In this document: positions 1 to 64,000 of the stretch, piece by piece | Layout of the letters: every line of letters begins with the position of its first letter | How positions within the stretch are numbered: position 1 is the first letter of the stretch | NCBI RefSeq assembly: GCF_001642805.2 | Contig: NZ_CP016948.1 | Coordinates: 2,232,001-2,296,000 of the forward strand | Length of the DNA: 64,000 bases | Source: Serratia surfactantfaciens | GTDB lineage: Bacteria > Pseudomonadota > Gammaproteobacteria > Enterobacterales > Enterobacteriaceae | Reading direction: 5' to 3' | The notes under the pieces: model-generated | What the model was told of the DNA's origin: nothing | Seen by the model: only the letters and a program-made list of their open reading frames with translations | Databases searched by the model: none | Translations under genes and position numbers: made by a program

Positions 1-535
1 GCACGCTTTTCAGCGCCAGATAATCGCGATAATTGTTCGGCGTAATGCCGCCGGTCGGGCAGAAACGCACCTGCGGGAACGGACCGCCGATCGCCTGCAG
101 CGCCTTCACTCCGCCGTTGGCTTCCGCCGGGAAGAATTTGAACTCGCGCAGGCCGTAATCCATCCCCTGCATCAGTTCAGAAACGGTGCTGATGCCCGGA
201 ATAAGCGGGATCGTCCCCGCCGTCGCCGCCTGCAGCAAGGCTTCGGTCAACCCCGGGCTGATGGCGAACTGCGCCCCCGCCTCAGTCACCTCCCGCAGCT
301 GCTGCGGATTGATCACCGTACCGGCGCCGATGATCGCCTCCGGCACCTCTTTAGCGATAGCGCGAATCGCCTCCAGCGCACAGGCGGTGCGCAACGTCAC
401 CTCCAGCACCCGCACGCCCCCGGCAACCAGCGCTTTCGCCAGCGGAACCGCCTGTTCCAGCTTGTTGATCACGATAACCGGCACCACCGGTCCCGCCGTC
501 AGGATCTGTTCGGCGCTGGTTTTCCAGTTTTTCAT
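1..535 (-). CDS. eda: KHG/KDPG aldolase (partial, 3' end outside window)
   Basis: Bifunctional 2-keto-4-hydroxyglutarate / 2-keto-3-deoxy-6-phosphogluconate aldolase, which splits KDPG into pyruvate and glyceraldehyde 3-phosphate in the cytosol. About 178 of the usual ~213 residues are present; the C-terminus runs off the left edge. Visible marks are the N-terminal [12 protein letters not shown], the EVTLR strand with the catalytic glutamate, GAGTV, and FKFFPAEA holding the Schiff-base lysine. The ATG at 533-535 is preceded by GGAG at a normal distance. It lies 153 bp downstream of zwf on the same strand with a terminator between, so it may have its own promoter. In E. coli edd lies between zwf and eda; here it does not, so Eda may mainly serve hexuronate (KDG) breakdown. 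Confidence 0.96.
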
Positions 536-651
536 CGTTATTTCTCCATTACTCGCGGTTAACAATGGCACGCCCCTGCCACAGGGTTCCGCGCAAACGC
601 GCGGACGCCGGCCGTACCGTAAGTGATGTGGCCCACGCGCAGATCGCAGGT

Positions 652-680
652 AAAAAAAAGCCGGCAGACAGGCTGCCGGC
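652..680 (-). terminator. Rho-independent terminator of zwf
   Basis: An 8-bp perfect GC-rich stem (GCCGGCAG / CTGCCGGC, 660-667 with 73-80) with a 5-nt loop is followed, on the minus strand, by eight T residues (A run at 652-659). It lies directly after the zwf stop codon. Confidence 0.9.
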
Positions 681-688
681 ATTGCGCA

Positions 689-2164
689 TTACTCGAACTC
701 GTTCCAGGAACGGCCGTCGCGGGTGATCATCGCCACCGAGGCCACCGGCCCCCAGGTGCCCGCCTGATAAGGCTTAGGCGCTTCGTTGTCGGCTTTCCAC
801 GCGTCCATGATGGAGTCGACCCACTTCCAGGCCTCTTCCACTTCATCACGGCGCACGAACAGCGCCTGGATGCCGCGCATGGTCTCCAGCAACAGGCGCT
901 CATAGGCGTCCGCCACGTGCTCCTGGTTGAAGGTTTCCGAGAAGCTCAGATCCAGCTTGGTGGTCTGCAAGCGGTGCTTGTGATCCAGCCCCGGCACCTT
1001 GTTCAGCACCTGAATTTCGATGCCTTCGTCCGGTTGCAGACGGATGGTCAGCTTGTTCTGCGGCAACTGCTGATACGAGTCGCTGAACAGGTTAAGCGGC
1101 GGGTTTTTGAAGTACACCACCACTTCCGAACATTTGGTCGGCAGACGTTTACCGGTGCGCAGGTAGAACGGCACCCCGGCCCACTGCCAGTTGTCGATAT
1201 CCACGCGGATGGAGACGAAGGTTTCGGTGCTGCTGCTCTTGTTCGCCCCCTCTTCTTCCAGATAGCCCGGCACTTTCTTGCCCTGGACGAAGCCGGCGGT
1301 GTACTGACCGCGCACGGTGGTTTCCCGGACATTGGTCTGATCGATGCGGCGCAGCGAACGCAGTACCTTGACCTTCTCGTCGCGGATGCGGTCGGTGGTC
1401 AGATCCGCCGGCGGCGACATGGCGATCATGGTCAGGATCTGCAGCAGGTGGTTCTGGATCATGTCGCGCATCTGGCCGGCCTGGTCGAAGTAACCCCAGC
1501 GCCCTTCGATGCCCACCTCTTCCGCTACGGTGATCTGCACCGAGTCGATGGTGCGGTTATCCCAGTTGGACGCGAACAGCGAGTTGGCGAAGCGCAGCGC
1601 CAACAGGTTCAACACCGTCTCTTTACCGAGATAGTGGTCGATACGGTAAACCTGGGACTCATTGAAGTACTCAGCCACCTGATCGTTGATCACGCGGGAG
1701 GACGCCAGATCGGTGCCCAGCGGTTTCTCCATCACCACACGCGCCGGCTCGTGGTTCAGCTTGGCTTCGCCCAACCCTTTGCAGATGGCGCCGAAGGTGC
1801 TTGGCGGCATAGCGAAGTAGTTGATGGTGGTGCGGTGCTTCTGATCCAGCATTTTACCCAGTTTGGTAAAGTTCTTGCTGTCGTTGACGTCCAGGTTGCA
1901 GAAGTCCAGGCGCGCGCTCAGCGTGGCCCAGAGTTCGTCATCCAGTTTTTCCTTCATGAAGGTGCCAAGCGCTTCCTTGACCACTTCGGTATAGGCTTTT
2001 TTATCCCACTCCGCGCGGCCGACGCCGATGATCCGCGTATCCGGGTGGATGTGTCCGGCTTTCTCTAACTGGTACAGGGAAGGCAGCAGTTTACGGCGCG
2101 CCAAATCACCTTTCGCGCCGAAAATAACCAGGTCACACGCCTGGGCTGTAGAGGTTACCGCCAT
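689..2164 (-). CDS. zwf: Glucose-6-phosphate 1-dehydrogenase
   Basis: Oxidises glucose 6-phosphate to 6-phosphogluconolactone with reduction of NADP, the first step of the oxidative pentose-phosphate pathway. The product is 491 residues, the same as E. coli Zwf. It shows the nucleotide-binding start FGAKGDLARRKLLPS and the family active-site motif RIDHYLGKE. The frame is open far upstream, but the start MAVTSTAQ at 2162-2164 matches the family and has GAGGAG about 7 nt upstream; the ATG two codons earlier sits on top of that ribosome-binding site. It is divergent from hexR, and a HexR-like palindrome lies 26 bp upstream. A strong terminator separates it from eda. Confidence 0.98.
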   Translation of the reverse strand: MAVTSTAQACDLVIFGAKGDLARRKLLPSLYQLEKAGHIHPDTRIIGVGRAEWDKKAYTEVVKEALGTFMKEKLDDELWATLSARLDFCNLDVNDSKNFTKLGKMLDQKHRTTINYFAMPPSTFGAICKGLGEAKLNHEPARVVMEKPLGTDLASSRVINDQVAEYFNESQVYRIDHYLGKETVLNLLALRFANSLFASNWDNRTIDSVQITVAEEVGIEGRWGYFDQAGQMRDMIQNHLLQILTMIAMSPPADLTTDRIRDEKVKVLRSLRRIDQTNVRETTVRGQYTAGFVQGKKVPGYLEEEGANKSSSTETFVSIRVDIDNWQWAGVPFYLRTGKRLPTKCSEVVVYFKNPPLNLFSDSYQQLPQNKLTIRLQPDEGIEIQVLNKVPGLDHKHRLQTTKLDLSFSETFNQEHVADAYERLLLETMRGIQALFVRRDEVEEAWKWVDSIMDAWKADNEAPKPYQAGTWGPVASVAMITRDGRSWNEFE

Positions 2165-2189
2165 GTTCATCTCCTCGTTGCAGGATATT

Positions 2190-2204
2190 TGTAATTTTCT
2201 TACA
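2190..2204. promoter_or_regulatory. Candidate HexR operator of zwf
   Basis: TGTAATTTTCTTACA matches the described HexR palindrome TGTAAT-N3-ATTACA at 11 of 12 fixed positions. It lies 26 bp upstream of the zwf start in the zwf-hexR divergent region. HexR is encoded next door and is known in gamma-proteobacteria to repress zwf and relieve on binding KDPG. Binding here is inferred from sequence only. Confidence 0.75.
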
Positions 2205-2613
2205 TTACTAATGTACTCTGTTTGACTACGGCCAGCAAACCCGGTGCAAAAGCAGAAAAAAAGCCCCAAAGATTCCAGTGGTAAGCGCCACTGCGCGGCA
2301 GAGCCGTTGCAGGTGGACAAAACTGTAATTTTTCGTCTTTTTTGACGCTCTGTTACCATTATGAAAGTTAGACACAGGTCATATTCTGGTGAAAAAAGCC
2401 TGCATACGCCCTGTCGAGACTGCCAACGGTTACCAGCACGTAGTATATTTTCACTAAACCGGCATTGATTTCTCCTTTATTTGAAATCGACATACCCTAT
2501 CGATTTCAGGTTACAGCCGCTCGTTTGGCGTCTGCTTGCACGGCGTACACGGACGAAATTCGACGCTGTCGCTTGAAAGCCACAGGGATAAAACCATGAG
2601 TGACTCTCGTTAT
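2205..2613. other. Divergent zwf/hexR intergenic region
   Basis: About 450 bp (2165-2613) separate the zwf and hexR starts. Apart from the HexR-like palindrome at 2190-2204 I see a further half-site TGTAATTTTT near 2324 and an AT-rich stretch around 2440-2510 suited to promoters. The long open frame continuing zwf upstream to 2359 has no similarity to the family and is not coding. Confidence 0.5.
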
Positions 2614-3486
2614 ATGAATACGCTGGACAAAATCCAGAGCCATCTGGAACTCCTGAGCAAATCTGAAAGGAAAGTCGCCGAGGTGATCCTGGCCTCCCCG
2701 CAGACCGCCATTCACTCCAGCATCGCTACGCTGGCGCGCATGGCCGACGTCAGCGAACCCACCGTCAACCGTTTTTGCCGCCGCCTTGATACTAAAGGCT
2801 TTCCCGACTTCAAACTGCATCTCGCCCAGAGCCTGGCCAACGGCACGCCTTACGTAAACCGTAACGTCGAGGAAGATGACAGCGTCGATGCCTATACCAG
2901 CAAGATCTTCGAGTCGGTGATGGCCAGCCTGGATACAGTAAAGGCAAATTTGGATATTGCCGCAATCAATCGTGCGGTTGACCTGCTCACCCAGGCAAAA
3001 AAGATCTCTTTCTTCGGCCTGGGCGCCTCTGCGGCGGTGGCGCACGACGCGATGAACAAATTTTTCCGCTTCAACATCCCGGTGGTCTACTTCGATGACA
3101 TCGTCATGCAGCGCATGAGCTGCATGAACTCCGGCGAAGGCGACGTAGTGGTGTTAATCTCGCACACCGGCCGCACCAAGAATCTGGTGGAGATGGCCCA
3201 GCTGGCGCGCGAAAACGACGCCACGGTGCTGGCCATCACCTCGCGCGATACCCCGCTCGCCCAGGCGGCGACCCTCGCTTTACTGCTCGACGTGCCCGAG
3301 GACACCGACGTTTATATGCCGATGGTGTCGCGGATCGCGCAATTAACGCTCATTGACGTGCTCGCCACCGGATTTACCTTGCGCAGAGGGGCTAAATTCA
3401 GAGATAACTTGAAGCGGGTCAAAGAAGCGCTCAAAGAATCGCGCTTTGATAAAGGTGTGGTTATTCCCAACAGTTTTGACTCGTAA
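2614..3486 (+). CDS. hexR: MurR/RpiR-family transcriptional regulator HexR
   Basis: Repressor of central carbohydrate genes (zwf, eda, pyk, gap in relatives). The 290-residue product has an N-terminal RpiR helix-turn-helix domain (about residues 1-77, including SKSERKVAEVILASP and VSEPTVNRFCRRLDTKGF) and a C-terminal SIS sugar-phosphate domain (from about residue 120, with FFGLGASAAVAHDA and SHTGRTK), which in this family binds KDPG. I chose ATG 2614 (MNTLDKIQSHLE) because it aligns with E. coli HexR (289 aa). An in-frame ATG at 2596 would add six residues (MSDSRY) and has an AGGGA before it, so it cannot be excluded. Its neighbours zwf and pykA both carry HexR-like boxes. Confidence 0.96.
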   Translation: MNTLDKIQSHLELLSKSERKVAEVILASPQTAIHSSIATLARMADVSEPTVNRFCRRLDTKGFPDFKLHLAQSLANGTPYVNRNVEEDDSVDAYTSKIFESVMASLDTVKANLDIAAINRAVDLLTQAKKISFFGLGASAAVAHDAMNKFFRFNIPVVYFDDIVMQRMSCMNSGEGDVVVLISHTGRTKNLVEMAQLARENDATVLAITSRDTPLAQAATLALLLDVPEDTDVYMPMVSRIAQLTLIDVLATGFTLRRGAKFRDNLKRVKEALKESRFDKGVVIPNSFDS

Positions 3487-3588
3487 CCTTACGAAGAAAA
3501 AATCGCCGTTCAACAGACATTTGAATGGCGGCATCAGAGGCTGTACCCTGTTAACACGCTCATGCGGGTAACCCGGGTGAAATATCAG

Positions 3589-3603
3589 TGTTGTAAAATT
3601 ACA
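3589..3603. promoter_or_regulatory. Candidate HexR operator of pykA
   Basis: TGTTGTAAAATTACA matches the HexR palindrome TGTAAT-N3-ATTACA at 10 of 12 positions, with a perfect right arm. It lies 73 bp upstream of pykA, downstream of hexR. Weaker than the zwf site but in a sensible place. Confidence 0.55.
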
Positions 3604-3675
3604 TTTCACGCCTGGTTTCGTTATCCGACGTTATCGCAACACCAATATTTGCTTCACCAGTCAACGGAGTAATAC

Positions 3676-5118
3676 ATGTCCAGACGGCTCAGAAGAACCA
3701 AAATCGTTACCACCCTGGGTCCGGCTACAGACCGCGACAATAATCTGGAAAAGATCATTGCCGCCGGCGCCAACGTAGTTCGGCTCAACTTCTCCCACGG
3801 CAGCCCGGAAGATCACCAGGCTCGCGCTGACAAAGTGCGCGAAATCGCTGCCAAACTGGGGCGTCACGTCGCTATCCTCGGCGACCTGCAAGGGCCAAAA
3901 ATCCGCGTATCCACCTTTAAGGAAGGCAAGATTTTCCTCAACGTGGGCGATAAATTCCTGCTGGACGCCAACCTGTCCAAAGGCGAAGGCGACAAAGAAA
4001 AAGTCGGTATCGACTATAAAGGCCTGCCTGCCGACGTGGTGCCGGGCGACGTCCTGCTGCTCGACGACGGCCGCGTTCAGCTGAAAGTGCTCGAAGTTCA
4101 GGGCATGAAAGTATTTACCGAAGTGACCGTTGGCGGCCCGCTGTCCAACAACAAGGGCATCAATAAACTCGGCGGTGGCCTGTCGGCCGAAGCGCTGACC
4201 GAAAAAGACAAGGCGGACATCGTTACCGCCGCCAAGATCGGCGTCGACTACCTGGCGGTTTCCTTCCCGCGCACCGGCGAAGACCTGAACTACGCCCGCC
4301 GTCTGGCGCGCGACGCAGGCTGCAACGCCAAGATCGTATCCAAGGTTGAGCGCGCCGAAGCGGTGTGCAGCGACGAAGCGATGGACGACATCATTCTGGC
4401 CTCCGACGTGGTGATGGTCGCCCGTGGCGATCTGGGCGTCGAAATCGGCGATCCGGAACTGGTCGGCATTCAGAAGAAACTGATCCGCCGCGCCCGCACC
4501 CTGAACCGCGCGGTGATCACCGCGACCCAGATGATGGAGTCGATGATCACCAACCCGATGCCGACCCGCGCCGAAGTCATGGACGTAGCCAACGCCGTGC
4601 TGGACGGCACCGATGCCGTCATGCTGTCGGCGGAAACCGCTGCCGGCCAATACCCGGCGGAAACCGTCGCGGCCATGGCGCGCGTTTGTCTCGGCGCCGA
4701 GAAGATCCCGAGCATCAACGTTTCCAAACACCGTCTGGACGTGCAGTTCGACAACATCGAAGAGGCGATCGCCATGTCTTCGATGTATGCGGCCAACCAC
4801 CTGAAAGGCGTCACCGCGCTGATCGCCATGACCGAATCCGGCCGCACCGCGCTGATGATGTCACGCATCAGCTCCGGCCTGCCGATCTTCGCCATGTCCC
4901 GTCATGAACACACGCTGAACCTGACCGCACTGTATCGCGGCGTAACGCCGGTGTACTTCGACAGCCACAAAGACGGCGTGATCGCCGCCAACGAAGCCGT
5001 CAATCGCCTGCGCGACAAAGGCTTCCTGGTTTCCGGCGACCTGGTGATCGTCACCCAGGGCGACGTGATGGAAACCGTCGGCACCACCAATACCAGCCGT
5101 ATCCTGCGCGTCGAGTAA
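3676..5118 (+). CDS. pykA: Pyruvate kinase II
   Basis: Converts phosphoenolpyruvate and ADP into pyruvate and ATP, the last step of glycolysis; AMP-activated isozyme. 480 residues, identical in length to E. coli PykA and very close in sequence: N-terminal [28 protein letters not shown], the pyruvate kinase signature around [22 protein letters not shown] and [10 protein letters not shown]. The ATG has GGAG about 7 nt upstream (CGGAGTAATACATG). It follows hexR by 189 bp, carrying a possible HexR box, and ends in a strong terminator. Confidence 0.98.
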
Positions 5119-5134
5119 TCCACGCCGCAGACGA

Positions 5135-5170
5135 AATGCCGGCCGTCCCACGATGGCCGGCATTTTTTTT
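5135..5170 (+). terminator. Terminator of pykA
   Basis: Ten-bp stem AATGCCGGCC / GGCCGGCATT (5135-5144 with 5155-5164) with a 10-nt loop, then a T run. It lies 16 bp after the pykA stop. Confidence 0.9.
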
Positions 5171-5202
5171 GCCTGACATCGCCATAAACGACGGAGAACG
5201 CC

Positions 5203-6084
5203 ATGCTCCACCAACACAATCCCGCCTCGACCGGTGATGCGCTCGATCTCGATGGGCGCGGCCTGACGCAGCTCGACGAATCGCAGCTAACCGGCCATGC
5301 GCTGCGCAAAATCAGCCTGTACGACAATCAGCTGACGGCCTTCCCCGCCTCTATCTTGCAACACCGCAACCTGCAGGTGCTAAACATCTCCTGCAATCAG
5401 ATCTGCCACCTGCCGCCGGAGATTGGCCAGTTACAACAGCTCGAGATGTTCGACTTTGGCCACAATCGCGCCAGCGAGCTCCCCGAGGCGCTGGGCCAAC
5501 TGCATCGGTTGAAATACCTCTATTTGAGCGATAACGGCTTTTGCTGTCTGCCGCACTCGCTGGCGCAGCTGCAACAGCTGGTCTATCTCAACGCGACCGA
5601 CAACCATCTGACCGCGTTGCCACAGGCGATACCGAGGCTTGCGGCATTGCAGGAGCTGCGTTTATACAACAATCGCATCCGCAGCCTGCCGGCCGAAATC
5701 GGGCAACTGCGCGCGCTGCGGGAACTGCATATCATGAAAAACGCCCTGACCACGCTGCCGGCGGAGATCGTCCTGCTCAGCGAGCTGGAGGTTCTCGATG
5801 CGACGAACAACGCCATCGCCGCGCTGCCGAAAGCCTTCTGCCGCCTGCCGCGATTGAGCGAGCTGAGCCTGCGTTTCAATCAGCTGACGCAGCTGCCGGA
5901 TAATATCGGTGAGCTGACGGCGCTAAGAAGCCTGGATCTGCGGGCCAATCGCCTAAGCGAGCTGCCGGAAAGCCTTGGCGAACTGAGCCGGCTGCGCAAG
6001 CTGGACCTGCGTTGGAACGATTTCACCCACACGCCGAAAGTCGTCGACATCCTGCGGGCGCGCGGCTGTATGGTGCACATTTGA
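5203..6084 (+). CDS. Leucine-rich-repeat protein, function unknown
   Basis: 293 residues built almost wholly of about ten leucine-rich repeats of 23 residues, with the pattern LPxxIGxLxxLxxLxLxxNxL (for example LYNNRIRSLPAEIGQL and LRANRLSELPESLGEL). No signal peptide, membrane segment or enzymatic domain (such as an E3 ligase tail) is visible, so it is probably cytosolic and a protein-binding scaffold. The LPX-type repeats resemble bacterial effectors of the YopM/IpaH kind in repeat style only. The ATG at 5203 is preceded by GGAG (ACGGAGAACGCC). It stands alone between pykA and lpxM, convergent with lpxM, where E. coli has no such gene, so it is a lineage-specific addition. Confidence 0.85.
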   Translation: MLHQHNPASTGDALDLDGRGLTQLDESQLTGHALRKISLYDNQLTAFPASILQHRNLQVLNISCNQICHLPPEIGQLQQLEMFDFGHNRASELPEALGQLHRLKYLYLSDNGFCCLPHSLAQLQQLVYLNATDNHLTALPQAIPRLAALQELRLYNNRIRSLPAEIGQLRALRELHIMKNALTTLPAEIVLLSELEVLDATNNAIAALPKAFCRLPRLSELSLRFNQLTQLPDNIGELTALRSLDLRANRLSELPESLGELSRLRKLDLRWNDFTHTPKVVDILRARGCMVHI

Positions 6085-6088
6085 AGAG

Positions 6089-6118
6089 ACGCCGGTCGGG
6101 TGAGAACCGGCCGGCGTT
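6089..6118. terminator. Possible bidirectional hairpin between the LRR gene and lpxM
   Basis: An imperfect GC-rich inverted repeat (ACGCCGG ... CCGGCGT) fills the short gap between the two convergent genes. There is no clear T run, so termination here is only plausible. Confidence 0.4.
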
Positions 6119-6132
6119 AGCGACAGAAGGAA

Positions 6133-7101
6133 TTAACGGTACAGATCATCGCGCGAGTAAGGTTCAATCTCCCCTTCCTTACGCGTTTTCAGCAGTTTGA
6201 GGATCCAGGTGTACTGCTCCGGGTTCGGGCCCACCAGATTTTCCACCTCTTCGTTCATGCGGCGAGCAATGCGCGGATCGTCGGCTTCGGCCAGGTCATC
6301 CATCGGCTCGCGAATATAGATATCCAGCATGCTGGTTTTGCCGTCGTACACCGGGAACAAAGGCACGATCGCCGCACGACACACCTTCATCAGCCGCCCC
6401 ACCGCCGGCAGCGTCGCCTTATAGGTCGCGAAGAAATCGACGAACTCGCTGTGCTCCGCGCCATGATCCTGATCCGGCAGGTAGTAGCCCCAATAACCCT
6501 GCCGCACCGAACTGATAAAGGGTTTGATGCCGTCGTTGCGCGCGTGCATGCGGCCGCCGAATTTGCGGCGCACGGCGTTCCATAGGTAGTCGATCAGCTG
6601 ATTACGCTGATTGTGGAACATCGCCGCCATCGGTTGGCCGCGCGCGGCCATCAACATCGCCGGCACATCCACCGCCCAGCCGTGCGGCACCAGGAAGATC
6701 ACGTTGCGCCCTTCCGCCCGGATCCTGTCCAACACTTCTTCGCCGTGCCAGCGCACGCGCTTAAGCACTTTCTCCGGCTTGGTGCAGGCCAGTTCCGCCA
6801 TCAGCACCATCGACTGCGGCGCGCAGGCGAACATCTGGTCGATGATGTGTTCGCGTTCGCTTTCCGGCAGCTCCGGCAAGCAATAAAGCAAGTTGATGCG
6901 GGCGCGGCGGCGCGCCCCCTTCGCCAGCTTACCGGCCAGTTTGCCGACCGCGCCCAGCACCGGATCGCGCAGGCGCGCAGGCACCAGCGAAATGCCGGCC
7001 ATCAGACCGGTTCCCAACCACACGCCCCAGTAGCGTGGAGATAAAAAGGCTTTCTGAAACTGCGGGATGAACTCTACGTTCGATTTCTTCTCGTTTTGCA
7101 T
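6133..7101 (-). CDS. lpxM: Lipid A myristoyltransferase (late acyltransferase)
   Basis: Adds the last secondary acyl chain (myristate in E. coli) to Kdo2-lipid A at the inner membrane, also called MsbB. About 322 residues against 323 in E. coli, with the acyltransferase HX4D box HGWAVD, a hydrophobic N-terminal anchor (GVWLGTGLMAGISLVP), and the family stretches NDGIKPF, GYYLPDQDHG and KATLPAVGRLMKVCRA. Two in-frame ATGs, 7105-7107 and 7099-7101, are possible; the second (MQNEKKSN) has AAGAG at better spacing and aligns better with E. coli. Divergent from nothing nearby; mepM lies upstream on the same strand behind a hairpin. Confidence 0.97.
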   Translation of the reverse strand: MQNEKKSNVEFIPQFQKAFLSPRYWGVWLGTGLMAGISLVPARLRDPVLGAVGKLAGKLAKGARRRARINLLYCLPELPESEREHIIDQMFACAPQSMVLMAELACTKPEKVLKRVRWHGEEVLDRIRAEGRNVIFLVPHGWAVDVPAMLMAARGQPMAAMFHNQRNQLIDYLWNAVRRKFGGRMHARNDGIKPFISSVRQGYWGYYLPDQDHGAEHSEFVDFFATYKATLPAVGRLMKVCRAAIVPLFPVYDGKTSMLDIYIREPMDDLAEADDPRIARRMNEEVENLVGPNPEQYTWILKLLKTRKEGEIEPYSRDDLYR

Positions 7102-7189
7102 GCACATGCTCTTGGCTTAGCGATTCGGCTAATCATAATTGCCATCACCGATTTTGCAATTAACAACCGCGAACCGCCCAGATAAAACA

Positions 7190-7214
7190 GCATCGGCCCG
7201 CAATCAGGCCGATG
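7190..7214 (-). terminator. Hairpin downstream of mepM
   Basis: CATCGGCC / GGCCGATG inverted repeat about 40 bp beyond the mepM stop; on the minus strand it is followed by a short T-rich stretch. A modest terminator candidate between mepM and lpxM. Confidence 0.5.
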
Positions 7215-7250
7215 AAATTAGCGGCGCCGAAGCGCCGGAAAAGGGGGACG

Positions 7251-8573
7251 TTAATCCAGCTGCAGTTGAGGAACGACTTCCTTCACCTGCGCCAGATAAT
7301 CGCTGCGGTCTTTGCCGCTCAGCCCTTCGGAACGCGGCAGCTTGGCCGTCAGCGGGTTCACCGCCTGCTGGCCGGTCCACAGTTCAAAGTGCAGGTGCGG
7401 CCCGGTGGAGCGCCCGGTGTTGCCGGAAAGCGCAATACGATCGCCGCGTTTCACTTTCTGGCCGGGTTTCACCAGCAACTTTTTCAGATGCATATAGCGC
7501 GTAGTGTACTGGCGGCCGTGGCGGATCGCCACATAGTTGCCCGCCGCGCCGCTGCGCTTGGCGATCACCACTTCACCGTCGCCGACCGCCAGCACTGGCG
7601 TGCCGACCGGCATGGCGAAATCGACGCCCTTATGCGGCGCCACGCGCCCGGTCACCGGGTTCACGCGGCGCGGGTTGAAGTTGGAGGAGATGCGGAACTG
7701 TTTCATGGTCGGGAAACGCATGAAGCCGCGCGCCAGGCCAGAGCCCTGGCGATCGTAGAATTTGCCGTCTTCGGCGCGGATCGCATAGTAATCCTTGCCG
7801 CCGGTGCGCATACGCACGCCCAACAGCTGACTTTGCGATTTCTTGCCGTCGAAATGTTCACGCGACATCAGCACGGAGAATTGGTCGCCTTTGCGCAGCT
7901 TGCGGAAATCGAGCTGCCACTGCAGCGCCTTGATCACCGCATTGATTTCGTTACGATTCAACCCAGCATCACCGGCGCTACTGACGAAGCTGCCGTTGAC
8001 CCGGCCGCTGATCACGTTGTTGCGCCATTCGCCCTGCTGCGCCTCTTTCGATTCTTTGAAGCTGTTGCCGACGCGGTCATAGGTGCGGGTTTCACGGCGA
8101 GAAACCTCCCAGGTCAGCTGTTGCAGGTCGCCCGCGTCGTTCACGGTCCACGACAGTTGCTGGCCGATCTTCAGGTTACGCAGATCGCGGTTTTGCGAAG
8201 CCAACAGAGTGACATCCGACATGTCGATGCCATATTGCGTCAGAATGCTGCCGAGGGTGTCGCCGGTAGAAACCACATATTCATGCACGCCGTCATCGCC
8301 GGCATCCTTCTGATCCAACTCATCCTGCGGGATTTCGTCATCGGGGGTGGGTTGGTCGGCATCGATCGGCTCACTGGCTTCGGGAAGCAATGACCGCAAC
8401 TGGCTGGATTCTAACTCGACGTTCTTGGCGATGGGATTATGTTCTGGGTGATAAACAAAAGGCCGCCAAACAGCGACGGCCAATGTGACGACTGTCAGCG
8501 ACCCCAGCATGACGCGGTGGGGCCGTGGCAGGTTGTTATACGCCAGAGCGATAGTTCGGACTATCTGCTGCAC
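7251..8573 (-). CDS. mepM: Murein DD-endopeptidase MepM
   Basis: Periplasmic, membrane-anchored peptidase that cuts D-Ala-meso-DAP cross-links so new peptidoglycan strands can be inserted (E. coli YebA). 440 residues: an N-terminal membrane anchor (about residues 20-40, VMLGSLTVVTLAVAVW), a LysM-like/opacity segment around YVVSTGDTLGSILTQYGI, and a C-terminal M23 domain with the zinc ligands in HKGVDFAMPVGTPV and GPHLHFELW. The start is a GTG at 8571-8573, preceded by GAGGA. It adjoins znuA on the same strand, 21 bp apart, as in E. coli, so the zinc enzyme may be co-transcribed with the zinc-binding protein. Confidence 0.96.
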   Translation of the reverse strand: MQQIVRTIALAYNNLPRPHRVMLGSLTVVTLAVAVWRPFVYHPEHNPIAKNVELESSQLRSLLPEASEPIDADQPTPDDEIPQDELDQKDAGDDGVHEYVVSTGDTLGSILTQYGIDMSDVTLLASQNRDLRNLKIGQQLSWTVNDAGDLQQLTWEVSRRETRTYDRVGNSFKESKEAQQGEWRNNVISGRVNGSFVSSAGDAGLNRNEINAVIKALQWQLDFRKLRKGDQFSVLMSREHFDGKKSQSQLLGVRMRTGGKDYYAIRAEDGKFYDRQGSGLARGFMRFPTMKQFRISSNFNPRRVNPVTGRVAPHKGVDFAMPVGTPVLAVGDGEVVIAKRSGAAGNYVAIRHGRQYTTRYMHLKKLLVKPGQKVKRGDRIALSGNTGRSTGPHLHFELWTGQQAVNPLTAKLPRSEGLSGKDRSDYLAQVKEVVPQLQLD

Positions 8574-8594
8574 TCGATATTATCCTCATAAGCT

Positions 8595-9542
8595 TTACTT
8601 CAGGCAGCTCACGTACTGGTTTGACAGCGCTGTCAGGAATTTCCCGTAGCTGTCCTTCCCCAGCGCGATGCCGATGCCCAGCGGGTCCAGCGTTCCTGAA
8701 CGCACTTTGGTACCCTTGGCGACGGCATTGATTACGGCCGGCCTGAATTGTGGCTCAGCAAAAACGCATACCGCTTTCTGCTCAACCAACTGTGTTCGAA
8801 TTTGGTGTAGGCGCTGTGCTCCAGGCTGAATTTCGGGATTGACGGTGAAATGGCCCAGCGGACTCAAACCGTAGTGTTTCTCAAAGTAGCCGTAAGCATC
8901 ATGAAAAACAAAATAACCCTTACCTTGCACAGGCGTAAGCATGTTACCAACATTTTTGTCAGTTTGCGTCAGCAGATTCTCGAACTGGCGCAGGTTTGCG
9001 TCTAATTTGTCCTTATTTTGCGGCATAAGTTCCAACAATCTGTCGTGAATCGCGATCGCCGTCACTTTTGCCACCTCCGGCGATAGCCAAACGTGCATAT
9101 TGTACTCGCCGTGATGATGCCCGTGATCGTCATCGGCATGATTATGCGCTTCATCTGCATGATCATGATCGTCGTCATCTTCGCCTTTCATCAGCAGCGG
9201 TTTCACCGCCGGCAGTTCGCTGTTGGCCAGTTTGCGGTCTGCCGAAATCGGCACCAGCGCCTTGGTCAGGAACGCTTCCATATCCGGCCCGACCCACAGC
9301 ACCAGGTCTGCGGAGCGTAGGCGCTGGATATCGGAGGGACGCAGCGCGAAATCGTGCGGCGAAGCGCCATCCGGCAGCAGCACCTCGGTCGGCGTCACGC
9401 CGTCGGCGATCGCCGCAGCGATAAAGCCCAGCGGGCGAATCGAGGTCACCACCGCAGCGGAAGCGCTGCTCAGCGGGCCGGCCATCAACAGTGCGCTGGC
9501 CAGCAGCGTGCGCTGCAGCCATTTATTTTTCTGTGCCATCAT
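8595..9542 (-). CDS. znuA: Zinc ABC transporter, periplasmic binding protein
   Basis: High-affinity zinc-binding component that delivers Zn to ZnuBC. About 315 residues: signal peptide ([18 protein letters not shown]), conserved [16 protein letters not shown], an acidic His-rich loop ([19 protein letters not shown]) typical of zinc-specific members, then NMHVWLSPE and [15 protein letters not shown]. The open frame extends to a TTG at 9569, but that would almost abut the Zur-like operator; ATG 9540-9542 (MMAQKNKW) has GGGA 6 nt upstream and gives a normal signal peptide. Other ATGs at 9554 and 9563 are possible. Divergent from znuCB. Confidence 0.96.
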
Positions 9543-9571
9543 CAGTAATCCCATCGTTTTCATCAACAAGG

Positions 9572-9590
9572 CGTGATATTATAACATCCG
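9572..9590. promoter_or_regulatory. Zur-like operator between znuA and znuCB
   Basis: GTGATATTATAACATCC resembles the Zur box known from E. coli znu (core TGTTATAWTATAACA), with a perfect right half ATAACAT. It lies in the divergent znuA/znuC region, where Zur with bound zinc represses both units. Confidence 0.75.
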
Positions 9591-9617
9591 CTTCGTTCTG
9601 CAACCTGTAATCTCGAG

Positions 9618-10376
9618 ATGTCCACACTGATAACGCTAAAAAATATCTCCGTCGCCTTCGGCAGCCGCAAGGTGCTGTCGAATATTTCCCTCAGCCTGCA
9701 GCCCGGCCGCATTCTTACGCTGCTTGGCCCGAACGGCGCGGGCAAATCCACGTTGGTGCGCGTGGTGCTCGGATTGGTCAAACCAACCGCCGGCACGCTG
9801 GAGCGGGAGCCCGATCTGCGCATCGGCTACGTGCCGCAAAAACTCCACCTCGACGCCACCCTGCCGCTGACCGTCAGCCGCTTTATGCGATTGAAGCCCG
9901 GCGTAAAGAAAGCCGACATTCTGCCGGCGCTCAAGCGCGTGCACGCCGCGCACCTGCTCGACCAGCCGATGCAAAAACTCTCCGGCGGCGAGAACCAACG
10001 CGTACTGTTGGCGCGGGCGCTGCTGAATAAACCGCAACTGCTGGTGCTGGACGAACCCACGCAAGGGGTGGACGTCAACGGCCAGTTGGCGCTGTACGAC
10101 CTCATCGATCAGCTGCGTAAAGAGCTGGGCTGCGCCGTGCTGATGGTCTCGCACGATCTGCATCTGGTGATGGCCAAAACCGACGAGGTGTTGTGCCTCA
10201 ATCAGCATATCTGCTGTTCCGGCGCGCCGGAGGTGGTCTCAATGCATCCCGAATTCATCGCCATGTTCGGCAACCGCGGCGCAGAACAGCTGGCGGTGTA
10301 TCGCCACCATCACAATCACCGCCACGACCTGCAGGGAAGAATTGTCTTGAAGAAAACCGGGAGCCGCGAAGCATGA
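9618..10376 (+). CDS. znuC: Zinc ABC transporter, ATP-binding protein
   Basis: ATPase of the ZnuABC zinc importer, at the inner face of the cytoplasmic membrane. 252 residues with Walker [10 protein letters not shown], signature [16 protein letters not shown], Walker [13 protein letters not shown] and the H-loop SHDLH. The C-terminus is His-rich ([10 protein letters not shown]), as in E. coli ZnuC. The ATG has only a weak upstream GAG. It overlaps znuB by 4 nt (ATGA), indicating coupled translation. Confidence 0.97.
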
Positions 10377-11158
10377 TCGAATTGTTACTTCCCGGCTGGC
10401 TGGCCGGGGTTTTGCTGGCTAGCGCCGCCGGGCCGCTGGGCTCCTTCGTGGTCTGGCGCCGCATGTCCTACTTCGGCGATACCCTGGCGCACGCCTCGCT
10501 GCTCGGTGTCGCCTTTGGTCTGCTGCTGGACATCAATCCTTTCTATGCGGTGATCGCCATTACCCTGCTGCTGGCCCTGGCCCTGGTGTGGCTGGAACGC
10601 CGCCCGCAGCTTTCGGTGGATACCCTGCTCGGCATTCTGGCCCACAGCGCCCTGTCGCTGGGGCTGGTGGTGGTGGCGCTGATGTCCAACGTGCGGGTCG
10701 ATCTGATGGCCTATCTGTTCGGCGATCTGCTGTCGGTCACGCTGAGCGATATTGCGATGATCGCCGGTGGCGTCGCCGTGGTGCTGCTGGTGCTGTGGTG
10801 GCAGTGGCGCGATCTGCTGTCGATGACCATCAGCCCGGAGCTGGCGCACGTCGACGGCGTCAATCTGGCGAGGGCTCGCACCGTGCTGATGCTGATTACC
10901 GCATTGACCATCGGTCTGGCGATGAAATTCGTCGGCGCCCTGATCATCACCTCGCTGCTGATCATTCCGGCGGCCACCGCTCGCCGCTTCGCGCGTACGC
11001 CGGAGCAAATGGCCGGCGTCGCCGTGTTGCTCGGCATGGTGGCGGTCACCGGCGGCCTGACCTTCTCGGCGTTTTACGATACGCCGGCCGGCCCTTCGGT
11101 GGTGCTCTGCGCCGCCGTGCTGTTCACGCTGAGCCTGTTCAAAAAACAGCAGGCCTGA
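10373..11158 (+). CDS. znuB: Zinc ABC transporter, membrane permease
   Basis: Membrane channel of the zinc importer. 261 residues, as in E. coli, beginning [16 protein letters not shown] at the ATG that overlaps the znuC stop (10373-10376). It has multiple hydrophobic segments and the ABC-3 family stretches [20 protein letters not shown] and [17 protein letters not shown] longer open frame starting at 10193 only reads through znuC in another frame. Confidence 0.97.
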
Positions 11159-11177
11159 TTTAAAGCCGGGATATGAC

Positions 11178-11202
11178 AAGGGCCGCATTTGCGGCCCTTT
11201 TT
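11178..11202 (+). terminator. Terminator of znuCB
   Basis: Stem AAGGGCCGC / GCGGCCCTT with a 4-nt ATTT loop and a run of T; it sits between znuB and the convergent ruvB and could also act toward ruvB. Confidence 0.88.
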
Positions 11203-11219
11203 CATTGAGGATGGAAAAC

Positions 11220-12224
11220 TTACTCTTCGCGTTCGAGCCCGAAGTGCCGGTAAGCATGCTGCGTCGCCAAACGGCCGCGCGGCGTGCGCTGAATAAAGCC
11301 CTGTTGGATCAGGAACGGTTCGATCACGTCTTCGATGGTTTCGCGTTCTTCGCCGATCGCCGCCGCCAGGTTGTCCAACCCGACCGGGCCACCGGTAAAC
11401 TTGTCGATAATCGCCAGCAGTAGCTTGCGATCCATATAGTCGAAGCCCTCGGCATCGACGTTGAGCATATCGAGCGCCTGCGCCGCCACCCCGCCGCTGA
11501 TCACGCCGTTGGCGCGCACCTCGGCGAAGTCGCGCACCCGGCGCAACAGGCGGTTGGCGATACGCGGCGTACCGCGCGCGCGACGGGCCACCTCATGGGC
11601 ACCCTCATCGGACAGTTCCAGCCCCAGACAACCGGCGCTGCGAGAAACGATGTGCTGCAAATCCGCTACCTGATAAAACTCCAGCCGCTGGACAATGCCG
11701 AAACGATCGCGCAGCGGTGAGGTCAGCGAGCCGGCGCGGGTGGTGGCGCCCACCAGGGTAAACGGCGGCAAATCGAGCTTAATCGAGCGCGCCGCCGGCC
11801 CTTCGCCGATCATGATATCCAGCTGGTAATCTTCCATCGCTGGATACAGCACCTCTTCCACCACCGGTGACAGGCGGTGGATTTCGTCGATGAACAAGAC
11901 GTCATGCGGTTCGAGGTTGGTCAGCATCGCCGCCAGATCGCCCGCCTTCTCCAGCACCGGGCCGGAGGTGGTGCGCAGATTCACCCCCATTTCGTTGGCC
12001 ACGATGTTGGCCAGGGTAGTTTTCCCCAGCCCCGGCGGGCCGAAGATCAGCAGGTGGTCGAGCGCGTCACCGCGCTGTTTGGCCGCCTGGATGAAGATCT
12101 CCATCTGCTCGCGGACATGCGGCTGGCCGACATATTCGGTCAACAGCTTGGGGCGAATGGCACGATCGAGGACGTCTTCCTCGTTGATCGGTTCGGCGGA
12201 GATCAGGCGATCGGCTTCAATCAT
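11220..12224 (-). CDS. ruvB: Holliday junction branch migration helicase subunit RuvB
   Basis: AAA+ motor that drives branch migration of Holliday junctions with RuvA. 334 residues with Walker [13 protein letters not shown], Walker [10 protein letters not shown], sensor [18 protein letters not shown] and the C-terminal winged helix ([27 protein letters not shown]). It lies 19 bp after ruvA in the same transcription unit, controlled by the LexA box ahead of ruvA. Confidence 0.98.
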
Positions 12225-12243
12225 TATCTACCTCTTAGCGGCC

Positions 12244-12858
12244 TTACAAAGCAGCGCGCAACGCGTCGCGGATCAGCGTCTCGCAGTCGGCACCCGGTTT
12301 GGCAATTTTGCTGACCATGCGGCTGGCTTCCTGCGGCTTGTAGCCCAACGCCACCAGCGCCGAGACGGCTTCGGCTTCCGCGTCCGCTTCCGGCGTTTTG
12401 TCGGCGGCGGCCGGCAGGCTGATCTCGCTGCTGTTGTTGAACAGATCGCCGTTGAGCCCCTTGAAGCGGTCTTTCATCTCTACCACCAGGCGCTCGGCGG
12501 TTTTCTTGCCCACGCCCGGCAGCTTGACCAGCGCAGTGATCTCTTCGCGCTCCACCGCACTGACGAACTGCTGTGCGGACATGCCCGACAGGATCGCCAG
12601 CGCCAGCTTCGGCCCGACGCCGTTAACCTTGATCAGCTCGCGGAACAGCGCACGCTCTTGCTTGTCGTTGAAACCGTACAGCAGCTGCGCGTCCTCACGC
12701 ACCACGAAGTGGGTAAACACGATGGCCTCTTGCCCCAGTTCCGGCAGCTCGTAAAAGCAGGTCATCGGCATGTGCACTTCATAGCCCACGCCGTTTGCCT
12801 CCAGTAACACCAGCGGCGGCTGCTTTTCCAGAATATTTCCTCTGAGACGACCTATCAT
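12244..12858 (-). CDS. ruvA: Holliday junction DNA-binding subunit RuvA
   Basis: Tetrameric protein that holds the four-way junction and loads RuvB. 204 residues: N-terminal OB fold ([15 protein letters not shown]), paired helix-hairpin-helix motifs ([30 protein letters not shown]) and a C-terminal domain III that contacts RuvB ([17 protein letters not shown]). The start has GCAGGAGGG upstream. First gene of the SOS-controlled ruvAB unit. Confidence 0.98.
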
Positions 12859-12924
12859 TTACCCTCCTGCAGAATTACCGGGCATGGCGCCCTGCCATGC
12901 CGTTGCTGGTAAAGCTTATAACAT

Positions 12925-12951
12925 AAAAAAGGCTGGATGAATATCCAGCCT
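12925..12951 (-). terminator. Terminator-like hairpin after ruvC, overlapping the LexA box
   Basis: On the minus strand AGGCTGGAT / ATCCAGCCT forms an 8-9 bp stem with a 4-nt loop, followed by TTTTTT. It lies 20 bp beyond the ruvC stop. The stem is the LexA operator itself. Confidence 0.7.
12933..12948. promoter_or_regulatory. LexA (SOS) box of ruvAB
   Basis: CTGGATGAATATCCAG is a CTG-N10-CAG palindrome nearly the same as the E. coli ruvA SOS box, 75 bp upstream of ruvA. On the minus strand it is followed by six T residues, so the same 16 bp form a hairpin able to act as the terminator of ruvC. Confidence 0.85.
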
Positions 12952-12970
12952 GAGTAATCACCGCTTTGCG

Positions 12971-13492
12971 TCAGCGCAAACGCCCGCGCGCCAGGTTCAG
13001 CCGCCCTTCGCTCATCCGCAGCACGTTCTGGCTAAGGTGGCAGTGGGTAATAGCGATGGCCAGGGCGTCGGCGGCATCCGCCTGCGGGTTGGCCGAGAGT
13101 TTGAGCAGCGAGCGCACCATGTGTTGCACCTGCGCCTTTTCGGCTGCACCGGTGCCGACCACGGTTTGTTTGACCTGCCGCGCCGCATACTCGAACACTT
13201 CCAGATTCTGATTCACCGCCGCCACGATCGCGACGCCGCGCGCCTGACCGAGCTTGAGCGCCGAATCCGGGTTCTTGGCCATGAACACCTGTTCGATGGC
13301 GAAGAAGTCGGGCTGGAACTGGGTGATGATCTCACTGACGCCGGCATAAATCAGCTTCAGCCGCGTCGGCATGTCGTCCACCACCGTGCGAATGCAACCG
13401 CTGGCGATATAGCTCAACTGACGCCCCTGCTGGCGAATAAGGCCATAGCCGGTGACGCGTGAGCCGGGATCGATACCGAGTATGATCGCCAT
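12971..13492 (-). CDS. ruvC: Holliday junction resolvase RuvC
   Basis: Dimeric endonuclease that cuts Holliday junctions symmetrically. 173 residues, as in E. coli, with the catalytic acidic residues visible in [18 protein letters not shown] and [13 protein letters not shown]. The frame opens four codons earlier (13504), but ATG 13490-13492 (MAIILGID) matches the family and has AGGTGG about 8 nt upstream. It lies downstream of yebC and ahead of ruvAB. Confidence 0.97.
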
Positions 13493-13549
13493 ATCTACAT
13501 CCACCTTGCATGCACGGCGCCGCCGAACGGCGGCGCCCGTTTTACCGGA

Positions 13550-14293
13550 TTACAGCGTCGCCGCCACTTCGTCGGAGATCTCACCGTTATGGTAAACTTC
13601 CTGCACGTCGTCGCAGTCTTCCAGCATATCGATCAGGCGCAGCAGCTTAGGCGCGGTTTCCGCATCCATGTCGGCCTTGGTCGATGGGATCATCGACACT
13701 TCCGCCGCTTCGGCTTCGAAGCCCGCCGCGGTCAGCGCGTCTTTCACCGCGCCCAGACTTTCCCAGGCGGTGAACACGTCGATGGCGCCATCGTCATAGG
13801 TCACGATGTCTTCCGCGCCGGCTTCCAGCGCCGCTTCCATTACGCTGTCTTCATCCAGGCCTGGTGCGTAAGTGATCACGCCCTTCTTGGTGAACAGGTA
13901 GGCAACGGAACCGTCGGTGCCGAGGTTGCCGCCGCATTTGGTGAAGGCGTGACGCACTTCCGCCACGGTGCGGTTGCGGTTGTCGCTCAGGCATTCGATC
14001 ATGACGGCGGTGCCGCCAGGGCCGTAGCCTTCATAGATGATGGTTTCCATGTTGGTATCATCATCACCGCCCACGCCGCGCGCGATTGCACGGTTCATGG
14101 TGTCGCGCGTCATGTTGTTCGACAGCGCCTTGTCCATCGCCGCGCGCAGACGCGGGTTGGAATCCGGATCGCCGCCGCCCAGCTTGGCGGCCGTGACCAG
14201 CTCACGAATAATCTTGGTGAAAATTTTACCGCGCTTGGCGTCCTGCGCCGCTTTACGGTGCTTTGTGTTGGCCCACTTACTATGACCTGCCAT
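13550..14293 (-). CDS. yebC: YebC/PmpR-family DNA-binding / translation-associated protein
   Basis: Conserved protein of the TACO1/YebC family. Members have been described as transcriptional regulators (PmpR) and, more recently, as ribosome-associated factors that help translation of proline stretches. 247 residues beginning [23 protein letters not shown], with the family core [19 protein letters not shown]. Located nudB-yebC-ruvC as in E. coli. Confidence 0.96.
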
Positions 14294-14313
14294 AAAAAAA
14301 TCTCCGAAAAAAA

Positions 14314-14760
14314 CTACTGGACTGAATTGATCACGAACTCTTCAATTGCCTGCTGATTGCTCCACGACTTGGTCAACTTCACGGCCTCTGCCGCCTCAAG
14401 CCATTGGTAAGCGTGATGCTCGGTAATCACCGGATCGCGCTCCTCGGGCAACGCCAGACAGAACCAGTGCTCTTTATTGCGCGTGGTTCCCGGCGCATAG
14501 CGATGTCGCAAATGGACAAAGAGTTCAAACTCCACGCAGCGCTGGCAATCGAACAACGGCAGGTGCTCTGCTTCGATATCGATGCCGACTTCTTCCATGA
14601 CTTCACGCTGCGCGGCATGCGGCGGCGACTCATCCTGCTCCAGGCTGCCGGTGACCGACTGCCAGAACTCGGTATCGTCGCGCCGCTGTAACATCAGCAC
14701 CCGACCACTGGATTTCGCGTAAATCACTACCAGGATAGATTCAGGGCGCTTATAACTCAT
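14314..14760 (-). CDS. nudB: Dihydroneopterin triphosphate diphosphatase (Nudix)
   Basis: Removes pyrophosphate from dihydroneopterin triphosphate in folate synthesis. 148 residues with a complete Nudix box from GSLEQDE through REVMEEVGI, and the family features [16 protein letters not shown] and [17 protein letters not shown] 14758-14760 overlaps the aspS stop by one base (TGATG); a GTG one codon earlier is also in frame. Confidence 0.96.
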
Positions 14761-16544
14761 CACTCGCTCTCTTGTTCCGCACCGGCTTTCTTTACCACGC
14801 TGATCGCCAGCTCCTGCAGCGACGCCGGGTTAGCGAAGCTCGGTGCGTCGGTCATCAGGCAGGCCGCCGCGGTGGTTTTCGGGAAGGCAATGACGTCGCG
14901 GATGTTGTCGGTGCCGGTCAGCAGCATCACCAGACGGTCCAGGCCGAAGGCCAGACCGGCGTGCGGCGGCGTGCCGTACTTCAGCGCGTCCAGCAGGAAG
15001 CCGAACTTCTCGCGCTGTTCGTGTTCGTTAATGCCCAGAATGCTGAACACCGTCTGCTGCATTTCGCTGCGGTGAATACGCACCGAACCGCCGCCCACTT
15101 CGTAGCCGTTGATCACCATGTCATAGGCGTTGGCGATGGCGTTGACCGGCGCAGCGGCCAGCTCTTCCGGGCTCATGTCGCGCGGTGAAGTGAACGGGTG
15201 GTGCATAGCCGCCAGGCCGCCCTCTTCGTCTTCTTCGAACATCGGGAAGTCAACCACCCACAGCGGCGCCCAGCTGTCGAGTTGGGTCAGTGCCAAATCG
15301 CGACCCAGCTTCAGGCGCAGCGCGCCCATCGCATCGGTGACAATCTTGAAGCTGTCGGCGCCGAAGAACAGGATATCGCCGGTCTGCGCATCGGTGCGCG
15401 CCAGGACGGCTTCCAGCACGTCCGCGCTGAGGAATTTGGCGATCGGGCTCTGCACGCCTTCCATGCCTGCGGCGCGGTCGTTGACCTTCAGCCACGCCAG
15501 GCCTTTGGCACCGTAGATGTTGACGAAAGCGCCGTACTCGTCGATCTGCTTACGGGTCAGCTGTGCGCCGCCCGGTACGCGGATCGCCGCCACGCGGCCT
15601 TTGGCGTCATTGGCCGGGCCGGAGAACACTTTAAACTCGACGTCTTTGACCAGGTCAGCCACGTCCACCAGCTCCAGCGGGTTACGCAGGTCCGGCTTGT
15701 CGGAACCAAAGCGACGCATCGCTTCGGCGAAGGTCATGACCGGGAAATCGCCCAGATCCACGCCTTTCACGTCCAGCCACAGTTCACGCGCCAGTTTCTC
15801 CATCACTTCACGCACCTGATCGGCAGTCATGAAGGAGGTTTCGACGTCGATCTGGGTGAATTCAGGCTGACGGTCCGCACGCAGGTCTTCGTCACGGAAG
15901 CATTTGACGATCTGGTAGTAACGATCGAAGCCGGACATCATCAGCAGCTGTTTAAACAGCTGCGGGGACTGCGGCAGCGCGTAGAATTTGCCCTTGTGCA
16001 CGCGGCTCGGCACCAGGTAATCGCGGGCGCCTTCCGGCGTCGCCTTGGTCAGCATCGGCGTTTCGATGTCGAGGAAGCCATGGCTGTCCATGAAGCGGCG
16101 CACGAAGCTGGTGATCTTGGCGCGGGTCTTCAGACGCTCGGCCATTTCCGGGCGGCGCAGATCCAGGTAGCGATATTTCAGGCGCGCTTCTTCGCTGTTG
16201 ACCTGGTTGGAGTCCAGCGGCAGCGGCTCGGAGCGGTTGATGATCTCGAGCGCGTGAGCGAACACTTCCACTTCGCCGGTGGCCATATCTTTATTGATCT
16301 GGCTGTCCGGACGCGCACGCACGGTGCCGACGATCTGGATGCAGAACTCATTGCGCAGGTCGTAAGCCTTGTCGAACGCCACTTTCTCGTCCGGATCGAA
16401 GAACACCTGCACGATGCCTTCGCGGTCGCGCATATCAATAAAGATCAGGCCGCCGAGATCGCGACGACGATTGACCCAACCACACAGAGTGACTTCCTGG
16501 CCCACGTGGGACAGATTCAACTGCCCGCAATATTCAGTACGCAT
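14760..16544 (-). CDS. aspS: Aspartyl-tRNA synthetase
   Basis: Charges tRNA-Asp with aspartate. 594 residues (E. coli 590): N-terminal OB-fold anticodon-binding domain ([29 protein letters not shown]), class II catalytic core with [18 protein letters not shown], the bacterial insertion domain, and C-terminal motif 3 [13 protein letters not shown]. It heads the nudB-yebC-ruvC cluster after the small FmdB-like gene. Confidence 0.98.
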
Positions 16545-16618
16545 ACGCTATCCTTTTACACAGCCGATGCCGCGCCGGGCTACTGCGCCCCTGTCGCGCG
16601 GCTGTTATCTGATAAATT

Positions 16619-16810
16619 CTACTTGTTGCCCGGTTTAAAATCCGTCGCATACCAGCCGGTGCCCTTAAGCTGGAAACCGGAGGATGAGATCAACTTGGTC
16701 AACGCGGGCTGCCCACACGCCGGGCAGTCTGCCAGCGGCGCATCGGAAAATTTTTGCAATTTCTCTAACCGATGGTTGCAAGCACCACATGCATATTCAT
16801 AAATCGGCAT
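16619..16810 (-). CDS. FmdB-family zinc-ribbon protein
   Basis: Small cytosolic protein of 63 residues beginning [13 protein letters not shown], the hallmark of the FmdB / CxxC_CxxC_SSSS family. Two CxxC pairs (CGAC and CPAC) form the predicted zinc ribbon, followed by the family's [17 protein letters not shown] tail. The exact role is unknown; in other species it is often found beside aspS, as here (74 bp upstream). The open frame extends 13 codons further to 16849, but the conserved start is MPIYEYAC. Confidence 0.92.
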
Positions 16811-17064
16811 AGGTCGTTGGATTAAAGAGTGTTGAAAAAAGGGAGTCATTATAAAGGAAATTCATCCGCCCGATAAGTGCGAACACAGCATTGTTACTGC
16901 ACTAAATGGCGCGTTTTTGTCCGAATCAACACATCGATTAACAAATTTCCCATTAACCTGCGACAGTTTTTTCACGTAGCCTGACTCTCCCCCGGTTTTG
17001 CGACTTACGCCGCTCGGCTGGCGTACCGGACAGTTTTTATCCACTTCGCAACGAGATGAAATTC

Positions 17065-17643
17065 ATGCTGAAACTTGACGCCCAAACCACCGCTCTGGTG
17101 CTGATCGATTTGCAAAACGGCATTCTCCCTTACGCCGGCGGCCCGCACAGCGCCGATCAGGTCGTGGCGAACGCCGCGTTGCTGGCCGCGCGTTTTCGTA
17201 TGCTGGGCGCGCCGGTACTGCTGGTGCGCGTCGGCTGGTCAGACTCCTTCGCCGAAGCGTTGAAGCAGCCGGTGGACAAACCGGCTCCCGCGCCCGCCGG
17301 CGGTTTACCGACCAATTGGTGGGAGTTCCCCGCGCAGCTGGCGGTCAGCGACAGCGATATTCGGGTAACCAAACGCCAATGGGGCGCCTTCTACGGCACC
17401 GATCTGGATTTGCAGCTGCGGCGCCGCGGCGTCAAATCCGTGGTGCTGGGCGGCATTTCCACCAATATCGGTGTGGAGTCCACCGCCCGCGCCGCCTGGG
17501 AGCACGGCTATGAACTGCTGATCGCCGAAGATGCCTGCAGCGCGCAGAGTGCGGAAATGCACCGCTTCGCGTTCGAGCACATCTTCCCGCGGCTGGCACG
17601 GGTGCGCGACACCGGCGAAATTCTTGCCGCGCTCGAGCGGTAA
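17065..17643 (+). CDS. yecD: Cysteine hydrolase of the isochorismatase superfamily (YecD)
   Basis: Isochorismatase-like hydrolase of unknown substrate, 192 residues. Visible catalytic elements are the Asp in [11 protein letters not shown], the Lys in [14 protein letters not shown], the cis-peptide region and the loop [18 protein letters not shown]. The usual nucleophilic cysteine position falls in GGISTN, where a Gly-Ile-Ser replaces the common CV/CI; E. coli YecD has CGISTN. ATG 17065 (MLKLDAQTT) matches E. coli; the ATG three codons upstream lacks room for a ribosome-binding site. Confidence 0.92.
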
Positions 17644-17687
17644 CGTTAAGTTGTAGCCTGATGAGCTAAGTAAAGGAAGACGACGCC

Positions 17688-18506
17688 GTGATCTACATCG
17701 GACTGCCGCAGTGGCAACATTCGGCCTGGAACCGTATCGGGCTGCGTGATTTGGCGGATTACAGCCGCTACTTCAACTGCGTGGAAGGCAACACCACCTT
17801 CTACGCGCTGCCGAAACTGGAGATCGTGCAGCGCTGGCGCGACATGACCGGCGACGATTTTCGCTTCTGCTTCAAATTCCCGTCGGACATCAGCCACAAG
17901 GCTGCCCTGCGCAACTGCGCCGCCGAGCTGCAGGCGTTTTACCACTGCCTGAGTCCGGTGCACCAGCGCATCGGCCAGCTGTGGCTGCAGTTGCCCGCCG
18001 CCTTCGGCCCCGACGAGCTGCCGCGCATGTGGCAATTCTTCGAAAGCCTGCCGAAGGAATTCACCTACGGCGTTGAAGTGCGCCATCCGGCGTTTTTCGC
18101 CAAGGGCGAGGAAGAGCGTGCGCTGAATCAGGGGCTGCATCAGCGCGGCATCAATCGGGTGATCCTCGACAGCCGCCCGGTGCATCACGCCGCCCCCAAT
18201 AGCGCCGCCGTACGCGATGCGCAGCAGAAAAAGCCGAAGCTGCCGGTACACGCCCTGGTCACCGCCGACCAACCGCTGGTGCGCTTTATCGGTGGCGATC
18301 AACTGACTGACAACCTGCGTTGGTTCGAAGCCTGGCAGCAAAAACTGCCGCTGTGGCAGCAACAGCATCAGCCTTATCTGTTTATTCATACGCCGGACAA
18401 CGGCGATTCCCCCCAGCAAGCGCAAAAAATTTGGCAACAGCTGCGCCTGGCGATCCCCGATTTGCCTGCGCCGCCGGACTGGCCGGAACAGGATGCACTG
18501 TTTTGA
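17688..18506 (+). CDS. yecE: DUF72 family protein YecE
   Basis: 272-residue TIM-barrel protein of the DUF72/YecE family, biochemical function unknown. It begins at a GTG (17688) with AAGGAAGA upstream: MIYIGLPQWQHSAWN. Conserved family stretches include YSRYFNCVEGNTTFYALP, CFKFPSDISH and YGVEVRHPAFF. It follows yecD by 44 bp as in E. coli. Confidence 0.94.
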   Translation: MIYIGLPQWQHSAWNRIGLRDLADYSRYFNCVEGNTTFYALPKLEIVQRWRDMTGDDFRFCFKFPSDISHKAALRNCAAELQAFYHCLSPVHQRIGQLWLQLPAAFGPDELPRMWQFFESLPKEFTYGVEVRHPAFFAKGEEERALNQGLHQRGINRVILDSRPVHHAAPNSAAVRDAQQKKPKLPVHALVTADQPLVRFIGGDQLTDNLRWFEAWQQKLPLWQQQHQPYLFIHTPDNGDSPQQAQKIWQQLRLAIPDLPAPPDWPEQDALF

Positions 18507-18608
18507 CCTATTAATCTGACCAATAACATCAAATATTTCCCCGCGACAGTGAATACAATGACGGCTATGATGCTGGCTGCCAGTTTTGGTTAGGGAACGG
18601 AGTGAAAA

Positions 18609-19004
18609 ATGGTAAGCGCGCTTTATGTGGTGCTCGGCGCATTGTTGTTGATCAAACTCTCTTATGACGTAGTCAGATTAAGGATGCAGTACCGCGTAGC
18701 CTACGGCGACGGCGGTTTTTACGAATTACAGACCGCCATCCGCGTACATGGCAACGCCGTTGAATACATTCCTATCGCTGCCGTATTGCTGGTGATTATG
18801 GAGATGAACGGCGCGGAAATCTGGATGATTCACCTCTGCGGCCTGATGCTGATGGCCGGGCGGCTGGTGCATTACTACGGTTTACGCAACCGCGAGGTGC
18901 GCTGGCGCCGTTCGGGCATGGCCGCGACCTATATCTCTTTGTTGTTGATGGTGCTGGCAAATATCTTCTATCTGCCGTGGGATCTGATTTTCAGCCTGCA
19001 TTGA
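18609..19004 (+). CDS. yecN: MAPEG-family inner membrane protein YecN
   Basis: 131 residues with four hydrophobic segments and the MAPEG pattern (FYELQTAIRVHGNAVEYIP, AGRLVHYYGL). MAPEG proteins include glutathione-dependent membrane enzymes, but the bacterial YecN branch has no proven activity. The ATG has GGAGTGAAAA upstream. Confidence 0.93.
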   Translation: MVSALYVVLGALLLIKLSYDVVRLRMQYRVAYGDGGFYELQTAIRVHGNAVEYIPIAAVLLVIMEMNGAEIWMIHLCGLMLMAGRLVHYYGLRNREVRWRRSGMAATYISLLLMVLANIFYLPWDLIFSLH

Positions 19005-19097
19005 TCCCGTTTTATCATCAGGCGGCCGCGCCGCCTGCTTCCGCTCCGCTTTTTTGCGCTTTTCTGTTAGAGTACGCAGCTTCGAATTCTGAACTGA

Positions 19098-20818
<1,721 letters not shown>

Positions 20819-20830
20819 CGCTTGCTAATC

Positions 20831-20850
20831 GGGCCGGCCTGCGCCGGCCC
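20831..20850. terminator. Hairpin between cmoB and the FKBP gene
   Basis: GGGCCGGC / GCCGGCCC with a 4-nt loop lies between the converging stops. The T run is poor on both strands, so its strength as a terminator is uncertain. Confidence 0.55.
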
Positions 20851-20854
20851 GCAT

Positions 20855-22834
20855 TTACCCGTTGCCGACATCGACAATCCGCAGCTCATAGACCATCGTC
20901 GCGTTCGGCGGGATCTGCGGCGCATAGCCCGTTTCACCGTACGCCAACTCCGGCGGCACCACCATCGTCAGCGAGCCGTGATTTTTCAGATGGCCTATCG
21001 CCTCGCGAAACAGCGGCGGATAGGCGGAGAGCGGCTGTGACATCACCTTCCCACTGCGATCCATATCCTGAATCACGCTGCCGTCGGTCAAGCTCTCTTT
21101 CACCACGATGTCCACCCGCGCATTTTCCGCAATGGCTTCATCACCGGCATAATCGATGCGATACCAGAAGCCGGCTGGCGACTTCTGCGTGCCCTTCTTC
21201 TTTTTAAACTCGGCGACGAACGCTTCGCCTTTGCTGGTTTGCGTCTTCGCCGCCTGGCTTCTGGCGTCGTTCACCGCTTTTTCCGACTCCGCCAATGCGC
21301 TGGCCAGCTGCGCATCGCTCAGTTGGTAATGGCCGTTGAAGGTATCAATTACGCCGGCCAGCAGCACGGTTTTATCGGGAATGATGCCCCAATTTTTACG
21401 CTCCGCCAGCATCGTTTGAATGTCGCGCCCCAGGGCGACACCGGCGGCATAGCTCTGTTGCTCCGGTTTTTTCTTGAGCGTCAGTGCATCCGGCAGCCAT
21501 TTGGCCCGCGCTTTCAGGCCGTTTAGCTCCTCCTGCAAGGCTTGCTGCGCCTGATGGGCGGCTGCCAGCGCCGTCGCCGTTTTATCCGCCTGTTGCGCCG
21601 CGTTATCCCGCTGCTGCGCTACCTGCGCGCTTTCTGCTACTGCTGCCGCCAAACGTTGTTCCAGCGTCTTAGCCTGCTCGGTTTGCTTTTGGTTTTTTTC
21701 CTGCAGCTGCGCCAGCTGCTGTTGCAGCTCGCCCGTCGTCTTGGTGGCCTCGGCCTTTTGCTGCGCCAACGCCGTCTTCAGGCTTTTCTCTTGCTGCTCG
21801 GCCTGCTGGCGCTGGCTGTCCCGCTCTTTCTGCAGCGTTGCCAGCTGCTGCTGCAGTTCGCCCGCCGTCTTGGCAGCCTCGGCCTTTTGCTGCGCCAACG
21901 CCGCCTTCAGGCTTTTCTCTTGCTGCTCGGCCTGCTGGCGCTGGCTGTCCCGCTCTTTCTGCAGCGTTGCCAACTGCTGCTGCAGTTCGCCCGCCGTCTT
22001 GGCAGCCTCGGCCTTTTGCTGCGCCAACGCCGCCTTCAGGCTTTTCTCTTGCTGCCCGCCCTGCTGTCGTTGGCCCTCCTGCTCTTTTTGCAGCAACGCC
22101 AGCTGCTGCTGGAGCGTATCCTGCGCCTTGGCGGCCTCGGCCTTCTGTTGTTCCAGTTCAGCGGCGGCCGCTTTTTTGTCCTGCTCATAACGCTGGCGCG
22201 CTTTATCATTGGCGGTTTGCGCCGCCGTCAGTTTTTCCCGCCAGACCTGCTGCGGAACGTTATCAGACGATTCAGACAACGTCGCCAACCGTTGTTCCAG
22301 CGATGCGATGCGTCGATCTCGCTCCTCGGTTTGTTGCTTTTGCTGCGCTAGCGCCGTTTGCGCCGCGGCTATTTGCGCCTGAGCCTGCCGCTCCTGCGGC
22401 GTCAGGTTCAACGCCTGCCGCACGCTGCTGGCAAAGTCGCTCAACGCGCTCAGATCGGGTGCCGCTGCCGGCTTATCGGCAGCCGCCAGGGAGGACGCGA
22501 CGCGCAACGCGGTCAGTTCCTGCTGCAATGATTGAATAGCGGCTTGCTGTTGATCCAATCGCGCATCTTTCTCGCGCAGCGTCTTTTGCAACTGCGCCAG
22601 TTGCCTCTTCTGAGTGGCCGCCTCGCGGGGTTGAACCGGCCGGCTCGCCGATTTTTGGGGTTCCTGGGGCTGGACGGCCGTTGCAGCGGCGTCCGCCGCC
22701 GGGGCATCCTGCCGCTGGTAGCGCTCGGCAAATTGCAACAGCGCAGGCACATCGTCATCTGCCACAGCAACCGTTGGCGCAAACGCCAAGGGTATCATCA
22801 GGCTCAGCAATGCCTTTCTCGCACGCAGGATCAT
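20855..22834 (-). CDS. Periplasmic FKBP-type peptidyl-prolyl isomerase with long repetitive coiled coil
   Basis: 659 residues. A signal peptide (MILRARKALLSLMIPLAFA, cleavage near VAVA-DDD) points to the periplasm. Residues about 75-440 are Gln/Ala/Lys/Glu-rich coiled coil, including three near-identical 43-residue repeats (QQKAEAAKTAGELQQQLATL ...). Residues about 440-540 resemble the FKBP N-terminal dimerisation region of Mip/FkpA (SYAAGVALGRDIQTML, VLLAGVIDTFNG), and the last ~105 residues are an FKBP domain (VPPELAYGETGYAPQIPPNATMVYEL). The usual active-site Trp is Leu/Phe (PLFREAIGHL), so catalysis may be weak. The start overlaps the upstream lipoprotein stop by 4 nt. Far longer than FkpA (~270 aa). 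Role unknown; a chaperone or envelope scaffold is an inference. Confidence 0.85.
   Translation of the reverse strand: MILRARKALLSLMIPLAFAPTVAVADDDVPALLQFAERYQRQDAPAADAAATAVQPQEPQKSASRPVQPREAATQKRQLAQLQKTLREKDARLDQQQAAIQSLQQELTALRVASSLAAADKPAAAPDLSALSDFASSVRQALNLTPQERQAQAQIAAAQTALAQQKQQTEERDRRIASLEQRLATLSESSDNVPQQVWREKLTAAQTANDKARQRYEQDKKAAAAELEQQKAEAAKAQDTLQQQLALLQKEQEGQRQQGGQQEKSLKAALAQQKAEAAKTAGELQQQLATLQKERDSQRQQAEQQEKSLKAALAQQKAEAAKTAGELQQQLATLQKERDSQRQQAEQQEKSLKTALAQQKAEATKTTGELQQQLAQLQEKNQKQTEQAKTLEQRLAAAVAESAQVAQQRDNAAQQADKTATALAAAHQAQQALQEELNGLKARAKWLPDALTLKKKPEQQSYAAGVALGRDIQTMLAERKNWGIIPDKTVLLAGVIDTFNGHYQLSDAQLASALAESEKAVNDARSQAAKTQTSKGEAFVAEFKKKKGTQKSPAGFWYRIDYAGDEAIAENARVDIVVKESLTDGSVIQDMDRSGKVMSQPLSAYPPLFREAIGHLKNHGSLTMVVPPELAYGETGYAPQIPPNATMVYELRIVDVGNG
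21740..22140. repeat. Tandem 129-bp repeat inside the FKBP gene
   Basis: About three copies of a 129-bp unit, almost identical. The marker GGCTTTTCTCTTGCTG recurs at 21781, 21910 and 22039, exactly 129 bp apart. Each unit codes for 43 residues of coiled coil, so copy-number change stays in frame. Confidence 0.95.
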
Positions 22835-23235
22835 TTGGCGCGTTCTCCGCGCTCAGCCAGTCCGGTCATCATTGCAGAACTGATGTCCGCACAAAGGCGG
22901 TTGGTACGATAACGATATAGCGCGTCGACGGTTTCCTGCGTGTCCGTCTTGACCCGTTGGCGTACCCCGGCATATTGCGCTGCACCGCCCATCAAGGTAT
23001 CGAATTCGCGTTTGAATTTTTGGTACTTTTCGTTATCCATGCCGCGCATCGCATCCAGTTCGCGCTGACATTGCTGCATGCGTTCGGCCTCACGCTGCCG
23101 TTTGTCTTGCTCCGCAATTTCTTCTGCGCTGGGCGGCTTGCTTAAGGTAGAAACAGGCCGCTTGGCGGTCTGACAGCCGGTCAGGGTCAAGGTCAGCAAA
23201 AGCGCAGCGGTCAAACAGTGTGCCGTTCGGGTCAT
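22831..23235 (-). CDS. Outer-membrane lipoprotein, function unknown
   Basis: 134 residues with a lipoprotein signal peptide: charged start MTRTAH, hydrophobic stretch, lipobox LTGC with Cys21; Gln at +2 predicts outer-membrane sorting. The mature part is a charged helical segment (SAEEIAEQDKRQREAERMQQ) followed by a helical region ending in LCADISSAMMTGLAERG. ATG 23233-23235 has AAGGAG upstream; the frame is open to 23388 without support. It is translationally coupled (ATGA overlap) to the FKBP gene, so the two likely act together at the envelope. No family recognised. Confidence 0.82.
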   Translation of the reverse strand: MTRTAHCLTAALLLTLTLTGCQTAKRPVSTLSKPPSAEEIAEQDKRQREAERMQQCQRELDAMRGMDNEKYQKFKREFDTLMGGAAQYAGVRQRVKTDTQETVDALYRYRTNRLCADISSAMMTGLAERGERAK

Positions 23236-23544
23236 TATCGTTATCTCCTTGTTAAGTCCGCCATCAGCGCGTTCTGCGGCTGCGCCGACGGCTCTCCTCA
23301 ATTGATGCTGTGATGTTCCGGCCATCAGCCAGGCTGTGTTCGGACATGAAAATGCAGACGCAGCATTGAGAGGCATGGCGCCAATCATTCACTGCATAAA
23401 TGCATATCAAAAAATCATTTAATATTATGATATTTAAAGGATTTTAACTCACAAACTTATCAGCAGGACATAACAATCGCAAGAAGATATGGGGGGTAGT
23501 CGACCGAGATACCGCGTTGAAACGGACTCATGGTCTTTACAAAA
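23236..23544. other. Upstream region of the lipoprotein/FKBP unit
   Basis: Roughly 300 bp, AT-rich between about 23400 and 23470 (for example ATATTATGATATTTAAAGG), which probably holds the minus-strand promoter. No gene or known operator is visible. Confidence 0.4.
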
Positions 23545-23575
23545 CATAAAAAAAGCCCCGGCAATACGCCGGGGC
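23545..23575 (-). terminator. Left copy of a duplicated terminator
   Basis: Sequence beginning CATAAAAAAAGCCCCGGC and ending CGGGGC: stem GCCCCGGC / GCCGGGGC with A run on the plus strand, thus a terminator for minus-strand transcription. No minus-strand gene feeds into it from the right. The same 31 bp recur at 25505-25535 with one mismatch. Confidence 0.85.
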
Positions 23576-23673
23576 ATGACTTTACGCTGTATCAGCGTTC
23601 TACAAACCTTATCGACTGTTTCAATCGTCCCGACTGATTGACAATCATGTTGCCAACCAACAGGAGAAATTTC

Positions 23674-25494
23674 ATGAGCAATATGATTAGTGTAAATAAT
23701 ATCAGTGAATTGCGTAATCTGACGCCAGTTACAGATGACCAGATTGTCTTTTTAGTTTCTCACACCGCCGGACGTTTCGCCGGCGGCGGAGAATTCTATT
23801 ATGCGAAAACGGATACAACCAGTGCGGACAATAACGGCACCGTGGTGGTGACAACGGGAGGAGCCCGCTGGAAACGACTAGAGCAGAAACTCAGTTTCGA
23901 TCACTTCGGCGCCGATCCCAGTGGTGCCTCCGCCTCGGATGCAGCAATCAGCGCGACATTAACCTATGCCGCGAGTTTAAAAAACAAAGTGGTCTATGCT
24001 TCGGAAAATGCTCAATATCTGCTGACCAGTGCTCAACCTATCAACGTCGCTAACGGCGTCACTGTGAGAGGCTCCCGTCGCGGTATTGCTCAAGGCCCTG
24101 CAAGCCTTACAAGCAATGGCCCTAATCGGGCAGGCCTTGCGGACGACAGTGCTTTCATTATCAAAAAACCCGCAAGTACGGTTTGTTTCGCCTGCGATAA
24201 GAATATTGTCTTTGATGGCTGGTCGTTCCTCTACCCGGATCAAAAATATACCGCCACCCAGCCGGAGGCATTCGTTCAATACGGTGCCACCATTACCGCA
24301 GCCGGCGCTCTGTCAGTCGCCAACTGCCGTTATGTAGGCGCCTATGACTTTGTTGAAGCTCGAGGAGAAGCCAACAACTTTGAGAATATCTACGGTTGGG
24401 CAGTCCGCTGCGACTACCGGGTTTATGAAAGCAGGGACATCAACAGATTTACCAATGTTCACGTCAATGCCAATGTTGTGCGTCCGACAGAAAACGCGGT
24501 TACTGCCTCTATCGCCGTAGCCGGTTCTTGTGCTTTCAATTTCGATCGCCACGACAATACGTTTATGGTGAATGTATTCTCTTATGGCAAAAAGATCTTT
24601 ATCAAAACCACAACACAAGGAACCTCCTATTTAGGCGGTCTCAGCCTAAGCAACTTCATGGCAGACAGAAATGGTACCGGAATTGATATCGACTCAGATT
24701 CCTCCGCCAATATTCAAATCACCAACGGCTCTTATATTAATGACTATGGTGATGCCGTTGGGGGGTTCCTGGTATTAAGAAAATCTACTGGCCAATCTAA
24801 TATCACCCCTGTGCAAATCAGCAATGTTAGCTTCGCTACCGCCAATGGACCGAAGAGCTCACTCTCTCCTCAGGCTATTCGCTTCGAAGCAAACGCTGGA
24901 TATCAACTCTCATTCAGCAACACCGTTATGCCAATGTGGACAAACGGCAGTCTGAACAATGAAGCTGGTTACAACATTCTCAGAGGCACACTGAGCATTG
25001 CACAACGCAGCTATCAGCTGCATGAGGCCCCGCTAAATTATTTGACGAATAGCAATCTGATCGCCATCGGTGCTGACAATCAGCCTACAGGCTGGTTTAT
25101 TGACGGGAAACTGACGGTAGACAGCAATCTTCTGACGGCCACTGGCGACAACCCGGCCTACAAAGGTTTGGGTCAACGTATTCATCGGAGCATGGGACCG
25201 AGGACATTCTGGGCCATCGCATCCTCTATCGGCGATCAATCCACCGCGCAAGCTTCGACTGGCATTTGGGCCCGCTCGTTCAACGATAACTATACCGACA
25301 CTGTCGAGAGCAATCAGGCTATTCCCTGGATACGCATCGGCAACCTCTACTACGCGCGTTTTGTCATGAACAACAATCGCACTATCCACGATATCTTGGT
25401 CAATCCCGGCAGTGGCAATAATACGGTTCGCATTTTAGCCTGCGGCATTAGCCCGGGTGAAATCTTCGACTTCTCGCCTGACACGTTGCAATAG
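23674..25494 (+). CDS. Orphan phage tailspike-like protein, predicted beta-helix (possible polysaccharide depolymerase)
   Basis: 606 residues. The N-terminal ~70 residues (ISELRNLTPVTDDQIVFLVS ... GGGEFYYAKTDTTSADNNGT ... GGARWKRL) look like the particle-binding or neck module of phage tailspikes. FDHFGADPSGASASDAAISA is the usual opening of a pectate-lyase-like right-handed beta-helix, which fills the middle (many short Asn/Gly-rich turns such as NITPVQISNVSFATANG). The last ~150 residues look like a separate beta-sandwich, possibly sugar-binding. No signal peptide. ATG 23674 has AGGAG 8 nt upstream; the TTG at 23638 has none. GC is visibly lower than in flanking genes and no phage structural gene is nearby. 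Which sugar it binds or cuts cannot be told from sequence. Confidence 0.75.
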   Translation: MSNMISVNNISELRNLTPVTDDQIVFLVSHTAGRFAGGGEFYYAKTDTTSADNNGTVVVTTGGARWKRLEQKLSFDHFGADPSGASASDAAISATLTYAASLKNKVVYASENAQYLLTSAQPINVANGVTVRGSRRGIAQGPASLTSNGPNRAGLADDSAFIIKKPASTVCFACDKNIVFDGWSFLYPDQKYTATQPEAFVQYGATITAAGALSVANCRYVGAYDFVEARGEANNFENIYGWAVRCDYRVYESRDINRFTNVHVNANVVRPTENAVTASIAVAGSCAFNFDRHDNTFMVNVFSYGKKIFIKTTTQGTSYLGGLSLSNFMADRNGTGIDIDSDSSANIQITNGSYINDYGDAVGGFLVLRKSTGQSNITPVQISNVSFATANGPKSSLSPQAIRFEANAGYQLSFSNTVMPMWTNGSLNNEAGYNILRGTLSIAQRSYQLHEAPLNYLTNSNLIAIGADNQPTGWFIDGKLTVDSNLLTATGDNPAYKGLGQRIHRSMGPRTFWAIASSIGDQSTAQASTGIWARSFNDNYTDTVESNQAIPWIRIGNLYYARFVMNNNRTIHDILVNPGSGNNTVRILACGISPGEIFDFSPDTLQ

Positions 25495-25504
25495 TCTCTC
25501 GCGG

Positions 25505-25535
25505 CATAAAAAAAGCCCCGGCAATACACCGGGGC
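25505..25535 (-). terminator. Right copy of the duplicated terminator (end of cutC unit)
   Basis: Same 31-bp hairpin as at 23545-23575, one mismatch. Here it makes sense: it lies about 90 bp beyond the cutC stop, with the T run on the minus strand. Confidence 0.88.
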
Positions 25536-25625
25536 CTGGTACTTGCGCGACCGCCGAGGGCCCAGCGTCACGCAAAGGGGTCTTACGGCCCGGAAACCGG
25601 TTGTCAAACGCGGTTAGCTGCGTGT

Positions 25626-26384
25626 TTATGCGCTTTGCGCCAAGGGATCAACCAAGGCCAGCGCGTTTTTCATCGCCTCCACCATTTCGCCATCCACGCA
25701 ATAATGGCTAAATTCGTCAAACTCGTTGTCGGAGCACATGGTGACCCCCGCCTTGCGGTAACGCATGGTCGACGGCACCAGATGGCCGGAGGAGCTGTGC
25801 AATTCGTGCAGGCCGATATCGACAAACTTGTGCAGATTGCTGAGGCGCACGCCAGCGCCCGCCATGATCACCGGCCCCTGACTGGCCTGGCGCAAATCGC
25901 GCAGCAGCGGCAGACCCAGCTCGGCGCTCTGCTGTTGGCCGGAGGTCAGAATGCGCGCCACGCCCAGGTCGGTCAGCTGCTCGAGCGCCACCATCGGGTT
26001 CTGACACATGTCGAACGCGCGATGGAAGGTCACCGCCATGCCCTCACAGAGCTTCATCACTTCGCCCATGCGCGGCAGATCGATGTGCCCTTCTTCATCC
26101 AGCATACCGACCACCACGCCAGGGAACCCCATCTCGCGGATCTGGCAAATATCCTGCTTGATCACCGCGAAATCCACCGCGCCGTAGCAGAAATCGCCAC
26201 CGCGCGGGCGTACGATCGGATGTACCGGGATCGAAACCCGCTCGCGCGCCAGACGCAGCGTGCCATAACTCGGCGTCAATCCCCCTTCGCTCTGGCTGGC
26301 GCACAACTCGATACGATCGGCGCCCGCCCGTTCGGCCGTCAGCGCACAGTCGACGCTAAAGCAACAAACTTCCAGTTTTATCAT
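25626..26384 (-). CDS. cutC: CutC family protein (copper homeostasis)
   Basis: TIM-barrel protein linked historically to copper tolerance in E. coli; the direct biochemical role remains debated. 252 residues with [43 protein letters not shown] and [14 protein letters not shown] 26382-26384 (MIKLEVCC) fits E. coli CutC (248 aa) and has GGGGGTG upstream; the open frame continues 12 codons without similarity. Confidence 0.95.
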
Positions 26385-26485
26385 TGTCACCCCCAGATAA
26401 CGGCCAACATACGGCGGCAATTGTTCATTTCTTTATTTCTCACGTAGGCTCATGCTTAAGCATAAACCGGCTCAGGGTTATCACT

Positions 26486-27634
26486 ATGGCATTCAATTTT
26501 GATCAATGGGTAGACCGCAGTCACAGTGACAGCGTTAAGTGGGATAAATATCGCGATCGCGACATCATTCCGCTCTGGGTCGCCGACAGCGATTTCACCT
26601 CACCGCCGGCGGTGATCGAAGCCTTGCAGCGCCGCATAGCGCACGGCGTGTTCGGTTACACCCATCCATCCCATGATCTTATTGAGGTTTTTACCCGCCG
26701 CATGGTAGAGCGCTACGGTTGGCACATCAAGCCTGAGTGGATCATTTTCCTGCCGGGCCTGGTGTGCGGCCTGAACCTGTGCGTGCGCGCCTGCACCGAA
26801 GCCCACCAGAGCACGCTGGCCCCTACCCCTATTTATCCGCCGTTTCGCAAAGCGGCCAAATTCGCCGGACGCCAACACCTCTCGGTGCCGCTGGCGGCAG
26901 TGGATCAACGTTGGGTGTTGGATTTTGCCGCGATGCGCGGACGGCTCAGCGGCAACGAAAAGCTCCTGCTGCTGTGCAACCCGCAAAATCCAGGCGGCAC
27001 CGTTTATCGCCGAGAGGAGCTGTTGCAGCACCATCAGTTCGCGCGCGAGCACGATCTAATCGTCTGTTCGGACGAGATCCACTGCGAACTGCTGCTTGAA
27101 CCCGGCGTGCGTCATATCCCTTTCGCCACCCTGAACGAAGACGCGGCCCAACGCAGCGTAACCCTGATGTCGCCATCAAAAGCGTTTAATCTCGCCGGGT
27201 TGGGCGCCTCGATGGCGATCGTCCCTAATGACGCGCTGCGACAAAAGCTGAAACGCGCGCGCAGCGGCATCGTGCCGGAGGTCAATCTGCTGGCGCTGGT
27301 CGCCGCCCAAGCGGCCTATCAATACGGGCAACCCTGGCTGGACGAGCAGTTGATTTATCTGCGCGCCAATCGCGATCGGCTGACCGAGCGCATCAACGCG
27401 ATGCCGGGATCGACGTTGTTGCCGATCGAAGCCACCTATTTGGCCTGGATCGACTGCAGCGCGTTGCCGGTGGACAATCCGCATCAGTTCTTCGAGCGCG
27501 CGGGCGTTGGATTAAGCGCCGGTTTGGATTTCGGCGATCGGCGCTTTGTACGACTGAACTTCGGTTGCCGGCGGGCTCTGCTCGATGAAGCGCTCGATCG
27601 CATGGCGCGGGCCTGCGCCACGTTGTTCGACTAG
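26486..27634 (+). CDS. MalY/PatB-family PLP-dependent C-S lyase / aminotransferase
   Basis: 382 residues, aminotransferase class I/II fold, cytosolic. Visible: PLWVADSDFTSPPAVIEAL (MalY/PatB start), YGWHIKPEWIIFLPG, NPQNPGGTVYRREEL, VCSDEIHCELLL (PLP-binding Asp) and SPSKAFNLAGLG with the Schiff-base lysine. Family members cleave cystathionine or other cysteine S-conjugates; MalY also binds MalT. The specific substrate is not deducible. ATG 26486 (MAFNFDQWVDR) matches the family; the frame is open to 26384. Divergent from cutC, and its end overlaps the end of yecM by a few bases. Confidence 0.9.
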   Translation: MAFNFDQWVDRSHSDSVKWDKYRDRDIIPLWVADSDFTSPPAVIEALQRRIAHGVFGYTHPSHDLIEVFTRRMVERYGWHIKPEWIIFLPGLVCGLNLCVRACTEAHQSTLAPTPIYPPFRKAAKFAGRQHLSVPLAAVDQRWVLDFAAMRGRLSGNEKLLLLCNPQNPGGTVYRREELLQHHQFAREHDLIVCSDEIHCELLLEPGVRHIPFATLNEDAAQRSVTLMSPSKAFNLAGLGASMAIVPNDALRQKLKRARSGIVPEVNLLALVAAQAAYQYGQPWLDEQLIYLRANRDRLTERINAMPGSTLLPIEATYLAWIDCSALPVDNPHQFFERAGVGLSAGLDFGDRRFVRLNFGCRRALLDEALDRMARACATLFD

Positions 27635-28197
27635 CCTTGCTCGCTGGCGACAATGTCCCGAATGGAGTAAGGATGAAACTTGATCGTGACCGTTCCATCG
27701 GTGATGGCCAGCGTCGGGTTAGGCAATCTCTCGCCCTCGCCTTTTGGCGAGCTTTGCTTCAGTTTGATCCCCGGTGCCAGCAACGCTTCGTCAGCGAGAT
27801 AGCTCAACGCGCGGGCGTGCAACGTCTGCGGATCGCCGCTCAGGACCAACTCGACATGTTCCCAGCCTTCATGCGGATAGCGTTTCTCTCCGGGATACGG
27901 CAGCTCGACACAGTCTATATGCCACGGTCCCACGGCCAGCGGCTGCGACAAATCGAACAGACAGATAGGCCGCCCGTTGATCACCGCCTCGGAAAACAGT
28001 GTTCCGCACTGCATCAATCCCTGACGCCAGCGTTCGGCAGTGGCATTTTGGTGGCAACGCAGGGAAATGTGATCGGCGGTAAACGAGGACAGATCGAGCC
28101 GCAATCTGGCGGCAAATTGTTGCAACGCCTGTTCGAAACGCGGTAGGTCGAGCGTCAGATCGTCAAGCTCGGCAATGGCCTGCAAGGGAGTGGTCAT
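27631..28197 (-). CDS. yecM: YecM family protein
   Basis: 188-residue cytosolic protein of the VOC-like YecM family, with a fold related to metal-dependent dioxygenases/isomerases; activity unknown. Features: ADHISLRCHQNATAERWRQG, GRPICLFDLSQPL, HIDCVELPYPGEKRYPHEGWEHVE. Position between cutC and argS is as in E. coli. Tail-to-tail overlap with the PatB-like gene. Confidence 0.94.
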   Translation of the reverse strand: MTTPLQAIAELDDLTLDLPRFEQALQQFAARLRLDLSSFTADHISLRCHQNATAERWRQGLMQCGTLFSEAVINGRPICLFDLSQPLAVGPWHIDCVELPYPGEKRYPHEGWEHVELVLSGDPQTLHARALSYLADEALLAPGIKLKQSSPKGEGERLPNPTLAITDGTVTIKFHPYSIRDIVASEQG

Positions 28198-28646
28198 AAA
28201 AACCTCAAAACAACGAGCGCAAAGTTAAACGCCGTAATTTACACGGTGGTGGCCGTATTCGCCAGGGATACGCGCCAGTTCCGGCGGTTTTCTGGCATCG
28301 GCAGAAAACAAGAAACCGATACCCTTTAAGGTGGGAATATACAATTGGCAATAAAATAAAAAATCAGATTTTTCGCACCTCATTATACTTTTTAATCATG
28401 ACGCCACTATTTAAGTTATTTTACACAAGTTCAACCCGCACCGAGTCGTTAAAAACGATTGAGTTACTTCGTTTGTCCGGACTTTACTCATGCTTAGAGA
28501 GCATGTAAAACAACAAACACAACTCATTGTATAAGAAGAAAATAAAATCGTTAAATAATTAAAAATCTAAGGATTATCTTAATTTCCATCCGGCCAATTG
28601 ATTCACCAAGGCAACTCGGCTACCTTGGTGGAAAATTTAATTCGAG
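28198..28646. other. AT-rich intergenic region upstream of the small membrane ORF
   Basis: About 450 bp much richer in A/T than its surroundings. It holds the yecM promoter side, a TATACT-like hexamer at 28384-28389, a perfect CATGCT-TAGAG-AGCATG inverted repeat (28490-28506) and a second, longer inverted repeat at 28604-28630. A 36-codon frame at 28398-28508 has no ribosome-binding site and I do not call it. Confidence 0.5.
28604..28630 (+). promoter_or_regulatory. Hairpin in the presumed leader of the small membrane ORF
   Basis: CACCAAGG / CCTTGGTG, a perfect 8-bp stem with an 11-nt loop, ends 16 bp before the first ATG of the 42-residue ORF. Not followed by a T run, so more likely a regulatory RNA structure or a protein-binding palindrome than a terminator. 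Confidence 0.5.
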
Positions 28647-28775
28647 ATGATCATTATGCTATTGCTGACGATATCCTTGGTGTTGATAATTATCGCCGTA
28701 TACGCCATCTACCGTCATTTCAAATCGCGCAGCACCAATACGCTTGATGGCAGACGTCACAATAAAAAACGTTAG
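28647..28775 (+). CDS. Putative 42-residue single-span membrane protein
   Basis: Short frame starting MIIMLLLTISLVLIIIAVYA: a strongly hydrophobic N-terminal span of about 20 residues, then a basic tail (YRHFKSRS ... GRRHNKKR) that would stay in the cytosol. An alternative start at 28656 (MLLLTISLV) has GAG at better spacing. No family recognised; the size and layout fit small membrane proteins, including type I toxin peptides and regulators of membrane enzymes, but nothing proves either. It sits alone between yecM and argS, after a hairpin. Confidence 0.5.
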   Translation: MIIMLLLTISLVLIIIAVYAIYRHFKSRSTNTLDGRRHNKKR

Positions 28776-29012
28776 CCTCCTGACTCTCTCCGCCCTGCCT
28801 GCTATTTTCTCGGTCGTACCATTTCCCACCTTCTGACAATCGACGGCCGCATCCGACGAGGGTTTCATCGCGGCGGCCGTGCCAACTGCTGACGGGCTGT
28901 GTCAAATCGGTTACACTTGCAGGCTGTTTTGTGGCGGTCGCCGTCGGCGCCCACCACCGTTGAATCCCGCAGGGGCTGGCATCGGCCCCTCGTTCGTCAT
29001 TAAGGTAACCCG

Positions 29013-30743
29013 GTGAATATTCAGGTTCTTCTTTCAGATAAAGTCAGCCAGGCGCTGATCGCCGCTGGCGCCCCAGCCGATTGCGAAGCGCAGGTCCGCC
29101 CATCCGCCAAGGCTCAGTTTGGTGATTACCAGGCCAACGGCGTGATGTCCGTCGCCAAAAAGCTCGGCATGCCTCCTCGCCAGCTGGCGGAAAAAGTGGT
29201 GCAACTGCTGGATCTCGGCGACATCGCCGGCAAAGTGGAGATCGCCGGCCCCGGCTTTATCAATATTTTCCTGAACAGCGAGTGGGTCGCCCGTCAGGCG
29301 GACCTGGTGCTGAGCGCGCCGAAACTGGGCATCGCGCCGGTTGAGCCGCAAACCATCGTTATCGACTATTCCGCGCCGAACGTGGCGAAAGAGATGCACG
29401 TCGGCCACCTGCGTTCCACCATCATCGGCGACGCCGCGGCGCGCACCCAAGAGTTTCTGGGCCATAAGGTGATCCGCGCCAACCACGTCGGCGACTGGGG
29501 CACTCAATTCGGCATGCTGATTGCCTACCTGGAAAAAATGCAGAATGAAAACGCCAGCGATATGGGACTGTCCGATCTGGAACAGTTCTATCGCGAAGCC
29601 AAGAAGCATTACGACGAAGACGCCGAGTTCGCCGAGCGCGCGCGCGCGTACGTCGTGAAGCTGCAGGGCGGCGATCAGTACTGCCTGAAAATGTGGCGCA
29701 AGCTGGTCGACATCACCATGGCGCAAAACCAGCTGACCTATAACCGCCTGAACGTCACGCTGACCGAAGACGACGTGATGGGCGAAAGCCTGTACAACGC
29801 GATGCTGCCGGGCATCGTCGCCGATCTGAAAGCCAAGGGGCTGGCGGTGGAAAGCGAAGGCGCCACCGTGGTGTTCCTTAACGAATACCAGAACAAGGAC
29901 GGCGACCCGATGGGCGTCATCATCCAGAAAAAGGATGGCGGCTACCTCTACACCACCACCGACATCGCCTGCGCCAAGTATCGCTACGAAACGCTGGGCG
30001 CCAACCGCGTCCTGTATTACATCGACTCCCGTCAGCATCAGCACCTGATGCAGGCCTGGACCATCGTGCGCAAAGCCGGTTACGTGCCGGAGTCCGTCTC
30101 GCTGGAACACCACATGTTCGGCATGATGCTGGGCAAAGACGGCAAGCCGTTCAAGACCCGCTCGGGCGGTACGGTGAAGCTCTCCGATCTGCTGGATGAG
30201 GCCATCGAGCGCGCCGAACAGCTGATCGCCGGCAAAAACCCGGATATGCCGGAAGACGAAATGAAAAACGTCGCTCGCGTGGTCGGCATCGGCGCGGTGA
30301 AATACGCAGACCTGTCGAAAAGCCGCACCACCGACTATGTCTTCGACTGGGATAACATGCTGGCCTTCGAAGGCAATACCGCACCTTATATGCAGTACGC
30401 CTATACCCGTGTGGCATCGGTATTCAAACGCGCCGGCATCGACGAAACCAGCCTGACGCTGCCGCTGACGCTGACCGAAGAGCGTGAAATTGCGCTGGCC
30501 ACCCGCCTGCTGCAGTTCGATGAGGTACTCACCACCGTCGCGCGTGAAGGTACGCCGCACGTCATGTGTAGCTACCTGTACGATCTGGCCGGCCTGTTCT
30601 CCAGCTTCTACGAGCACTGCCAGATCCTGAACGCCGACAGCGAAGAAGCGCGTCAGAGCCGCCTGAAGCTGGCGCTGCTGACCTCGAAAACGCTGAAAAC
30701 CGGTCTGGATACGCTGGGTATCGAAACCGTCGAGCGCATGTAA
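29013..30743 (+). CDS. argS: Arginyl-tRNA synthetase
   Basis: Class I synthetase charging tRNA-Arg. 576 residues (E. coli 577). It has the N-terminal Add1 domain ([20 protein letters not shown]), the HIGH-like box HVGHLRST, and the C-terminal DALR anticodon-binding helices ([20 protein letters not shown]); as usual for ArgS, KMSK is replaced ([10 protein letters not shown]). Start is GTG at 29013 with AAGGTAACCCG upstream. Confidence 0.98.
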
Positions 30744-30763
30744 ATCGCGCTGTGCGGAAAAAC

Positions 30764-30791
30764 AAAAAAGGTCGCCAAGGCGACCTTTTTT
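30764..30791. terminator. Bidirectional terminator between argS and murJ
   Basis: AAAAAAGGTCG ... CGACCTTTTTT: symmetrical A and T runs flank a GC stem, able to stop transcription from both converging genes. Confidence 0.9.
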
Positions 30792-30807
30792 CATTTTGGC
30801 ATTCGGC

Positions 30808-32343
30808 TCAGGCGACCCGGCGCGCGAAATCACGCGGGCGGAAGCCCAACCCGGCCAGCACGCCGAAATAGGCCATCACACCGGCCACCACCACCGCAGC
30901 CAGGCGCAGCAAACGCTCCAGCATATTGCCCTGATCCCAGGCCGGCATCAGCCACATCGCGCCAATCAACACCGCCGACATCACCAGCACCGCGATCACC
31001 AGCTTGGTGAGGAACAGCGCCCAGCCCGGCTGCGGCTGGAAGATCTTTTGCTTGCGCAATTGCCAATACAGCAGCGAAGCGTTCAGACAGGCCGCCAAAC
31101 CGATCGACAGCGCCAAACCGGCATGTTTCAGCGGGCCGATAAATGCCAGGTTCATTACCTGTGTCATGATCAGCGTAATGATGGCGATTTTGACCGGCGT
31201 TTTGATGTCCTGACGCGAATAAAAGCCCGGTGCCAGAACTTTCACCACGATCAGCCCCATCAGCCCTACCGAGTAGGCCACCAGCGCGCGTTGCGTCATC
31301 GCCGCGTCAAAGGCGCTGAACTTGCCGTACTGGAACAGCGAGACGGTCAACGGCTTGGCCAAAATACCCAGCGCGATGGCGCTCGGCAACGCCAGCAGGA
31401 AGCACAGACGCAGCCCCCAATCCATCAGACGCGAATACTCGTCGTGGTTGCCGCTCGAGAAGCTTTTGGCCAGCGACGGCAGCAGGATAGTGCCCAGCGC
31501 CACGCCCAGCACGCCGGAAGGAAACTCCATCAGGCGGTCGGCGTAATACATCCAGGACACCGAACCGGACACCAGAAACGAAGCGAAAATGGTGTTGATG
31601 ATCAGCGAGATTTGGCTGACCGACACCCCGAGGATCGCCGGCCCCATCTGACGCATCACGCGCCAGACACCGGCATCGCCCAGCTTGAGTCGCGGCAGCA
31701 CCAGCATGCCGATCTTGCGCAAGTGCGGCAGCTGGTAGCCCAGCTGCAGCACGCCGCCGACCACTACCGCCCAGGCCAACGCCAGCACCGGCGGGTTAAA
31801 GTAGGGGGCGGCAAACAGCGCAAAACCAATCATGCTGACGTTCAGCAACGTTGGCGCAAAGGCCGGGATCGAGAAGCGGTTCCAGGTATTGAGGATGGCC
31901 CCCACCAGCGATGCCAGCGAAATCAACAGAATATAGGGGAACGTGATGCGCAGCAGCGCCGACGTCAGCGCAAACTTGTCGGGCGTATCGGTAAAGCCCG
32001 GCGCGGTGAGATAGATAACCCAGGGCGCGGCCAGCATCCCCAGCACCGTCACTACTGCCAGCACCAGCGTCAGCAGCCCGGAGACGTAGGCAATAAACGT
32101 GCGCGTCGCCTCTTCACCCTGCTGGCTTTTATATTCGGCCAGGATCGGCACGAAGGCTTGCGAAAACGCTCCTTCGGCGAAGATACGGCGCAACAGGTTG
32201 GGAAGTTTGAACGCCACGAAAAAGGCGTCCGTTGCCATACCGGCCCCGAACACGCGCGCGACGATCGCATCGCGGGCAAAGCCCAACACCCGCGAAAACA
32301 TCGTCATCGAGCTGACGGCAGCCAAGGATTTGAGTAGGTTCAT
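30808..32343 (-). CDS. murJ: Lipid II flippase MurJ
   Basis: Flips the peptidoglycan precursor lipid II across the inner membrane. 511 residues with about 14 predicted membrane spans; family marks [54 protein letters not shown] and [18 protein letters not shown]. First-to-last order rimJ-yceH-mviM-murJ on the minus strand as in E. coli (mviN). The flg genes that follow in E. coli are not here; argS is next instead. Confidence 0.98.
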
Positions 32344-32449
32344 GTGGTTATCTGATAGGTACCGTAAATATCAACGCCTGCTGTTGCAGGCGTCAGTGAA
32401 ACAATCGGCTCAGTTTACGCATCCGGAAAAGAATAGCTACCGCCATATG

Positions 32450-33370
32450 TTACATAGAGTTATCCCGCAGCAAGCGCTCGACCATCCGCTGAGCCACCAG
32501 CGCCTGTTCGCCGCCGGTTTCCGGCGCGCTCTGATTGGCAACGGCATGGAGAAAATGCCGCACCGCCCCGTCGAAGCCGCGTTGCACCAGCGTGCTTTGC
32601 CATCCCGGCACCGGCTGCTCCAGCTCGCCCTGCGCATCTTCACGCAGCCAGTGACGCATATCGGTCAACTGGTACAGCGCGCCGTCGGTCACAGCCTGCA
32701 CGCTTTCGCGCTGGCTGCCGCCGCGGCGATGCATGCTGGTCGTCACCTGCGTGTCTCCGCAGGCGAAGTGGTGTTCGGCATACAGCATTTCGCCTGCGGC
32801 GTTAACCCGCAAGCTGCCGCTCAGCAGTTGCTCGCGCCCCCCCGCCAGCCACAGAGCGGTATCCACCACGTGCAGGTAATCATCCAACAGGGTAAAACGC
32901 AGGTCTTGAGGGCCGACGCTGTCCGCCCGGTGTTTGTCCATGCGAATGGAAGCCGGCTGGTTCATTTGCTGCTTGAGCTGCTGATAAAGCGGCGCGAAAC
33001 GGCGGTTGAATCCCACCATCAGCGTTTTGCCCCGCCGCTCGGCCAGCTCGAGCAACTGCTCGCCCTGCTCCAGCGTTTCCGCCAACGGCTTATCGACGTA
33101 AACATGCACGCCACGATTGAGCAGCTCGCCAATCACCGAGAAATGGCTGGCGGTGCTGCTGTGGACAAAGATCGCATCGCACTGTTCGGCCAGGCTGTCC
33201 AGACGAGGGAAGCAGGCCATGCGATAGCTGTCGCATATCGGCTGCGCCTTTTGTTGATTGGGGGAAAAGCCGCCCACCAGCGTCCAGTCCGCCGCCTGCC
33301 CAAGGATCGGCAGATACGCTTTCTGCGCGATGCCGCCCAATCCCACTACACCCACGCGCAATTTAGTCAT
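32450..33370 (-). CDS. mviM: Gfo/Idh/MocA-family oxidoreductase MviM
   Basis: 306-residue NAD(P)-dependent oxidoreductase of unknown substrate. Rossmann motif [16 protein letters not shown] near the N-terminus; EKP-equivalent segment [18 protein letters not shown]-terminal alpha/beta domain. Its start overlaps the end of yceH by 8 bp, so they are co-translated; murJ lies downstream after about 106 bp. Confidence 0.94.
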
Positions 33371-34007
33371 TCGTCTCTCTCGCCAACAGTTGCTGCATTT
33401 GCCGTTTCAACTCCGCCACTTCAGTTTCCAGCGCGCTGATCCTGGCGCTCAATTCGTCGTCGGTCTCCGGCTCGAGCGCCAGCGGCGCCTCATCAACCTG
33501 ACCGCTGAACAGATGCATGAAGCGACTTTCGCGCTTGCCGGGCTCACGCGCCAGGCGCACCACAAACGGACCATCTTCGCGGGTGGCCAGCTGCTGCAGC
33601 ACCTGTTCAACCTCGCTGACATCGCTGAACTCATGCATCCGATTGGTACGGGTGCGCAGCTCGCCCGGCGTTTGCGCGCCGCGCAGCAGCAAGGTGGCGA
33701 TCACCGCCAGCTCGGCGGGTGAGAGTTTCAACTGGCCGAATTCGGAATTGCAAAACCGCTGCTCGTACTTCACCACCCGATTGCCGAACCCGCTGAGGGT
33801 ACGCAGGAAATGTTTACGCAGCAACAAATCGAGCAGTTGCTGCACCTCGCTTTCGCTCAGGTCCATCACCGGTTCGCGGTTGGTCTTTTGGTTACAGGCC
33901 AGGGTAATGGCGTTAAGCGAAAGCGGGTATTGGTCCGGGGTCGTGACCTGTTTTTCCAACAGGCAGCCGATAACCCGGGCCTCTTTGGCGCTCAATTCAT
34001 ATTTCAT
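33363..34007 (-). CDS. yceH: YceH (DUF480) protein
   Basis: 214 residues with two winged-helix modules: [29 protein letters not shown] and [26 protein letters not shown]; a C-terminal coiled coil ([20 protein letters not shown]). Predicted to bind nucleic acid; function unknown. Between rimJ and mviM as in E. coli. Confidence 0.95.
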
Positions 34008-34016
34008 CGTTTGGCC

Positions 34017-34601
34017 TCAACGTGGCGGTAGCCACTCTTTATTGGTGTACGCCGTCAAAACGTGATCTTGCCACTTGCCGTCTATCAGCAGGTAATCCTT
34101 GGCGTAACCTTCGCGTTCGAATCCCAGTCGAGTCAGCAGTGCGCCGCTGCGCTGGTTGTGCGGCATATAGTTGGCCATGATGCGGTGCATGCGCTGTTGG
34201 CGCAGCATATAACGAATGGCGGACTGCAAGGCCTCGAACATCAGCCCCTGCCCCTGCCATTTCTCCCCCAGCGAATAGCCGAGGAAACAGGCGTGAAACG
34301 AACCGCGCAGCACGTTGCTGAAATTCGCCACGCCGCGCACTTCCTGTTCTTCCGGATCGAGCAGGATAAAATAGTAGGCGCTGCCCTGCTTTTGCATTTC
34401 GGTGATCATGCCCAGCCGAGCCTGCCAGCCGGAGGGGTAACAGTGGCTTTCGTCGCGCACCGGCTCCCAGGGTTTGAGAAAGGTCCGGTTCTCGGCATAA
34501 TAGTCCGCCAGGCGATAGGCATCCCGTTCATGCACTAAACGGACCACCATCCGGTCGGTAGTAAGACGTACTTTTGGCGATGCAGAGCGGTAGCCGAACA
34601 T
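34017..34601 (-). CDS. rimJ: Ribosomal protein S5 N-alanine acetyltransferase
   Basis: GNAT-family acetyltransferase that acetylates the N-terminal alanine of ribosomal protein S5. 194 residues, as in E. coli: [58 protein letters not shown] (acetyl-CoA loop) and [31 protein letters not shown] 34599-34601 aligns with E. coli; an adjacent ATG one codon earlier (34602-34604) follows GGGGGAA and could also be used. Confidence 0.96.
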
Positions 34602-36152
<1,551 letters not shown>

Positions 36153-36225
36153 GGCCATAGAAATCCGGCCGAATCGGCAGCAGCTGCTATCCTGTTAGTA
36201 AAAACACCTACAGGAGCCCGTCGGC

Positions 36226-36474
36226 ATGATTGAAGAAGCGAAGTTACCGCAACTGCTCGAACATATGATATTGAACTTGCGCATGATCTATGCGCGCTCT
36301 ACCCTGGTGGAAAAGGCGCTGGCCCAAATTATCGCCGGCGACAGCGCGCTGAAAAGCGATGTCATCAAGCAGCTGCAGATCGTCACCGCCGCCAACGAGC
36401 GCGATCAGCTCGATCTGGAACAGGCCCGCATTCACCTGATCGATGTGCTCAACTCGGTACCGGTCAAGAAATAA
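36226..36474 (+). CDS. Small conserved-looking protein, function unknown
   Basis: 82 residues, helical, acidic/neutral: MIEEAKLPQLLEHMILNLRM ... HLIDVLNSVPVKK. CAGGAG 10 nt upstream supports translation. No signal peptide, membrane span or known motif. Sits between mdtH and grxB; E. coli has nothing equivalent there that I recognise. Probably a soluble cytosolic protein. Confidence 0.72.
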   Translation: MIEEAKLPQLLEHMILNLRMIYARSTLVEKALAQIIAGDSALKSDVIKQLQIVTAANERDQLDLEQARIHLIDVLNSVPVKK

Positions 36475-36601
36475 CGCCCCTCGCCCGCGCCTGTTGCGCG
36501 GGCAATGTCGCAATAACGCACCATCCAACACACGCACTTCAAGACAGCCTCGGTAAGCTGTGGTAACTATTGCTGTTAAAACCTGACAACCCGGAGCAAG
36601 C

Positions 36602-37249
36602 ATGAAACTGTTCATTTACGATCATTGCCCATTCTGCGTTAAAGCCCGCATGATTTTCGGCCTGAAGCACCTGCCGGTTCGCCTGGTCACGTTGCTCAAC
36701 GACGATGAGACGACCCCGTTCACCCTGATCGGCAAAAAAATGGTGCCTATCCTGGTCAAAGACGACGGTGAAGCGATGGCGGAAAGCCTGGATATCGTAC
36801 GCTATGTCGACGGTCTGGACGGCAAACCGGCGCTGACCGGCAACACCAACCCGGCCATCGCCGAGTGGCTGCAGCGGGTCGGCGGTTACAGCGCAAAACT
36901 GCTGTTGCCGCGCATTGCGCATGCCGACTTCGAAGAATTTGCCACCGACAGCGCCCGCCGTTACTTTATCGATAAAAAGCAGGCGTCAATCGGTGATTTT
37001 ACAGAGCATCTCGCCAACAGTGCCGATCTGATCGCCGAGTTGGAAGCTGACCTGCACGCGCTGTCGCCGCTAATCGTCTCCGCCGAGGCGGTAAACGGCG
37101 AGCTGTCCGAGGACGACATTCACCTGTTCCCGCTGTTGCGTTCGCTATCGATCGTCGCCGGAGTTGCCCTGCCGGACAATGTTGAAGCCTATCGCAACCG
37201 CATGGCGCAGCGCAGCGAGGTGCCGTTGCTGCTGGATATGGAACAATAA
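36602..37249 (+). CDS. grxB: Glutaredoxin 2
   Basis: Glutathione-dependent disulfide reductase of the GST-like fold. 215 residues (E. coli 215): N-terminal thioredoxin domain with active site CPFC in YDHCPFCVKARMIFGLK, cis-Pro region KKMVPILVKDDG, and a helical C-terminal domain. GGAGC precedes the ATG. Confidence 0.97.
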   Translation: MKLFIYDHCPFCVKARMIFGLKHLPVRLVTLLNDDETTPFTLIGKKMVPILVKDDGEAMAESLDIVRYVDGLDGKPALTGNTNPAIAEWLQRVGGYSAKLLLPRIAHADFEEFATDSARRYFIDKKQASIGDFTEHLANSADLIAELEADLHALSPLIVSAEAVNGELSEDDIHLFPLLRSLSIVAGVALPDNVEAYRNRMAQRSEVPLLLDMEQ

Positions 37250-37283
37250 CGTTAGCAAGTCACAACAAGGACATGGCGTACTG

Positions 37284-38924
37284 ATGTTGAAAATGGTGCT
37301 CGCCACCGCTCGCGACCGGGCGCGGCTGAAGGAAATTACCTCCGTTCTGATTCGTTACGGCCTGCAGGACGTTCTGCGCCTGCTGGGGCTGGGCGCTTTG
37401 TTGCGCGGCGCCCGCAGCGAGCCCGGCCGACAGGACGCGCAGACGCTGCCTGAACGGCTGCGCGAAGCGCTCGAGGCGCTGGGCCCTACCTTCGTCAAAT
37501 TCGGCCAGATCCTGGCCACGCGCTCTGATCTCTTGGATCCGGCCTGGACCGATGAACTGGATCGCCTGCACAGCCAGGCGGCGGTGCTGCCATGGGAAAC
37601 GCTCGCGCCGCAAATCATCGCCGATCTGGGCGGCGAGCCCGAGCAGCAGTTTGCCGAATTCGATCGTACCCCGCTGGCCGCCGCGTCGATGGCGCAAATC
37701 TACCGTGCGCGCCTGCACAGCGGCGAACAGGTGGTGGTAAAAGTGCTGCGGCCCGGACTGGCGAAAACCATCCACGCCGATCTGCGGCTGCTGGCTTCGC
37801 TGGCGGAGACCGTGGAACAGCAGAGCCCGGCGCTGGCGCGCTATCGACCGAGGCAGATGGTCAGAGCGCTGGCGACGGCGCTCAATCACGAACTGGATTT
37901 GACTCACGAAGGGCATAACTGCGATCGCGTCGCCGGGATGTTCGCTCATCAACCCGACGTCGTGGTGCCGAAAATCTATTGGCAATACTCTTCCCCCCGC
38001 CTGCTCGTGCAGGAATACTTGCCCGGCACCGCGCCGGAAAACCCTGAGCAGCTGGCGGCGGCGGGTTTTGACGGGCCGCTGTTGGCGCAACGCGGCGCCC
38101 GCGCCTTTATGAGCATGGTACTGGAGCACCGGCTGTATCACGCCGATCCGCACCCCGGCAACGTGATGGCGCTGAGCGGCGATCGCGTCGGCTTTATCGA
38201 CTTCGGCATGGTGGGCCAGTTGTCCGAACGGCGGCGCAACCAGTTGCTGTTGCTGCTGCAAGCCATCGCCGAACGTCAGTCCGAGGGCATCGTCAACACG
38301 CTGATCGCCTGGTCGGACAGCGAACCGCTGGACCTGATGGATCTGGAGCTGGCGGCGCAAAACTTTCTCGACAAGCAGGCCGCCGCCACCCTTACGCTGG
38401 GTAAAGCCCTGACCGATCTGCTGGTGATGGCGCGCGAACACCAGCTGGCGCTGCCGCCCGATCTGGTGCTGCTGTTCAAGGCCTTGATCACCGCCGATGG
38501 CGTGCTGCACCGGCTGGATCCGGCCTTCGACATCGTCGCAACGCTCAAGCCGATGTTGCAACAAACGGCGCTGCGGCGCTACGCCCCCGATGCCGTGCGC
38601 CAGCGGCTGTTGGCTCTGGGTGGGGAAGCGCTCGACGCCGGAGAGGAGCTGCCGCAAACCTTGCGGCTGTTGGTTCGCCGCCTGAAGCGCGGGCAGCTCA
38701 ATGCCGATATCAACGTCAGTAACCTCGGCCAGTTGAGCAAAGCGCTGGAACGCGCCGCCGTCACCCTGGCCATCGCCATCGTCACCGCCGCTTTCGCCCT
38801 GGGGCTGGCGCCTTATTTGATGCATTCGTCGCTGCGGCTGTGGGGCGTTCCGCTGTTCCCGCTGTTGGGAGGCGCGGCCTGCCTGGCCGGAGTGATTCTG
38901 TTGGCGCTGCGATTGCGGCGCTGA
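37284..38924 (+). CDS. ABC1/ADCK (UbiB-like) atypical kinase, paralogue
   Basis: 546 residues, membrane-linked atypical protein-kinase-like ATPase. It shows the KxGQ motif in GPTFVKFGQILATRSDLLD, the Ala-rich loop AAASMAQIYRARLHSG, the lysine in VVVKVLRPGL, LVQEYLPGTAPENPEQL, and the metal-binding HADPHPGNVMALSGDRVGFIDFGM. Two hydrophobic segments end the protein (TLAIAIVTAAFALGLAPYL and FPLLGGAACLAGVILL). UbiB proper sits with ubiE/ubiJ in enterobacteria, so this is a second member; its target (quinone, lipid?) is unknown. The frame is open to 37164 inside grxB; ATG 37284 starts 34 bp after grxB, with AAGGA somewhat far upstream. Confidence 0.88.
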   Translation: MLKMVLATARDRARLKEITSVLIRYGLQDVLRLLGLGALLRGARSEPGRQDAQTLPERLREALEALGPTFVKFGQILATRSDLLDPAWTDELDRLHSQAAVLPWETLAPQIIADLGGEPEQQFAEFDRTPLAAASMAQIYRARLHSGEQVVVKVLRPGLAKTIHADLRLLASLAETVEQQSPALARYRPRQMVRALATALNHELDLTHEGHNCDRVAGMFAHQPDVVVPKIYWQYSSPRLLVQEYLPGTAPENPEQLAAAGFDGPLLAQRGARAFMSMVLEHRLYHADPHPGNVMALSGDRVGFIDFGMVGQLSERRRNQLLLLLQAIAERQSEGIVNTLIAWSDSEPLDLMDLELAAQNFLDKQAAATLTLGKALTDLLVMAREHQLALPPDLVLLFKALITADGVLHRLDPAFDIVATLKPMLQQTALRRYAPDAVRQRLLALGGEALDAGEELPQTLRLLVRRLKRGQLNADINVSNLGQLSKALERAAVTLAIAIVTAAFALGLAPYLMHSSLRLWGVPLFPLLGGAACLAGVILLALRLRR

Positions 38925-39076
38925 CGCTTTCGGCGTTATCCGATAGGTCTTGCCTGCTTTTGCGCGCACTATCCTCCCCATCTCTCCGCCGGCCGTTTTC
39001 ACGCGCAGGTGGAGCGTTTATAATGATTAATCAATTATCTGCAGCACTTTTCGCCAGCAGTCGCAATGAGGCATTA

Positions 39077-39640
39077 ATGAAGAAGATCCTGATGGGCGCA
39101 GCCGCCCTGCTGTTCGCCGGCGTATTGGCCGGTTGCAACCAACTGACCCAGTACACCCTGAGCGAGCAGGAAGTGAATGATTACCTGCAGAAACACAACG
39201 ACTATCAGAAACAGATCGGCGTGCCCGGTCTGGTGGACGCCAACATCGTGCTGACTCAGCTGCAAAGCCAGATTGGCCGCAGCGAACCGGGTAAAGTCAC
39301 CCTTTCCGGCGACGCCAAGGTCAACATCACGTCGATTCTCGGCCCGCAGGCGGCGGACCTGAAGCTGACGCTGAAGGCGCAGCCGGTTTACGACCGAGCG
39401 CAGGGCGCCATTTACCTGAAGGACATGGAACTGACCGATTACAGCGTGCAGCCGGAAAAAATGCAGACGGTGATGAAAGCGCTGACGCCGTATCTGAACC
39501 AGTCGCTGAAATCCTACTTCGACCAAAAACCGGCCTATGTGCTGAACCCTGACAACAGCAAAACCGAAGCGCTGGCGAAAAAACTGGCGAAGGGGTTGGA
39601 AGTGAAGCCGGGTGAGTTGGTGATCCCGTTCAGCGACTGA
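39077..39640 (+). CDS. yceB: YceB lipoprotein (DUF1439)
   Basis: 187 residues with lipoprotein signal MKKILMGAAALLFAGVLAGC (Cys20); Asn at +2. The mature part is the tubular DUF1439 fold: YTLSEQEVNDYLQKHNDYQKQ, DANIVLTQLQSQIGR and VYLKDMELTDY-like strand (AIYLKDMELTDY). Function unknown; the fold suggests lipid binding. ATG 39077 has TGAGG upstream; the open frame to 39021 is rejected because it would bury the signal. Confidence 0.94.
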   Translation: MKKILMGAAALLFAGVLAGCNQLTQYTLSEQEVNDYLQKHNDYQKQIGVPGLVDANIVLTQLQSQIGRSEPGKVTLSGDAKVNITSILGPQAADLKLTLKAQPVYDRAQGAIYLKDMELTDYSVQPEKMQTVMKALTPYLNQSLKSYFDQKPAYVLNPDNSKTEALAKKLAKGLEVKPGELVIPFSD

Positions 39641-39657
39641 CGCCGCCCTGAAGCATC

Positions 39658-39681
39658 AAGCCCGCCGCCGGCGGGCTTTTT
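39658..39681 (+). terminator. Terminator of yceB
   Basis: AAGCCCGCC / GGCGGGCTT with a 3-nt loop then TTTTA, 17 bp after the yceB stop; convergent with yebF. Confidence 0.88.
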
Positions 39682-39695
39682 ATTGCGGGTAAAGA

Positions 39696-40055
39696 TTACT
39701 GCGGCGCGCTGTAGGCGATTTCGCCGGTGTTGCAGTTGAGCGTCACGTTGTAGGTTTTATCTGCCTTGGTGCCACGCACCGTCAACGGCACCTGCCACAC
39801 CTGATCCTTGCCGCTGATGGCATCCGGGCTGACCCAGGCAATCGGCGTTGCGGTACCCAACAGCTTTTTGTCCGACTCCCAGCGCGTGATGCGGTTCTGC
39901 AAGAAGTCGCGCTTGACCTGGGCGGCGATATCCGCCGGCTGCAGGCCCGCACACTGTCCCACCTTGGCGGTGCGCTGTTCGTGATCCTGCGCCCACACCG
40001 TCGTCGATGCTCCCACCATGGCCAACAAAGCGATAGCCAAACCCGTTTTTTTCAT
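39696..40055 (-). CDS. yebF: Secreted protein YebF
   Basis: 119 residues: signal peptide MKKTGLAIALLAMVGASTTVWA, then a small cystatin-like domain with two cysteines (CAGLQPADIAAQVKRDFLQNR and LNCNTG) that form a disulfide in E. coli YebF. In E. coli the protein reaches the medium through porins, and is structurally like the colicin M immunity protein. The start was set at the signal peptide (40053-40055); the open frame to 40160 overlaps yqfB and is not supported. Confidence 0.92.
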   Translation of the reverse strand: MKKTGLAIALLAMVGASTTVWAQDHEQRTAKVGQCAGLQPADIAAQVKRDFLQNRITRWESDKKLLGTATPIAWVSPDAISGKDQVWQVPLTVRGTKADKTYNVTLNCNTGEIAYSAPQ

Positions 40056-40125
40056 ATGTCCTCCCGTTGTGATTAGCGCTATCCGGGCGCCCATCCCTGG
40101 CTCACAACAGGGTTTTGGCAAAGGA

Positions 40126-40434
40126 TTACCGTTTGACGAACTCAATGACAAACAGCGCATCCAGGCCCGGATAGATTTCCTTGATCACCTGCTTCAACTC
40201 GCTGAGCGACATGTTCTCCTGCTGCGCGTGGCGTTCGGTCAGCGCATCCAGGCGCACCGGCGTTACCGACAACACTTCGATAAAGCAGAAGAATACGCCG
40301 TCCTCATTGCGGCTTACGCGCAGCACCTCGCCCGGTTTGAAATGCGATTCGCTGGCATCCCGAATGGTAATAGTTTTACGCCCGGCCAGAATGTCTTGCT
40401 CAAAACGGCTGAAGAAAGTTATTTCACGGCTCAT
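40126..40434 (-). CDS. yqfB: N4-acetylcytidine amidohydrolase (ASCH domain)
   Basis: 102 residues (E. coli YqfB 103), a minimal amidohydrolase that releases acetate from N4-acetylcytidine. ASCH fold with [22 protein letters not shown] (catalytic Lys and Thr) and [12 protein letters not shown]; the catalytic Glu lies in the [16 protein letters not shown] segment. ATG 40432-40434 has AAGGA upstream. In E. coli yqfB is elsewhere (65 min), so the position is lineage-specific. Confidence 0.93.
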
Positions 40435-40473
40435 TTTAGATCCTTTTTCATCACAACACCGCAACATAGGTCA

Positions 40474-40797
40474 TTATGCCGCTTGCTTTTCTGACGCAGA
40501 TCCCTCTTTTGAGTTAGACGATGCTTTTTTCGCTTTGTTTTCCGCCGGTTTCTTGAGGGTTTCCGCCGGCGAAGCACCGCGCAGAATCAGACCCAGCGCG
40601 TCTTTATTTTCCGCCAGGAAGAAGCTCAGCCCTTCACGCTGTTCGTCATCCAGGCTCAGCGGTGCCTGCTGCAGCCACTCCCCGAGGTTGTCCGCCAGAT
40701 CCAGCATTTTGTCGTAGGCGTCGGCTTCTTTCTTGCTCGCGAAAGTCATTTTTTCCTCACCGTTTCTCACCACCACATATTTAACTTCAACCGCCAT
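40474..40797 (-). CDS. yebG: DNA damage-inducible protein YebG
   Basis: 107 residues; SOS-induced protein of unknown function. N-terminal MAVEVKYVVVRNGEEKMTFASKKEADAYDKMLD and LGEWLQQAPLSLDDEQREGLSFFLAENKDAL are the family core; the C-terminus is Lys/Ala-rich and low complexity. A canonical LexA box is 27 bp upstream of the start. Confidence 0.96.
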   Translation of the reverse strand: MAVEVKYVVVRNGEEKMTFASKKEADAYDKMLDLADNLGEWLQQAPLSLDDEQREGLSFFLAENKDALGLILRGASPAETLKKPAENKAKKASSNSKEGSASEKQAA

Positions 40798-40823
40798 GCG
40801 TGCGTCCTCAAATACTCAAATGA

Positions 40824-40839
40824 CTGTAATTATATACAG
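40824..40839. promoter_or_regulatory. LexA (SOS) box of yebG
   Basis: CTGTAATTATATACAG is a full match to CTGT-N8-ACAG, with the extended TA-flanks on both sides (TACTGT...ACAGTA). Upstream of yebG by 27 bp, where LexA would block its promoter. Confidence 0.93.
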
Positions 40840-40885
40840 TATAAATAGATAATGGCGGGAAGGCAAACCGCCACCCGCCTTCGGC

Positions 40886-42268
40886 TTATTTCAGCAGCCG
40901 TACCTTGCAGCTTTTGCCTTTGATTTTACCCTGCTGCAGCTGTTGCAGCGCCTTGCGCGCGCTGGCCTTGCGAATAGCGACATAGGCGTGCACCGGGAAC
41001 ATGTCGATCTTGCCCACTTCCGCCGCCGTCAGCCCGGCGTCGCCGGTCAACGCGCCAAGGATATCGCCGGGACGGATTTTCGCCTTACGGCCGCCGTCGA
41101 TGCATAGCGTCACCATCTCCGCTTCCAGCGAACCGCTCGCCGCCCCGCTCAGCTCGGACACCGGTGCCCAATCGACGCTCATCTGCAGATAATCTTCAAT
41201 CGCGTGCGCCCGCGCCATTTCCTGCGGCGTGCACAGGCTGACCGCCAGTCCGCTCAGGCCGGCGCGGCCGGTGCGGCCAATGCGGTGCACATGCACTTCG
41301 GGATCGAACGCCAGCTCGTAGTTAACCACCAGCTCCAGCTCTTTGATATCCAGGCCGCGAGCGGCGACGTCGGTCGCCACCAACACCCGGCAACTGCGGT
41401 TGGCGAAACGTACCAACACCTGATCGCGATCGCGCTGCTCCAGATCGCCATGCAGCGCCAGTGCGCTGATGTTGCGGGCCTCCAGGGCTTCAAGCACCGT
41501 CTGGCAATCGCGCTTGGTATTGCAGAACACCACGCAGGACGCGGGTTGATGATGGCGAATCGCCGACACCAGCAGCGCCGGGCGCTGATCGCGGGTAGTC
41601 TCATAGAAGCGTTGTTCGATGGAAGTCTGCGCTTCGCCATCGTCCACCTCGACGCTCAGCGGCTGGCGCTGAACGCGCTCGCTGATGCGCTCGATGCCCG
41701 CCGGATAAGTGGCGGAGAACAGCAACGTCTGGCGCTGCGGCGGCGTGTAGCTGATAACATCGTCGATATCGTCGGCAAACCCCATGTCCAGCATGCGATC
41801 GGCCTCATCCAGCACCAGCATTTTCAGCTCGTCCAACTGCAGCGTTTTCTTGCGCAGGTGCTCCTGGATACGGCCCGGCGTCCCCACCACGATGTGTGGC
41901 GCATGCACCAGCGAATCGAGCTGTGGCCCCATCGGCTGGCCGCCGCACAGCGTCAGGATCTTGATGTTCTGCGTGAAACGCGCCAGGCGGCGCAGCTCTT
42001 TGCTGACCTGATCGGCCAGCTCGCGGGTCGGGCAAAGCACCAGCGCCTGTGTGGCGACCTGACCGACGACGATGCTGTTCAGCAGGCCAATGCCGAACGC
42101 CGCCGTTTTACCGCTGCCGGTTTTCGCCTTGGCGCGCACGTCCCGCCCTTGCAGGATGGCGGGCAACGCGGCGGCCTGCACCGGCGTCATTTCGGCGTAC
42201 CCCAGTTCGTTGAGGTTGGCCAACTGTTCGGCTGGCAGCGGCAGGGAAGAAAAAGAAACTGTGCTCAC
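40886..42268 (-). CDS. dbpA: ATP-dependent RNA helicase DbpA
   Basis: DEAD-box helicase for 50S ribosome assembly, activated by hairpin 92 of 23S rRNA. 460 residues: Q motif, Walker A AKTGSGKT, DEAD box VLDEADRML, SAT motif, HRIGRTGRAG, and the C-terminal DbpA RNA-recognition domain (KIRPGDILGALTGDAGL, KIDMFPVHAYVAI). Start is a GTG (42266-42268). Confidence 0.97.
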   Translation of the reverse strand: MSTVSFSSLPLPAEQLANLNELGYAEMTPVQAAALPAILQGRDVRAKAKTGSGKTAAFGIGLLNSIVVGQVATQALVLCPTRELADQVSKELRRLARFTQNIKILTLCGGQPMGPQLDSLVHAPHIVVGTPGRIQEHLRKKTLQLDELKMLVLDEADRMLDMGFADDIDDVISYTPPQRQTLLFSATYPAGIERISERVQRQPLSVEVDDGEAQTSIEQRFYETTRDQRPALLVSAIRHHQPASCVVFCNTKRDCQTVLEALEARNISALALHGDLEQRDRDQVLVRFANRSCRVLVATDVAARGLDIKELELVVNYELAFDPEVHVHRIGRTGRAGLSGLAVSLCTPQEMARAHAIEDYLQMSVDWAPVSELSGAASGSLEAEMVTLCIDGGRKAKIRPGDILGALTGDAGLTAAEVGKIDMFPVHAYVAIRKASARKALQQLQQGKIKGKSCKVRLLK

Positions 42269-42373
42269 GGCGATAACTCTTATATGGCGAATGAAATGGC
42301 GGCGCGCCCGCAGGTTAGCGCCGAATCAGCGGTAAATGATAACAGAGATGGGCGGCGTTACGGGCTGCGGGCA

Positions 42374-42399
42374 TAAAAAAACCCGCCGGCGGCGGGTTT
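42374..42399 (-). terminator. Terminator of the cold-shock gene
   Basis: On the minus strand AAACCCGCC-GCC-GGCGGGT followed by TTTTTTT, just after the stop of the csp gene at 42416. Confidence 0.9.
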
Positions 42400-42415
42400 C
42401 TTGGCAACGCTGTCG

Positions 42416-42625
42416 TTAAATAGCAACGACGTTGGCTGCAGCCGGGCCACGTTGGCTGTCCTGGATGGAGAACTCAACCTGCTGGCCTTCAGCCAGGGTC
42501 TTGAAACCATCGCTAACGATAGCGGAAAAATGCACGAAAACGTCTTTAGAGCCATCGGCAGGGGTAATGAAGCCGAAACCTTTGCTTTCGTTGAACCATT
42601 TAACGTGACCAGTGATCTTGCTCAT
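42416..42625 (-). CDS. Cold-shock domain protein (CspA family)
   Basis: 69-residue nucleic-acid chaperone: [20 protein letters not shown] (RNP1) and DVFVHFSAI (RNP2). It is the CspE/CspC type rather than CspA, but the N- and C-termini differ from both, so I give no symbol. ATG 42623-42625 follows AAGGAAACACA; the frame reading on to 42664 lies in the leader. The leader of about 200 nt before it is usual for this family. Confidence 0.93.
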
Positions 42626-42799
42626 TTGTGTTTCCTTTACTTGATAAACCTGCCTTGACGGCACGAGACGCGAAAACCTTGTGATAAGTAGGCCTTCTTT
42701 CGCCGTCGGTTATTAACGCATAATCGCCCATGCAGGGCAAATATTTCTGCTTGTTATAAAAACAGTCAGTTAGCAACAAAACTGGCGCGACGGCTGTGC

Positions 42800-42815
42800 A
42801 CGCAATCGTTTTCGT
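42800..42815. promoter_or_regulatory. PurR operator of purT
   Basis: ACGCAATCGTTTTCGT matches the PurR consensus ACGCAAACGTTTKCNT with one mismatch. It lies 57 bp upstream of purT and directly next to a TATACT hexamer (42817-42822), where PurR would block RNA polymerase. Confidence 0.85.
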
Positions 42816-42871
42816 ATATACTGCCCGCCGATCATCAATCCGCTTACTTTCACCGATCCAGGTACGAAACT

Positions 42872-44050
42872 ATGTTAACGATTGGAACCGCCCTGCGCCC
42901 TTCCGCCACCCGCGTCATGTTGCTCGGCTCCGGCGAGTTGGGCAAAGAAGTCGCCATTGAATGCCAGCGCCTAGGTCTGGAAGTGATCGCCGTCGATCGC
43001 TACGCCGATGCGCCCGCCATGCATGTGGCGCACCGCAGCCACGTCATCAATATGCTGGACGGCGACGCGCTGAAAGCCGTTATCGAACAAGAACGGCCGG
43101 ACTATATCGTTCCCGAAATCGAAGCGATCGCCACCGCCATGCTGGTGGAGCTTGAACATCAAGGGCACCGCGTCGTGCCCTGCGCCGAAGCCACGCGCCT
43201 GACCATGAACCGCGAAGGCATTCGCCGTCTGGCGGCGGAAGATCTCGGTTTGCCCACCTCGAGCTATCGCTTTGCCGACAGCGAGGCCGCCTTCCGCCAG
43301 GCGGTTGAACATATCGGCTACCCGTGCATCGTCAAACCGGTGATGAGCTCCTCCGGTAAAGGCCAAAGCCTGATCCGCACGCCCGACCAGTTGCAACAGT
43401 CCTGGGATTATGCCCAACAGGGCGGCCGGGCCGGCGGCGGCAGAGTGATCGTCGAAGGGCTGGTAAGATTTGACTTTGAAATTACGCTGCTGACCATCAG
43501 CGCAGTGGATGGCGTGCATTTCTGCGAGCCGATCGGGCATCGTCAGGAAGACGGAGATTATCGCGAATCCTGGCAGCCGCAGCGCATGTCGGCCACGGCG
43601 CTGAACCGCGCTCAGGCGATCGCGGAGAAAGTCGTGAAAGCCCTGGGCGGTTTCGGCCTGTTCGGCGTGGAGCTGTTCGTCTGTGGCGACGACGTGATCT
43701 TCAGCGAAGTGTCGCCACGCCCGCATGATACCGGCATGGTCACTTTGATTTCACAGGATCTGTCCGAGTTCGCCCTGCACGTTCGCGCGTTTCTCGGCTT
43801 GCCGATCGGCGCCATTCGCCAGTTCGGCCCTTCCGCCTCGGCGGTGATCCTGCCGCAGCTCACCAGCAGCGATGTGCGTTTCAGCGGGTTGGAAAACGCA
43901 TTGCGCGGGTACAACCAGCTGCGTCTGTTCGGCAAACCGGAAATCGCCGGGCAACGCCGTCTTGGCGTTGCGCTGGCCACCGCGGACACCACTGAACACG
44001 CGGTGGAGCGAGCGAAGCAGGCCGCCGCCGCCGTGGCGGTTGAAAGCTGA
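42872..44050 (+). CDS. purT: Phosphoribosylglycinamide formyltransferase 2 (formate-dependent)
   Basis: ATP-grasp enzyme that formylates GAR using formate and ATP, bypassing PurN in purine synthesis. 392 residues (E. coli 392): [51 protein letters not shown] (ATP-grasp lysine), and [15 protein letters not shown]. Divergent from the cold-shock gene; PurR box upstream. Confidence 0.98.
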
Positions 44051-44084
44051 AACTGACGGGGCCGCTTACGCGGCCCCGATAACA

Positions 44085-44330
44085 TCAATAATCTTCGTCT
44101 TCTTCGGCATCGTCATCCAACGACGCATCCGGCGCGACTTCATGCTGCTCGTCTTCATCATCGTCATCGAACAATACCGCAACCTGAGCGCCCTGATGCT
44201 TCTCACGAATTTCCTGCGCAACGCGAGCAATGGCTTCACCGCTGCTCATGCCCTGCTCCATCAGTTGATGGATGCGATCCGCCGCTTCCTGCTGCTCCGC
44301 GTGACTCAGTAATGGCATACCTGCATGCAT
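44085..44330 (-). CDS. yoaH: YoaH family protein (UPF0181)
   Basis: 81 residues: [20 protein letters not shown] and the family motif [21 protein letters not shown], followed by a strongly acidic tail ([10 protein letters not shown]...[10 protein letters not shown]), longer than the 59-residue E. coli protein. Function unknown. In E. coli yoaH adjoins pabB divergently; here a glycosyltransferase gene has come between. Confidence 0.93.
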
Positions 44331-44392
44331 GTGTCGTTCTCTCCGGCAAAAGGGAGAAGGAGTATACGCGCTAATGCGGCGGATCCCAAGCC

Positions 44393-45394
44393 TCAGGCCG
44401 GTTGCGAACAGCCGTTATCGCTGCGCCACTGCTTCAGGCGATGCCGCCACAGCATGACATGCCACCCCTGCTTCACGCCGCGCGCATTGGCGGACATCGC
44501 TCTGTCGATGCCGCGCTGATAAAACTCTTCGGTAATCTGATTCTGGGCAAGCGGATCCGGCTCACGACGAATGCTATGGCAAATGCCCAACGCTTCGCGG
44601 GTGATTTGCCAGTGGAAAGCCGGACGAATGGCAATGCTGCCTGCATAGCGCAGGTTGAGCCGCTCCAGCATTTCGACGATTTTCATATAGTGGCGTTGAT
44701 AATCCACGTTTGCTTTGCCGGTGCGGCGACGATTGCTGATCGACTTATCGTGCACCCGTTGACGGTACAGCGGCGTGCTTAAATACTTGACCCGCTGGGC
44801 ATTAAACATGACTTCGGTCGTCCAGGGAATATCCTGATGATGTAACCCTGGTTCAAAATAAAGCTGATGCCGGCGGATAAAATCGAGGCGATATATCGCC
44901 AGCCATACAACGTGAATAAATTTTCGCGATTTCAATGCCCGTTCTAACCACTGTACGCCGGTGATAACGTCGGTGGTCTGTAAACGCTCTTGGGGAAAGA
45001 TCGGCTGTAATTCGTCCTCACTGGCGAAATAGCGCTCGCCATTGCATTGCATCACGTCTAATTGATGCAGCTCGGCCTGTTCCAACAGCGTGGAATACAT
45101 TTCTGGCGCCAACAGATCGTCGGCATCAGGAAACGCCACATATTTGCCCCGGGCGACGGCAAGACCGGCATTACGCGCATTGGAAACGCCGCCGTTGGCC
45201 TGATCGATCACTCTAATATGCGAATGCTGCGCCGCGTAACGGTGCGCAGTCTCACCCGAGCCGTCGGTAGAACCATCATTGACGATGATCACCTCCAACC
45301 GTTGTTCGCGCTGCGCCAACAACGAGGCCAGGAAGGGTTCCAGTAATTCTCCCGCATTATGCATCGGGACAATAACGCTCAGCATTAACGACAT
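44393..45394 (-). CDS. Family 2 glycosyltransferase
   Basis: 333 residues. GT-A domain: [46 protein letters not shown] and a DxD-type metal site in [10 protein letters not shown]; the acceptor half has [15 protein letters not shown], and a C-terminal basic region ([11 protein letters not shown]) likely touches the membrane. No membrane span, so probably cytosolic, acting on a lipid-linked sugar or lipopolysaccharide core; the product cannot be named. It lies between yoaH and pabB with AT-rich flanks (about 530 bp upstream), suggesting it was gained. ATG 45392-45394 has GAAGAG upstream. Confidence 0.88.
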
Positions 45395-45925
45395 AGGCAG
45401 CTCTTCAATGATAATGTAACAAAATAATAATTTTATTTTTTTAGATAAAACCCACCCGTTCAGCGCTGGAGGAAAATGGCTGCTGATAAGGCACAGGCAT
45501 TTCCAATACAGGCCAAATAAGATTAGTCTTATTTTTCTCTTTTCATGCTACGGGCAAGAAACGTTATATAATCAACCGTTAATCCAAAAATAATCGCCTC
45601 ACCCTCTCAATACCGGGCGGTGCATCCTTTTCTCTTTTTTTTGATAACGAAGAGAAACAGTAAATTTGCGAAATTAACGAGTAATCTTTATATTCTTCGG
45701 GTTGCGCGCCCTCGATTGAAATACTTCCAGCTAACTTTAACGCTGAATTTTTAACATATTGAAGTGTAGTTAATGGCGCAAAAAATGCCTTATTTAAGGT
45801 CTATTGAGCTGCTGTTTATGTGAACTGTGCTTCATGTCGCGCATGGCAAGACATGCATGCCGCGGCCGTCTATGGCACACTAACGGCCGATATCGCCGCC
45901 CCCACAGCCAGGTTTATTGACGTTC
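45395..45925. other. AT-rich region between the glycosyltransferase and pabB
   Basis: About 530 bp, visibly more AT-rich than flanking genes. It contains a perfect inverted repeat AAATAAGA-TTAG-TCTTATTT (45515-45534) followed by a T-rich tract, terminator-like on the plus strand though AT-rich, and TATATTC/TTAACATATT stretches suited to promoters. I find no gene: the 78-codon frame at 45820-46056 overlaps pabB and is a shadow. Confidence 0.45.
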
Positions 45926-47299
45926 ATGAGCGTAACAGCCCCAAACATAAAGTCTTTGCCTTACAGCCGCAGCGCCCTGATGACGCTTTTCGCCCCGCTT
46001 TCATCCTCCCCTTGGGCGATGCTGCTGCATTCGGGGTTTGCCGAGCATTCGCATAACCGCTTCGATATCCTGGTCGCTGAGCCGCGCGTTACGCTCACCA
46101 CCCATGGCGCCACCACCGAAATTTGTTGTGACGGCGTCACAAGCCTGTCTGAGGAAGATCCGTTTGCCCTGCTGCAACAACAGTTGGCGACGCAAGGTTG
46201 GCAGCCGGCCTTCAATCCAGATCTGCCGTTTCAGGGCGGCGCCCTGGGGCTGTTCGGCTACGATCTCGGGCGCCGGGTGGAAACTTTGCCACAGTTGGCC
46301 GACGCCGATCTCACTTTGCCGGATATGGCGGTAGGCATTTATGACTGGGCGCTTATTGCCGACCATCGGTTGCAAACGCTGACGCTGCTCAGCTATGGCG
46401 ACGTGGAACAGCGCTGGCGCTGGCTCAATAATCAAACCGCGCCGACGGAACGCCCTTTTGCGCTGCTGAGCGACTGGCGCGCCAATATGAGCCGGCGGCA
46501 GTACGGTGAGAAATTCCAACGCATCCAGCACTACCTGCGCAACGGAGATTGCTACCAAATTAATCTGGCGCAGCGATTCTCCGCCGACTATCAAGGGGAC
46601 GAATGGCAGGCATTTTGTCGCTTGAGCGCCAGCAATCGCGCGCCCTTCTCCGCTTTCCTGCGTCTACCGCACAACAGCGTGCTGAGCGTCTCTCCCGAAC
46701 GCTTCCTGTGGCTGGAACAGCAGCGCATCCAAACCCGCCCGATCAAAGGCACGCTGCCGCGGCTGGCAGACACGGAACAAGACGCCGCGCAGGCTCGCCG
46801 CCTGGCGGATTCTCCCAAGGATCGCGCCGAAAATCTGATGATCGTCGATCTGCTGCGTAACGATATCGGCCGCGTCGCCCAACCCGGCAGCGTACGGGTG
46901 CCGCAACTGTTCGCCGTGGAGCCGTTCCCGGCGGTACACCACCTGGTAAGCACCATTACCGCGATCTTGCCGGACCAGGCCTCAGCCACCGCGTTGCTGC
47001 GCGCCTGCTTCCCCGGCGGGTCGATCACCGGCGCCCCTAAGGTGCGCGCGATGGAAATCATCGAAGAACTGGAGCCGCAGCGCCGCAATGCCTATTGCGG
47101 CAGCATCGGATATCTGAGCGCCTGCGGCACCATGGACACCAATATCACTATCCGCACGCTCGTCACCGAAAACGGGCGCATCCACTGCTCCGCCGGCGGC
47201 GGCATCGTGGCGGATAGCGAGGAACAGGCGGAATACCAGGAAACCTTCGACAAGGTGGGCCGCATTCTGCCGCAGCTTGGGGAGTGTGAGCTGTCGTGA
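45926..47299 (+). CDS. pabB: Aminodeoxychorismate synthase component I
   Basis: With PabA converts chorismate to 4-amino-4-deoxychorismate for folate. 457 residues (E. coli 453). Recognisable: [44 protein letters not shown], the catalytic lysine region [26 protein letters not shown], and [21 protein letters not shown] 45926 has no clear ribosome-binding site, and a TTG three codons earlier is in frame; the start is therefore the least certain part. Overlaps nudL by 4 nt. Confidence 0.95.
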
Positions 47300-47874
47300 T
47301 CCCATCGAATTCACCGGCCTCTCTGCACGCCTTTATCAGCCGTTTTCAGCTGCAGCTGCCGCAGGCGGCGCAGATCTCGCACAACGTGCGCCCGGCGGCG
47401 GTGTTGATCCCGATTATCTGTCGCTCAGAGCCAACGCTGCTGTTGACTCGCCGCGCCGACTCGCTGCGCAAACATGCCGGCCAGGTGGCCTTCCCCGGCG
47501 GCAAAACCGACGCCGAAGACGGCTCGGCGATCGTCACGGCGCTGCGTGAGGCGCACGAAGAAGTGGCGATACCGCCGCAAGCGGTGACCGTACTCGGCCA
47601 AATGGCGCCGCTCGACAGCAGCACCGGATTTCAGGTCACGCCTATCGTCGGCCTGATCCCGCCGGAGGTGCAGTTCCGGGCCAATGAAGGCGAAGTGGCG
47701 GACGTGTTTGAGATGCCCCTTCGGGAGGCGCTGACCCTGTCGCGTTACTATCCGCTCGATATTCATCGCGCCGGGCATACGCACCGTATCTATCTCTCCT
47801 GGTATCACAGCCAGTTTATCTGGGGGCTGACCGCCGCCATCATTCGACGCCTGGCGCAACAGGTCAGCATTTAG
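47296..47874 (+). CDS. nudL: Nudix hydrolase NudL (CoA pyrophosphatase family)
   Basis: 192 residues; predicted CoA or NADH-type diphosphatase. Nudix box [25 protein letters not shown], extended as in CoA-type members, preceded by [21 protein letters not shown]. Start is a GTG overlapping the pabB stop (GTGA), so coupled to pabB as in E. coli (yeaB). Confidence 0.94.
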
Positions 47875-48322
47875 CTGCCATTGCGTGATCTGACTCGCAA
47901 TCTGGCATGACTATCGGCTTTCCGCTGCGGGTAAAGCGATCGAAATCACTTCATTTGATCGCTTTTTCAACTACCGTTGCGGTTGAATGGTTTTAAAAAA
48001 ACTGTAAACCCTCTCTTAAACCTTACGAAATACCTGTAAAATACCACCGTCCGAGATAAACCACTGTAGAAACAGGGATTAAGCCGGCGGCGCTCAGCAA
48101 GGAAAAGCGGGCGCGATTACCGTTAATGGAGCTTGGGCGAAAGCGGATGCCACGCACAAGGGTTCGCCCCGGGTAATCAGTAAAAAAAGTGACACCACGG
48201 ATTATTTAATTTCATGCGAAAAAGGCAGCCGAACCCGCACGGCCCTTTTACAATATCGCTGTTCCCTGCGCGGTTTTTAACCGCCGCAGCCATAACAATA
48301 CGTCTCTTTAAGGAGTTTTAGC
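47875..48322 (+). other. sdaA upstream region with a structured segment
   Basis: 448 bp without a gene. The part 48030-48185 looks structured: GATTACC (48115-48121) pairs with GGTAATC (48172-48178) and inside it GGGCGAA (48135-48141) pairs with TTCGCCC (48163-48169), followed by a run of seven A. A GCGGTT-TTT-AACCGC hairpin lies nearer the gene. An AT-rich region about 47990-48050 could be the promoter. Confidence 0.5.
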
Positions 48323-49687
48323 GTGATTAGCGTTTTCGACATGTTTAAGATCGGCATCGGCCCGTCCAGCTCTCATACGGTTGGACCGATGAAAGCCGGC
48401 AAACAGTTTGTCGACGATCTGGTAAATAAAGGCCTGATGCCTTCTATCACGCGTGTTGCCGTAGACGTTTACGGCTCACTCTCATTGACCGGCAAAGGTC
48501 ACCATACCGATATCGCCATCATTCTCGGCCTGGCCGGCAACATGCCGGACACCGTCGATATCGATAGCATTCCGGGTTTTATTCGCGATGTAGAACAACG
48601 TCAACGCCTGATGCTGGCCAACGGCCTGCATGAAGTCGATTTCCCACGCGACGGCGGCATGGTCTTCCGCAGCGACAACCTGCCGCTGCATGAAAACGGC
48701 ATGCAGGTTCACGCCTTCGCCGGCGATAAAGAAGTGTACAGCAAGACCTATTACTCCATCGGCGGCGGTTTCATCGTCGACGAGGAGAACTTCGGCAAGG
48801 CAGCCGAGCAAGAACTGCAAATGCCTTATCCGTTCAACTCCGCGCGCGAAATGCTCGACCACTGCCGCGAGACCGGGCTGTCGCTGTCCGGCATGGTGAT
48901 GCAGAACGAACTGGCGCTGCACAGCAAGCAAGAGATCGACACCTACTTTGGTAACGTCTGGCAAACCATGCGCGCCTGTATCGATCGCGGTCTGAACACC
49001 GAAGGCGTGCTGCCGGGGCCGCTGCGCGTACCGCGCCGCGCCTCCGCGCTGCGCCGCATGCTGGTGGCGTCGGACAAACTGTCCAACGATCCGATGAACG
49101 TGATCGACTGGGTCAACATGTTCGCACTGGCGGTTAACGAAGAAAACGCCGCCGGCGGACGCGTGGTCACTGCGCCAACCAACGGCGCCTGCGGCATCGT
49201 GCCTGCCGTGCTGGCTTACTACGATCACTTCATTGAGTCTGTCAGCCCCGACATTTACATCCGCTACTTTATGGCAGCGGGTGCGATCGGTGCGCTGTAC
49301 AAGATGAACGCCTCCATTTCCGGCGCCGAAGTCGGCTGCCAGGGGGAAGTGGGCGTCGCCTGCTCCATGGCGGCGGCCGGCCTGGCCGAACTGCTGGGCG
49401 GCAGCCCTGAGCAAGTGTGCGTGGCGGCAGAGATCGGCATGGAACACAACCTGGGGCTGACCTGTGACCCGGTCGCCGGCCAGGTGCAGGTGCCGTGCAT
49501 CGAGCGCAACGCCATCGCCTCGGTCAAAGCGATCAACGCCGCCCGCATGGCTCTGCGCCGCACCAGCGAACCGCGCGTTTCGCTGGATAAGGTGATCGAA
49601 ACCATGTACGAAACCGGCAAAGACATGAACGCCAAATACCGTGAAACCTCTCGCGGCGGCCTGGCGATCAAGGTGCAATGCGACTGA
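48323..49687 (+). CDS. sdaA: L-serine dehydratase 1 (iron-sulfur)
   Basis: Deaminates L-serine to pyruvate using a 4Fe-4S cluster. 454 residues (E. coli SdaA 454), single-chain type: beta domain [23 protein letters not shown] with the KVGPSSSHT-like motif, alpha domain with cluster cysteines in [29 protein letters not shown] and [29 protein letters not shown]. Leader carries the structured RNA segment noted above. Confidence 0.97.
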
Positions 49688-49692
49688 CAGAC

Positions 49693-49718
49693 AACCCCGC
49701 CGCCGGCGGGGTTTTTTA
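49693..49718 (+). terminator. Terminator of sdaA
   Basis: AACCCCGCC / GGCGGGGTT, 3-nt loop, then TTTTTTA, a few bases after the stop. Confidence 0.92.
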
Positions 49719-49953
49719 TGGGTAATCAATTCATTGGCCGCTTTAGTGACAATGTCACCAAAAAATATCCTGCATTTTTCTCATCGATCCGACGGTTAGC
49801 CTGCAAATTGGCCTTCTGTTTTACCAAACTGAAATAATTTACTGAGTTACCATCAATCTTGTATAACCTCAGGCTAGAATTAGCCGAGCGCAACTTAAGG
49901 ATCTATGGTCTGACTGTGACTCGGAGCTGGATTACCGAACAAGGATTTACCGG

Positions 49954-51540
49954 ATGTTGATGACCCACCTCGCCGCGTCCCGATATCGTTACTACCGTTG
50001 GCTGCTGGCCGGAGCGGTGGGCGTGGCTATTCTGTTGGTATCGCTGTATACCCGTTACTACCAAGAGGTCAAAAGCATCGAACAGAGCCAACAGACGTTG
50101 GCCACCCGTACCGTTGGCAAGATCAACCAACTGTTGAGCCCGGCGCAGCTACAGGCGGAACGCAGTATGGATATGCTGGATCAGCCCTGCGAGAACGTCT
50201 CATCGACCCTGCGTTTTCGCGCCGCGCAAAATCAGGCGCTGCGCGCCATGCTGCTGGTGAAAAACGGCATCATTTACTGCTCCAGCCTGTTCGGCGCCCG
50301 CCATTATCAGATGGCCGCAGTGATGCCGACCCTGGTCAACAGCAATGCCCGGTTGGCGCTGCGCCCTTCGCTGGCGGTCAGCAAAGGTCTCCCCACGTTA
50401 GTATTGTGGACGCCATCTCCCACCGATAAAACCAGCGGCGTGCTGCACGTCTTCAATATCGAACTGCTGTCCAACTTTTTACTCGAGCCGCAGGAACCTT
50501 ATGTTCAGCGAGTGGTGCTGAACGTCGCCGACAGCAGCCTGGAGTATGGCCGCCGTGAAATATTGAGCCGCGATACCCTGACTAACGATCTGCGCTACAC
50601 CGCCGGTTCCGCGCTGTACCCCTTCTCAATTTCACTGTTCGGGCCACAGATTGGCATGCTCGCGCTTTCCGCGCTGCCGCGCCATATTCCGCTGGCGCTG
50701 CTGATCAGCCTGCTGGCGGCCTATGTGGTCTATCTGCTTACCGCTAACCGCATGAGCCTGTCTTATCACATCGGCCATGCCATCACCCATCGGGAATTTC
50801 GCGTCTACTGCCAGCCGATCATCCACAGCGACACCGGGCGCTGCGCCGGCGTCGAGATGCTGCTGCGTTGGAAAAAGAAGCGGCAGGGATGGATCTCGCC
50901 CGACGTATTTATCCCATTGGCCGAACAGCATGAGCTGATCATTCCGCTCACCCGCTATCTGCTGAACACCGTGACGGAAAACCTGCAGCTGTTCCCGCCG
51001 CGGCCGTCGTTTTACATCAGCATCAACGTCGCCGCCGAGCACTTTAAAACGCTCGATATCATCGACGATATCCGTCAGATTTGGCTGCCGGCGCACCCGA
51101 TGCCGTCACTGATGCTGGAGCTGACCGAGCGCACCGCGCTGTCGGCGATCCAGTACGACCAGATCCGCACGCTGAAAGACATGGGCATCATGCTGGCTAT
51201 CGACGACTTCGGCACCGGCCACAGTTCGCTGAGCTACCTGAAAAATCTCAGCCCGGACGTGTTGAAGATCGACCGCGGGTTTACCGCCGCCATCGGCACC
51301 GACGCGGTCAACGCCACGGTAACCGACACCATCATTACGCTGGCGCAGCGCCTGAAGCTGAAACTGGTGGCCGAAGGGGTAGAAACGGCGGAGCAGGCCG
51401 ACTATTTGCGCTCGCGTGAGGTCAATGCCCTGCAGGGGTATTATTTCGCCAAGCCGATGCCGATCCACGTTTTCCCCCTGTGGTTACAGCAGTACGAATC
51501 GCGCGTCAGGAAAGCAGAAGAGAATACGCCGGAGGCCTGA
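49954..51540 (+). CDS. pdeD: Membrane c-di-GMP phosphodiesterase (CSS-EAL)
   Basis: 528 residues: N-terminal membrane span (WLLAGAVGVAILLVSLY), periplasmic CSS domain with the redox-type CSS motif in IIYCSSLFGARHY, a second span (IPLALLISLLAAYVVYLL), then a cytosolic EAL domain. The signature Glu is in GVEMLLRW (EML in place of EAL, as EVL in E. coli PdeD). The Asp pair is in AIDDFGTGHSSLSYLKN, with KIDRGFT and AEGVET also present, so catalysis is plausible. Position sdaA-pdeD-yoaE is as in E. coli (yoaD). Start ATG 49954 has AAGGA about 9 nt upstream; ATG 49960 is an alternative. Confidence 0.93.
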   Translation: MLMTHLAASRYRYYRWLLAGAVGVAILLVSLYTRYYQEVKSIEQSQQTLATRTVGKINQLLSPAQLQAERSMDMLDQPCENVSSTLRFRAAQNQALRAMLLVKNGIIYCSSLFGARHYQMAAVMPTLVNSNARLALRPSLAVSKGLPTLVLWTPSPTDKTSGVLHVFNIELLSNFLLEPQEPYVQRVVLNVADSSLEYGRREILSRDTLTNDLRYTAGSALYPFSISLFGPQIGMLALSALPRHIPLALLISLLAAYVVYLLTANRMSLSYHIGHAITHREFRVYCQPIIHSDTGRCAGVEMLLRWKKKRQGWISPDVFIPLAEQHELIIPLTRYLLNTVTENLQLFPPRPSFYISINVAAEHFKTLDIIDDIRQIWLPAHPMPSLMLELTERTALSAIQYDQIRTLKDMGIMLAIDDFGTGHSSLSYLKNLSPDVLKIDRGFTAAIGTDAVNATVTDTIITLAQRLKLKLVAEGVETAEQADYLRSREVNALQGYYFAKPMPIHVFPLWLQQYESRVRKAEENTPEA

Positions 51541-51556
51541 GCCTCCGGCGGGAAGG

Positions 51557-53101
51557 TTACGAATGCGTTGATTCGTCAAACACGACGCGGGTAACGCGCA
51601 CCAGTTCGATGCGGTATTCGGAGACCTCGACGATATCGAAACGCAGGTGGTTCAACTCGATGGTATCCCCCGCTACCGGCATCTGGCCATAATGGGCCAA
51701 CAGCAGCCCGGCCAGAGTGGCGTAGTCGGCGGTAGGGCTGACCAGGTCATCGCAGGCCAGGGCCTGCTCCAGCGAGTGCAGGTCGGTCCCCCCCTTCACC
51801 AGCCAGCCGTCGCCTTCCGCCACGATGTCAGGCGTTTCATCTTCGTCCGGGAATTCACCGGCAATCGCCTCCAGCACGTCCAGCGGCGTCACCAGCCCCT
51901 GCACCACGCCGAATTCGTTGGTGACCACCACCAGACGTCCTTTGGCGCGACGCAGCACCGCCAGCAGCTTGATGACATCCATGGTTTCCGGCACCACGAT
52001 CGGCGGCGTGCGGGCGGCGAACTCGGCGATATCTTCACCCTGTTCCAGCGCCACCAGCAGATCCTTGGCGCGCACGACGCCGACAATCTCATCCACCGAC
52101 TCGCGGCATACCGGGAACAGGCTGTGCGGCGTATCCAGCAGCTGTGCGCGCACCTCTTCGCGAGAACGCTCGCAGTCGACCCAGGAGATCTCGGTGCGCG
52201 GCGTCATCACGCTGCGCAATGAGCGCGAGGCCAGCGTCAGCACGCCGCTGATCATATAACGCTCTTCCGCCGCAAAGGTTTCATCCCTCGGCAACGCGAC
52301 CGCGTCGTCCGTCTGCTGCGCACGCTGCTGCCCCATCAGGCGCATGATCGCTTCCGCGGTGCGCTCGCGCATCGGGCGACGCGCCTGATGCTTAATGAAG
52401 TTACGGCGCGCGATCTGGTTGAACAATTCAATCAGGATCGAGAAGCCAATCGCGGCATACAGATAGCCTTTAGGAATGTGCAAGCCGAAGCCTTCGGCGA
52501 TCAGGCTCAGGCCGATCATCAACAGGAAGCTCAGGCACAGCACCACGATGGTCGGGTGCGCGTTGACAAAGTTGGTCAACGGCTTGGATGCCAGCAGCAT
52601 CACCGCCATTGCGATCACCACCGCCGCCATCATCACCGGCAGATCGTTCACCATGCCCACGGCGGTGATCACCGCATCGAGCGAGAACACCGCGTCCAGA
52701 ATCACGATCTGTACCACCACCGCCCAGAACTTGGCGTAGCCGCGGTTGGCGCCGTCCTGATGCGACTGCCCCTCCAACCGTTCATGCAGCTCCATGGTGG
52801 CCTTGAACAGCAGGAATACCCCGCCGAACAGCAGGATAAGATCGCGGCCGGAAAAACTGAAATCGCCTACGCTGAACAGCGGCGTGGTCAGCGTCACCAT
52901 CCAGGAGATCACCGACAGCAGGCCCAAACGCATCAACAAGGCCAGCGACAGGCCGATGATGCGCGCTTTATCGCGCTGCTTCGGCGGCAGCTTGTCGGCC
53001 AATATGGCGATGAACACCAGGTTGTCGATGCCCAGCACGATTTCCAGCACCACCAGCGTAAGCAACCCCGCCCAAATAGAGGGGTCCATTAAAAATTCCA
53101 T
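51557..53101 (-). CDS. yoaE: TerC/CBS/CorC-domain membrane protein YoaE
   Basis: 514 residues: an N-terminal TerC-family membrane domain with seven spans ([38 protein letters not shown], with metal-ligand Asp residues), two CBS domains ([38 protein letters not shown]) and a CorC/HlyC C-terminal domain. Likely a metal or envelope-linked transporter; TerC relatives act in manganese export. Ends facing pdeD. Confidence 0.93.
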
Positions 53102-53663
53102 ATCAGACTCCAGAGAAAAGTGGGAATGAGCGCAAGCCGCTCAGACGTGACGATGCCGCCGCTGCATGGGCGCAGTCGACAATAGCAAGGTGACGGAATG
53201 GGGTTACCGGGAGGTGGCCGGACGGCCGAACAGCATATGTAACGCCAGCAGGTGGCGGGTGAAACCTGGAAAAACAGTAACTTCGGTGACAGTCCATAGG
53301 GAGGGCTGAGGCCCTTCACTCCTTAGTGATGAAAGAGGAAATTACTGTATCAGGATTTTTCTGGGGGACAAAGCGGCTTTTTCAACGACGGTTTAGGATG
53401 ACGCTCCGTCATATCCCCCATGACAGCTAAGATTTCTCCGAGCATTCAATAGCGGAGCAACGTCACAAAAAATATTTTTTCACTCACTAAAATAAATGGC
53501 GCGTTCGTGAAATATCGCGCACAGGCATTTGAAACTGCGTGAGAAATGTTAGGGGTGCGTTTCTTTTTTTCTACCATAATGTATCTGAACCGCGGAAGTG
53601 ACTGCCAAAACGGCGCGGAGGAACGACACAAACCGCGCCTGGAGTTCAACGAGGAGGTAGCGA
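53102..53663. other. Divergent yoaE/manXYZ region
   Basis: 562 bp. On the manX side an AT-rich palindromic stretch (ATTTTTTCACTCACTAAAAT, about 53474-53493) looks like the Mlc/NagC-type operators seen before E. coli manX; this is only a resemblance. Near yoaE the leader on the minus strand is long and has a GGGC-CTCA-GCCC hairpin (about 53302-53313). No gene of its own. Confidence 0.45.
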
Positions 53664-54623
53664 GTGGCAATAGCTATTATCATCGGCACACACGGGGCTG
53701 CAGCGGAACAACTGCTGAAAACGGCGGAGATGCTATTGGGCGAGCAGGACAACGTCGCCTTTATAGACTTCGTTCCCGGTGAGAATGCCGAAACGTTAAT
53801 CGTCAAATACAATGAAAAAATCAGTGGGTTGGATACCAGCGGCGGCGTGCTGTTCCTGGTGGATACCTGGGGCGGCAGCCCGTTCAACGCCGCCAGCCGC
53901 ATTGCGGTCGACAAAGAACACTATGAGGTCGTCACCGGAGTCAACATTCCGATGCTGGTGGAAACCTTCATGGCGCGGGACGACAACCCCGCTTTCGATG
54001 AACTGGTGGCGCTGGCGTTGGAAACCGGCCGCGAAGGCGTGAAAGCGCTGAAAAAACCGCAGGAAGAACCCGCAAAACCCGCAGCACCCGTCGCCAAAGC
54101 CGCTGCCCCTCAGGCGCCGCTGGGGCCGAACGACCACATGAAAATCGGCCTGGCGCGCATCGATGACCGCTTAATTCACGGTCAGGTCGCCACCCGCTGG
54201 ACCAAAGAGACCAACGTCAGCCGCATCATCGTCGTCAGCGACGAAGTCGCTGCCGACCATGTGCGCAAAACTCTGCTGACTCAGGTCGCCCCGCCGGGCG
54301 TCACCGCCCACGTGGTGGACGTGGCGAAGGCCATCCGCGTCTGGAACAACCCGAAATACGCCAACGACCGCGTGATGCTGCTGTTTACCAACCCGACCGA
54401 CGTCTGGCGGCTGGTGGAAGGCGGCGTGGATATCAAATCCGTCAATATCGGCGGCATGGCGTTCCGTCAGGGGAAAACCCAGGTGAACAACGCCGTATCC
54501 GTCGATGAAAAAGATATCGAAGCGTTTAAGAAACTGAACGATCGCGGTATCGAGCTGGAGGTGCGCAAGGTCTCGTCCGACAGCCGGCTAAAAATGATGG
54601 ACCTGATTAACAAACTCAATTAG
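53664..54623 (+). CDS. manX: Mannose PTS enzyme IIAB
   Basis: Cytosolic phosphotransfer subunit of the mannose (also glucose, glucosamine) permease. 319 residues: IIA domain with the phospho-His10 in IIGTHGAAAEQLL, an Ala/Pro/Lys hinge (about residues 133-152), and IIB domain with the second active His in ARIDDRLIHGQVATRW. GTG start at 53664 with GAGGAGG upstream. First of the manXYZ operon. Confidence 0.98.
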   Translation: MAIAIIIGTHGAAAEQLLKTAEMLLGEQDNVAFIDFVPGENAETLIVKYNEKISGLDTSGGVLFLVDTWGGSPFNAASRIAVDKEHYEVVTGVNIPMLVETFMARDDNPAFDELVALALETGREGVKALKKPQEEPAKPAAPVAKAAAPQAPLGPNDHMKIGLARIDDRLIHGQVATRWTKETNVSRIIVVSDEVAADHVRKTLLTQVAPPGVTAHVVDVAKAIRVWNNPKYANDRVMLLFTNPTDVWRLVEGGVDIKSVNIGGMAFRQGKTQVNNAVSVDEKDIEAFKKLNDRGIELEVRKVSSDSRLKMMDLINKLN

Positions 54624-54679
54624 TGGCGCCAGCCGCTGATTATTTTACTCAGAGCTTTTTTGGTCATAGGAGAAGTGCA

Positions 54680-55480
54680 ATGGAGATCACCACTCTTCAG
54701 ATTGTGCTGATATTTATCGTTGCCTGTATCGCCGGGATGGGTTCCGTCCTCGACGAGTTCCAGTTCCACCGTCCGTTGGTCGCCTGTACCCTGATAGGCT
54801 TCATCCTCGGCGACATGAAAACCGGCATCATCATCGGCGGTACGCTGGAAATGATCGCCCTGGGCTGGATGAACATCGGTGCGGCGGTCGCGCCGGATGC
54901 CGCCCTGGCCTCCATCATCTCGACCATTCTGGTCATCGCCGGCGGGCAAAGCGTCGGCGCCGGTATCGCCCTGGCCATTCCGCTGGCGGCAGCCGGCCAG
55001 GTATTGACCATCATCGTGCGTACCCTCACCGTAGCCTTCCAGCACGCGGCGGACAGCGCAGCGGAGCGCGGCAGCCTGCGCGCCATTAGCTGGATCCATG
55101 TCGGTGCCCTGCTGCTGCAGGCGATGCGCATCGCCATCCCGGCGGTCATCGTCGCCATCTCGGTCGGTACCGCCGGGGTACACGCCCTGCTCAACTCGAT
55201 CCCGGAAGTGGTCACCAGCGGCCTGAACATCGCCGGCGGCATGATCGTGGTGGTCGGTTACGCAATGGTGATTAACATGATGCGTGCCGGCTACCTGATG
55301 CCGTTCTTCTATCTCGGTTTCGTGACCGCCGCCTTCACCAACTTCAACCTGGTGGCGCTCGGCGTCATCGGCGTGGTGATGGCCGTGCTGTATATCCAGC
55401 TCAGCCCGAAATACAACAAGTCTCAGGTTGTACAGGCCGGCCCGGCTAACGCGAACGATCTCGATAACGAACTCGACTAG
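54680..55480 (+). CDS. manY: Mannose PTS enzyme IIC
   Basis: Membrane subunit forming the sugar channel with ManZ. 266 residues, same as E. coli: MEITTLQIVLIFIVACIAGM, FQFHRPLVACTLIGFILGD, LEMIALGWMNIGAAVAPD and the C-terminal NDLDNELD. ATG 54680 has AGGAGAAG upstream. Confidence 0.98.
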   Translation: MEITTLQIVLIFIVACIAGMGSVLDEFQFHRPLVACTLIGFILGDMKTGIIIGGTLEMIALGWMNIGAAVAPDAALASIISTILVIAGGQSVGAGIALAIPLAAAGQVLTIIVRTLTVAFQHAADSAAERGSLRAISWIHVGALLLQAMRIAIPAVIVAISVGTAGVHALLNSIPEVVTSGLNIAGGMIVVVGYAMVINMMRAGYLMPFFYLGFVTAAFTNFNLVALGVIGVVMAVLYIQLSPKYNKSQVVQAGPANANDLDNELD

Positions 55481-55495
55481 GAATAGGTGAGAGAA

Positions 55496-56338
55496 ATGGT
55501 TGATACGACTGCTCAAAAGAAACTCACGCCGGCCGATATTCGCGGCGTATTCCTGCGCTCGAACCTGTTCCAGGGTTCATGGAACTTCGAACGCATGCAG
55601 GCGCTGGGTTTTTGCTTCTCGATGGTGCCGGTGATCCGCCGCCTGTATCCGGAAAACAATGACGATCGCAAACAGGCGATCAAGCGCCACCTTGAGTTCT
55701 TCAACACCCACCCTTACGTGGCGGCGCCGGTGCTCGGCGTAACCATGGCGATGGAAGAGCAACGCGCCAACGGCGCGCCGATTGACGACGCCGCAATCAA
55801 CGGCATCAAGGTCGGTTTGATGGGGCCGTTGGCAGGCGTCGGTGACCCGATCTTCTGGGGCACCGTGCGGCCGGTGTTCGCCGCGCTCGGCGCCGGCATC
55901 GCCATGAGCGGCAGCCTGCTCGGGCCGATCCTGTTCTTCGTGCTGTTCAACCTGGTGCGCCTGCTGACCCGCTACTACGGCGTGGCCTACGGTTACCGTA
56001 AAGGGGTGGATATCGTCAACGACATGGGCGGTGGTTTCCTGCAGAAACTGACGGAAGGGGCGTCCATTCTCGGCCTGTTTGTCATGGGGGCGCTGGTCAA
56101 CAAGTGGACGCACGTGAATATCCCGCTGGTGGTGTCCAAGATAACCGACCAGACCGGGCATACCAACGTCACCACGGTGCAGACCATCCTCGACCAGTTG
56201 ATGCCGGGCCTGGTGCCACTGCTGCTGACCTTCGCCTGTATGTGGCTGCTGCGCAAGAAAGTCAACGCGCTGTGGATCATCATCGGCTTCTTCGTCATCG
56301 GCATCTTTGGCTATTGGATTGGCCTGCTGGGCCTGTAA
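55496..56338 (+). CDS. manZ: Mannose PTS enzyme IID
   Basis: Second membrane subunit of the mannose permease, 280 residues: FLRSNLFQGSWNFERMQALGF, VGLMGPLAGVGDPIFWGTVRPV and GGGFLQKLTEGASILGLFVMG. ATG 55496 has GGTGAGAGAA before it; the GTG at 55487 in the same frame is part of that site. In E. coli ManYZ are also the entry for colicin-type bacteriocins and lambda DNA. Confidence 0.97.
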   Translation: MVDTTAQKKLTPADIRGVFLRSNLFQGSWNFERMQALGFCFSMVPVIRRLYPENNDDRKQAIKRHLEFFNTHPYVAAPVLGVTMAMEEQRANGAPIDDAAINGIKVGLMGPLAGVGDPIFWGTVRPVFAALGAGIAMSGSLLGPILFFVLFNLVRLLTRYYGVAYGYRKGVDIVNDMGGGFLQKLTEGASILGLFVMGALVNKWTHVNIPLVVSKITDQTGHTNVTTVQTILDQLMPGLVPLLLTFACMWLLRKKVNALWIIIGFFVIGIFGYWIGLLGL

Positions 56339-56350
56339 TCGTTAGAAACG

Positions 56351-56376
56351 GCCGGGGGGCGACCCCCGGCTTTTTT
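56351..56376 (+). terminator. Terminator after manXYZ
   Basis: GCCGGGGG / CCCCCGGC with loop GCGA, followed by TTTTTT, 12 bp after manZ. It ends only 17 bp before yobD, which then needs readthrough or its own promoter. Confidence 0.9.
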
Positions 56377-56392
56377 ATGTGTGGAGCAAGAG

Positions 56393-56851
56393 ATGTCACT
56401 GACCGACGCCGTACTGATGCTGTTTATCGCCCTGCTGTTGCTGTACTCGCTGTATGACGAATTCGGCATGGATCTGCTGAAAGGCAAAACGCGGCTTAAA
56501 GTGCCGCTCAAACGCCGCAACCGCCTCGACAGCCTGATTTTCGTCGGCCTGATCGCCATTCTGATTTACCGCAATGTCACCGACAATGGTGCGGTACTCA
56601 CCACCTATCTGCTTATTTCTTTAGCGCTGCTTGCGATCTATATCTTTTATATTCGCTCCCCCAAGATGCTGTTTAAAGCGCACGGTTTTTTCTTCGCCAA
56701 TGTGTTTGTCGAATATAACCGCATTAAAGCCATGAATTTATCGGAGGATGGCATTCTGGCCGTCGATCTGGAACAGCGCCGGTTGTTGGTTCAAGTGACG
56801 CACCTGGACGACCTGGAGAAGATTTATCATTTTTTTGTTGATAATCAATAA
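56393..56851 (+). CDS. yobD: DUF986 inner-membrane protein YobD
   Basis: 152 residues, three membrane spans ([55 protein letters not shown]), then a short cytosolic domain ([22 protein letters not shown]). Function unknown. GGAGCAAGAG precedes the ATG. Between manZ and mntP as in E. coli. Confidence 0.95.
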
Positions 56852-57071
56852 ATAAAGAAACAGTCATTTTTCCATTGCTCAAACCCTGCGCTGCTTATGG
56901 ATAATTAATCGGCAGCGTAATTCCCTTCTGACTATTATTTCCGCAACATTGTTACCCCTGGCTACATTATATTCCCAGATGAAATTAGATTAATGAAAAC
57001 GAGTCTCAATTAAGAACAAACATTGCCACAGAATAAGGTTGTCGGTGGCGGAAATAATATGGTATGGTTGC
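56852..57071. other. yobD-mntP spacer ahead of the riboswitch
   Basis: About 220 bp, AT-rich (56930-57060). The mntP promoter must lie here; I see TATAAT-like stretches (CTACATTATATT near 56961) but do not call a site. Confidence 0.45.
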
Positions 57072-57232
57072 GCCGTCATTGGGGAGTAGCCGGTTTCTGG
57101 AGAATAAAACGCCAGAAACGCCCGTATCAACATACTCGTTTCGCCGTAAGAAACGTGGTGCGGGCAGCCAGGTAAGGTTGGCGAGACCATAGACACGTAA
57201 CTCCGTCGTTTGGTTGGGGGTGGGTTACGTGT
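57072..57232 (+). ncRNA. yybP-ykoY manganese riboswitch of mntP
   Basis: Manganese-sensing leader that turns on mntP when Mn is high. The two diagnostic loops are exact: GGGGAGTAG (57081-57089) and GGCGAGACC (57180-57188). The expression platform is a 9-bp helix ACACGTAAC / GTTACGTGT (57193-57201 with 57224-57232), just before the gene start. The same element precedes mntP in E. coli. Confidence 0.93.
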
Positions 57233-57263
57233 ATATGGAGCCACCCGGCCGAGGCTATTTCAC

Positions 57264-57833
57264 ATGAACCTTTCAGCAACACTTATTCTCGCTTTCGGCA
57301 TGTCCATGGATGCTTTCGCCGCTTCGATCGGTAAAGGCGCCAGTCTGCATCAGCCCCGTTTCCGCGAAGCGATCCGCACCGGCCTGATCTTCGGCGTGGT
57401 CGAAGCGATCACCCCGCTCATCGGTTGGGCCATCGGCCTGTTCGCCAGTCAATACATCATGGAATGGGACCACTGGGTCGCCTTCTCGCTGCTGTTCATT
57501 CTCGGCATGCGCATGATCGTCGAAGGGGTGCGCAACAGGCCCGATGAAGAAGAGAAGGTCAAACGTCATGGCTTCTGGTTGCTGGTCGCCACCGCCATCG
57601 CCACCAGCCTCGACGCCATGGCAATCGGCGTCGGTCTGGCCTTCCTGCAGGTGAATATCGTGCACACCGCGATGGCCATCGGCTGCGCCACCATGATCAT
57701 GGCGACGCTGGGCATGATGATCGGCCGCTTTATCGGCCCGCTGCTGGGCAAACGCGCCGAGATCCTCGGCGGCGTGGTGCTGATCGGCATCGGCGTCAAC
57801 ATCCTGCTGGAACACCTCGGTTATCTGGCCTGA
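57264..57833 (+). CDS. mntP: Manganese efflux pump MntP
   Basis: Inner-membrane exporter of Mn2+. 189 residues (E. coli 188), six spans in two repeats: [18 protein letters not shown] and [18 protein letters not shown] each hold the conserved Asp (MDAFA / LDAMA). ATG 57264; GAGG about 8 nt upstream. Controlled by the riboswitch in its leader. Confidence 0.97.
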
Positions 57834-57847
57834 GGCGATTGCTCTGC

Positions 57848-57876
57848 AAAAAAAACCTGCCGCGGCAGGTTTTTTT
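57848..57876. terminator. Bidirectional terminator between mntP and rlmA
   Basis: A-run, ACCTGCC-GC-GGCAGGT, T-run: symmetrical hairpin for both converging genes. Confidence 0.92.
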
Positions 57877-57895
57877 GTTTCTGAGCCCGGCGCTT

Positions 57896-58714
57896 TTAAG
57901 CCCGACGCCGATACAGCGCCAGGACGAAATCCGTCTCGCACACAAACTCCCCGCCGTCGGCCAACCGCTGCTGCACCTCCGGCGTGGCGCGCCAGGCGAA
58001 CGGCGTCATCTGCAGCAGATTGGCGGCCTGCGTCCCCGGCAGGGTCATCGTATAGGCCAGCGTCTCTTTGCGCTCGCAGTCGAAACCGGCGAACTGTTCG
58101 TCCTGTTCGGCATGCAGCTGCACCTGTTGGTACACCTGCTCTTTCAGCTGGTACAGATGGCGTGGCCCCGGCGAAACCGTCACCACTACGCCGCCCGGTT
58201 TTACCACCCGCGCCAGCTCCTCCGCCTTGCAAGGCGCATAAATGCGCAGAACCGCATCCAGCGCCCCGTCGGCGAACGGCAAACGGTGGCTGGAGGCGAC
58301 GCAGAACGAGACCGCCGGATAACGTTTGGCAGCATAGCGGATCGCCACCTTGGCGACGTCCAGCCCATAGACCGTCATATTGCGCTTCTGTGCCAGCCGT
58401 GCGGCCACGGCGGCGGTGTAGTACCCTTCCCCACAGCCTATGTCCAATAACGCGCCTGCATCGGCCGCCAGCGCCAAATCCAGCCACTCGGCGACCTGCT
58501 CTTGCAGCGGCTGATAAAATCCGCCGTCGAGAAATGCGCGCCGCGCCTGCATCATTTCCGCGCTGTCCCCCGGCTGCTTCGATCGCTTGTGCTGCACCGG
58601 CAGCAGATTGACGTAGCCTTCTTTCGCTTGATCGAACTGATGATTGCCGTCGCAACGCCATTGTTGTGAGGAAAAATGCAGCGGCTGATGACACAGGGGA
58701 CATTGATAAGACAT
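57896..58714 (-). CDS. rlmA: 23S rRNA (guanine-745-N1)-methyltransferase
   Basis: Methylates G745 in helix 35 of 23S rRNA. 272 residues: N-terminal zinc finger ([10 protein letters not shown] ... WRCDGNH) and a SAM domain ([56 protein letters not shown]). ATG 58712-58714 starts right at the zinc finger, as in E. coli RlmA(I); the frame open to 58858 has no similarity. Also known as RrmA; loss gives viomycin resistance in E. coli. Confidence 0.96.
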
Positions 58715-58875
58715 GAATGGGCTTCCAGAAAGACAGGGCGCGGCTAGTCTAAAGAAGGCGCCGGCCCGATGCAAGGCGCATCCCCGCTCGCTTTCACCGC
58801 CAACAACACCTGGCCAAGCGGGGAAAAAGCTGGCTACACTGAGAGTCTGTTTTATCACGCAGGTGAAAATAACTT

Positions 58876-59592
58876 ATGAGCGATCGTTCCGCGCTGCTCG
58901 ATGCGGTGCCCCACATTCAGCACGGCTTCGGCAGCAAACTCGCGCTGCTGCCAGGGCATCTGCTGCCCTACAGCGCTACGCTGCCGGAAAAGAAGCAGGT
59001 GCACGGCACCCGCATCGTCGACGTGTTGCAACCGGCGCAGGCGTGCGGTGAGGCCGACGGTTTCTACACCCGCCAACCCGGCATTCTGCTCAGCGTGCTG
59101 ACGGCGGACTGCCTGCCGGTGCTGTTCAGCCGCCGTGATGGCGGCGCCATCGCGGCGGTACACGCCGGTTGGCGCGGGTTGCTGGACGGCATTCTGGAAC
59201 AGATGGCGGCGCGCATTCGCCAGGACGGCGACACCGCCGATTGGGTGGTTTCTATCGGCCCCGCCGCCGGCCCGTGCTGCTACGAAGTCGATGAAGCGCT
59301 GGTTGAAAATTTTAAACAGCGCCTGCCGCTGCCCGCTGCGCTGATCAGCCCGCATTATCGGCATCTGGATCTGGCCGCGATTGCCGAATACAAGCTGGCG
59401 GCGCTGGGCTTCGCCGCCGTTGACCGCGCCGGCAGCTGCACCATCTGCACGCCGGACGTCGACCCACAGCGGCCGCAGCGCTACAAATACACCAGCTATC
59501 GCCGCAACAGCCACCGGCGCGCGCAGGATCCGACGCATCCGGGGATCAAAGGCCGTAACCAGTATGCCGCCATCATCATCGCCGCCGGATGA
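58876..59592 (+). CDS. Laccase-domain (YfiH/PgeF-type) protein, paralogue
   Basis: 238 residues of the Cu-oxidase_4 / YfiH family: KQVHGTRIV, LTADCLPVLF and HAGWRGLLDGIL hold the conserved His-Cys-His metal site; CCYEVDEAL and CTICTPD are further family cysteines. Relatives act as purine nucleoside phosphorylases or as cytosolic peptidoglycan-editing factors. The E. coli copy lies by rluD, so this is likely a second member. It has 10 nt between GTGA-type SD (CAGGTG) and the ATG. Confidence 0.88.
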   Translation: MSDRSALLDAVPHIQHGFGSKLALLPGHLLPYSATLPEKKQVHGTRIVDVLQPAQACGEADGFYTRQPGILLSVLTADCLPVLFSRRDGGAIAAVHAGWRGLLDGILEQMAARIRQDGDTADWVVSIGPAAGPCCYEVDEALVENFKQRLPLPAALISPHYRHLDLAAIAEYKLAALGFAAVDRAGSCTICTPDVDPQRPQRYKYTSYRRNSHRRAQDPTHPGIKGRNQYAAIIIAAG

Positions 59593-59600
59593 CGGAAACG

Positions 59601-59628
59601 AAAAAGCCCGCTCGAAGGCGGGCTTTTT
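59601..59628. terminator. Bidirectional terminator between the laccase-domain gene and cspC
   Basis: AAAAAGCCCGC / GCGGGCTTTTT with a 6-nt loop; T-runs on both strands. Confidence 0.92.
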
Positions 59629-59644
59629 GTACAGCTGACGCTGA

Positions 59645-59854
59645 TTAGATAGCAGTAACGTTTACTGCAGATGGACCTTTCTGGCCATCTTGGATTTCGA
59701 ACTCAACGTTCTGGCCTTCAGCCAGGGTTTTGAAGCCGTTACCCTGGATTGCAGAGAAGTGTACGAACACGTCTTTGCTGCCGTCAGCCGGGGTGATGAA
59801 ACCGAAACCTTTAGACTCGTTGAACCACTTAACTTGACCTTTGATCTTTGCCAT
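59645..59854 (-). CDS. cspC: Cold-shock-like protein CspC
   Basis: 69 residues nearly identical to E. coli Csp[21 protein letters not shown] and [19 protein letters not shown]. Constitutive RNA chaperone and stabiliser of stress mRNAs. Stop codon lies 16 bp from the shared terminator. Lies 41 bp after yobF, the same operon as in E. coli. Confidence 0.97.
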
Positions 59855-59895
59855 CTTGAGTATTTCCTTTGGATTGTTTAAACCGCCCGAGGGCG

Positions 59896-60012
59896 TTACA
59901 TAGACAAACTAGAGTCGTTACTGCTTGAGGCACTAAGATAAGGATCGGCAGAGAAGCGGTATTCAACGCTAACGTCTTTACTCAGAACTTCTTTACTGAA
60001 AATGCCACACAT
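59896..60012 (-). CDS. yobF: Small stress protein YobF
   Basis: 38 residues, found by reading the cspC leader: [20 protein letters not shown] then [10 protein letters not shown], ending SLSM. The first 25 residues agree almost fully with E. coli YobF (47 aa), while the C-terminus is shorter. E. coli YobF is a DUF2527 heat- and stress-induced small protein of unknown role. GAGGT about 10 nt upstream of the ATG. Operon yobF-cspC is conserved. Confidence 0.92.
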
Positions 60013-60691
60013 ATACAGAACTGTACCTCGTTTTACCCAGATGCGTTATCACATACTCTGTATGCGATGGCAAGCCATTTTTAATCACTGAACGACATGT
60101 CGCACATATTTGAAACGGTCGAGAGCCACATTTGCCTAAATAGGCCAAAAGATGTTGAAGCATCGGCTATTTTCTGCTTGCCGAAAACATCGCGCCAAGC
60201 CCCGCATTCTGGTGATGTTTTAACAAAACTTTCATCGTTTTGACGCATGTCTATCCGCTCTTTTTCACCTTTTCTGCGCTTATAGCGTTAAAAAATTTGA
60301 ATCTTTATGGAATTTGATATGCAACATTTGAATATCGATGAACGGGGAGCCATTTACGCCATGCTCCTCCGACCATTTACCGCACGAGAACGCACTCATC
60401 GCCGGTCTTCAGCCCTGCTGCCAAACGGCGCAAACGGCAGCGCCACGCGGGCAAGAGGCAGCGCCACGCCCTGCGCAACGGATGCATAAGCATGCAAAGC
60501 CATGGCGCGTCTCCGCCGGCCTGCGGCTTCTGGATAAATAATCCGAAGGCTGTTAGCCTCAATAGCCGGAATAATCTTATGCATGGTGAAAGTTCAACGT
60601 TGAATTAAATCCTGAAACAGAGTGGTTATTTGAATCACCGCCCGCGCTTATCAATTCTGCTAATTACTGTCACGCTTTCAAACCGTTGACA
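60013..60691. other. Gap between yobF and the RomA-like gene
   Basis: About 680 bp with no gene I can support. The part next to yobF (60013-60130) is leader and promoter of yobF-cspC. E. coli has yebO and mgrB here; I looked for both on the minus strand and did not find them. A plus-strand frame at 60307 starts like an IS30-type N-terminus (QHLNIDERGAIYAML) and then breaks down; at best a remnant. Confidence 0.5.
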
Positions 60692-61717
60692 TTATTCCTC
60701 CGGCGGGCGGATAGGCGATGCTTGCTGCAAGTTCTGCAACGCAATGCGCTCGCCAATCTTCAGCGGATGGAATTGATGTTGTTCCAACCCCGCTTCGCTC
60801 AACGCCAGATTCAACTGATGGGGCGGCTCATCCAGCGATTCATCCGCCAATTCGAACACCCCCCAATGGATGGGAATGGCGCGTGGTTGATTCAGCTGTC
60901 GATACAGCGTCACCGACTGCTGCGGATCCATATGCTGTTCCTGCATGAACCACCGCGGCGCATAGGCCCCTATCGGCAACGCCGCCACGTCGAACGGCCC
61001 CAGCCGGTGTCCGATCTCCGCCAGCCGCTCCGAATAGCCGCTGTCGCCGGAAAAGTAGAAGCGCAGCGCCGGATGGTGGATCACCCAGCCGCACCACAGA
61101 GAACGGTTGCGATCCCACAGCGTGCGCATGCTCCAGTGCCGCGCCGGCGTAGCGTAGACCGTCAGCTCGCCCAACGACAGACTCTGCCACCAGTCCAGCT
61201 CATGCACGTTCAGCCGATAGCGGCGAAACCAGCGTTTCAATCCGAGCGGCACGATGAACTCGGCCCGAGGAAAACGCCGCGCCAGTTGCCGCACCGTGCG
61301 TCTGTCGAGATGGTCATAATGGTTATGAGAGATCAGCACCGCGTCCACCGCCGGCAGTTGCCCCACCGCCAGCGGCGGCGGCGTTCTGCGTTTCGGGCCG
61401 TAAAAGCTCAGCGGCGACGCGCGTTCGGACAACACCGGATCGATCAGGACATAGCGCCCCCCCAACCGCAGCAGCATTGAGGCATGCCCCAACCACCAGA
61501 CGCTGTCGTCGCTGCCGCTGAGATCGGCAGGTTGCCACCAGCGCTCGGTAAACTGCGCGTAACCGTGCTGCGGCGGCTTGGGCAATCCCTGCCGCTTGCG
61601 TTCATCCTGCCAACGCTGAAGGTCGCCCTCCTGGCGCTGCGAAGGCTCCGGGTTGCGAAATCCCTCCGGCGTGTGATGCGCCTTGGCCGCGTCGTAATAA
61701 CGGTTGATTCTTTTCAT
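60692..61717 (-). CDS. RomA-like MBL-fold metallohydrolase
   Basis: 341 residues of the metallo-beta-lactamase fold, in the branch with NAPE-PLD and UlaG-type hydrolases. Metal ligands: SHNHYDHLD, the His in PARHWSMR, the Asp in YFSGDSGYSE, and IPIHWGVF near the end. N-terminal extension NRYYDAAKAHHTPEGFRN is typical of RomA-like proteins. RomA was first linked to outer-membrane changes in Enterobacter; the substrate here is unknown. No signal peptide. Confidence 0.88.
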   Translation of the reverse strand: MKRINRYYDAAKAHHTPEGFRNPEPSQRQEGDLQRWQDERKRQGLPKPPQHGYAQFTERWWQPADLSGSDDSVWWLGHASMLLRLGGRYVLIDPVLSERASPLSFYGPKRRTPPPLAVGQLPAVDAVLISHNHYDHLDRRTVRQLARRFPRAEFIVPLGLKRWFRRYRLNVHELDWWQSLSLGELTVYATPARHWSMRTLWDRNRSLWCGWVIHHPALRFYFSGDSGYSERLAEIGHRLGPFDVAALPIGAYAPRWFMQEQHMDPQQSVTLYRQLNQPRAIPIHWGVFELADESLDEPPHQLNLALSEAGLEQHQFHPLKIGERIALQNLQQASPIRPPEE

Positions 61718-61936
61718 TCAGCCTCTTCTCCCGACCGCTGCGCCCCGCACGGGCATGACCTTCAGTGTAACAAACCCGATGAAGCTCGCACTTCGTCAGC
61801 CGTGCGCTGCATCGCGGGAGCTTTTGCCGTATGCTGTTGTCTCACTTCGGTGAGCAGCCAGGGCCGCCAAGAGCCCGTTAAGACTCTCTTAAGATCTTTG
61901 TGATTGACTTGTAGGGCATACAGAAAAGGAGAAGTT

Positions 61937-62227
61937 ATGAGCCGTTCTACATCCCGTAAATCAGGCGCAGGCCTGGGACGCCGTATTCGCAGCGCGCTGC
62001 TGGCGCAGAAGCAATACTGGAAAATGTATTTCGCCATGAAGCTGCGCCGCCTGCGCGTACCTGCACCGCTGGTGGTGCTGGGCGGTTCGCTGCTCGGGTT
62101 CTTCATGTTGACCCTGCTGATGCTCAGCGTGGTGGCCATCGACGTGATCAGCACTCTGCTGCTGTTGTGTCGGAAACTGCTGGGGCGGGATCGCAGTGAG
62201 GGGCGCGCCTTTATGCCGCGCGGCTGA
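61937..62227 (+). CDS. Small membrane protein, function unknown
   Basis: 96 residues: a very basic N-terminal half (MSRSTSRKSGAGLGRRIRSA ... KLRRLRV) followed by one or two membrane spans (PLVVLGGSLLGFFMLTLLML, VVAIDVISTLLLLCRKLL). AAAGGAG 7 nt upstream supports the ATG; the frame extends 11 codons upstream without need. No family recognised. Stands alone between two minus-strand genes. Confidence 0.72.
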   Translation: MSRSTSRKSGAGLGRRIRSALLAQKQYWKMYFAMKLRRLRVPAPLVVLGGSLLGFFMLTLLMLSVVAIDVISTLLLLCRKLLGRDRSEGRAFMPRG

Positions 62228-62268
62228 CGAAAAGAGAGCGGAGGCGCCAATACGCCTCCGCACGCAGA

Positions 62269-63630
62269 TTAACGCTTGGCGCCTTTGCGGCGCGTCAGCA
62301 TAAACCCGCCCCACAGCACCGCAACCCACACCGGCATCAGCAACACCGAAATGCGGATCCCTTCGCTGAAATACATTATCACCAGAATCAGGCCGAGGAA
62401 CGCCAGGCACAGGTAGTTGCCGAACGGATACCACAGCGCTTTAAAGCTCGGAATAACGCCCTGCCGGTTCTTCGCCGCGCGGAATTTCAGGTGTGCCAGG
62501 CAGATCATGACCCAGTTGATCACCAGCGTGGACACCACCAACGCCATCAGCAGCTCAAACGCCTTGCCGGGCATCAGGTAGTTGATCAGCACGCCGACCG
62601 AGGTAATCAGCGCCGACAGCGCGATGGACAGCACCGGCACCCCACGTTTGTTGACGCGCGTCAGCGCCTTCGGCGCATTGCCCTGGCTAGCCAGCCCGAA
62701 CAGCATGCGGCTGTTGGCATAAACGCCGCTGTTGTAGACCGACAGCGCGGCGGTCAGCACCACCACGTTGAGCACGGTCGCCACCAGATTGCTGTTCAGC
62801 GCATGGAAGATCAGCACGAACGGGCTGCCGCCCTCCACCACTTGTCCCCACGGATAGAGCGAAAGCAGCACGGTCAGCGAGCCGATATAGAAGATCAAAA
62901 TGCGGTACACCACCTGATTGGTGGCTTTGGGAATGCTGCGACGCGGGTCCGCGGCTTCCGCTGCGGTAATGCCGACCATTTCCAACCCGCCGAACGAGAA
63001 CATGATCACCGCCATCGCCATCACCAGCCCGGAGAAGCCGTGCGGCATAAAGCCGCCCTGCTGCCACAGGTTGGTGATGCTGGCCTGCGGTCCGCCGTTG
63101 CCGCTGACCAGCAGCCAGGCACCGAACACGATCATGCCGACAATCGCCACCACTTTGATGATCGCAAACCAAAACTCGGTTTCGCCGTACAGGCGCACGT
63201 TCACCAGGTTGATCAGGTTGATCAGCACGAAGAACAGCGCGGCCGAGGCCCAGGTGGGGATCTCCGGCCACCAGTACTGAATGTAGATGCCGACGGCGGT
63301 CAACTCCGCCATGCCGACCAGAATGAACATCGCCCAATAGTTCCAGCCGGAAAGGAAGCCGGCGAAATCGCCCCAATATTTATAGGCAAAGTGGCTGAAA
63401 GATCCGGCGACCGGCTCCTCCACCACCATTTCGCCCAGTTGGCGCATGATCAAAAACGCGATAAAACCGCCGATGGCGTAGCCCAACAGCACGGCGGGGC
63501 CGGCCATTTTAATGGTTTGCGCAATGCCGAGAAATAAACCGGTTCCGATGGCGCCCCCGAGGGCAATAAGCTGTATATGTCTGTTTTTTAAGCCGCGTTT
63601 TAGCGGGGTATCCTGATGCTGACCGCCCAT
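62269..63630 (-). CDS. pheP: Aromatic amino-acid permease (PheP type)
   Basis: 453 residues, 12 membrane spans, amino-acid-polyamine-cation (APC) superfamily. GGAIGTGLFLGIAQTIKMAGP (substrate-binding loop), LIMRQLGEMVVEEPVAGSF and FSFGGLEMVGITAAEA. Segments such as VNVRLYGETEFWFAIIKV and YPFGNYLCLAFLG agree better with E. coli PheP than with AroP, so phenylalanine is the likely main substrate, but AroP-like breadth is possible. AGGATAAG precedes the ATG. Confidence 0.85.
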   Translation of the reverse strand: MGGQHQDTPLKRGLKNRHIQLIALGGAIGTGLFLGIAQTIKMAGPAVLLGYAIGGFIAFLIMRQLGEMVVEEPVAGSFSHFAYKYWGDFAGFLSGWNYWAMFILVGMAELTAVGIYIQYWWPEIPTWASAALFFVLINLINLVNVRLYGETEFWFAIIKVVAIVGMIVFGAWLLVSGNGGPQASITNLWQQGGFMPHGFSGLVMAMAVIMFSFGGLEMVGITAAEAADPRRSIPKATNQVVYRILIFYIGSLTVLLSLYPWGQVVEGGSPFVLIFHALNSNLVATVLNVVVLTAALSVYNSGVYANSRMLFGLASQGNAPKALTRVNKRGVPVLSIALSALITSVGVLINYLMPGKAFELLMALVVSTLVINWVMICLAHLKFRAAKNRQGVIPSFKALWYPFGNYLCLAFLGLILVIMYFSEGIRISVLLMPVWVAVLWGGFMLTRRKGAKR

Positions 63631-63805
63631 CTTATCCTCATATGGCGTACACCCTTGCCGTTATCGGCCAAGATTTCACCAATCAATAAATGTATCTGCG
63701 GGCGGCTTTTTAACACTTAACCCCGTGAGCATCAAGGAGTAGCGCCCCGAGACGGTAGGCCGGAGCGCGATTTTTTAACCGAGGGAGAGCGAGTAATGAC
63801 GGCGT
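63631..63805. other. pheP upstream region
   Basis: 175 bp holding the pheP leader and promoter; I looked for a TyrR box and found no convincing one. Confidence 0.4.
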
Positions 63806-64000
63806 TCAGCCAGGCATACCGCACAGTTTGGTCAGGTTGCGCGCGCCGATCATCAGCGTCGCGACATAAGATTGACTACGCGTAACCACTTCCACCGCCA
63901 CGCGATCGTTTTGATATTTTATCAGGTAGGTCGAAGGCCACCCCTGACGACGCTGGCCGAAGCTTTCGGCATGACGATCGATCGCCGCGTGGGCAATCAC
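63806..64000 (-). CDS. Hypothetical protein, partial (5' end outside window)
   Basis: The last 64 or so residues of a small basic protein: SFGQRRQGWPSTYLIKYQND and VAVEVVTRSQSYVATLMIGA, then ARNLTKLCGMPG and stop. The VEVV-SYVAT-GAR pattern reminds me of the DUF4060 family, a guess from memory. Without the start nothing more can be said. Confidence 0.6.
   Translation of the reverse strand: MIAHAAIDRHAESFGQRRQGWPSTYLIKYQNDRVAVEVVTRSQSYVATLMIGARNLTKLCGMPG

What the first reader, a model, noticed from the sequence alone, without database searches (positions are those of the whole stretch)
23545..25535. Lone tailspike-like gene lying between two nearly identical terminators
Seen: a 606-residue beta-helix, tailspike-like protein with lower GC than its neighbours, no phage genes within the window, and a 31-bp terminator repeated at 23545-23575 and 25505-25535 in the same orientation (30 of 31 identical). 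Only the right copy has a gene to terminate (cutC). Inference: the gene was inserted as a one-gene cargo together with, or by recombination between, the terminator sequences, much like phage morons. It may be a decoy receptor-binding protein, a capsule depolymerase, or donor DNA for host-range switching of phages or tailocins.
Basis: partly seen in the sequence, partly recalled or inferred. Interest (0 to 1): 0.75.

Follow-up and report, generated by a model that had tools for sequence, protein, structure and literature searches.

The report
Lone headless tailspike gene in Serratia
A Serratia chromosome carries a single gene for a protein built like a phage tailspike, probably a sugar-polymer-cutting enzyme, but without the part that would attach it to a phage, and related Serratia species keep similar lone genes at about ten other places between housekeeping genes, which suggests that the bacteria use phage-type spikes as free enzymes.

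Summary
In detail: a 606-aa gene (23674-25494) between two near-identical minus-strand terminators (30/31 bp), the only two in the genome. But only 2 of 9 gene-bearing Serratia genomes do; the rest have the cutC-side copy alone. DNA left of the window's left terminator is 91-92% identical to a gene-less relative, 73-82% to eight others: the duplicate is best read as a scar of a gene-less allele joined to a gene-bearing one. The gene sits at this spot in ten species, is under purifying selection (dN/dS 0.07-0.15) and appears to move by recombination in its flanks.

The protein is a predicted tailspike beta-helix that begins at the neck domain: no long virion anchor, no export signal. It belongs to a class: 22 of 30 Serratia genomes hold such genes (46 places), mostly signal-less, each site with its own family between core genes. 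At one site, not the window's, all seven copies have a LexA box. Best reading: a free polysaccharide depolymerase freed by lysis. The function is inferred. Closest known: WceF; RcGTA TspA.

The parts
23674..25494 (+). headless tailspike-like gene, 606 aa
   Evidence: ORF and Shine-Dalgarno; phrog_31454 E 4e-73 over residues 8-603; model
23686..23913 (+). neck domain, about residues 5-80
   Evidence: matches AM24, CBA120 and K2-phage tailspikes; alignment A4
23881..25038 (+). beta-helix, about residues 70-455
   Evidence: model and fold comparison; stretches 138-154 and 423-432 have pLDDT under 50
23662..23666 (+). Shine-Dalgarno AGGAG
   Evidence: sequence; also present in the other marcescens-group alleles
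23545..23578 (-). left terminator copy; no gene reads into it; best read as the terminator of a gene-less allele
23569..23580 (.). likely join between the gene-less and the gene-bearing parent allele (about ten similar bases, CCGSGGCCTG)
   Evidence: comparison with gene-less and gene-bearing alleles
25505..25538 (-). right terminator copy, terminator of cutC
   Evidence: a copy 120-123 bases from cutC in most relatives scanned
25626..26384 (-). cutC, right core neighbour
   Evidence: conserved next to the gene in all carriers; gene name recalled
22831..23235 (-). small lipoprotein-like gene, left neighbour
20855..22834 (-). FKBP-type isomerase gene
   Evidence: Pfam FKBP_N and FKBP_C
19847..20818 (+). 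cmoB, left core anchor of the interval
   Evidence: conserved; gene name recalled

Best explanation
The gene encodes a 'headless' tailspike: neck, beta-helix and C-terminal part of a phage-type tailspike, without the N-terminal virion-anchoring stretch of its closest phage relatives and without an export signal. It lives in the cmoB-cutC interval, is kept by purifying selection, is absent from most species, and passes between Serratia by recombination in the flanking genes; the two terminators mark one such exchange, in which a gene-less chromosome with its cutC terminator received the gene-bearing allele with its own copy. It is one of a dispersed class of such genes in Serratia, one orthologous family per site. 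Most likely the protein folds in the cytoplasm as a trimer, gets out when cells lyse (phage, SOS-driven prophage or tailocin lysis, or a holin-type release system) and cuts a surface or matrix polysaccharide of its own kind or of competitors. Shown by sequence: anatomy, fixed site, selection, the class. Predicted: fold. Well supported: join and exchange. Inferred: trimer, enzyme activity and substrate, lysis release, benefit.
For: Fold and family. No long anchor: match starts at profile position 96 of 799; phiMAM1 MAM_037 has 96 residues before the neck. No signal by a hydropathy rule. Fixed site: 9 of 9 carriers among 30 Serratia genomes, plus G060. Selection: dN/dS 0.073-0.145 in 8 pairs. 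Exchange: tailspike dS below both flanks in 2 of 8 pairs; conflicting trees. Scar. Class: 22 of 30 genomes, 46 places; per-site families. Lysis link: LexA box in 7 of 7 yciI-site genes. Precedents: WceF, TspA.
Against: No activity, trimer, expression or release is shown. The window gene has no LexA box (best score -0.4, p 0.32), nor do sites other than yciI have a good one, so lysis release is carried over from one site of the class. The window genome has only this one gene by the neck search. Some phage families match the neck after only about 14-27 residues (phrog_27156, phrog_23042), so a short N-terminus is not proof of a free protein. One copy (G024) has an internal stop and 18 of 30 genomes lack the gene in a resolved interval, so it is dispensable. 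The model is of medium confidence (pLDDT 74.4; Foldseek TM 0.3-0.5). Six of 8 pairs show no clear dS deficit against both flanks.
Confidence: 0.5

Rival explanations
1. A WceF-like housekeeping enzyme: it leaves living cells by an unknown route and trims the cell's own exopolysaccharide.
For: Shared neck and helix with WceF (Foldseek E 5e-9); homologues are named exopolysaccharide biosynthesis protein; related Serratia proteins with signals sit at EPS-type sites.
Against: No signal and no head domain; not in an EPS cluster; patchy presence.
Confidence: 0.2
2. A detachable spike of a phage-like particle, as RcGTA TspA: made far from the particle genes and borrowed by a tailocin, prophage or infecting phage.
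For: TspA is a lone gene beside lysS, co-regulated with the particle; SOS control at one site of the class.
Against: No long N-terminal docking domain here; no link to any particle gene was tested.
Confidence: 0.12
3. Cargo inserted together with, or by recombination between, the terminators, acting as a decoy or as donor DNA for phages.
For: Two copies in G000 and G013; one or no recognised copy in 16 gene-less intervals; G009 could have lost the gene across the repeats.
Against: 7 of 9 carriers lack a left copy; phage relatives are only 29-32% identical, so no recent donation is seen; a cytoplasmic protein is a poor decoy.
Confidence: 0.1
4. A neutral relic of a lost prophage.
For: Tailspike-type protein; one copy with a stop (G024); one remnant at another site (L186).
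Against: dN/dS 0.073-0.145; 8 of 9 Serratia copies without internal stop; no phage genes beside it.
Confidence: 0.05

Closest known systems
WceF of Pantoea stewartii (PMC7949094; abstract, section 9 and passages read)
   Same: Bacterial protein with tailspike neck and beta-helix; WceF is a trimer and hydrolyses stewartan
   Different: WceF has a Tat signal and a P22-like head domain and is encoded in an EPS cluster; the window protein has none of these
TspA of the Rhodobacter gene transfer agent (PMC13420450, preprint; abstract, sections 5 and 10 read)
   Same: Lone tailspike gene beside a core gene (lysS), kept across an order, possibly freed at lysis
   Different: [quoted passage not shown] no particle is known here
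Tailspikes of Serratia phages phiMAM1 and 2050H1; CBA120 TSP2; K2-phage TSPs
   Same: Neck and beta-helix; phiMAM1 spike aligns over residues 9-604 at 29%
   Different: The phiMAM1 spike has 96 residues before the neck and about 100 more at the C-terminus, within a tail gene cluster
Phage morons (recalled)
   Same: Single gene of lower GC
   Different: No prophage; same site throughout the genus; exchange through host flanks

Membership tests
Phage tailspike depolymerase | tailspike neck domain before a right-handed beta-helix | tested here: met
   sequence and predicted structure
Phage tailspike depolymerase | N-terminal virion-anchoring stretch, as in its closest phage relatives | tested here: not met
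   starts at the neck; phrog_31454 matched from position 96, MAM_037 has 96 residues before it; but some other phage families have only about 14-27
Phage tailspike depolymerase | encoded among phage tail genes | tested here: not met
   10 neighbours without head, tail or integrase match
Phage tailspike depolymerase | trimer with polysaccharide-cleaving activity | not testable with these tools
   needs purified protein
WceF/AmsF-type EPS enzymes | export signal | tested here: not met
   hydropathy rule, first 60 residues
WceF/AmsF-type EPS enzymes | P22-like head domain | tested here: not met
   protein starts at the neck; no Pfam match, while PF09008 is found in L077 and L099 proteins
WceF/AmsF-type EPS enzymes | located in an EPS gene cluster | tested here: not met
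   neighbours cmoB, FKBP isomerase, lipoprotein, cutC, malY-like
GTA detachable tailspike (TspA) | lone gene beside a core gene, kept across species | tested here: met
   cutC side in ten species
GTA detachable tailspike (TspA) | N-terminal beta-sandwich for docking | tested here: inconclusive
   no residues before the neck for an extra N-terminal domain, but no direct comparison with TspA was made
GTA detachable tailspike (TspA) | co-regulated and released with a phage-like particle | not tested
   no expression data
Phage moron | lies in a prophage | tested here: not met
   same core site in ten species

The most novel reading that the evidence does not exclude
Serratia keeps a scattered, site-fixed repertoire of headless tailspikes: phage-type receptor-destroying enzymes without anchor or signal, some under LexA control, made ready in the cytoplasm and freed when cells lyse, to strip capsule, O-antigen or matrix from neighbours. 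This would remove phage receptors from kin or open up competitors: a new kind of lysis-released public good and a non-prophage home for phage receptor-binding genes.
Probability: 0.33. Interest if true: 0.82.

Novelty: new variant of a known kind. Interest (0 to 1): 0.62.

Why it matters
Tailspikes are mostly studied as parts of phages or prophages. Here one genus keeps anchorless tailspikes as ordinary chromosomal genes at about a dozen fixed sites, under purifying selection where measured and, at one site, with a strong LexA box. If they act as free depolymerases they are a host-tuned enzyme collection, a possible population-level defence against phages or a weapon, and a reservoir that could explain resemblances between host and phage spikes. 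Natural gene-less and gene-bearing alleles make the question testable by simple deletion.

Tried and rejected
Chance or common terminator: rejected, 2 matches in the genome, 0 in the control.

Decayed left terminator in the one-terminator alleles: similarity lies in the last 10 bases (whole string p 0.0015-0.0065; without them p 0.19-0.52; four alleles).

LexA control of the window gene: not found. At the cutC site the best scores are 11.0 (G001, G014) and 9.0 (G005), below all 17 recalled E. coli sites (13.4-27.0). Shared upstream motif over 17 representatives: no 7- to 10-mer beyond the shuffle maxima. Rcs, CRP, Fur and sigma-S patterns: one isolated hit, in the G060 row that was wrong.

Rows that were wrong and are not used: the upstream region of G060 (wrong strand), the protein rows G005 (1 aa) and G060 (149 aa); redone. 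The automatic start choice is wrong for a few acnA-cysB, L109 and L191 rows.

Type 10 secretion as the route: read about only (PMC9527704, PMC10847048, passages); PMC9527704 says the Serratia chitinases cross the inner membrane by Sec, so it is just a possibility; I did not look for the holin genes.

Pfam and NCBIfam: no family for the protein at E up to 1. Phage relatives closer than about 32% identity: none in 50,697 phage records nor among the 2 loci that a two-pattern scan of IMG/VR gave. Second homologue search: one new protein.

Papers: ten searches, listings of up to 15 each, showed no description of lone signal-less chromosomal tailspikes; apart from four papers only titles and abstract starts were seen, and most subscription journals are not held.

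Full report
THE OBSERVATION. The gene is at 23674-25494 (+), 606 codons behind AGGAG, in a dip of GC. The two terminator-like repeats (23545-23578, 25505-25538) agree in 32 of 34 bases and read on the minus strand. A hairpin pattern with one mismatch allowed finds only these two in the 5,117,644-base genome and none in the control. Ten neighbouring proteins have no PHROGs head, tail or integrase match.

THE SITE. All 30 Serratia genomes held were searched. Nine have the full-length gene, in all nine just downstream of cutC and convergent with it; G060 (Serratia sp. AKBS12, placed in another genus here) has it at the same spot. Eighteen have a resolved cmoB-cutC interval without it and three are unresolved (contig end in G010; decayed cutC in G027, G028). 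Named carriers include S. bockelmannii, S. ureilytica, S. inhibens, S. grimesii and sp. PL17. In S. inhibens the left flank shows, by eye, a decayed remnant of the lipoprotein gene.

THE TERMINATORS. Of 16 gene-less intervals scanned, 13 have one copy, 3 none that the pattern recognised, none two (L075 and L076 were not scanned). Of 9 gene-bearing ones, G000 and G013 have two, six have one, and L074 has one seen by eye but missed by the pattern. G060 has one, on the cutC side. Left of the left terminator, the intergenic DNA of G000 and G013 is 91-92% identical to the gene-less G009 and 73-82% to four other gene-less and four gene-bearing genomes. In the lipoprotein gene further left this contrast is absent for G000; for G013, G009 is the closest (96%, others 91-95%). 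Right of the left terminator the DNA matches the upstream region of other gene-bearing alleles. The two parents share about ten bases there. The more distant carriers have no left copy. So the duplicate is best read as a join of a gene-less and a gene-bearing allele. That G009 instead lost the gene across the repeats is not excluded.

SELECTION AND EXCHANGE. Tailspike dN/dS is 0.073-0.145 in eight marcescens-group pairs, above cutC (0.023-0.052) and cmoB (0.007-0.043) but clearly purifying; in six distant pairs its dS is saturated. In two of the eight pairs (G000/G013, G001/G014) its dS (0.12, 0.06) is well below both flanks (0.24-0.32, 0.21-0.22), which points to exchange between species; in the other six it is not clearly lower than both. 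Codon usage differs between these genes, so dS is a rough guide. The tailspike tree splits G060, G004 and G024 from G005 and the marcescens group (100/100); cutC and cmoB group G005 with G004 and G024 (95/93; 100/99). G060 is a long branch and the G005 cutC is partial, so the conflict is suggestive.

A CLASS. Weak hits in other genomes led to a neck alignment (A4). With it 22 of 30 Serratia genomes have at least one hit, 46 places, up to five per genome; in the wider family 28 of 198 genomes, three of them Serratia, of which I looked at four non-Serratia loci only. I looked at the surroundings of all 46 Serratia places (9, 9, 28, there three ORFs either side; L186 has no intact frame). I saw no run of phage genes, but most neighbours were recognised by eye. 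Of 20 neighbours at ten sites tested with NCBIfam, 12 pass a curated cut-off (QueA, Tgt, PspA, AcnA, CysB, YciI, CueR, GabD, an Ogt-type protein, AsmA, FliF, FliS), 3 hit below it and 5 have no hit at E 1e-10. By my count these are 13 sites with a neck-bearing gene, plus one in a flagellar cluster whose protein has the helix but no neck (L107). Two of the 13 (an EPS cluster, asmA side) hold proteins with a signal (a hydrophobic neck strand in the cueR-site protein of G005 also scores high and I judge it a false positive). In nine of ten representatives phage families are matched, mostly from profile position 77 or later; but phrog_23042 and phrog_27156 start within about 14-27 residues of the neck, so phages with a short N-terminus exist; one representative (L192) has no hit. 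Within a site identity is 61-99% over the whole length, EPS-cluster proteins apart (28-54%); of 76 site pairs with any hit, 45 share only a short stretch (under 35% coverage), by its place mainly the neck. So each site has its own family.

SOS CONTROL AT ONE SITE. CTGTN8ACAG lies 19-29 bases before the start in all seven yciI-site genes (G003, G006, G009, G011, G018, G021, G023). Six score 23.8-28.3 and one 18.1 with a matrix of 17 recalled E. coli sites. Of 20,000 random 200-base windows from the other loci, 5 reach 18 and 3 reach 23.8. The strict pattern CTGTATATNNATACAGTA occurs 1-5 times per genome in six genomes, never in the control, and one place is the yciI-site gene in G006, G009, G011 and G023. 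The seven are related, not independent. Their gene lies in either orientation to yciI. No other site, the window's included, has a good box.

HOW IT MAY WORK. Anchorless, signal-less and under selection: the simplest use is as a free enzyme set loose by lysis. WceF shows that a bacterial tailspike-fold protein cuts the cell's own polymer, and its authors argue that such enzymes are inactive in the cytosol (PMC7949094, section 9). TspA is a lone tailspike gene beside lysS that its authors think may also be freed at lysis (PMC13420450, sections 5 and 10). Receptor stripping or competitor opening is inference.

VERDICT. Observation confirmed; interpretation partly right; the second terminator is best read as a scar; the gene is one of a class of headless chromosomal tailspikes of Serratia that none of ten paper searches showed described.

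Noticed in passing
L168-L170, L172, L177-L179 (yciI site; G021, G003, G018, G006, G023, G011, G009): Strong LexA box 19-29 bases before the start of a lone tailspike-like gene in 7 of 7 genomes: apparently SOS-controlled.
   Followed up: partly
L077 12846-15354 in the orientation (S. inhibens, G005 contig C9): After cmoB-tailspike-cutC (cutC broken) follows a cmoB 3' end, 97% identical to G017 and 92% to the genome's own cmoB, then a 652-aa tailspike with a P22 head-binding domain: a second tailspike at the same interval, from a foreign allele or a misassembly.
   Followed up: partly
L063 1536-4529 (G002): GtrA, glycosyltransferase 2 and GtrII-type genes between cmoB and the FKBP gene: an O-antigen-modification-like module in the same interval.
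   Followed up: partly
L108, L172, window 19847-26384: Three of the sites lie beside tRNA-modification genes (queA-tgt, queH-yciI, cmoB); QueH and CmoB named from recall. Possibly chance.
   Followed up: no
L107 7349-9373 (G020): A 674-aa gene between FliF/FliE-side and FliS/FliT-side flagellar genes matches the phiMAM1-type spike family to its C-terminal end (phrog_31454 151-799, E 9e-120) but has no neck.
   Followed up: partly
window 20855-22834: FKBP-type isomerase with a long repetitive, coiled-coil-like N-terminal part; it is present or absent together with the small lipoprotein gene across the intervals.
   Followed up: no
L057 5926-7067 (G014): IS3-like DNA between the tailspike stop and the cutC terminator; a similar end sequence is in S. 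inhibens contig C9.
   Followed up: no
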